Shown here piece after piece: positions 1 to 29,240 of a stretch of 29,240 nt of DNA (the stretch's first letter is position 1; each line of letters begins with the position of its first letter). The DNA comes from a virus. Where the stretch lies: IMG/VR virus record IMGVR_UViG_3300030329_006103, positions 26,860 to 56,099 of that record. One strand, 5' to 3'. The translations under genes and the position numbers were made by a program. The notes beneath the pieces are model-generated. The model saw only the letters and a list, made by a program, of their open reading frames with translations, had not been told where the DNA came from and did not search any database.

Positions 1-134
1 ATAGCAGTACCAAAGGCAGTATATTCATTACCCTCAAATGATTTTAGTTTTTGTACCCAAACTAGGTTATGATAAAACGGACAAAATTTCCAATCCTTTA
101 GCTCACTAAAAGATATATGCGCTCTTGCAGACAC
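1..134 (-). CDS. PD-(D/E)XK nuclease-like protein, N-terminal fragment (runs off the left edge)
   Basis: An open frame starts with GTG at 134 (TAGTG overlap with the stop of the upstream gene) and stays open to base 1, giving about 44 residues. A GAGG Shine-Dalgarno lies about 6 bases upstream of the GTG. The peptide contains ISFSELKDWKFCPFYHNL and ends in YTAFGTAI, which matches the usual start of RecB/Cas4-type PDDEXK_1 nucleases (ISxSxLxxWxxCPxxYxL ... FGTAxH). The catalytic D/E/K residues would lie off the window, so activity cannot be judged. In the family these enzymes act as DNA exonucleases in recombination or replication. The call rests on the N-terminal pattern only. Confidence 0.6.
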   Translation of the reverse strand, partial: MSARAHISFSELKDWKFCPFYHNLVWVQKLKSFEGNEYTAFGTA

Positions 135-532
135 TAATCCTCATTTCTGCGGCTCGTATTCGATTTTGTCTTTCTCGTGGTGCGAGTTTTTTTCTGTCGT
201 TGAACCGGCTTACTCTCTATTATATCCTCCGATTCAGAATTGTCAACTACTTTTTTATTTTTTGTTTGTTCCGTTGTAGCTTCAATTAATTTTTCGACCT
301 CAAAAACCCAAGTATTATCTGATACATCCTGGCTATTATCGATATGATTGTGTTTAACAACATTTACAATATTGTAGCCAGAACCTTCAACCCAAGTCCT
401 AACTGTTTTTTCTTTAACGTGGATCAAAGAGTTCCTTCTTGTCTTTTTAGGTACCTTAACCGTTGCGGTTAATAAATTTGTTGTATCGTCTAAAGACAGT
501 TCTTTCTTTAATTCACTAAAAAATTTTAACAT
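134..532 (-). CDS. Hypothetical protein with a basic C-terminal tail
   Basis: This encodes 132 residues from an ATG at 532 preceded by a good GGGAG ribosome site. The N-terminal two thirds look globular and mixed. After about residue 85 the protein becomes low-complexity: a run rich in E, S, D and K, then a strongly basic tail of K/R/T repeats (residues about 110-130) that could bind nucleic acid or be disordered. I recognise no family. It sits one base downstream of the metallopeptidase gene and overlaps the nuclease start at TAGTG, so it is probably translated from the same transcript. Confidence 0.7.
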   Translation of the reverse strand: MLKFFSELKKELSLDDTTNLLTATVKVPKKTRRNSLIHVKEKTVRTWVEGSGYNIVNVVKHNHIDNSQDVSDNTWVFEVEKLIEATTEQTKNKKVVDNSESEDIIESKPVQRQKKTRTTRKTKSNTSRRNED

Positions 533-533
533 T

Positions 534-1199
534 TTACTCTCCCAATTTATGTAAATAGTTGATTTTAAGAGAAAGCTGAGGACTTATTTTCTTAACATCG
601 TCCGATTCTAAAAGATAAAAGCTTTCAAACCCAGAAGCAAAATACTCTCTCAGTGATGTAGCTGCATATGGATTTATAAACAGGCCCATCGTTAAGGAAG
701 TTAAAAGAGGGTATCCAACCGTATCCATTAAAAAATGATCAAAAGATTCATCATACTCAACATTCTCATAGTAACTGGCTGGGATATCATATCCCTCTTG
801 CTCTAATATTGACTGCAGTCTTCTACGTTTACCTAAAAATTCATTTGCAATTTTACCATCAGCATAAATAACGTCACTGTAGGGTGCCTCTAGAGAGTGC
901 GCAACTTCGTGAACAATATTTTCCAGCATATCAAAAATAGTTGGCTCAGAATTAGTCATGTATATTGCACCATCTAAATAAGCAGCATTACGCCCGCTTA
1001 AATCATCAAAATCTCCAATATAGACGACATCAATATTATTAAAATAATGACGAGGTATTACTGATTCAACTTCTGATATAAAGGATAATAAGTCAATTTC
1101 GTCAGAGTCTGGAAAATCTTTCACTAGCATGGTAATATCATCATACAAGTGATATTCCCGCCGCTGTTTTGTAGCTGACTCTTTGACGAAATCTCTCAT
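534..1199 (-). CDS. Putative zinc metallopeptidase (gluzincin-like, HEVAH)
   Basis: The 221-residue protein has a HEVAH zinc motif at residues 97-101, within IVHEVAHSLE. A second conserved-looking element, REYFASGFE (184-192), resembles the downstream segment of anthrax-lethal-factor-type and related gluzincins, where a glutamate of an E-[YF]-F-A-x-x-F-E stretch is the third zinc ligand. No signal peptide is seen, so it should act in the cytoplasm or be packaged in the particle. Its ATG shares a TAATG junction with the upstream gene. The substrate is unknown. The zinc-site call is fairly firm; the subfamily is inference. Confidence 0.65.
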   Translation of the reverse strand: MRDFVKESATKQRREYHLYDDITMLVKDFPDSDEIDLLSFISEVESVIPRHYFNNIDVVYIGDFDDLSGRNAAYLDGAIYMTNSEPTIFDMLENIVHEVAHSLEAPYSDVIYADGKIANEFLGKRRRLQSILEQEGYDIPASYYENVEYDESFDHFLMDTVGYPLLTSLTMGLFINPYAATSLREYFASGFESFYLLESDDVKKISPQLSLKINYLHKLGE

Positions 1200-1540
1200 T
1201 ATTCTGTTGCCGTTGTTGAACTCTGCTTATTTTCTGCCAAGGCAGAAAGTTGCGCGTGGGCCGATCCCTGTTCAGTAGCAGTAGTTTGGCCTTCTTTTGC
1301 TAATTTTTCACCATGCTCAACATCATTTAAAGCCTGATGATATCCTCTAATCCAATTTTCCTCTGCAATAACCATTAAAAACTCTGGGAATTCTTTTGCC
1401 ATTGTTTCAACAATCATCTCGACTGTAACTTCACCACTTTCTGGATTATGCGCATTGCCAACATAATTGACTACCAACTCTTTAAGTTGGGTATTTTTTT
1501 CTACAACCTCATTTAAGGTTGGATTTTCGCCTAAACTCAT
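1199..1540 (-). CDS. Hypothetical protein, acidic helical
   Basis: This is a 113-residue protein with an AGGGGA ribosome site 6 bases before its ATG. It appears mostly helical in the first 85 residues (a WIRGYHQALNDVEHGEKLA segment at about 63-81), followed by a disordered Q/S/T/A-rich tail. No signal peptide or catalytic motif is visible and no family is recognised. It lies 8 bases after PhoH and overlaps the metallopeptidase by one base, so it belongs to the stress-module/PhoH transcription unit. Confidence 0.7.
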   Translation of the reverse strand: MSLGENPTLNEVVEKNTQLKELVVNYVGNAHNPESGEVTVEMIVETMAKEFPEFLMVIAEENWIRGYHQALNDVEHGEKLAKEGQTTATEQGSAHAQLSALAENKQSSTTATE

Positions 1541-1548
1541 TTTTTCCC

Positions 1549-2886
1549 CTATAAAATTTTTGCTGCTAGTGTCGCAACTTTTGATCTTTCGCCCTTGGAC
1601 AAAGTAATGTGACCAGCTAGGTCAGTTTCTTTGAATTTTTCAACAGCGTGTGTTAGCCCGTTAGTTGTGGCATCAATATAAGTATTGTCAATCTGCTCAA
1701 CATCTCCCGTCAACACAATCTTAGTTCCTTCACCAACTCTTGTAATGATAGTCTTTAATTCGTGAGTTGTTAAGTTTTGAGCTTCATCAATTATAATAAA
1801 AGCGTTCGCGATGGAGCGTCCACGAATATATGTCAAAGCCTCTATCTCTATTGTACCGTTTTCCATGTACATTTCTAACGTAGCTTTATCATTACCCATT
1901 AAGAATTGTAAATTATCTTGAATTGGCATCAGCCACGGATGCATCTTTTCTTCCATAGTGCCAGGTAAAAAGCCAATATCCTTCCCCAGCGGTTGAACTG
2001 GTCTTGAGACTATCATTCTGGTATACCTTGGTTCTTTCCCATCGGATGGAATATCTAATATCTGCTGAATGCCGGCAGCTATAGCACAAAGAGTTTTACC
2101 GGAGCCGGCTTTACCTATCAAAGTCACTAATGATATATCTGGATTCATTAGCAGATCTAATGCATATGCTTGCTCTTTATTTCTAGCTCGGACTCCCCAC
2201 ACACCATTCTTAAACGCCACAACTCTCTTTAGTGGGGTAACATAGTTAGAAAATCTTGTCAAAACAGTTTTCTTCGGATTTAAATCTGATGTCAACATTA
2301 CAAATTGATTTGGTTGCAAGTCAATTTCGGAGGGATCCAAATATATATCATCATTTGCATATAATGCTTCTATTTCACAATCTGCAATCGTGTGTGTTAA
2401 GTGACCAGTAAAAATACTGTCGCCACTTTTAACAATCTTGTTATCAACAAAATCTTCACACAATAGGCCCAAAGAGTCGCATATAACCCTCATGTTGATA
2501 TCCCTAGTAACCATGATTACCTGCTTTTCGGGATTATCAATTTTTTCCGACAAAGCCGTTGCAATAATCATATGATCTGGAATTTGTAAATTTAGATCTA
2601 CTGGGAATTCCTCTGTGTGTAGTGTTTCTATCCCACGAGCACGGACAGTACCATATTCTCTACCGAGAGACACGCCTTCATAAAGGCTTCCACTTTCTCT
2701 AAGAATATCTAAAATTCTAATTATAGTTCTAGCATTTAACCCAGCACCATCTTGGCGCTTTTTGTGCTTGTCTACTTCTTCTAAGACTTTTAAAGGAATG
2801 ATTATATCATTGTCATCAAAAGAAAAAATCGACTCAGCATTTGTTAAATAGACACTAGTATCTAACACATATATCTTTTTTGTCAT
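1549..2886 (-). CDS. phoH: PhoH-family ATPase with N-terminal PIN domain
   Basis: The 445-residue protein combines two domains. Residues 1-150 are a PIN ribonuclease-like domain: D9 in VLDTS, acidic EEVDK at 36-40, and D129 in VTRDIN. Residues about 225-445 are a PhoH P-loop ATPase, with Walker A GKAGSGKT at 258-265 and Walker B IIIDEAQ at 364-370. This PIN-PhoH order is the YlaK/PhoH2 type known in bacteria, where it is linked to RNA unwinding and cleavage. PhoH genes are common in marine phages, but their role there is not settled. It starts 14 bases downstream of prkA and is probably co-transcribed with it. Confidence 0.92.
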   Translation of the reverse strand: MTKKIYVLDTSVYLTNAESIFSFDDNDIIIPLKVLEEVDKHKKRQDGAGLNARTIIRILDILRESGSLYEGVSLGREYGTVRARGIETLHTEEFPVDLNLQIPDHMIIATALSEKIDNPEKQVIMVTRDINMRVICDSLGLLCEDFVDNKIVKSGDSIFTGHLTHTIADCEIEALYANDDIYLDPSEIDLQPNQFVMLTSDLNPKKTVLTRFSNYVTPLKRVVAFKNGVWGVRARNKEQAYALDLLMNPDISLVTLIGKAGSGKTLCAIAAGIQQILDIPSDGKEPRYTRMIVSRPVQPLGKDIGFLPGTMEEKMHPWLMPIQDNLQFLMGNDKATLEMYMENGTIEIEALTYIRGRSIANAFIIIDEAQNLTTHELKTIITRVGEGTKIVLTGDVEQIDNTYIDATTNGLTHAVEKFKETDLAGHITLSKGERSKVATLAAKIL

Positions 2887-2899
2887 ATATCACTTATAT

Positions 2900-4834
2900 T
2901 TATGAATCTCTCCAGAGATTGTTAGCGGCAAACTTAATAATTTCTGCGGCTGAATCCTCACTATAGCCGTAGTCATCTATTAGTGTTCTAACCATATCAT
3001 TGTATTTGCCTTTTTGCTTATTATCTCTGCTTTTACTCTTTGTAATAATGCGGGATATATCTTTGACTGAAGCAACTAGCTTGTTTTCGATTGCCTCTCT
3101 AAGCGGGCCATAACTCCTCCAGTCAATAGTTTCGCCGCGGCGTAACATTGCAAACATATATGCTGTGATATCACTTCTAAAGTTATCCTTAGCACTACCC
3201 TGGATGCCAATCTGTTGTTCAATTGACACCATGAAGTTTTCATCCGGATTAATCTCTTCTTTTGTAACCCGATCCTTGACCTTTGTTGCATTCACATAAG
3301 CCTCGGCATGATCTAAGTAATTATTAAATAAAGACTCTGCCTGTTCATCATATGCAGAAACAAAAGCTTTTGTAATTTCTCTTTCTAGAATTCTTAAGTA
3401 TTCCTCGTGTAGAACTTTCTGTAAGAAAATCAAATAGTTTTCTCTGGCTTCCTGATCTACAATCTGTTCTTTAACTTGCTTAACTAAAGAATCTCGAATG
3501 GAAATAGGAGTAATCATGTTCCTTTCTGAATCGGAAAGAGCGTTGTCGATTGCTTTCATAATAAACCGAGTGGAAATCCCTGTCATACCTTCGTCTATCA
3601 CCTCTTCACGGAGGTCTTCGATATCAATTTTACGAACGGAACCTTTTTCAATTATCTCTTCACCATTATACATCTTCATCTTTGTAAGAAGATCGATCTT
3701 ATTTGTTGGCTTAAGGCGAGATAATACCGCGAACATAGAGGCAAACTCTAAAGTGTGAGGGGCAAAGTGGCACTCAAAATCAGACTCATCTAGAAGTTTT
3801 TTATAGATTTTCTGTTCTTCTGAATATTCTAAACAATACGGTACGTTAACTCGTACAATTCTATCTAAAATAGCTTCATTAGTGTGTTCAGATTTAAACT
3901 TATTCCACTCAGCCTCATTGCAGTGTGAAAGAATCACGCCATCAAAATAAATCATGGCTTGCTTGCCTGGAGATGGAATTGCTTTTTCCTGTGTTGCTGT
4001 AATCATTGTATGTAAGAATTCAATTTCGTTTTTGAAGACCTCAACAAACTCTACAATACCGCGGTTGCCAACGTTAAAAGCACCATTAAGACTTAATACG
4101 CGAGGATCATCCTCTGGATATAGATCCAGTTTAGATATGTCTTCTGTACCAATAAGTATGGAAGTGTCTTGTGTGTTAGCATCCATTGGTGGAACAACAC
4201 CAACGCCTCGACGGCCTCTAATAGAGAAGGTTGTTTGTACAACAGGTACTTTCATATAATCGCCACCATATTCATTTAAGAGATTGTGTCGGCAAACCGG
4301 ACACAGATCACCCTCTATTTTTATGCCGTAAATTTCTTGAAATTTTTCCCTTAAACTTCTTGGTACCAAGTGAAGAGGCTCCTCCTGTATAGGACAACCT
4401 TCAATATGATAAATTGGCGCGGAGGCTTCTAAGGCGCGCTTAATATGCTCAACTAGTGCTGACTTGCCGGCTCCAACGGGGCCTAAAAGAAGTAAAACTT
4501 GTCGACTCTCTTCGCCTTTGAGCGATGCTGATCTCAAAAACCGCATGATTTTTGCTAAAGATCGTTCCATTCCAAAAAACTTATCTTGAAAATAATCGTA
4601 TGTTTTTAGCTGTTCGCCTCCGAAAAGCTTATTGCATCTAGAGTCAGACTCTTTCATCGCTGTAATACCATAGCTGGACAGCGCATCGTACAACCTCTTA
4701 TGTGCTAAATTGCAAATAGAGGAATCTTCTTCCAAAAGGTTAATATAATCTTCTAAAGTACCTTGAAATTTATCAGCCTTTTTGAGACTCTTATGTTTAT
4801 CTATTTCTTTAAGAAATTTTGTTGTTTTTTTCAT
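2900..4834 (-). CDS. prkA: PrkA/YeaG-family serine protein kinase
   Basis: PrkA is a serine kinase with an AAA+ domain, tied in bacteria to sporulation, nitrogen starvation and stress. I use the ATG at 4834 rather than the upstream TTG at 4861. It gives 644 residues, the length of E. coli YeaG, follows a GGGA ribosome site and begins just past the SpoVR stop. Visible features are Walker A GPVGAGKS (118-125), a CPVC pair (178-181) within the conserved DLCPVCRHNLLNEYGG stretch, and the signature ILSHCNEAEW followed by NEAILDRI and VPYCLEYSEE. The C-terminal part carries the PrkA kinase-type region. It looks full-length and intact. Its neighbours are its usual bacterial partners, SpoVR and YeaH. 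Confidence 0.95.
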   Translation of the reverse strand: MKKTTKFLKEIDKHKSLKKADKFQGTLEDYINLLEEDSSICNLAHKRLYDALSSYGITAMKESDSRCNKLFGGEQLKTYDYFQDKFFGMERSLAKIMRFLRSASLKGEESRQVLLLLGPVGAGKSALVEHIKRALEASAPIYHIEGCPIQEEPLHLVPRSLREKFQEIYGIKIEGDLCPVCRHNLLNEYGGDYMKVPVVQTTFSIRGRRGVGVVPPMDANTQDTSILIGTEDISKLDLYPEDDPRVLSLNGAFNVGNRGIVEFVEVFKNEIEFLHTMITATQEKAIPSPGKQAMIYFDGVILSHCNEAEWNKFKSEHTNEAILDRIVRVNVPYCLEYSEEQKIYKKLLDESDFECHFAPHTLEFASMFAVLSRLKPTNKIDLLTKMKMYNGEEIIEKGSVRKIDIEDLREEVIDEGMTGISTRFIMKAIDNALSDSERNMITPISIRDSLVKQVKEQIVDQEARENYLIFLQKVLHEEYLRILEREITKAFVSAYDEQAESLFNNYLDHAEAYVNATKVKDRVTKEEINPDENFMVSIEQQIGIQGSAKDNFRSDITAYMFAMLRRGETIDWRSYGPLREAIENKLVASVKDISRIITKSKSRDNKQKGKYNDMVRTLIDDYGYSEDSAAEIIKFAANNLWRDS

Positions 4835-4835
4835 T

Positions 4836-6152
4836 TTAGAATTCCCACAGTTCCTCTTCAATTATTGTTGTAAATATCACGTTGTCGCCCCATAACTCTT
4901 TTATGTGATCATAAACTTTATGGCCATGTTGTAAATTTAAATCTCTACCATCGTGGTCATGAACGATGTGCAAGCTGTTATCTTTCATTAGTTCCTCCAC
5001 ATACACAACCGGTACTGAGTTTAACCCTACTGTACTAATTAGAGCATCGCGGACGTTCTCCCACCCATCTTCGTTAGAAACATCATCTATAGTGTGTACA
5101 TTTTGCTTCTTTTTGTAAGAAAAGGCAAATAAATTCAAGTCTCTAGCCAATTGCTCATCTAAATATTTTCTTAAAAATGTTACGTCATTATGAACCTCGC
5201 GCACCATTAAGCATTCATCAAATCCTTTTTCTTCTTCGATCTTCTTAAAGATTGTATATCCTAAGTGATATGGGTTAACACCACCAAGGTGTGGCCTGAC
5301 AACTTGATTATGTAATTTTATAAAAGCCAAATGGTAGGCATGGGGCAAATTCAAATCTTTCATAATCTTTTCATGCATCATGACTGCCCAACCCTCATTC
5401 ATTATCTTAGTATACGCTTGTGGTAAGAAATATTTAGAATTTTCTTCAACAATAGAAATAACGTCGCGCTCCCAATCTTTAAGATTTCTAGAGTTTTCGC
5501 GAATGAAGGCTAATAAATTATAATCTCTTTCTAAGGGAAACTTATCTAAATCTATATCATCAAAGATACCATCCGTAGAATCTAACATTTTTTGCACATA
5601 GATGCCCTTAAGTTCCTCTTGGCTTCTTCTTTTGATTCCCGGTGTGCGTGGAATCTGGTATTTTATCGCATGGCAGGCATCAATTATTCTCTCTACCTTG
5701 TTGACGCCTATTGATGGATCTTCAAGATATTGTTGTATTCTCTTTGAACCTAATTTAAATTTAGATATTACATTGTCTGGATCAGTGTGCTTGAACATCC
5801 TATTGTTTTTAAAGAAATCACTGTGACCGACACAGTGAGACATTGTTAACAAGTGTGTGCTCATTGGGTTTTCTTTCATTAGATAGGCGATGCTTGGATT
5901 TGAATTAATAATCATCTCGTATGGTAGGCCAGTTTGCCCCATTGTATATTTTGCATGCGTTATCTCAAATAATTTTCCAAAAGACCAATGGCGATAATGG
6001 GTTGGCATACCAACATAGGACATAGCGCCAATCATTTCATGATAGTCAATTATCTCATAATCAATATCAAACCAGTCCAGCCCATAAGACTCTCCTAATT
6101 CACATATTTTTTTATCCCACTCTTCTAGATCCTTGATGTTCCACTCATCCAT
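4836..6152 (-). CDS. spoVR: SpoVR/YcgB family protein
   Basis: SpoVR-family proteins are widespread, biochemically unclear, and genetically linked to PrkA and YeaH; in Bacillus SpoVR affects the spore cortex. The start is ATG at 6152, with GGAGG upstream, rather than the TTG at 6167. This gives 438 residues, shorter than E. coli YcgB (510). Family hallmarks are plain: HWSFGKLFEITHAKY, GLPYEMIINSNPSIAYLM, then MSHCVGHSDFFKNN. The start codon overlaps the end of the YeaH gene by 8 bases, implying translational coupling. The gene looks intact; the missing length appears to be distal. Confidence 0.93.
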   Translation of the reverse strand: MDEWNIKDLEEWDKKICELGESYGLDWFDIDYEIIDYHEMIGAMSYVGMPTHYRHWSFGKLFEITHAKYTMGQTGLPYEMIINSNPSIAYLMKENPMSTHLLTMSHCVGHSDFFKNNRMFKHTDPDNVISKFKLGSKRIQQYLEDPSIGVNKVERIIDACHAIKYQIPRTPGIKRRSQEELKGIYVQKMLDSTDGIFDDIDLDKFPLERDYNLLAFIRENSRNLKDWERDVISIVEENSKYFLPQAYTKIMNEGWAVMMHEKIMKDLNLPHAYHLAFIKLHNQVVRPHLGGVNPYHLGYTIFKKIEEEKGFDECLMVREVHNDVTFLRKYLDEQLARDLNLFAFSYKKKQNVHTIDDVSNEDGWENVRDALISTVGLNSVPVVYVEELMKDNSLHIVHDHDGRDLNLQHGHKVYDHIKELWGDNVIFTTIIEEELWEF

Positions 6153-7383
6153 CAGTTTTTCCTCCAAACAATCTAGAAAATGCTGGCCAGATTGATTCTG
6201 TGTTTACTATCTTCACTCGTTTCAACGTTGAATCTTCTATTAACTTTAGCTCTTCCCACATTGATATACCCATAGGATTGTGATTTGTCCTTCTAGCGTG
6301 ATATGGTGTTTTTGTAATTGAATCTGGCCAGTTTGGATCTTGCCAACCATTGGTATCCCACGGTGTGATTTCAGTGTATGCAATTAGTTGATTAAACTGT
6401 TTCATTTCATTTAATATATTTGTAGATTTTCTAATATCACTTGGCCAGTTTTCACCATCACCAGCATAAAAAGTGTATATATTCCAAGAACTTGGATGAT
6501 ATTGTTTTTCAATTAGTTCCTTTTCTAGCTCTAATGCTGAGGACATAATTGTTCCTCCGGAAGTTATCCGTGTGAAAAACTCATTTTCATTTACTTGTTT
6601 CGCTTTTGTTGTGTGTGCAATAAATACAACTTCAACATTTTCATACTTATGTCTAATAAACTGATATAACAGGAAACAAAAGCTTCTTGCTAGAAACTTT
6701 TTGTCCTGATCCATAGAACCAGACACATCCATTATAAAAAATATAACAGCCGCTGTATTTTCTTTGTTTTTAGGCTTAACGTGGTGATATTTCAAGTCAT
6801 TTTTATGAAATGGAAAACGTTCACCACTGTCCGGATCGTGAGTACCTGCAGCAATTGCCTGCTTTTTTCGTTTGATTTTTCTTTTAAGAGTTTCTTTCTT
6901 TGAAAGTCTGGACCTTATGCCTTGTAGCCTGTGTCCTTTTCTTCTTAACTTCTCTTGATTTATAAATTTAAATCTTTTCTTTTCTAGTTCCGGCAACTGG
7001 AGGCTATCGAACAGATAACTAGCTAATTCTTCTAGACTTATTTCTACTTCGTACTTTTCTTCACCAGCTTTATCTGATGGTTTGTTTCCTTTTGAAATTC
7101 TGTTGGCTGTAGAGCGACCAACCTTTTGCCCCTTTTTTACATTAATGTCACCAGCGGATCCAACTGTTTTATTTTTATCATTTTTACCATAAACAAACCG
7201 GTACTCTTTTATTCCCTTTACCGGTATTTTTATCTTCTTTTTCCCGTTTTGACCAATAATGCTTTCTTCGGCTACAACATCTTTGATGCTTTCCTTTATG
7301 GCTTTTTCAATTTTTTCTTTATGTCGTTTTCGATCTGTAGCACTTCTATCTACGTTAGACTTGTGTTCTCTAAAGACGCTCAT
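6145..7383 (-). CDS. yeaH: YeaH/DUF444 family protein with VWA domain
   Basis: DUF444 proteins carry a von Willebrand A-like metal-binding domain and are encoded beside PrkA in many proteobacteria, where they are thought to act with the kinase. This one has 412 residues (E. coli YeaH: 427). The basic N-terminal third (residues 1-205) is followed by the MIDAS motif DVSGS at 219-223 in a hydrophobic strand, then a conserved FFTRITSGGTIMSSALE segment and YAGDGENW. An AAGGAG ribosome site precedes the ATG. It is the first protein gene after the tRNA block and may be read from the tRNA promoter; no separate promoter is evident in the 63-base gap. Confidence 0.94.
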   Translation of the reverse strand: MSVFREHKSNVDRSATDRKRHKEKIEKAIKESIKDVVAEESIIGQNGKKKIKIPVKGIKEYRFVYGKNDKNKTVGSAGDINVKKGQKVGRSTANRISKGNKPSDKAGEEKYEVEISLEELASYLFDSLQLPELEKKRFKFINQEKLRRKGHRLQGIRSRLSKKETLKRKIKRKKQAIAAGTHDPDSGERFPFHKNDLKYHHVKPKNKENTAAVIFFIMDVSGSMDQDKKFLARSFCFLLYQFIRHKYENVEVVFIAHTTKAKQVNENEFFTRITSGGTIMSSALELEKELIEKQYHPSSWNIYTFYAGDGENWPSDIRKSTNILNEMKQFNQLIAYTEITPWDTNGWQDPNWPDSITKTPYHARRTNHNPMGISMWEELKLIEDSTLKRVKIVNTESIWPAFSRLFGGKTDG

Positions 7384-7446
7384 CGTAGGGGCTCCTTATT
7401 ACTATATAGGTCCGGACGAGCAATGCGTTCTTTATTAATCTCAATT

Positions 7447-7521
<75 letters not shown>

Positions 7522-7779
7522 TTATTGTTCTTCATCATAGTTTATATAGACAACATTGTCGGATTGATAATACCTTTGCCTCTGTTCTTCTAAATAATCT
7601 ATGTCCCATTCTGGGGGGTGTAAATTATTATATGACATAATCATTTCTAGTCTAACTATTCTAGACCATAGATTTTCTATAGTAAAATGATAACGTGTAA
7701 AACGAATCCATGTGCCGATCATAATCATGACGCACATTAAAAAAGAACAAGCTGCTATAACTAACTCAATATTCTCCAT
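7522..7779 (-). CDS. Small single-span membrane protein between two tRNAs
   Basis: I call 85 residues from the ATG at 7779. A longer in-frame version would read through tRNA-Ser and is rejected. Residues 5-26 form one hydrophobic segment (IELVIAACSFLMCVMIMIGTWI), followed by a soluble tail rich in Y, R, E and D. It starts 13 bases after the CCA end of tRNA-Ser with only a weak GGGA element, and its TAA ends at the base before tRNA-Asn. If the transcript is processed at the tRNAs, this mRNA is released by tRNA maturation and ends at its stop codon. No family is recognised. Confidence 0.6.
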   Translation of the reverse strand: MENIELVIAACSFLMCVMIMIGTWIRFTRYHFTIENLWSRIVRLEMIMSYNNLHPPEWDIDYLEEQRQRYYQSDNVVYINYDEEQ

Positions 7780-7792
7780 AAAATCCCATATA

Positions 7793-7881
7793 TGGCGGAA
7801 GCGGTAGGATTCGAACCTACGGTAGCTATGAACCACACACGATTTCCAATCGTGCTCCTTCGGCCTCTCGGACACGCTTCC
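7793..7881 (-). tRNA. tRNA-Ser(GGA)
   Basis: Type II tRNA of 89 bases with a long variable arm. The acceptor stem is GGAAGCG with CGCTTCC, the anticodon GGA lies in loop ATTGGAAAT, and the T-loop is GGTTCGAATCC. Discriminator G and CCA are encoded. Confidence 0.95.
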
Positions 7882-7902
7882 AAAATGGTGTCTCTCATTA
7901 AA

Positions 7903-7980
7903 TGGTCGGGGTAGTAGGATTCGAACCTACGACCCCTCGCTCCCAAAGCGAGTGCGCTAGCCAGACTGCGCCATACCCCG
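7903..7980 (-). tRNA. tRNA-Pro(TGG)
   Basis: The acceptor stem is CGGGGTA with TACCCCG, the anticodon TGG lies in loop CTTTGGGAG, and discriminator A and CCA are encoded. A TATAAATA element (minus strand, 7999-8006) lies 19 bases upstream and could be a local promoter box. Confidence 0.95.
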
Positions 7981-8027
7981 TCCAATATAATTATAGTCTA
8001 TTTATATGATTATTTAAAGGAAAACAA

Positions 8028-8103
8028 TGGTGGAGACGACAGGAGTCGAACCTGCGACCTGCTGCGTGCAAGGCAGCTGCTCTCCCAACTGAGCTACATC
8101 CCC
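8028..8103 (-). tRNA. tRNA-Ala(TGC)
   Basis: The acceptor stem is GGGGATG with CGTCTCC, the anticodon TGC lies in loop CTTGCAC, and discriminator A and CCA are encoded. Its first ten bases double as the end of the protein gene at 8094-8339, whose stop TAG is tRNA positions 8-10. Confidence 0.95.
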
Positions 8104-8339
8104 GTTCCATCTACGCTCATCCATGATTGTTCATGAGTGAATTTAACCTGGGATATTAGATCAAAATTATACTTTGTCCAATATTCTGGTTCAACCATCG
8201 ATACAAAATATGTATTATCTCGTTTCCTATAAAGAAAATATATTTGTCCAATTATGGCATCAAACTCATGTTTTACATTTGATAGAATTGTATCTACTAC
8301 TAGTTCATCTAAAATATCTAAATCGTTTTGTGGTTTCAT
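8094..8339 (-). CDS. Small hypothetical protein overlapping tRNA-Ala
   Basis: This is 81 residues from the ATG at 8339 (MKPQNDLDIL...). The longer in-frame start would lie inside tRNA-Thr and is rejected. The protein is soluble, acidic and aromatic-rich (QIYFLYRKRDNTYF, then EPEYWTKYNF), with no recognised family. Only 9 bases separate the CCA end of tRNA-Thr from the ATG, and there is no Shine-Dalgarno. The stop codon TAG lies inside tRNA-Ala at bases 8-10, so RNase P processing of that tRNA would remove the stop from the mRNA. Coding status is moderately supported by the well-behaved amino acid composition. Confidence 0.55.
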   Translation of the reverse strand: MKPQNDLDILDELVVDTILSNVKHEFDAIIGQIYFLYRKRDNTYFVSMVEPEYWTKYNFDLISQVKFTHEQSWMSVDGTGM

Positions 8340-8348
8340 AATATTATA

Positions 8349-8424
<76 letters not shown>

Positions 8425-8431
8425 TGATGAA

Positions 8432-8507
8432 TGGTTGAGGTGGCAGGACTCGAACCTGCAACAACCAGATTCAAAGTCTGGCGCTCTGCCAGTTGAACTA
8501 CACCTCA
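8432..8507 (-). tRNA. tRNA-Gln(TTG)
   Basis: The acceptor stem is TGAGGTG with CACCTCA, the anticodon TTG lies in loop CTTTGAA, and discriminator A and CCA are encoded. Seven bases separate it from tRNA-Thr. Confidence 0.95.
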
Positions 8508-8513
8508 CTTTTT

Positions 8514-8588
8514 TGGTACTCCCTAGCGGAGTCGAACCGCTGCCGCCGGGATGAAAACCCAGAATTCTAACCATTAAACTAAGGGAGC
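8514..8588 (-). tRNA. tRNA-Glu(TTC)
   Basis: The acceptor stem is GCTCCCT with AGGGAGT (first pair G-T), the anticodon TTC lies in loop TTTTCAT, and discriminator A and CCA are encoded. It is the first tRNA of the seven-gene cluster, just downstream of a good promoter. Confidence 0.93.
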
Positions 8589-8606
8589 AAGGAATCATTT
8601 GAACAC

Positions 8607-8634
8607 ATAATAACATATATTTTTAAAATTGCAA
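8607..8634 (-). promoter_or_regulatory. Sigma70-like promoter of the tRNA cluster
   Basis: On the minus strand TTGCAA (8634-8629) and TATTAT (8612-8607) are separated by 16 bases. Transcription would start near 8600, about 12 bases before tRNA-Glu. It sits in the only divergent intergenic gap of this region and may also feed the YeaH-SpoVR-PrkA-PhoH genes, since no terminator is evident between them. Confidence 0.6.
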
Positions 8635-8686
8635 AGTTATTTAAACAAATAAAATATCCAGCTATCATAGTTACTATAGGGTTACA

Positions 8687-9172
8687 ATGTACAAGTATTT
8701 ATTTATATTAATGTTTATGCTAGGGTGTGGGGGGCAAATAGAAGAAGAAAATGAATTTGGAGAACTTCTATTTCCAATGCACTGTTCGTGGATATCCCAC
8801 GATAATGAAAGTTCATTCTGGTGGTGTGATGCAGAAGTTGATACAGAGCTAATGAAGGGATATATATTTTTAGAACTGTCAAGTGTAGATGAGTTAGCTT
8901 TTTGTGGAGAAAACCTAACATTAAATACAGGACACGAACTTCATGACAGTTTAGTCACCAGCTTAACGAATAATCATTACAATTGTATTTTCTCGCGAGA
9001 AACTAATCTTGGAAACGAGTTTGATTGGATCTGGTATAACGACGAGTACAGGCTGCTCTTAGCATGGAGGCCAGAGGGAGACAGCGAAAAGTATATTAAT
9101 TTAATTATTGACCATCGAGAAGCAGAGCTTTTAACAACAGGGAGTGCTTACTACTTTGAAAAACCAATCTAA
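8687..9172 (+). CDS. Predicted lipoprotein, unknown function
   Basis: This is one of only two plus-strand protein genes. It encodes 161 residues beginning with a short lipoprotein signal (MYKYLFILMFMLGCGG, lipobox MLGC with C14), followed by an acidic exported domain rich in W, E and C that I cannot assign. Only a weak AGGG precedes the ATG. It is transcribed divergently from the tRNA cluster. Its TAA overlaps the stop of the convergent fibre gene by 4 bases, with no terminator between them. A lipoprotein expressed from its own promoter could be a surface or superinfection-exclusion factor, but nothing in the sequence proves that. Confidence 0.75.
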   Translation: MYKYLFILMFMLGCGGQIEEENEFGELLFPMHCSWISHDNESSFWWCDAEVDTELMKGYIFLELSSVDELAFCGENLTLNTGHELHDSLVTSLTNNHYNCIFSRETNLGNEFDWIWYNDEYRLLLAWRPEGDSEKYINLIIDHREAELLTTGSAYYFEKPI

Positions 9173-10332
9173 CACTCGCTACCAGTAGGGCGAGTACTTA
9201 CGTTAAAAGTTAATCCACCATTGGGCATAACACTTAGTTCGTATAGCTGTCCGTTTGGAGCTTTAAGAGTTAAATATTCTAGTGACACTAGCTGCCTATC
9301 GCATGTTGAGCCTGTAAGAGTGTATGCATCAAACAACAAGTCACCATCATCATTAACATGAAGAGAGTATTCTGCACCCATGTCATTTTTGAGAACAATA
9401 TGTTCTGGCATGCCGATGATTGCTTCATTATATGAAACACGAGATTGTAGTTTAGCTGCTATATCCTGTAATGAGGTCACTGCCATAAAAAGCTCATCAA
9501 TCTCTGTCCCCACAGAGCCACTTAGACCGGCCAGTTCGGCTGTTGAAGCCCCTGTTGGTACATTGGTAATCTGAGTAGCTAGCTGCATCTCCATCGCGGC
9601 CATAGCAGCCGCCATAGAGCCACTTAATGTATTTAAACTAGTTGTATCGACGGCGCCAGAAGTAATCATTGACCCCGTTGCTGCCTGCACTACTGTATCT
9701 GCATACGCGAACGTTTCTTGTTCCATCATAGCCATATCATAAGCAATTGATGCGCTGAGGGCTGCAAACTCAACTGCAGATATTCCGCCGGCAGCACCTA
9801 GGGTTGGAAGAACATCAGTAGCAAGGGCCCCAGAGAATTCGTTAACTTTTGCTTCTGCATATGCCAAAGTTTCTGTTTCGATTGCTCGCATATCATAGTT
9901 AAAAGAAGCACTAAGAGCGGCAAACTCTGCAGCGGATATGCCACCGGAAACGGTTAAGTTTGGTAGAATTTCAGTAGCCAGAGCACCAGAGAATTCATTA
10001 ACTTTGCTTTCTGCAAATGCTAAAGTTTCTGTTTCGATTGCGCGCATGTCATAATTAAAAGATGCACTAAGGGCAGCAAATTCTGCAGGGGATATACCCC
10101 CAGAAACAGCTAGATTTGGAAGAATTTCAGTAGCCAAAGCACCAGAAAATTCATTAACTTTCGCCTCTGCAAATGCCAGGGTTTCTAATTCAATCGCGCG
10201 CATGTCTGTGATGAAGGCACCAGACATTTCTGTAACCTTTGCATCTGCATGTTCTTTAGCTTCTTTTTTTGTGTTTTCTAAAGAATCTAAATAATCACGA
10301 GGTAGCCTCGATCTGAATGCTCCAAAGCTCAT
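9169..10332 (-). CDS. Fibre-like structural protein with 52-residue tandem repeats
   Basis: The 387-residue protein has a short charged N-terminus (1-43), then three near-identical 52-residue repeats (44-199) of the type MRAIE-x-ETLAFAEAKVNEFSGA...LSASFNYD, and a degenerate fourth. The C-terminal 85 residues hold two related modules, each with LK-x-x-x-G-x-x-Y-x-L-x-V followed by a G-x-L-x-F strand and ending TGSTC or TGSEC. Helical repeats plus a beta-rich C-terminal duplication fit a trimeric tail or whisker fibre. No chaperone or enzymatic domain is seen. It follows the 144-residue probable virion protein by 2 bases, which supports a structural role. Fibre identity is inference. Confidence 0.7.
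   Translation of the reverse strand: MSFGAFRSRLPRDYLDSLENTKKEAKEHADAKVTEMSGAFITDMRAIELETLAFAEAKVNEFSGALATEILPNLAVSGGISPAEFAALSASFNYDMRAIETETLAFAESKVNEFSGALATEILPNLTVSGGISAAEFAALSASFNYDMRAIETETLAYAEAKVNEFSGALATDVLPTLGAAGGISAVEFAALSASIAYDMAMMEQETFAYADTVVQAATGSMITSGAVDTTSLNTLSGSMAAAMAAMEMQLATQITNVPTGASTAELAGLSGSVGTEIDELFMAVTSLQDIAAKLQSRVSYNEAIIGMPEHIVLKNDMGAEYSLHVNDDGDLLFDAYTLTGSTCDRQLVSLEYLTLKAPNGQLYELSVMPNGGLTFNVSTRPTGSEC
9736..10203 (-). repeat. Three tandem 156-bp coding repeats
   Basis: Units 10203-10048, 10047-9892 and 9891-9736 encode the 52-residue repeats of the fibre-like protein. The second and third are closest in sequence. Such in-frame repeats can expand or contract by recombination and change fibre length. 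Confidence 0.8.
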
Positions 10333-10334
10333 TT

Positions 10335-10769
10335 CTATCCAACACCCTTGGATCCTGTCCAGTTGTGTGTAAGTTGTGAAGCAGGAATTCCTGTCATACC
10401 TGCATATATTGCGCCTGTAGCGGCGTGTGCAATATCTGCCCGAATAAACATTTTTGTTACTTTATAATCTGCTGTAAATGATTCATCGTTAAACAGAGTA
10501 ATATATTGGGCCCGACCGACACCATTTTCTGAAAAACCAAACCTAAGAGGTGCTGAGGTTTGTGAACCGGGTCTTAAATTTCTAATTACTATAAACTTTG
10601 TTACTTTTGGAAATTCAACAGATATAACATCTAAACTCGCAGGGGCAATTATTGAACTTGTCAAAAAAGGCTCACTACTAACCTGATATGATCCAACATT
10701 GTACAACCCTACATTATGAGACAAGAAGCTTGTCCCGACTGGTGATGAATTTGATTTTCCTCCTGGCAT
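10335..10769 (-). CDS. Probable virion structural protein
   Basis: The 144-residue protein starts at an ATG with AGGAGT 7 bases upstream. It is rich in S, T, G, V and F and predicted mostly beta, with no signal peptide, membrane segment or catalytic motif. Phrases such as TKFIVIRNLRPGSQ and LRFGFSENGVG resemble small beta-sandwich decoration or fibre-associated proteins of tailed phages, but I cannot name a family. Its position between a helical protein and the repeat fibre gene, with 2-base spacing to the latter, is the main reason for the structural call. Confidence 0.6.
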   Translation of the reverse strand: MPGGKSNSSPVGTSFLSHNVGLYNVGSYQVSSEPFLTSSIIAPASLDVISVEFPKVTKFIVIRNLRPGSQTSAPLRFGFSENGVGRAQYITLFNDESFTADYKVTKMFIRADIAHAATGAIYAGMTGIPASQLTHNWTGSKGVG

Positions 10770-10787
10770 ACTATACTCCTATACTAT

Positions 10788-11243
10788 TTATTTCTTTTTT
10801 GATTTTCTTTTAACTTTTTTGATTTTTGCATTTTCTTCAGCGAGTTCTGCAGCTTGTTCTTCTGAGGCTTCAGCTAATTTGGCATTAAAATCTTCCATGT
10901 CGATCTTCTCTCCAATTGGAAAATGTGCGGCTACAGAGTCTGCTTCTCTCTCTACAAAAAGTGTTACCGCCTCTGAAAGTTCTACTAGGGCCTGTCGATA
11001 CTCATCAATAAACCCAATATATTCTACTATGTTTTTTTTAATTTGTTTTGTTTTTCCTTCAGTTAGCAGATTATTGATCTTAACTGCATACATCGAGTGT
11101 TCTTTTTCATAGTTATTGACTATCATGGCCAAACGAGACCTACAAAGCAGTTTAGCGTCATCTGCTCGGACGCGCAAAGTTACGTCTACATATTCCATGT
11201 GTTCTAAAATATAATTCTTTATTTCATTATCTTCTGTCGACAT
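10788..11243 (-). CDS. Hypothetical helical protein with lysine-rich tail
   Basis: This is 151 residues with a strong GAGGAGT ribosome site. It is almost entirely alpha-helical, with an acidic A/E-rich stretch near residues 118-142 followed by the basic tail KKVKRKSKKK. There is no recognised family. It sits 4 bases downstream of the J-domain-like gene and 18 bases upstream of the virion-protein gene, suggesting an assembly or scaffold-type partner, but this is only positional. Confidence 0.7.
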   Translation of the reverse strand: MSTEDNEIKNYILEHMEYVDVTLRVRADDAKLLCRSRLAMIVNNYEKEHSMYAVKINNLLTEGKTKQIKKNIVEYIGFIDEYRQALVELSEAVTLFVEREADSVAAHFPIGEKIDMEDFNAKLAEASEEQAAELAEENAKIKKVKRKSKKK

Positions 11244-11247
11244 TTTA

Positions 11248-11835
11248 TCACTCCTCTTTTCTCATATTGTCGATTGTTTGTAAAAACAGTTCTTTGATAG
11301 CTTTTTTTCTTTTTTCGTCTTCTTCGTGGTACCACATCCAAGCAAAGCTTCCATGATAATTAGATATTTTACCCTCTAATTCTTTCAGGGTTTTATTAAA
11401 ATATTTAAAATGCTTTTTTGAAATTTGTTTTTTAAGATCCTGAATGTTCACTTCTAGATCTTCTGCAATCATAAGCATTACAAGATAATTTTGTTCTCGA
11501 TAAGCTGCAGCCAACTCTGTAAATAAAGCTGCTTCTGATGGCCACTGGGCCACATCGGGATGACACTTTCTCGATAACCTTCTGTAAATTACTTTCATAA
11601 TATGCGGGTGATCAATTGATTCTTCCTCGGCCTCTTCTTCGCTAACCTCCTGCTCTTCTTGAGCTTCTTTAAGGTTTTCTTTTTTAGCATGCTTGTTCCA
11701 ATTATCTGCGCGGAGATCACCTTCAATTGCTTCATTAAAGAGCGTCTGTACATCCTGCATCTGGTCTTCAGTGTCTTGGACCTCTTCCATAAGGTACCTG
11801 TATTTCAATATTAATTTTCTATAATTCTTGTTCAT
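11248..11835 (-). CDS. J-domain-like protein (HPD motif)
   Basis: This is a 195-residue protein. The N-terminal 75 residues are a charged, E-rich helix. Residues about 78-120 read IMKVIYRRLSRKCHPDVAQ...LFTELAAAYREQN, which has the layout of a J-domain: basic helix II, HPD loop at 92-94, then an aromatic-rich helix III. J-domains stimulate DnaK/Hsp70 ATPase. The domain is in the middle of the protein, without the Gly/Phe or zinc regions of DnaJ. It may recruit host DnaK for virion assembly. The rest of the protein is not recognised. The ATG has an AAGGAA ribosome site. Confidence 0.65.
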   Translation of the reverse strand: MNKNYRKLILKYRYLMEEVQDTEDQMQDVQTLFNEAIEGDLRADNWNKHAKKENLKEAQEEQEVSEEEAEEESIDHPHIMKVIYRRLSRKCHPDVAQWPSEAALFTELAAAYREQNYLVMLMIAEDLEVNIQDLKKQISKKHFKYFNKTLKELEGKISNYHGSFAWMWYHEEDEKRKKAIKELFLQTIDNMRKEE

Positions 11836-11875
11836 ATTATTGTTCCTTAGCGCAGCAATATCATATTATATAGAT

Positions 11876-11905
11876 GAAGGGGGTGGCCTAAAGACCACCC
11901 CCTTC
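11876..11905 (-). terminator. Strong GC-rich hairpin, probable terminator
   Basis: An 11-bp perfect inverted repeat, GAAGGGGGTGG with CCACCCCCTTC around an 8-base loop, lies between the end of the large repeat protein and the J-domain-like gene. It sits where termination or RNA 3'-end protection after the strongly translated 664-residue gene would be expected. The minus-strand 3' flank (ATCTATATAAT) is AT-rich rather than a pure T-run; the plus-strand side has TTTTT. Confidence 0.65.
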
Positions 11906-11952
11906 AAATTTTTAATCTAAAAGATTAAGTAGTTCATGAGAACTAAGCTAAA

Positions 11953-13947
11953 TTAGCTAGCAACCTTGAACTCAACCTTGATCTGACCACCTTCGATGGA
12001 CATCTCCATGATTGGCTTACCTGCGCCGAAGCTCATGCTGTATACATCACCAGCGTCATCGAAGGCAACCTTCTGAACACCAGTGTTTTCTACTGCAAGA
12101 ACTCGTGCGTCGGAGCTGATCATATCAGCTGCTTCTTCAGCCTCTGCTGCTGCAAGACGGGTCTCAAGAGAACTGTCTGCGGCGGCGCGAGCGCCTTCCT
12201 CCGCAGTCATTCGGGCATCGGTAGATACCTTAACGCCGTCCTCAACAACAGCTGCAGCGTCGATAAGACCCTTAAGGGTGTTAAACGCACTTGCGTCGGA
12301 GTTGAGGGAATCAGCGATTTCCTTGAGTGTGTCAAGCTGTGCTGGAGCTGCATCAATTAACGCTGCAATGTCTGCATCAATCTTTGTTGCCAAAGAAGCA
12401 GAATCTGCTGCGCGCGCATTTTCTTCAGCACCCAATCGAGTGTCGGAAGAGGCGAACCCTGCGGTCCAAGCCGTCTTGTCGGCGGCAGACTTAGCATCAA
12501 CAGATGCAATGTCAGCTGCGCGTGCTGCTTCTTCATCACCGAGACGAGTTGTCAAGGAAGAGTCTGCACCCGCTCGGGTAGACTCTTCACCTGCAACGCG
12601 AAGATCGATAGAAGATACATCAGCGTTTGTTGCTGCGATCTCAGCTGCAAGAGCTGCTTCGTCAGCGGCGACACGGTTATCAACGGAAAGAAGATCAGCA
12701 TCATATGCGGTCTTAAATCCAGAGTTGTATGTGTCGATAGACGCAATATCAGCATCGTAGCTAGTCTTAAATGCAGCGTTGTATGCATCAACAGATGCAA
12801 TGTCAGCTGCACGATTAGTCTCTTCAGCAAGTGCCCGTACACTTAAAGAAAGTGTCTGGTTACCGAGAGCAGTGACCTCAGCGTCTGTTGCTGCGATTTC
12901 AGCTGCAAGAGCAGCCTCTTCAACACCAAGACGAGTTTCGAGAGATCCAACGTCAGCTGCACGAGCTGCTTCTTCAACACCAACACGAGCTTCAAGAGAC
13001 GCATCAGCAAGATCATCTTCACCCCATCGAACATCGATAGAGGATACGGCATCCATTCGGTTGCCACGATCAGTGTTTGCTTGTGCTTCAGCTGCTGCAA
13101 CGCGAGTGTCCAAAGAACCCTGGCCTGCAGAACGTCCTGTCTCTTCAGCTGCTAAGCGAGACTCAAGAGATGCGTCAGCAAGATCGTCTTCACCCCATCG
13201 AACATCGATAGAGGATACAGCGTCCATTCGGTCGCCACGATCAGTGTTTGCTTGTGCTTCGGCAAGACCCAAACGAGTCTGTAAAGAACTTGTCTGGTTA
13301 GCACGAATGCCTTCTTCTTGACCAATCCGTGTTGTTAAAGAAGCTCGGTTAGCTTCTCGGTTGGTTTCTTCAGCAGCAAGGCGAGTCTGGAGGGAAACAT
13401 CCTTCTGTCCACGCAATACTTCCAATGCACCAATTCGTGCGTCTTGGGAGCCGTTCAAGTTAGCTTGATCACCCACGTAGACGCCGAATCCGGCGTCGAT
13501 AGAAGCTATAGCATCACCTGCCATTTCGTCAAGGTCTTCGATGTCAGTTACCAAAGAGCTGACGGCGGAAGCCATCGCGTTCTCTGCTGCGCCAACACGA
13601 GTTGTCAAAGACGCAGCGGAGCCCGAAGCAGCTGCTTCTTCAACACCGAGGCGAGCCTCAATAGATGCATCAGCAGCTGCGCGAGCACCTTCTTCTGCAG
13701 TAACTCTTGTGTTGATTGCATATTTGTCTGCGATCACACCACCAGAAAGAGCAGAGTGAGCAGCAGCTAACTGCTGATCTCCTGCCAATCGGGCTGCTTC
13801 CTCGGCTTCTACATCACTGTTTAATCCAGCGAGTACGGCGTCGAGGTCACCGCTATGTCCACCAACGGCGGATACCTGTAATTCACCGGACAGGTCACCT
13901 GCAACGAGGTGCCGTCCCTGAACTACTTGTCCTAATTCAAAAGCCAT
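11953..13947 (-). CDS. Large coiled-coil repeat protein, probable major fibre or virion protein
   Basis: The 664-residue protein has a distinct head (MAFELGQVVQGRHLVAGDLSG...) and a beta-like tail ending SIEGGQIKVEFKVAS. Between about residues 45 and 610 it is built of short repeats of the type S-[IL]-[ED]-[TS]-R-[LV]-x-x-E-E-A-x-R-A-A-D. These are rich in A, E, D and S and lack Pro and Cys, as in a long trimeric coiled coil. A 57-residue block containing SSIDVRWGEDDLADASLE occurs twice almost unchanged. The gene is more GC-rich than its surroundings, has a strong AAGGAG site, a long leader and a downstream hairpin, all typical of a highly expressed structural gene. The exact particle location is not known. 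Confidence 0.7.
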   Translation of the reverse strand: MAFELGQVVQGRHLVAGDLSGELQVSAVGGHSGDLDAVLAGLNSDVEAEEAARLAGDQQLAAAHSALSGGVIADKYAINTRVTAEEGARAAADASIEARLGVEEAAASGSAASLTTRVGAAENAMASAVSSLVTDIEDLDEMAGDAIASIDAGFGVYVGDQANLNGSQDARIGALEVLRGQKDVSLQTRLAAEETNREANRASLTTRIGQEEGIRANQTSSLQTRLGLAEAQANTDRGDRMDAVSSIDVRWGEDDLADASLESRLAAEETGRSAGQGSLDTRVAAAEAQANTDRGNRMDAVSSIDVRWGEDDLADASLEARVGVEEAARAADVGSLETRLGVEEAALAAEIAATDAEVTALGNQTLSLSVRALAEETNRAADIASVDAYNAAFKTSYDADIASIDTYNSGFKTAYDADLLSVDNRVAADEAALAAEIAATNADVSSIDLRVAGEESTRAGADSSLTTRLGDEEAARAADIASVDAKSAADKTAWTAGFASSDTRLGAEENARAADSASLATKIDADIAALIDAAPAQLDTLKEIADSLNSDASAFNTLKGLIDAAAVVEDGVKVSTDARMTAEEGARAAADSSLETRLAAAEAEEAADMISSDARVLAVENTGVQKVAFDDAGDVYSMSFGAGKPIMEMSIEGGQIKVEFKVAS
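12992..13260 (-). repeat. Two 98-bp direct repeats inside the coiled-coil gene
   Basis: Copies at 12992-13089 and 13163-13260 match at 92 of 98 positions, offset by 171 bases (57 codons). Of the six differences, one changes an Asn to an Asp codon and the others I checked are silent, so the protein repeat is under constraint. Confidence 0.85.
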
Positions 13948-13985
13948 AATTTATTTCTCCTTATTTTATGGTTATAAGTGTACCC

Positions 13986-14008
13986 GTGCCCGCAAGAACT
14001 CGGGCCAC
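13986..14008 (-). promoter_or_regulatory. Leader hairpin upstream of the coiled-coil gene
   Basis: GTGCCCG and CGGGCCAC form a 7-bp stem with one bulged base in the transcribed leader, about 40 bases before the ATG at 13947. It leaves the AAGGAG site free and could stabilise the mRNA. Confidence 0.4.
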
Positions 14009-14076
14009 TCATCACGTACATAGACGCATAAAAATGCATTTCCTTTTATTTTTTTTAAAGGTTTTTTACAGAAAAA

Positions 14077-14106
14077 ATAATATCGTTACATTTCAACAAC
14101 ATACAA
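14077..14106 (-). promoter_or_regulatory. Candidate promoter of the coiled-coil gene
   Basis: On the minus strand TTGTAT (14106-14101) and TATTAT (14082-14077) are 18 bases apart, giving a leader of about 120 bases. A TATAAATA element, the T4 late-promoter sequence, lies further upstream at 14135-14142. Either could drive this gene; the AT-rich context makes both uncertain. Confidence 0.35.
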
Positions 14107-14170
14107 AAAAATGGCTGTTGGATTTTTTTTAAAATATTTATAGCACGACCTTTACCCTAATGTCACAGTT

Positions 14171-14554
14171 ATGTCACACTGGGAAAGCATGAGAAAATAT
14201 ATGGCGAACAACGTTCAAACCCTCTTTAATTACCTAAGATATTTTAATAATGCGCCTGAACCTACTGATGTTCAGAACAAAAGAGTTTTAGATTTTTTAG
14301 ATGAGGCTCAGCGAGGTTTAGACTTTGTTAATCAAAAAGAACCCGGGAGGGCTTTCTACTATGCATATGATAAAGTTCAAGAACTTAATCAATTAATTGG
14401 TCGACAAAAAGCCTACTATCCACCAACAACCCAACTTATTCTTAACAAGATGAGAATAACACTCAATACCTCAGCTGTATTTAAAGAATATGCCGATACA
14501 TTGCGGCTACACTTAGATGCAAAAAAAGCTGGAATTTCTACATCTGTTCTATAG
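14171..14554 (+). CDS. Hypothetical helical protein
   Basis: This is the second plus-strand gene. It encodes 127 residues from ATG 14171, or 121 from ATG 14189, which is better placed behind a GGGAAAGC ribosome site. It is soluble and predicted all alpha, with many N, Y, L and K residues, and no recognised family. It is divergent from the coiled-coil gene, and its TAG ends at the base before the CCA end of the convergent tRNA-Val gene. A plus-strand promoter cannot be pinned down in the T-rich leader. Confidence 0.65.
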   Translation: MSHWESMRKYMANNVQTLFNYLRYFNNAPEPTDVQNKRVLDFLDEAQRGLDFVNQKEPGRAFYYAYDKVQELNQLIGRQKAYYPPTTQLILNKMRITLNTSAVFKEYADTLRLHLDAKKAGISTSVL

Positions 14555-14630
14555 TGGTAGGCAGGACAGGATTCGAACCTGCGACCCGCGCCGTGTAAAG
14601 GCGCTGCTCTGCCAACTGAGCTACCTGCCT
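14555..14630 (-). tRNA. tRNA-Val(TAC)
   Basis: The acceptor stem is AGGCAGG with CCTGCCT, anticodon stem GCGCC/GGCGC carries TAC, and discriminator A and CCA are encoded. The first two bases overlap the stop codon of the upstream membrane-protein gene. Confidence 0.95.
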
Positions 14631-14874
14631 ACTTGAACATAAACTTAAATATTGACTTAATATGGTATGGGATCCAGACTGTGCCAATTACAACAAAGAA
14701 CACAGCCAAACCAAAAGAGGTGTCCACATAACCTTCCATATTGTATGAATTAAAGACATACGATATCGCAGTACCAACTGTAGTTAAGTAACACAACATC
14801 AATACTACCAATAAAAACCAAACAACTACACCGATGATAAACTCTTTAGCAACCTTAAGATATTCACTAAGCAT
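14629..14874 (-). CDS. Small two-span membrane protein overlapping tRNA-Val
   Basis: This gives 81 residues from ATG 14874; a GTG at 14883 is too close to the AGGA ribosome site. Two hydrophobic segments are visible, about residues 12-38 (FIIGVVVWFLLVVLMLCYLT...) and 56-72 (FGLAVFFVVIGTVWIPY). It overlaps the upstream gene by 8 bases. Its TAG stop uses the first two bases of tRNA-Val, so 5' processing of the tRNA would cut through the stop codon. The family is not recognised. Confidence 0.65.
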   Translation of the reverse strand: MLSEYLKVAKEFIIGVVVWFLLVVLMLCYLTTVGTAISYVFNSYNMEGYVDTSFGLAVFFVVIGTVWIPYHIKSIFKFMFK

Positions 14875-15223
14875 TTTTTTCACTTTCCTTTAGTCTGACT
14901 ACAGCCATGTCATCTAGCCGACCAGAATAACGAGGGGATCCTACTTCAGGAGCAGCATACCATCTGCACGTTTTCATAATAGTGTGAAAGTTTTCAACTG
15001 TCCTGTACGTCTTGTGTGTTGTACACAAAATCCAATTTCGTTGTCCGGGTTGCCGATTAGATTCTCTCTTCTCTGGCGCATCGGCTGTCGTAACAATTTC
15101 AGATTCCCAAGATACAACGTCATCTAACTTTACATAAGCATGATAGAAATTTCCCTCCCTTGCATAAGTAAAATCAATAAAGTAAGCACCGGGGGCCGGC
15201 TTGTCATCCACATTCACAATCAT
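14867..15223 (-). CDS. Hypothetical protein
   Basis: This is 118 residues with a GGAG ribosome site 8 bases from the ATG. It is a soluble mixed alpha/beta protein with no motif I recognise. It overlaps the nucleotidylyltransferase gene by ATGA and the small membrane-protein gene by 8 bases, so the three are probably translated together. Confidence 0.7.
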   Translation of the reverse strand: MIVNVDDKPAPGAYFIDFTYAREGNFYHAYVKLDDVVSWESEIVTTADAPEKRESNRQPGQRNWILCTTHKTYRTVENFHTIMKTCRWYAAPEVGSPRYSGRLDDMAVVRLKESEKNA

Positions 15224-15720
15224 TTTTTATCTCCAATCATATGATCTGGAGTTAGTATATATGATTCTGAGGGTGCTGTCAAATCATTTTCTCCATATGA
15301 CCTAGCTTTTAATCCTGTGGCTGATTGTACCAACGTGGAACTACTCTGTATTTTATCGCCTCCAAGGGCCCAGAGCATTTCAATTCCTAATTCATTGCAT
15401 ATGGCTTTTTCCGGAGTATTTTTATTTGTCCTATCCCCACCATTACCGAATATGTCAGGCTTAAGCCTTATTAGTGCTTCACAAACACTACCATCAGAAT
15501 CGTCTACTGGTTCCACTGAGTGTACTCCAGTTATTGACTGGATTATTTCACGACGTTGTTCCCACGGCATAAATATATATCCTTTTTTTCGCAGGAGCCA
15601 TGCATCGCTGTTAATTACGACAGTCACATCACCATGTTTGGCGGCTTCCTGTATCATTCTTACATGACCAACATGAACGGGATCGAATCCCCCACTAACA
15701 ATAATTGTTTTCTTACTCAT
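15220..15720 (-). CDS. HldE/TagD-like nucleotidylyltransferase
   Basis: This is a 166-residue single-domain member of the HxGH nucleotidylyltransferase superfamily. The ATP/CTP-binding signature GGFDPVHVGH is at residues 10-19, and near the C-terminus GGDKIQSSSTLV provides the second substrate loop (ISSTxI-type). The pattern GNGGDRTNKNTPE and the length fit the heptose-1-phosphate adenylyltransferase (RfaE/HldE C-domain) and glycerol-phosphate cytidylyltransferase branch, which activates sugars or polyols for surface polymers. The exact substrate cannot be read from the sequence. I start at ATG 15720, not the adjacent GTG at 15723. Confidence 0.8.
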   Translation of the reverse strand: MSKKTIIVSGGFDPVHVGHVRMIQEAAKHGDVTVVINSDAWLLRKKGYIFMPWEQRREIIQSITGVHSVEPVDDSDGSVCEALIRLKPDIFGNGGDRTNKNTPEKAICNELGIEMLWALGGDKIQSSSTLVQSATGLKARSYGENDLTAPSESYILTPDHMIGDKK

Positions 15721-15770
15721 CACAACACTCTCTTTTCTTTAGTATAAATGTTTTTTTGCAGTTTGTGAAT

Positions 15771-16028
15771 CTAAACTGTAAATTTTTTATTTTCTTCTTC
15801 GGGGTCTACTGGCTCCGGAGTCCTGTGAAGTACAACCGTCCTTAGACCATGATAACGGTGAGGTAGAGTTTTTCGAAGTTCTCTAGAGAGAGTGGTGTTT
15901 TCCCAACAATCAGCATACAAGGTTAAACCCATATCTGAGCTATTTTGTATATACCATTCTGGCTCTGATCCGAATTCAACCATTGCTTGAAGGATTATTT
16001 CTCTTTTACGTTTTTCTGTTAACTGCAT
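15771..16028 (-). CDS. Hypothetical small protein
   Basis: This is 85 residues with a GGAG site before the ATG at 16028. It contains charged helices at both ends around a WYIQNSSDMGLTLYADCWENTTL core. There is no membrane segment or signal peptide, and the family is not recognised. It is separated from its neighbours by about 45 bases on each side. Confidence 0.6.
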   Translation of the reverse strand: MQLTEKRKREIILQAMVEFGSEPEWYIQNSSDMGLTLYADCWENTTLSRELRKTLPHRYHGLRTVVLHRTPEPVDPEEENKKFTV

Positions 16029-16070
16029 GATTGTTTCTCCATAACTAGATTAGTTTTCTACCAACCAAAT

Positions 16071-16391
16071 CTACTTTTTATAATCAAAACAGCCACCGGC
16101 ATATGCAACATCATACAATGCCGTTACCTCGCTTTTCAACTCGTTTTCCTTTATAAACCAAACATTTCGAAATACTTCATATTTTTCTTTAGAAATTTCG
16201 CCATTAGTGTGGCGATGTAGCATTTCCTCATAACCAAGCTGATATGCTCTTCTTAAATTCTGTTTTTCTATTATTTCTTGAAATAAGGCAAAACAATCTT
16301 CTTTTGATGTTTCCTGACCCTGTACACAAGCTAGCTTCATGAAGGTGGCCACAATCAAACAAAATATAAATGTTAAAATTTTATTTTTCAT
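16071..16391 (-). CDS. Exported hypothetical protein
   Basis: This is 106 residues. A hydrophobic N-terminal signal (residues 5-22: ILTFIFCLIVATFMKLAC) is followed by a charged helical domain with two cysteines (C33 and C102), which could form a disulfide in the periplasm. The sequence around the cleavage region (ACVQGQE) could also be read as a poor lipobox. It starts 12 bases after the CCA end of tRNA-Arg. The family is not recognised. Confidence 0.65.
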   Translation of the reverse strand: MKNKILTFIFCLIVATFMKLACVQGQETSKEDCFALFQEIIEKQNLRRAYQLGYEEMLHRHTNGEISKEKYEVFRNVWFIKENELKSEVTALYDVAYAGGCFDYKK

Positions 16392-16402
16392 AAATTAATT
16401 CA

Positions 16403-16479
<77 letters not shown>

Positions 16480-16494
16480 TAATTTTCACAACCT

Positions 16495-16758
16495 CTACCG
16501 GTATCTCCTCTTTGTTTTAAACTTTCGATATCCAAAATTCAATGCAGCATCTTCATCTTTAAAACACCACTCTGCTACAACCTTGTTATAGTAAGGGCTA
16601 TCAAACGTATGATAAATCCAACCATTGTTCCCATCGTTTCCTTTCACTGGAAAGTCAGATGTACACTTGCCACCTGATTGTGGCAAACTAACAAACTTTA
16701 AGTGCGCACAAGATGTTAACAAAAGACAACCACAAATTATAATACTAAGCTTCTTCAT
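16495..16758 (-). CDS. Small lipoprotein
   Basis: This is 87 residues beginning with a textbook lipoprotein signal (MKKLSIIICGCLLLTSCAH, lipobox LTSC with C17). The mature domain of about 70 residues contains two further cysteines and an aromatic patch (WIYHTFDSPYY), ending in a basic stretch. It overlaps the preceding gene by 14 bases. The function is unknown; small phage lipoproteins often act at the cell envelope. Confidence 0.75.
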   Translation of the reverse strand: MKKLSIIICGCLLLTSCAHLKFVSLPQSGGKCTSDFPVKGNDGNNGWIYHTFDSPYYNKVVAEWCFKDEDAALNFGYRKFKTKRRYR

Positions 16759-16990
16759 TTTCTTCTTTCGGGTTGGTACCTTCAGATACGAAATCCAAAA
16801 CTATACCGCCACTCACTTCTGATTCTAAATAATCTGAAAAAACAAATTCAAGCAATCTCTTTAAAGCATCTGCTTCTGACAAATAGTCACCATCTTTCTC
16901 AGCGTCACACTCTTCATCTTGGAAGATCCATACGTTCTTGTCTATGGTCGCTAGCCATCCGTTCCTAACTCTCTCAATTGATATGTTCAT
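16745..16990 (-). CDS. Small acidic hypothetical protein
   Basis: This is an 81-residue, strongly acidic soluble protein with no recognised family. Its ATG overlaps the stop of the SpoU methyltransferase gene (ATGA), implying coupled translation, and its end overlaps the lipoprotein gene by 14 bases. A short beta-like N-terminus (ISIERVRNGWLATIDKNVW) precedes an acidic helix. Confidence 0.7.
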   Translation of the reverse strand: MNISIERVRNGWLATIDKNVWIFQDEECDAEKDGDYLSEADALKRLLEFVFSDYLESEVSGGIVLDFVSEGTNPKEENEEA

Positions 16991-17511
16991 TTACTCAACC
17001 TTTCATATTGCTTAACTGTTTCATACAACATTATATTAGCTGCTTGTGCCGTGTTTAAACAAAATCCAATTCCCGGCATTGGAATGTAGACTTTTTCACT
17101 ATTGTGCAGTATCTCTTCTGGTATTCCATATGATTCATTTCCGACAACAATACAGAGTCTTTTTTCGAATGAAAATTTGTAATTTTCTATAGAATTTGAC
17201 TGATCAGTTAATTCTGCTGATATTAATTGTACTTTTTCCTCTCTCATGCGCTGTAGAAATGCGCGAGGTGAGCTATGCGACTCAATACTCACAAAATCAT
17301 ATAACGAGCCGGAAGTGGCCTTTACGGCGCTCCTAGAGGGTATCCTACCTATCAGGTGTATTTTCTCTGCTCCAAAACAGGCTGCAGCACGTATAATATA
17401 CCCAATATTCTCATCAAACGTAAAATTTATTGCGCAAATCGAGACTGGATAAACCTTAGCATTAATTAATTTTTTGTTATATCTCTGAAGTCTTGTTTCG
17501 GCTCGAATCAT
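16987..17511 (-). CDS. SpoU/TrmH-family RNA methyltransferase
   Basis: SpoU (SPOUT) enzymes use S-adenosylmethionine to 2'-O-methylate ribose in tRNA or rRNA through a trefoil-knot fold. The 174-residue protein has all three motifs: NIGYIIRAA (35-43, with the catalytic-type Arg), IVVGNESYGIP (121-131) and VYIPMPGIGF...NTAQAANI (141-160). The length matches minimal single-domain members such as TrmL. Motif 3 reads CLNTAQAAN instead of the more common SLNVSxAxx. In this setting, with nine tRNA genes and a tmRNA nearby, tRNA is the likely substrate, though that is inference. Confidence 0.85.
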   Translation of the reverse strand: MIRAETRLQRYNKKLINAKVYPVSICAINFTFDENIGYIIRAAACFGAEKIHLIGRIPSRSAVKATSGSLYDFVSIESHSSPRAFLQRMREEKVQLISAELTDQSNSIENYKFSFEKRLCIVVGNESYGIPEEILHNSEKVYIPMPGIGFCLNTAQAANIMLYETVKQYERLSK

Positions 17512-17542
17512 ACACCAATAATACTAGACTATTGACGATGTG

Positions 17543-17803
17543 TCAAGACTTTCGTTTCTTTTTTTTATTGGTTTTTCGCTCTGCTAGCTGAACCTCTGGA
17601 TCAACTCTAGTTTTTACCGCAAAATAATCCTTTTTTTTGCTGGGAGACATGTACTTTACTTTTACTTGCAAATTTGGCTCTTTTGACAAAATATGTCTTT
17701 CCTGATCTGCCAATTCATATGTCGGATACTTTGCTACTACTTTCCACGGAAGCCCCTCTTCATGCACTTGTTCTTCTTGTTCGTTTTCCAATGTTAGCTC
17801 CAT
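17543..17803 (-). CDS. Hypothetical protein with lysine-rich tail
   Basis: This is 86 residues. A central segment (WKVVAKYPTYELADQERHIL ... QVKVKYMSPSKKKDYFAVKTR) looks like a small alpha/beta unit, and the tail ends NKKKKRKS. It overlaps by 10 bases the 32-residue membrane peptide gene. The family is not recognised. There is no strong ribosome site, consistent with coupling to the gene upstream. Confidence 0.6.
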   Translation of the reverse strand: MELTLENEQEEQVHEEGLPWKVVAKYPTYELADQERHILSKEPNLQVKVKYMSPSKKKDYFAVKTRVDPEVQLAERKTNKKKKRKS

Positions 17804-17892
17804 TTCTTTGGTGATCCAGTATCAGTGATCATGCTTATAAAAGTTATAATAACAAGTAAAATAGAAACTGTAAAGAAAACCTTTTGTATCAT
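17794..17892 (-). CDS. 32-residue membrane peptide coupled to the aminotransferase gene
   Basis: Read directly from the sequence: an ATG at 17892 overlaps the aminotransferase stop as ATGA and opens a frame to a TAA at 17794. The peptide begins MIQKVFFTVSILLVIITFIS and ends SPKKWS, so it has one hydrophobic span of about 16-18 residues and a basic end. ATGA overlap and the clean span support a real gene. Size and lack of relatives I can recognise keep confidence moderate. Confidence 0.5.
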   Translation of the reverse strand: MIQKVFFTVSILLVIITFISMITDTGSPKKWS

Positions 17893-19130
17893 TTATGCTG
17901 ATCTACAACTTTTTCCAATCTGTACATTGCTTCTGTTAAAACTTCAGTCTTAGGACCAAAAGAAAATCTTATATGATTTTTAAACCTAGAATTATTATCT
18001 CTTCTTTTACCTGGGTTAACATCAAAGTATTCACCTGGGACTACTATTACTTTTTCTTTTAAACATGCTTCTAGAAAGTTTTGACCTGTATTGATTGAAG
18101 AAGGTAGATTAGATATATTACCCCAGGCATAGAAGGCTCCTTCAGGTTCTCTTTCGAAAAAGACACCAACATTTTGTAAACCATCTAATAGAACTCTTCT
18201 CTTCTTTCTAAATTCAGTTTGTATTGCTTTTGTTTCTATATTATATAATTTATTATTAAATAAAGATAAGCTAGCTTTTTGTAAAGGTCTGCTAGGACCA
18301 CCATCTAAAAAACTACCAGCACTATTGATAGAACTTATGATATGTTTTGGGCCAACAATCCAAGCAATTCTCCACCCAGGATAACGCCAGTTTTTTGACA
18401 TGCCGTTAATAATAACAACAGGATCTTTATTTACATCATCAACATACCTACTAGAACTTAAAGTTTCACCAGAGGGTATACCACTGTATATGTAACTACT
18501 ATAAAACTCATCCATTATCATAGTGCAATCAAAGGCATTTCCGATATTTATCCACTTCTGTAGGGCAGAGTCAGTAATTACTTTCCCAGTGGGGTTGCAG
18601 GGGTTAGAAACCAATAAAGCTCCCAGGCCCCTACCATGCACTTCTTTTTCTAGTTCTTGTGATGATATATTGTAACCATTCTCTGGATCTAATAAAATTG
18701 GTATTGTGTTGAATGTTTTAAAGGAGGCCAATAGTTCTTCATATGCGGTATAATCCGGAATAAAATGTCCTAAATTAATATTTCCTATTGATGCCACCAG
18801 CCTGGTCAGTGCTGATCTCCCGCCCGGGCAAACTGAAACATTTTCATATGTATACTTAGAGGCTTTATCTACTCTGTATAACGAATTGTATTGTTCTGCA
18901 ATTGCTTCGCGAAAACTCTTCAAACCGCCGACTGGGGAGTATTCGTAATCCATTAAATCAAGCTCTATATTTGTTATTCTGTCGACACCTTGATCTAATT
19001 TGTCTATTTCCGGCTGCCCTTGGCCTAGATTACACCATTCAGTGTTTCCTCTGTAAAAGCCCTCATTAGTGGCCCTTTGTGTCACATAAATGACTCCTGT
19101 TTTTGGTACCCTACTAAACGTATTTTTCAT
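17889..19130 (-). CDS. PLP-dependent aminotransferase (class I/II fold)
   Basis: The 413-residue protein has the full class I/II layout: SPVGGLKSFREAIAEQY, SNPCNPTGK (175-183), DEFYSSYIYSG with the PLP-pyridine Asp near 207, and NGMSKNWRYPGWRIAW with the probable PLP lysine at 246, then HIRFSFGP near the C-terminus with the carboxylate-binding Arg. Such enzymes move amino groups between amino acids and keto acids; the substrate cannot be told from the motifs. The gene overlaps the glycosyltransferase by ATGA, an unusual pairing that suggests synthesis or decoration of an amino-acid- or sugar-modified product. Confidence 0.88.
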   Translation of the reverse strand: MKNTFSRVPKTGVIYVTQRATNEGFYRGNTEWCNLGQGQPEIDKLDQGVDRITNIELDLMDYEYSPVGGLKSFREAIAEQYNSLYRVDKASKYTYENVSVCPGGRSALTRLVASIGNINLGHFIPDYTAYEELLASFKTFNTIPILLDPENGYNISSQELEKEVHGRGLGALLVSNPCNPTGKVITDSALQKWINIGNAFDCTMIMDEFYSSYIYSGIPSGETLSSSRYVDDVNKDPVVIINGMSKNWRYPGWRIAWIVGPKHIISSINSAGSFLDGGPSRPLQKASLSLFNNKLYNIETKAIQTEFRKKRRVLLDGLQNVGVFFEREPEGAFYAWGNISNLPSSINTGQNFLEACLKEKVIVVPGEYFDVNPGKRRDNNSRFKNHIRFSFGPKTEVLTEAMYRLEKVVDQHK

Positions 19131-20224
19131 TTTGTTTCAACAAGATTGGTTATAAGCTCTGCATATGCATCTACATTCTTTTGGTTTAAAGGATTGTAAT
19201 CCCAAAGCTTTTCTTTATTCATTTCAGAAGTTTCTTTAAAGTTATCACTATGGGTTTCAAGTGCTATACTCAACTGTTCGCGACCGGCATCTACATCGAA
19301 CATGTCATAGTAAAAGCCATATTCTTTTAATCTAGGATTGTTATGTACACAAGGTCTGTTGGTGTACATTGTTTCCAGTTGTAGGTAGTTTAAGTGATTT
19401 TCCCATTGATGAGACACGATCAAATCTGAAAGACCTTTGTGCATGGCATAAGGAGTGTGCCAACGCCCTTCAAACGATATCTTTCTATGCTTAAACACAT
19501 TCAGTTTCTGAATGAAGTCTTGAAACATGTTGTTGTCTTTGAGTTTTAAAGCTCCAAACACATATACATCCTTATCATACTTCCCAATTGAATCAAAGTA
19601 GCTTTCTATAATCAATATTGGTATTGTGGATGTTTTCACCATATTTAAGTTTGGCTCAAACATCGCTAAGGAATTAATCTCTTGCCCTTGCTTGAAAAAG
19701 GGATCATATTTTTTAGCTCTACAGTATACATCAAATATGTCAGAGTCCCATATATAAGGACACACATGTACCGGTATTTTCTCTAAAGCTTTATATGCTG
19801 GTATTGCAAATTCATAATGTGGAGATGTCCAGATTTCATGTCTTCTGGTTTCGTGTTTTGGCAGCTTCTCAGGTCTAAAAAGAAAATCTTCTGTGTGAAT
19901 CAATAAATTATTACCGTATTGAACTCCAGCAATTTTTCCGCCCGTATTGACATAGTAATCTGCAAAATCGGTAGTCAAGCCATGTACTACCTCTATTATG
20001 ATATCGTATTTTTTAGCAGTTTCTTTTATAAGGGGTTTAATCTTTGTAGATATTAGTTTTTTACCGGCTATCTTTTGACCTTCTGAAACACAAGACACAT
20101 CAAAGCCGGCTTTCTTAAGAAGCCTGTATAAGTTCCATACGTTTTGACCTAGGCCGTTACCCCATATATTTTCACCATGATTCGACGTTAAGCCAACTTT
20201 AATTTTTTTAGTATTTTTAGACAC
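19127..20224 (-). CDS. DUF2827-like glycosyltransferase
   Basis: The 365-residue protein begins with IKVGLTSNHGENIWGNGLGQNVWNLYRLLKKAGF, the form seen at the start of GT-B-type DUF2827 proteins. It ends with an acceptor-side region YTNRPCVHNNPRLKEYGFYYDMFD that fits the family's C-terminal nucleotide-sugar domain. No membrane span is seen. The start is GTG at 20224, 8 bases after GGAG. The enzyme would add a sugar to a surface glycan, DNA base or protein; the coupled aminotransferase downstream hints at a dedicated pathway. Family assignment is by recalled pattern and should be checked by profile search. Confidence 0.65.
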   Translation of the reverse strand: MSKNTKKIKVGLTSNHGENIWGNGLGQNVWNLYRLLKKAGFDVSCVSEGQKIAGKKLISTKIKPLIKETAKKYDIIIEVVHGLTTDFADYYVNTGGKIAGVQYGNNLLIHTEDFLFRPEKLPKHETRRHEIWTSPHYEFAIPAYKALEKIPVHVCPYIWDSDIFDVYCRAKKYDPFFKQGQEINSLAMFEPNLNMVKTSTIPILIIESYFDSIGKYDKDVYVFGALKLKDNNMFQDFIQKLNVFKHRKISFEGRWHTPYAMHKGLSDLIVSHQWENHLNYLQLETMYTNRPCVHNNPRLKEYGFYYDMFDVDAGREQLSIALETHSDNFKETSEMNKEKLWDYNPLNQKNVDAYAELITNLVETK

Positions 20225-20285
20225 CAGCTGTTCTCCACAGATAACTAGTGTCTTTTTTTCTAGCGCGAAGTAATATCTTTAAAAA

Positions 20286-20855
20286 TTATTTTTTTAAACC
20301 TTCGGAGTCCCAACCTCCTTGGATGTGCTTTGCATGCATCAAGTGACCAATTTTGTTGTAATGTAGGTAACCTAGAGCGTGGCCTATTTCATGTTCTAGC
20401 ACAGTTTTTTTAACATTACTTCTCATGTAAATAATTGCCCATTTTATTTCATTACTGTGGTTTTCAACAAAAAAATGTGTCTGCGCTAGAGCATTTTGCT
20501 CCATAGGAACCCCCATTGTTACCAAGTGTATTACAATATAACCAACTGGTTGTGGGTTCGAACACTTATTCAAAGGATCATGTTTATATTGAGTTGAGTA
20601 AAACTTGTGACCTAATCCTTTCCAGAACATGACTGCTGAATTAACCTGCGTCTGGCTTATTGGAGCATATTCACAGACAATTATGGTTGGTGTAAGGCCC
20701 CATGTGCCAACCTTAAGGGGGCTTTTAGCCATAGCTGGCACCTTTTCAAAATTTGATATAAAATCAGATGCATATGTAAGCTGAGTAATGGACATTGTTG
20801 CCAACACAACAAGGGTCGATACTAATATTGCTATATTTTTAATAAATTTGTTCAT
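20286..20855 (-). CDS. Secreted zinc metalloprotease, metzincin type
   Basis: This is 189 residues. An N-terminal signal peptide (residues 4-29, cleavage near TYAS) is followed by a compact catalytic domain. The extended zinc motif HEIGHALGYLH at 155-165 supplies three histidines and the catalytic Glu, and a Met-turn (HLMH, M173) follows 8 residues later, as in matrixin-like metzincins. No pro-domain cysteine switch is evident. The protein would be exported to the periplasm or outside the cell, unusual for a phage-type gene. It might help lysis, cleave an envelope protein, or act on host predators or neighbours. Substrate unknown. Confidence 0.82.
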   Translation of the reverse strand: MNKFIKNIAILVSTLVVLATMSITQLTYASDFISNFEKVPAMAKSPLKVGTWGLTPTIIVCEYAPISQTQVNSAVMFWKGLGHKFYSTQYKHDPLNKCSNPQPVGYIVIHLVTMGVPMEQNALAQTHFFVENHSNEIKWAIIYMRSNVKKTVLEHEIGHALGYLHYNKIGHLMHAKHIQGGWDSEGLKK

Positions 20856-20864
20856 AATATACTC

Positions 20865-21176
20865 TCATTCACAACAATCAGGATTATCATAAGTATCTGA
20901 TTTGTTTGTTATTTTTAACCACAACCCCCAAAGAATTGGGATGGCCAACCAATGAAAACATAAAATTAAAGAGGCTGGAATGCCTGCGTAGAACGCCGGA
21001 TGGATATAGTTTCCCAACATTCCAAATATAATAGGAAAAACAACATCCTCAATAATTTCCCATCCAACAAAAATAATAACAAAAGCTAAACCATTCTTTT
21101 TGAGAAATGCTTTTAGTCGCTCAATTGAGAAGTTTCTCAATTTGTTGTTTATTCTTGTTTTTAGCCAACTAAACAT
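20865..21176 (-). CDS. Small membrane protein next to the tmRNA
   Basis: This gives 103 residues from ATG 21176; a longer in-frame version reads into the tmRNA and is rejected. An amphipathic basic N-terminus (residues 1-22) is followed by two or three hydrophobic segments (LAFVIIFVGWEIIEDVVFPIIFGML, then YAGIPASLILCFHWLAIPILWGLWL). The acidic pair in EIIED lies inside a membrane span, which is odd for a simple anchor. It starts 6 bases after the CCA end of the tmRNA. No family is recognised; a holin-like role is only a guess. Confidence 0.65.
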   Translation of the reverse strand: MFSWLKTRINNKLRNFSIERLKAFLKKNGLAFVIIFVGWEIIEDVVFPIIFGMLGNYIHPAFYAGIPASLILCFHWLAIPILWGLWLKITNKSDTYDNPDCCE

Positions 21177-21182
21177 AATCTT

Positions 21183-21500
21183 TGGTGGAGGTGGGCGGAA
21201 TCGAACCGCCGTCCAAAGCATATACACTATCAAGTCGTTCACAAGCTTAGTCACAATTTGTGACAGTTGTTTTAGTTTTTTTCAATCCGACAAAACTAAA
21301 AAACAAACGTTTTTTTTGTTAGGCTCTTCTTGGACACTTGGTATGAAGAGCAACCAAGGATTAAGCAGCTAAGGCTAAATCGTAATCTGCGTTATTGGCA
21401 GTTGTATTAATTCTGACTTAAGTTTTTTTGTGATTTAGTCAGCAGTTTCACAGCTTGCACTATCCAGTACATTATACCCTGTCGATACCTTGTCACCCCC
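21183..21500 (-). ncRNA. ssrA: tmRNA (ssrA), single-piece
   Basis: tmRNA rescues ribosomes stalled on mRNAs lacking a stop codon. The 318-base gene has both tRNA-like ends: a 5' GGGGGTG pairing with 3' CACCTCC, T-arm GGCGGTTCGATTCCGCC, discriminator A and encoded CCA. In between, an internal frame ends in GCC-TTA-GCT-GCT-TAA (stop at 21363-21361). Reading back gives a likely tag ANNADYDLALAA, with the usual LAA degradation end; the exact resume codon is not certain. It is uninterrupted, not the two-piece form. Phage-carried tmRNAs are known but uncommon. Confidence 0.92.
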
Positions 21501-21532
21501 TTTAAGTTGTTGTAGTTAAGTTAAGTATACTA

Positions 21533-21892
21533 CTAATCTTTTGTTTCTTTAAAATATTCATCGATTTCGTATCGACAATGTAATTTATTGAACCTTAATT
21601 GCGATATGCCTAAAAACTTTGCGGCCTCTGTTTTAGATTGTGTTGCAGATACTGCGTATTTAAATACGGCATCTCTTGCTATTTCTGGCATTTTCTTCCA
21701 AAGAGGTATGCCATACATTTTACTTTTAACTGCCTTTGTAGCTAGTTCTAATTTTAAGGCAATAAGCTCCTCTACAGAGAGAGCGTTTAACATAATTTCA
21801 AATTCATCAGACGACTTATTGTTTAATCGCAGTTTTCTAGAAATGCTATAAGATTCGTTTTTTCCTGTTATTCTCTTTGTTCTTTTAGCCAT
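21533..21892 (-). CDS. Fis-like helix-turn-helix protein
   Basis: This is 119 residues with a basic N-terminus and, near residues 85-108, a helix-turn-helix SKTEAAKFLGISQLRFNKLHCRY of the Fis/NtrC C-terminal type. Middle residues (MYGIPLWKKMPEIARDAVFKYAVSA) form helices. It is probably a DNA-binding regulator or a terminase-small-subunit-like protein. It overlaps the preceding acidic protein gene by 25 bases and lies just upstream of the tmRNA, so it may share a transcript with it. Confidence 0.6.
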   Translation of the reverse strand: MAKRTKRITGKNESYSISRKLRLNNKSSDEFEIMLNALSVEELIALKLELATKAVKSKMYGIPLWKKMPEIARDAVFKYAVSATQSKTEAAKFLGISQLRFNKLHCRYEIDEYFKETKD

Positions 21893-22743
21893 TGCTTAAT
21901 TTCATTCAGGTCTAAGCTAATATCCTCTTCGGCCATAGCCACCGGGTCGGCTTCCATATCGCTCATCTTAGCTTTTTCCTTCTCATACTCCGGAGTTGTT
22001 GGTTCAGGCAACTTAGCATCTAATTCTTTTTCGAAAATATCAAAGTGGATTTTTAAGTTGGTTATTAGGTAATCCTTAAACTCTTTCTTGTCTGCTGGGT
22101 TTCGGAGTTTGGCATAGACATTAACAATCTGAGAATCAATTTCATCAAATGCCTCTAAGGCAAAATCACGACCAGTTTCATCCATCCCTTGGATGTCAAA
22201 ATTTTCAGCTTTTTCCACTTCTGGATCTGGATCTTGTAATTTTTTAATGTCAACATCTCTCACTGGAATAAATGATTCATCGTCCTCTGGTTCGCCGTCA
22301 ACAGCTACATCAACGGCCTCAGCTATGCCTTTTTGGGTCTCGTCTCTAGAATCAACCACAGCCAAAGCATTAACAACACCATTGATGATGTGTGCCCGAT
22401 AAGACACTCTCTGCTCTGGGTCGGTTGTAAGGGCTTTATAGCCATCCTCTAGCTTGTCTATGATTACTTTGAGAAGTGTTTCTAGCTTGTTGATAGCTGT
22501 TGAATGGTGTGGGGACTCATCAGGGTCAACCTCCTCTTGTTCGAACAGGAAGGCGTATACAGATTCAATATCTGTTAATTTTTGCTCTTTAACTGTTCTA
22601 TGAATTAGCTTTCGAAGTTGTTCTTCGTTTTGCTTTTGTTCATTAAGTTCTTGAATTTTTTTATTTTTAACAAGCCGAATTGCGCGCTGAATATTTTCGC
22701 GAAGTTCTAATTCTTTTAAAAACGTTTCTCTTTTGATTGACAT
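21868..22743 (-). CDS. Acidic hypothetical protein, possible scaffold-type
   Basis: The 291-residue protein starts with a strongly helical basic-acidic region (residues 1-60), continues acidic and Asp/Glu-rich with disordered linkers, and ends in a short helix IKQWLKEQRE. There is no catalytic motif or membrane span. A GGGGA site precedes the ATG. Composition and helical content resemble prohead scaffold or internal head proteins, but no family is recognised. It lies between the HTH gene and the ligase fusion. Confidence 0.6.
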   Translation of the reverse strand: MSIKRETFLKELELRENIQRAIRLVKNKKIQELNEQKQNEEQLRKLIHRTVKEQKLTDIESVYAFLFEQEEVDPDESPHHSTAINKLETLLKVIIDKLEDGYKALTTDPEQRVSYRAHIINGVVNALAVVDSRDETQKGIAEAVDVAVDGEPEDDESFIPVRDVDIKKLQDPDPEVEKAENFDIQGMDETGRDFALEAFDEIDSQIVNVYAKLRNPADKKEFKDYLITNLKIHFDIFEKELDAKLPEPTTPEYEKEKAKMSDMEADPVAMAEEDISLDLNEIKQWLKEQRE

Positions 22744-22756
22744 ATTACAGGATCCC

Positions 22757-24748
22757 CTACTTTACTAAGTAGTTTAAAACATCATTAATAAATAGTTCTT
22801 TTAACTGCTTCTTTCTTTTTCTTGGCCGGCCCATGTACCCCATAGCACCAACACCAGTTGAAACACTCATCTCGTCTAACTCTTCATCTTCTACCCCAGA
22901 AAGATCGGGAGATTGAAATGGTTCGTCATGAGACGACCTTTGACCTCCCCCCAAAACTTCATGAAATATAAAACCAGCGTTCTTCAGAGAAGAATCGGGC
23001 ACAAAGTCTTTAAACCTTTCAAAATCATTATTTTTGATGGCTTTTCTTAGAACCGTAGCACTTAATTTATCACCAGTTTTTGGATCCATATATTCTTCAG
23101 GAATTTCTATGCTCAGAGGTCTAATATCTAAATCTTCTCTAGCTTGTTTAATGGATTTTCCAACAGATGCATGCGCAGGGTCTGCAGTGCTTGATGCAAT
23201 AAAAATAGTTGTGTCTGGAGGTAGTTCCATCGATTTATTATAAATTACTTGAAGGGGGCTGTTAGTAAGTATTGGGTTGCCATCTTTTCTAAGCTTTTCG
23301 CGCCCTTCTGCATCAAGCATTGGTACACCACTTTCAGGAACAAATAGTATATCTAACTCACTACGTGAGAAACCCACTCCAACCTCTTCATTTTTAAGGT
23401 AAAGATCGAGAATTCGCTTAGATTGTTCTAGAGTTATACCATCTCTTTTAGTTTCACCTGTAACTATGTAAGGTTTAGAGCCTTTTGCTTGTTCAATTGC
23501 TGTTTTTATGAGATATATATGACCTTTGTGTGGGGGCTTAAACCCACCCGGTATAAAGACAACAGAGTTTTCACCAACGGGGTGTTCTTCTTCAGACAAT
23601 GATTCGTTTCGTTTAAACGAGGAGGCTAGACCTCCCAAAATAAAGTTTCCTGTAATTTTGACAGGGTTGGCACCAAATATTTTGTCACGGAGGACAATCC
23701 CCTCATGATCCATGATTGGACCTAGTTCACTATCTAAAGGATCTAATATAGCTTGTCCGAGTAATCTTGTTGCATGATAAAACACAGCGCCATCGATTGT
23801 TTTTTTATAATCCCTTTCTGGGTTTGCTAAAATTTTTGCTACAGCGGTTGCTTCATTTGGATTTTCTGGGATTATCAACTGATAGATTTGTTTATTAACG
23901 GCAGCAACAGTGTTTCCATTATTCAGTTCTATAGTTTCTCTTTTTGGATTAATAGCAAAACTTAACCACTCACCCAATGACTTTGTGGTAGCTTCTTCGT
24001 CTAGTAAAATAGAAACAGGAGAGTTTAACACTTCGCTTAAATTAATGTCGATATTTAGCTTATTTGTTGGAACACTTCCAAAGACTTTGTAAGGTAGTCC
24101 CTGTTTTTTCATCTCTGCATTCATCTTTTGGATTAGACTAGCCATGACAGACTCGTCATATGCAATTTCAGTTGCAGCGTCTGTTATCGGCTTTTTTGTT
24201 ATAGGATCGGTTGGCCTAGGTAACCCTGGCCTTGATACTTTTCCTTTTGTTTTTGCCTCTTTTGAATAAAACTGGCTTAAATTGTGAATTGCTATAGTGT
24301 TTATTGGATCTTCGCCTTCTTGACTTCCATATTGGATAACATTTCCTAATCCAGATGCAGGTAAAAATTCTGTATTTAGATAAATTGAAGAATCATCCAT
24401 CATCCCCAAGGCTTGTAATTCTTTTTTAATTTTAGGAAAGGCTGCATCGAAGGCTGCAGCTACTGATGGAATTATATCAATAAACCCATGACCGGCCTTA
24501 AATCTTGTTTCGACATTTTTCTTTGTTAAACCAACAACATCGGCAGGGAAAAGAGATCCCCGATCTCCAGCAAATTGTTTTCCAAAGTCGCCATCAATTA
24601 ATTTAATGGGCACATTAGTACCATCAATTTTAACTGCAGCAGAGTTTTTTCTAAGGTATTCTTCTGCTTTTTGAAAAAAATTTAATAGATCTTTTCCCGT
24701 TTTAACGTTAGGTAGATCGAACGGGTGCATCATATGGGTTACGCCCAT
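22757..24748 (-). CDS. Fusion of a KxDG ligase-type nucleotidyltransferase and an HxGH nucleotidylyltransferase
   Basis: The 663-residue protein joins two nucleotide-transfer domains. Residues 1-380 look like the covalent ligase/capping superfamily: motif I KIDGTN (40-45, probable adenylated K40), a motif III-like YLNTEFL (123-129), motif IV EGIVLRD (349-355) and motif V PVKITGNF (362-369). Residues 395-600 are an HxGH nucleotidylyltransferase (FIPGGFKPPHKGH 398-410, SATVLRKAI 563-571), as in NMN or pantetheine-phosphate adenylyltransferases. A basic C-terminal tail follows. A role in RNA repair, NAD metabolism or RNA end modification is possible; none is proven. AAGGAGAT supports the first ATG. 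Confidence 0.72.
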   Translation of the reverse strand: MGVTHMMHPFDLPNVKTGKDLLNFFQKAEEYLRKNSAAVKIDGTNVPIKLIDGDFGKQFAGDRGSLFPADVVGLTKKNVETRFKAGHGFIDIIPSVAAAFDAAFPKIKKELQALGMMDDSSIYLNTEFLPASGLGNVIQYGSQEGEDPINTIAIHNLSQFYSKEAKTKGKVSRPGLPRPTDPITKKPITDAATEIAYDESVMASLIQKMNAEMKKQGLPYKVFGSVPTNKLNIDINLSEVLNSPVSILLDEEATTKSLGEWLSFAINPKRETIELNNGNTVAAVNKQIYQLIIPENPNEATAVAKILANPERDYKKTIDGAVFYHATRLLGQAILDPLDSELGPIMDHEGIVLRDKIFGANPVKITGNFILGGLASSFKRNESLSEEEHPVGENSVVFIPGGFKPPHKGHIYLIKTAIEQAKGSKPYIVTGETKRDGITLEQSKRILDLYLKNEEVGVGFSRSELDILFVPESGVPMLDAEGREKLRKDGNPILTNSPLQVIYNKSMELPPDTTIFIASSTADPAHASVGKSIKQAREDLDIRPLSIEIPEEYMDPKTGDKLSATVLRKAIKNNDFERFKDFVPDSSLKNAGFIFHEVLGGGQRSSHDEPFQSPDLSGVEDEELDEMSVSTGVGAMGYMGRPRKRKKQLKELFINDVLNYLVK

Positions 24749-24750
24749 AA

Positions 24751-24999
24751 TTAATCTCCTTTTTGTTCTTCTAAAACGTTAACACGTTCTTCTAAAACGT
24801 TGACTCGCTCCTGTAGTCGCCTTGTGTGTCTTTTTATTTCTCTTAAGTGACTTTTAGCAACTTCAAGACGGCGCTGGTCTCTTTGAGTCCCAGGCTTTAT
24901 ATTTTGAATTACTTCACCCAATGCCAAAATATAACTTTGTATATTTGGACCTTGTGCTTCATTCATCAAAAACCGTCTTGTAAGTGTAGCTAAATCCAT
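24751..24999 (-). CDS. Small coiled-coil protein
   Basis: This is 82 residues. Residues 45-80 are a heptad-patterned basic-to-acidic coiled coil ending in a doubled ERVNVLE segment, encoded by a tandem 21-base repeat (24765-24804). The N-terminus MDLATLTRRFLMNEAQ resembles, loosely, the short N-terminal helices found on the proteins at the right edge. It lies 2 bases upstream of the ligase-fusion gene. The family is not recognised. Confidence 0.65.
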   Translation of the reverse strand: MDLATLTRRFLMNEAQGPNIQSYILALGEVIQNIKPGTQRDQRRLEVAKSHLREIKRHTRRLQERVNVLEERVNVLEEQKGD

Positions 25000-25005
25000 T
25001 TTAAT

Positions 25006-25311
25006 CTATTGGGCTGTTTTTGTGGTTGTCTTTGTGGCCTTTTTTGTTGCTCTTTTAGCGGTAGAGCTAGTAGACGTAGTTGTCGCTGTAGCGTTAGCGG
25101 CAACAGAAGCAGTCTCTGTAACTGCAGCAGCTGCAGCAGCATTATCGGCTGTTTCTGTAGTTGCAGCGGTAGTGGCAGTTGCTTCTGCAGTTGCAGTTGC
25201 AGTCGCTGTATCAGCGGTTGCAGCGGCAGCGTCTGCTGTGGCAGCTGCAGCTTGTTGGGCCTTTAACATTTGCTGGTGGCGCCATAATTTCTTTTTTCTA
25301 GGTGATGTCAT
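25006..25311 (-). CDS. Ala/Thr-rich low-complexity protein with basic ends
   Basis: I take ATG 25311 with GGAGG 9 bases upstream, giving 101 residues; a longer TTG version overlaps the previous gene needlessly. A basic head (MTSPRKKKLWRHQQ) is followed by about 65 residues of almost only A and T with occasional D, E, S, N, and a basic tail AKRATKKATKTTTKTAQ. The layout recalls histone-H1-like or DNA-compacting proteins, but no family is assigned. The DNA is a run of GCA/GCT/ACA-type codons, prone to slippage. Confidence 0.6.
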   Translation of the reverse strand: MTSPRKKKLWRHQQMLKAQQAAAATADAAAATADTATATATAEATATTAATTETADNAAAAAAVTETASVAANATATTTSTSSTAKRATKKATKTTTKTAQ

Positions 25312-25312
25312 T

Positions 25313-26431
25313 TTAGTTTTCCTCCGTGTTTTGTAATTTTTCAACAATTCTGTTAACTAATTCATCAATTTTACTTTCTTCAAAGCGCATTCCTCGAACG
25401 GATGGCCCCTTCTGGCGCGCTCTACGAGGAGTTGGCCTTGCTCGATGCATGGTTGCTGGCTGTTGAGGTGAAGCTTTTTTCTTTTTATCTTCTTCATCCT
25501 CTTTCTTGTCAGTTCCGTGCATTCCATGTCCTTCATCAAGATCTGGCTCTTCAGTCTCACCCATATATCGTCTGTCACGGTGGTTGTGATGGCGAGATTC
25601 TAAAACAGTAAGATCGTCAACATTGATATCTTCTACAACATTGCCATCAAAGTTGACAGTGTATCGCTCAACGGTGCCATCTTCAGTGAGACTATGATCT
25701 ACTACATAACCTTCTTCGCCACTTTCTTTCATGCGAACGTGCTTTGCACAATCATGTTCAACTTCGTCAAGATTACCCTCTTTTTTAACTTTAGGGTCGT
25801 TATCGTCTTTATCAGCCCACTTTGGTACCCCGTCTCCATCATTATCGAGCTTTGGGTCGTTAGCGAATCGCTTTTCTTTTGTAAGTCCCCACTTTTCTAG
25901 CAGTAAACTGTTAATTTCGTTATTTTTCCACTCTTTGAGCGACATTTGTTCATCTCCTTCATTAAAATCAATTTTTATATTAATTTTGCCTAACTTAATT
26001 AGGTCTTCAAAGTCTCTAAAGATAATATTTCCTTTAGTATACGCCTCTAGCTCCATATTTCGCATGTGAGGGTCTTTTTGAGCATATCCCGGGCCGGTGT
26101 CCTTAACGCATGCTTGGTTCCACCCCGGAGCGTCACAGCCTCCGAATTCACCCCGACAATTTTGTGCATGATGTACCAATTCATGTGACAAAGAGCGTAA
26201 AATGTCCTTTGGGTGGCGATTATCAACAAAAAGAGTCAAAGATAGGTCTTGTGGGTCGTAATATGCTGTTTTTCCAAGCATTTTTTGCGCATTTTCTTCG
26301 TCAGATTGCAAATATATTGTCACTGGCTGATCAAATTTAAGCCTTTCTTGGGAATAGGGAAAAAAATGATCAACAAACTGCTCTAAGTGGTATAAATTTG
26401 CAGTAGAATTGTTAATTACTTTATGTTTCAT
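25313..26431 (-). CDS. Zinc metalloprotease (HELVHH) with calcium-loop motif
   Basis: The 372-residue protein has a HELVH motif at residues 83-87 and, 40 residues on, MELEAY (126-131), whose Glu could be the third zinc ligand. Residues 196-212 carry two Asp-rich loops, LDNDGDG then DKDDNDP, like thrombospondin type-3 or EF-hand calcium sites. The C-terminal third is disordered, rich in E, K, D and R, and ends in a short helix (KIDELVNRIVEKLQN). No signal peptide is seen. It may act inside the cell or within the particle as a maturation or host-directed protease. The start overlaps the DUF6356-like gene end by 11 bases. Confidence 0.7.
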   Translation of the reverse strand: MKHKVINNSTANLYHLEQFVDHFFPYSQERLKFDQPVTIYLQSDEENAQKMLGKTAYYDPQDLSLTLFVDNRHPKDILRSLSHELVHHAQNCRGEFGGCDAPGWNQACVKDTGPGYAQKDPHMRNMELEAYTKGNIIFRDFEDLIKLGKINIKIDFNEGDEQMSLKEWKNNEINSLLLEKWGLTKEKRFANDPKLDNDGDGVPKWADKDDNDPKVKKEGNLDEVEHDCAKHVRMKESGEEGYVVDHSLTEDGTVERYTVNFDGNVVEDINVDDLTVLESRHHNHRDRRYMGETEEPDLDEGHGMHGTDKKEDEEDKKKKASPQQPATMHRARPTPRRARQKGPSVRGMRFEESKIDELVNRIVEKLQNTEEN

Positions 26432-26660
26432 TGTTATTTTTAGCCTTTATCGCCTTTTCATGGCTTCTTGCATGCCTATCAAACAAATAATTAGACACTC
26501 CTAGGATGCTTAAGCTTTCCGGCATCTTGATAAATGGTAAAATCGCATGAATCGTCAGTAATAACGAAGAAAGAAGCATCCTAATTGCTATAGGTATGGC
26601 AAAAAAAGCATGTTCAAGGTAGGTAACACCATTGTTTTTTAAATGATTTGACTCTAACAT
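26421..26660 (-). CDS. DUF6356-like small membrane protein
   Basis: This is 79 residues. The pattern HLKNNGVTYLEHAFFAI...RMLLSSLLLTIHAILPFI matches the layout of DUF6356 proteins (HP-x-S-V-GE-x-YLEH-x-x-FA ... RMLLAGLAxLxHAxLPFLF), with a central membrane span of about 20 residues and a basic C-terminal tail. The function of this family is not known. It overlaps the metalloprotease gene by 11 bases and is 23 bases from the next membrane-protein gene. Confidence 0.65.
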   Translation of the reverse strand: MLESNHLKNNGVTYLEHAFFAIPIAIRMLLSSLLLTIHAILPFIKMPESLSILGVSNYLFDRHARSHEKAIKAKNNNET

Positions 26661-26683
26661 TGCTAAGTAATTAGTTTTATATT

Positions 26684-27013
26684 TTAAATAAGGACTCTAT
26701 TGCCGATTAACAATAGAAATATCCCGTACATGTGCCATACGACAACAGAAGCGTAGATTCCAGTTGCGAGCATGCTCAGTCTAAAAACTAATTTTTGATT
26801 ATTTGATTGAAGTTTTCGTAAAACAAGAATTCCAAAAAATGAAATGAGTAATTTTGCGATACAGAAGCTAACGTACGAATTTTTAATGAAAAAGTTCATC
26901 AAAGGGTTAAATTCTGATGCATGGCCAGCGGCGACCCAGTAGGTTGTTGCGATTAAATCGATTAAAATAAAAATTATTAAAAATTTAAAAACAGTATCGG
27001 TCTTACATTTCAA
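26684..27013 (-). CDS. DUF5658-like multi-span membrane protein
   Basis: This is 109 residues with about three hydrophobic segments (residues 9-30, 46-66, 76-104). The segment LIDLIATTYWVAAGHASEFNPLMNFFI has the layout of DUF5658, where an acidic residue and NPLM follow a first span. The start is TTG at 27013, 10 bases inside the preceding gene; no ATG fits before the first span. The function of the family is unknown. The start choice is moderately sure because it overlaps the end of the upstream gene. Confidence 0.6.
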   Translation of the reverse strand: MKCKTDTVFKFLIIFILIDLIATTYWVAAGHASEFNPLMNFFIKNSYVSFCIAKLLISFFGILVLRKLQSNNQKLVFRLSMLATGIYASVVVWHMYGIFLLLIGNRVLI

Positions 27014-27164
27014 TTACTACCACGCCTCTCTGGGGCTCTTTCTTTTTTTCTACTTCTTCTCTCTCATCTAATACTTCTTCAACTGGCACCTGTATCGGTA
27101 ATCTTTTACTTTCTTTATCTTGTCGTTTTATGTACTCAATAATAAAGCTGTAAAAGTTATCCAT
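27003..27164 (-). CDS. Small charged protein (53 residues)
   Basis: Read directly from the sequence: ATG at 27164 with a GGGGG-type ribosome site about 9 bases upstream, ending TAA at 27003. The peptide begins MDNFYSFIIEYIKRQDKESK and ends GVVVIEM, with an E/K-rich helical middle. It fills a gap of about 170 bases between 27185 and 27013 and overlaps the next gene's TTG start. No family recognised. Confidence 0.6.
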   Translation of the reverse strand: MDNFYSFIIEYIKRQDKESKRLPIQVPVEEVLDEREEVEKKKEPQRGVVVIEM

Positions 27165-27184
27165 TCGTTGGCCCCCTATAGTAA

Positions 27185-27448
27185 CTATTCGTTAATTGCA
27201 GAAACAAGCACTTCTAATGAAGATTCTGGCATCCATTCTGGTGATCCAGGGTCTTTTGTCACCTGCGCTTCATTGTCCTTGTTTGTATATCCTATCCAGA
27301 CCACATGATAAAAGTTTATCTTATTTTTAACTTTTCGTTCAATCACGATACCAACCTTTTCCGGTAATCCCAAATATGCTGATGCAACATCTGAAACTAC
27401 ATCGCCCAGTGATATCCTAAAGGGGTGCATTATTTTTCGTCTGGCCAT
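27185..27448 (-). CDS. Hypothetical small beta-rich protein
   Basis: This is 87 residues preceded by AGGAGG about 9 bases before the ATG. It looks like a small barrel-type fold with phrases LPEKVGIVIERKVKNKINFYHVVWIGY, typical of small phage proteins that sense or bind nucleic acid or sit in particles, but I assign no family. It is 20 bases upstream of the 53-residue gene. Confidence 0.65.
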   Translation of the reverse strand: MARRKIMHPFRISLGDVVSDVASAYLGLPEKVGIVIERKVKNKINFYHVVWIGYTNKDNEAQVTKDPGSPEWMPESSLEVLVSAINE

Positions 27449-27476
27449 TTCTCCATAAGCCTCCTGAGTTAACAGT

Positions 27477-27578
27477 TTAACTATGGTTCTTTTTATCTTC
27501 AGGAAATAAAAAAAGAGAAAGCAAGAAGAGGAATATAACTAATATTAAATTCGCATGTTCGGAAGCAAATGAAATCAT
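27477..27578 (-). CDS. Possible 33-residue membrane peptide
   Basis: Read directly: ATG at 27578 to TAA at 27477, beginning MISFASEHANLILVIFLFLL and ending PEDKKNHS. It has one hydrophobic span with charged ends. No Shine-Dalgarno is obvious, so coding status is uncertain. It fills most of the 160-base gap between 27449 and 27609, which otherwise shows only the AGGAGG site of the next gene. Confidence 0.35.
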   Translation of the reverse strand: MISFASEHANLILVIFLFLLSLFLFPEDKKNHS

Positions 27579-27609
27579 TGGCTAAAACGAATTAGAACAA
27601 AAAAGTAAA

Positions 27610-28077
27610 TTATTTTTGTTCGTCTTCTCCAATGTAGGTAAGTTTTCGCATCTCAGAGTCTTCCTTAGACCCAGGAGCTTGAGCTACTGTTCTTTTATCT
27701 TGTGGGGGATTGGCTCCGTGCTCAATAAGGGCGTTCATGGCGTTTCCTAGGCAGTTGAATGCTTGCTGAACCATCTCATATACCGCATCGTATTCTGGGT
27801 TGTCTAAGAGGCGCACAGCGTTGTCTACGGCTTGTCTAGCAGCAAAGACCTCATCATAAAGATCATCTGCTGGTACACGCTCGTCTTCTAAATCACCCCG
27901 TGGGGACTGACGAAGTGGTACAAAAGGAACATCATCGGCGCTCATAATTCCGCCGTTAAATTCATTAATTTGTTCTTTAATTTCATCACCGAATAATTCA
28001 ACAGCTTCGTCATCTGTTAAAATAACTTCAAGTTCTTCTTTAATTAATTGTAATAATCTTGCTTTTGTAGTTTTCAT
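27610..28077 (-). CDS. Protein with shared MK-x-TK N-terminal helix (copy 4)
   Basis: I call 155 residues from ATG 28077, which has AAGGAT 8 bases upstream; the longer in-frame start inside the previous gene is rejected. It begins MKTTKARLLQLIKEELEVIL, matching the N-termini of its three upstream neighbours. The body is acidic, with a helical core AARQAVDNAVRLLDNPEYDAVYEMVQQAFNCLG and disordered linkers; no family recognised. If the head segment is a packaging signal, cleavage would be expected after LIKE. Confidence 0.75.
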   Translation of the reverse strand: MKTTKARLLQLIKEELEVILTDDEAVELFGDEIKEQINEFNGGIMSADDVPFVPLRQSPRGDLEDERVPADDLYDEVFAARQAVDNAVRLLDNPEYDAVYEMVQQAFNCLGNAMNALIEHGANPPQDKRTVAQAPGSKEDSEMRKLTYIGEDEQK

Positions 28078-28079
28078 TT

Positions 28080-28565
28080 TTAATCCTTTAAGCTCGGTAC
28101 ATCTAACATTTTTTCTTCCCCGGGGATCCATCTAAACACTGGATTGATAAGGTCTACAGGGTCTGGCTCGTAAACATAAAATATATCATTCAAATCTGTA
28201 CTAGGTATATAGTCCCCGGCATAAAATACTAACCAATCCTTTATTCGATCACGGTCAATGCTGTTGGGAATATAAATGGATCTAGATAGACCTGCTAGCC
28301 ACCATTTACCTGAATTTTTGATTTCTTTTTGTTCCGCATCAAATTTTGCGCTTTTTGTTGCAAACTTTTGAGCCTTAACCTTTCGGTCAGCTGCATGTTG
28401 CTTCGCCGCCTTCTCTGCGCGCTTTTGTTTGTGAACGGCCAAAGTATCTTGACGGACAGTCTCTTCTTCAGAAGCTTCTGTTAATTCTTCAGTTTTTCGA
28501 TGAAACTCTCTATAGAAGAGTTCTTCTTTAACTATAGCTCTCAACTTTGACATGGAGTATTTCAT
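28080..28565 (-). CDS. Protein with shared MK-x-TK N-terminal helix (copy 3, divergent)
   Basis: This is a 161-residue protein starting MKYSMSKLRAIVKEELFYRE, a diverged form of the shared helix (IVKEEL in place of IIKEEL). A long lysine- and glutamate-rich helix (about 28-82) is followed by a compact C-terminal domain (WWLAGLSRSIYIPNSIDRDR ... PVFRWIPGEEKM) that looks globular. No enzyme motif is seen. It lies 2 bases upstream of copy 4, with no strong ribosome site. Confidence 0.7.
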   Translation of the reverse strand: MKYSMSKLRAIVKEELFYREFHRKTEELTEASEEETVRQDTLAVHKQKRAEKAAKQHAADRKVKAQKFATKSAKFDAEQKEIKNSGKWWLAGLSRSIYIPNSIDRDRIKDWLVFYAGDYIPSTDLNDIFYVYEPDPVDLINPVFRWIPGEEKMLDVPSLKD

Positions 28566-28569
28566 AATA

Positions 28570-29001
28570 TTATAACTTAGCCTTTACTAATTGTAATAAA
28601 GTATTCGCAGAACCGCTCATCGCAGCTTTCCGACCGTTGGGATCCCGCAGCGCGGCTTGAATAGCCCGCATCGCCCGGTCAGCACTGACGAGCTGAAGAT
28701 TGTTCTGTAGAAGATCAAAAAACCCTTTATTGACTAGATTAGCTGGTAATCCGGCACGAATGAGGTGCTCTCTTTCTACTCTAAAGCCTCCCAACCTACC
28801 CTCTTGTTCTAATCCAAGCTTGCTAATGGCAATTGCATATGCTTGATCTTTTTCATAACCTTCTTCTGACTGTAGCATTTTCGCTTTAGCATGTACTTTT
28901 GCCGGCAGCTCTTTGTGCTGCGCTTCGGTTAGATTTTCAAGATACCCCCTTAGAAACTCTTCCTTGATAATCTCTTTTAGTCTTTGTTTGGTGATTTTCA
29001 T
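28570..29001 (-). CDS. Protein with shared MKITKQRL N-terminal helix (copy 2)
   Basis: This is 143 residues starting MKITKQRLKEIIKEEFLRG, with AGGAAG before the ATG and a TAATG overlap with the previous gene. After the shared helix comes a short charged region, then AKMLQSEEGYEKDQAYAIAISKLGLEQEG, a pattern often found in phage head- or protease-associated proteins, and a helical C-terminal domain. No enzymatic motif. The first 44 coding bases are nearly identical to those of copy 1. Confidence 0.75.
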   Translation of the reverse strand: MKITKQRLKEIIKEEFLRGYLENLTEAQHKELPAKVHAKAKMLQSEEGYEKDQAYAIAISKLGLEQEGRLGGFRVEREHLIRAGLPANLVNKGFFDLLQNNLQLVSADRAMRAIQAALRDPNGRKAAMSGSANTLLQLVKAKL

Positions 29002-29236
29002 TATTCTTCCTCAAAAAACTGAACTTCGCCTCGCCTGGGCCTTCTTTCAGGTATAGGATATTGCTTTTCTAGGTTGTGAACCAGTCTCGTTAGAGCTGCA
29101 AACCCTTCCTCATCAATAGTGGAATGCAAAAGAAGCCTTTTTATTCGGGATACCAATTTATCTCTGTCGCGCGCACCCAGACGTTCCAGAAGCTCTTCCT
29201 TGATAATCTCTTTAAGTCTTTGTTTGGTGATTTTCA
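28957..29236 (-). repeat. Duplicated 44-bp gene start
   Basis: Bases 28957-29000 and 29193-29236 match at 43 of 44 positions and both encode the beginning of a MKITKQRLKEIIKEE protein. Identity falls off at once outside this stretch, so the 5' coding segment was copied or recombined as a unit. Confidence 0.85.
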
Positions 29237-29237
29237 C
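29001..29237 (-). CDS. Protein with shared MKITKQRL N-terminal helix (copy 1)
   Basis: This is 78 residues. The start is GTG at 29237, chosen because it lines up exactly with the MKITKQRLKEIIKEEL start of copy 2; only 3 bases remain upstream, so its ribosome site is outside the window and a longer protein cannot be fully excluded. The rest is a basic, Arg-rich helical domain with an acidic end (RRPRRGEVQFFEEE). No family recognised. Confidence 0.7.
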   Translation of the reverse strand: MKITKQRLKEIIKEELLERLGARDRDKLVSRIKRLLLHSTIDEEGFAALTRLVHNLEKQYPIPERRPRRGEVQFFEEE

Positions 29238-29240
29238 TTT

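Follow-up and report, generated by a model that had tools for sequence, protein, structure and literature searches.

The N-terminal helix shared by four tandem genes of a T4-like phage is, in our reading, a prohead-targeting propeptide, equivalent in function to the capsid targeting sequence of T4; we put the probability of this at about 0.74. The observations behind it are the leader itself, its distribution, a prohead protease in the same genome, the enrichment of a cleavage motif and the exchange of leaders between proteins. From them we infer the steps of targeting, cleavage and injection, and an effect on the host: the leader helix would bring a small protein into the prohead core, the S77 (gp21-type) protease of the phage would cut after [LI]-x-E at the leader end, and the freed mature protein would remain with the DNA and enter the next host. 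The leader would act as a swappable module, drawn from at least three unrelated families (KITK, ENW and YIR) and carried by an open-ended set of mostly unrecognised proteins. Our best reading is thus of propeptides like those on the internal proteins of T4, but belonging to several interchangeable families and numbering up to ~40 per genome.

The leader array and its surroundings

The window, by which we mean the whole stretch of DNA analysed (29,240 bases), is the right-hand part of a 56,099-bp viral record. At its right end, on the minus strand, four adjacent genes (27610-29237) begin with a common basic helix of 16 residues. The genes and their leaders are as follows, with an arrow marking each candidate cut.

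29001..29237, minus strand: gene A, 78 aa, GTG start, KITK leader MKITKQRLKEIIKEELLE; candidate site LLE18↓R; matrix score 46.4
29184..29237, minus strand: leader of gene A, residues 1-18
28570..29001, minus strand: gene B, 143 aa, KITK leader; candidate site NLTE26↓A; matrix score 43.1
28924..29001, minus strand: leader of gene B, residues 1-26
28080..28565, minus strand: gene C, 161 aa, divergent KITK leader; candidate site ELTE30↓A; matrix score 15.0
28476..28565, minus strand: leader of gene C, residues 1-30
27610..28077, minus strand: gene D, 155 aa, KITK leader; matrix score 29.3
28018..28077, minus strand: leader of gene D, residues 1-20, the end not set by any cleavage motif

Scores are from a position weight matrix for the KITK leader built from leaders on other contigs, on which shuffled N-termini never scored 8 (nine records, 20 shuffles each). 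The candidate site of gene C is the only [LI]xE within its residues 1-45, and at residue 14 this gene has VKE, not IKE. The ATG of gene D, at 28077, sits within a longer open frame; its residues 1 to ~45 are common to leader proteins from other phage records, and it has no canonical site between residues 14 and 35.

A longer record of the same phage, IMGVR_UViG_3300020477_001447 (G100, 100,743 bp), includes the 56,099-bp record in full (99.97% identical). There the leader array consists of six tandem genes, of which gene A is the third, and genes upstream of the array open with a second leader type (MKIIMENWKRFLNEE, MKLLLENWRKFLTEV). With the first 18 residues removed, BLAST among genes A-D and two further array members gave no mutual match better than E 0.03, so that the cargo can be called unrelated at the sensitivity of BLAST. 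Gene calls, matrix scores and BLAST therefore agree with the original prediction of four tandem genes with a common start and otherwise unrelated sequences; the four genes of the window stand, but the array runs on past its edge. More widely, when 140 leader proteins were aligned, a majority consensus was confined to the leader columns.

Pfam and PHROG scans of genes A-D gave nothing credible (a cyanate-lyase match below cut-off for gene D, and phrog_2423 at 0.006 for gene B), leaving the cargo in the window without a recognised domain. Modelled with AlphaFold from its single sequence (mean pLDDT 69), gene B forms a helix over residues 5-22 that is followed, after a break, by a separate helical domain. 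Residues 31-60 are better scored, and the candidate site E26 falls between the helix and this stretch; a fold search with the model returned no matches.

Several other features of this phage and its relatives are recorded here in their own right. The window encodes a tmRNA (21183-21500, minus strand) with the tag ANNADYDLALAA, together with nine tRNA genes. A three-gene set, PrkA - SpoVR-like - YeaH (DUF444), occupies 2900-7383 on the minus strand of this T4-like phage (PrkA E 4e-142, DUF444 6e-104), the middle gene being what we take to be SpoVR, and two jumbo phage records have genes ~50-63% identical to the set. A block of glycosyltransferase-, sugar-nucleotide- and NeuB-like genes, named by eye, separates tail-type genes from the left end of the window (G000:12268-26201; L001, L002). 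In a different record, two KITK leaders lie ~92 codons apart in one open frame (L117:5040-5963, minus strand), perhaps a fusion of two cargo genes. Finally, a 663-aa protein of the window (22757-24748, minus strand) has a cytidyltransferase-like match (phrog_3041, 5e-8); a putative cyanophage cytidylyltransferase (T4-GC190) was detected in virions (PMC3037559).

The motif at the leader end

The leader search pattern left residues 16 onward free. Among 287 nonredundant KITK proteins, 142 have [LI]xE with the E at residues 19-28, against 36.4 +/- 5.9 in 200 shuffles (largest 51), bearing in mind that the leaders are related to one another and these counts are not independent events. The E peaks at positions 21 (41 proteins, 3.9 expected from the shuffles), 22 (71; 3.9) and 27 (15; 3.8). 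Ten other [LI]x-residue combinations show no comparable enrichment. The residues A, G, N and S are preferred directly after the motif, and conservation drops past the E. The remaining 145 proteins, gene D included, have no [LI]xE at 19-28, and in 36 of them L/I at 21/22 is replaced by M or V. Thus an L/I-x-E end describes the family as a whole, not every protein. In single records the proportion with [LI]xE starting at 16-28 is as low as 3/14, a range that also misses the earlier ENW and YIR sites.

In the ENW leader, E lies six residues after W in 24 of 35 nonredundant proteins (background 8%), the final residue not having been fixed in the search. The YIR leader (MKHLRQYIRKILLTEA type) is found in 30 proteins, mostly from jumbo records, with a raw count of 29 [LI]xE matches four to six residues after R, 19 of them at five; here the search fixed hydrophobic residues near the site, not E. 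Neither the ENW nor the YIR regular expression matched any random control locus. Both the variable spacing of the motif and its reappearance at the ends of unrelated leaders point to selection.

The phages' own capsid proteins provide a reference. In 14 of 14 distinct gp23-like major capsid proteins (chosen by a downstream fold motif, with duplicates removed and a false match, G009 of 1165 aa, left out), [LI][KR]E↓[ASQ] occurs at residue 58-61. The conserved fold follows after another 15-28 residues, and by eye the site corresponds in position to T4 gp23 E65. The capsid propeptides hold further [LI]xE motifs, so that the choice of this site rests on position. The specificity of gp21 is given as L/I-X-E (PMC9026906), and in T4 itself, taken as a control, E10 of IPII and IPIII, E19 of IPI and E65 of gp23 are all preceded by L/I-x.

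It had been proposed that the leaders are cut after [IL]-x-E, with the IKE or VKE at residue 14 as the site. The motif type is upheld by the enrichment over shuffles, but position 14 is probably wrong as the usual site: to judge from the sequences, a cut at the second [LI]-x-E, at residues 18-30, is likelier, and we set IKE-14 aside as a general site. The letters of IKE-14 were fixed by the search pattern, and their conservation in the retrieved set is therefore no evidence either way. In proteins like gene D, which lack a canonical second site, IKE-14 may be a candidate cut.

Head genes, placement and distribution

G100 encodes a T4-type terminase, a portal protein (PF07230, E 5.6e-80) and a Peptidase_S77 prohead protease (PF03420, E 5.5e-31); it lacks a Gp23 match because the contig ends before gp23. 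A T4-like head module, in the order terminase, gp20 portal, S77 protease and gp23, is thus represented by the first three in the same phage and by gp23 in its relatives. The gp21-like protease that the original prediction suggested seeking nearby is therefore present, both in this phage and in most large leader-bearing records. We also note a ribosomal protein S21-like gene (PF01165, 3e-10) after S77 in the head module of G100 (99710-99943; L285) and of its relatives L131-L150, with a similar gene likewise in the head module of Mel-JY01. In the L131-L150 head cassettes, a conserved protein of ~135 aa adjoining S77 begins with MKKSELKxxLKPLVKECIKE...EEG; by eye this resembles a leader, but it scores below the matrix threshold.

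Scanning the 62 pattern-found records of ~15 kb or more (smaller ones were left out), we found PF03420 in 22/24 large leader records and in 21/38 further records, among the matches listed. For records of at least 100 kb the figures, again among the matches listed, are 16/17 and 3/4, or 19/21 in total; the two negatives lack gp23, and their portal is absent or only cut-off. No S77 gene was detected in 32 random IMG/VR contigs, which are shorter on average (ten of at least 40 kb, none of at least 100 kb); those ten were negative again in a repeat scan in which the T4 positive control matched. When 13 of 22 leader records without S77 were scanned further, Gp23 was absent from all 13 and the portal from 12, the thirteenth having only a piece of portal at the contig end. 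These records look like pieces without the head module, not like phages without a protease. The co-occurrence of S77 and leaders could reflect shared ancestry, both marking one phage clade.

Neighbourhoods of S77 were covered for 20 of 22 records (G005 and G016 were left out), and leader genes lie within -4/+3 kb of it in 9/20 cassettes by a loose rule, or 8/20 by the matrix threshold, as raw counts. Of the 51 KITK genes in eight non-jumbo records, 30 are located no more than 16.5 kb upstream of S77, a number reached in 0 of 20,000 circular shifts, the distance having been picked after the positions were seen (p is 0.00015 at 20 kb, 0.0013 at 10 kb and 0.13 at 5 kb). The corresponding count for two jumbo records is 2/48. 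Strand agreement with the protease is uninformative because the genomes are almost one-directional, and TATAAATA, looked for ahead of leader genes, was not found.

A search for the leader start beyond the window, as the original prediction had proposed for the rest of the genome and related contigs, yielded, besides the six-gene array of G100, at least 120 stretches in IMG/VR that match a degenerate leader DNA pattern, and many of the contigs have several such stretches each. Leader proteins number 4 to 36 per record. The helix is not widespread in cellular genomes, an occurrence that had been named as grounds against the idea: in 84,980 cellular species genomes the same pattern matched 8 stretches on six contigs, all titled as metagenome-assembled genomes (MAGs). 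One of these contigs (305,838 bp) has its own S77 gene and 42 leader genes within the 280 kb examined, and therefore is most likely a binned jumbo phage; for another, S77 lies on a different contig of the same MAG, while the MAGs of the remaining matching contigs have no S77. Given this near-absence from cellular genomes, we rule out a cellular protein family.

Among cultured phages, a tblastn search with the 20-residue leader gave no match (low-complexity masking is probable), nor did a search with gene D, and the leader DNA gave weak matches only, which we take as chance. No KITK leader was seen above threshold in the whole record of Flavobacterium phage vB_FspM_immuto, in ~50 kb each of Mel-JY01 and RM378, or, by eye, in 26 N-termini of P-HM2. 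A literature search covering few subscription papers turned up neither a description of the KITK, ENW or YIR leaders nor a virion proteome of a leader-bearing phage.

Cargo, alternative readings and known systems

Most mature parts of the leader proteins have no recognised domain, and some of the enzymes among the rest are host-takeover-like or counter-defence-like. Pfam scans of 140 KITK proteins found ten families with one member each, four of which are leucine-rich-repeat models on a single protein; the same set gave two PHROG families and two weak PADLOC matches. Behind the three leaders taken together, the cargo includes GNAT acetyltransferases (E 2.2e-8, 7.8e-7), NUDIX hydrolases (3.3e-15, 4.8e-17), an S-adenosylmethionine (SAM) lyase domain (4.9e-13), zeta-toxin-like kinases (1.4e-5, 4.9e-14), a LigT-like phosphoesterase below cut-off (4e-4), leucine-rich repeats and a ribosome-modulation-factor match (1e-4). 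A SAM lyase and acetyltransferases fit early modification of the host or its defences. The SAM lyase protein has no match among PDB sequences, and one of its PHROG matches carries the name SAM-dependent methyltransferase. For the 2H-phosphoesterase-like protein, whose single-sequence model has a pLDDT of 40, the sole PDB sequence match is Acb1 (E 0.31); a two-sequence profile gave no support to a relationship with Acb1, and we therefore make no anti-CBASS claim.

Homologous cargo is found behind different leaders, as an exchangeable tag predicts. KITK and ENW proteins pair in this way as L272 and L096 (63% over 115 aa), L082 and L052 (79% over 48 aa), L016 and L072 (33% over 177 aa, both GNAT) and L016 and L010 (~30%), and a KITK protein of G102 is 45% identical over 231 aa to a protein of the window's own phage that starts EIWKKFLEES. 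Alignment rows to proteins labelled leaderless number 184 from KITK cargo and 23 from ENW cargo; among the homologues listed, many have divergent leader-like starts, and some, such as L060 (839 aa), have none.

There are other possible explanations for a shared start of this kind. Were the leader a permanent, uncut helix that docks proteins to the scaffold, portal vertex or tail, these would be structural or assembly factors, not injected effectors; leader proteins close to the protease in 9 (or, with the matrix threshold, 8) of 20 cassettes, the lack of a terminal [LI]xE in about half of KITK proteins, and mature parts that mostly have no recognised domain would all suit such a role. We nevertheless think it unlikely, given that the terminal motif is protease-like ([LI]xE being the only combination strongly enriched) and ends three unrelated leaders, and that some of the cargo proteins are enzymes, with NUDIX, GNAT and SAM lyase domains. 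Less probable again is a role unrelated to the virion, in which the leader would direct new proteins during infection to a partner in the host or to a place within the cell, such as the membrane or a replication site. The helix is basic by sequence and in the model, and jumbo records have large arrays far from head genes, both of which would agree with such an address, but two things speak against it: the leader motif agrees with that of the prohead protease and with the cleavage position in the capsid proteins of these phages, and KITK genes cluster upstream of head genes in non-jumbo records.

The leader DNA of genes A and B is nearly identical, and the arrays resemble the products of duplication and cargo exchange, as might be expected if the common start were conserved for its DNA, as a signal for recombination or translation, and the peptide had no role. 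This is contradicted by one identical leader peptide for which 25 copies have 22 DNA versions, the variable sites being 13 at third, 1 at first and 0 at second codon positions. With leader DNA varying almost solely at third positions, we rejected a DNA-level signal as highly improbable, the least credible of the readings considered. A prohead-targeting propeptide is the reading that we retain.

In T4, diverse internal proteins lie behind the capsid targeting sequence (PMC9026906, PMC3012670). As with IPI, IPII, IPIII and the Alt propeptide, the leaders described here are short N-terminal segments on unrelated small proteins and end in L/I-x-E; an S77 protease is encoded, and the cargo differs between related phages, as these sources describe for T4 (PMC9026906, PMC3012670). 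Where T4 has four such proteins, the records here have 4 to 42 each; their leaders fall into at least three families, and cargo has been exchanged between leader types. By eye, the KITK leader has no evident similarity to MKTYQEFIAEA, and the ENW leader shares with the T4 internal-protein leaders only aromatic...[FY][LI]xE. The likeness to a T4-type capsid-targeting sequence therefore holds for architecture and cleavage motif but not for similarity to the T4 leader itself.

In the giant phage SPN3US, too, a prohead protease removes N-terminal propeptides from head proteins, including ejected ones (PMC10052503). That system differs in that gp245 cuts after A-X-E and in that most propeptides are of 111-254 residues, with two of 20 and 24, and the portion of the description available to us mentions no shared leader on many unrelated proteins (PMC10052503). 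Flavobacterium phage vB_FspM_immuto (MW353175) has a related capsid protein (~48% identity), and grouping its N-termini de novo placed nine proteins in three recurrent groups (L224-L227). These N-termini include MKKSxL..I[IK]KE-like starts, and two of the groups end near [LI]xE. Also among its recurrent starts are MKKQILSEQF[KR]RMQxLAGIITES and MENFDLKKFLVENKLTxNS, which may be leaders, here in a phage that has been cultured; no virion proteome of immuto was found in the literature searched.

To find which phage proteins enter a host with the DNA, before phage gene expression, takes virion proteomics of isolates in culture. Should the leaders be capsid-targeting propeptides, sequence alone would be enough to list injected proteins and to predict their mature N-termini, and the list would be rich in proteins outside known families. 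A leader scan might then reveal injected counter-defence proteins in uncultured phages, the leader would offer a portable tag for loading proteins into the T4-like capsids of non-enteric phages, and the gain and swapping of internal proteins during the arms race over defence could be studied. At even odds, in our judgement, the interchangeable leaders of marine T4-superfamily phages are an address code for a virion-delivered arsenal of up to ~40 proteins per genome, including SAM lyase, GNAT, NUDIX, zeta-toxin-like kinase and 2H-phosphoesterase-like cargo.
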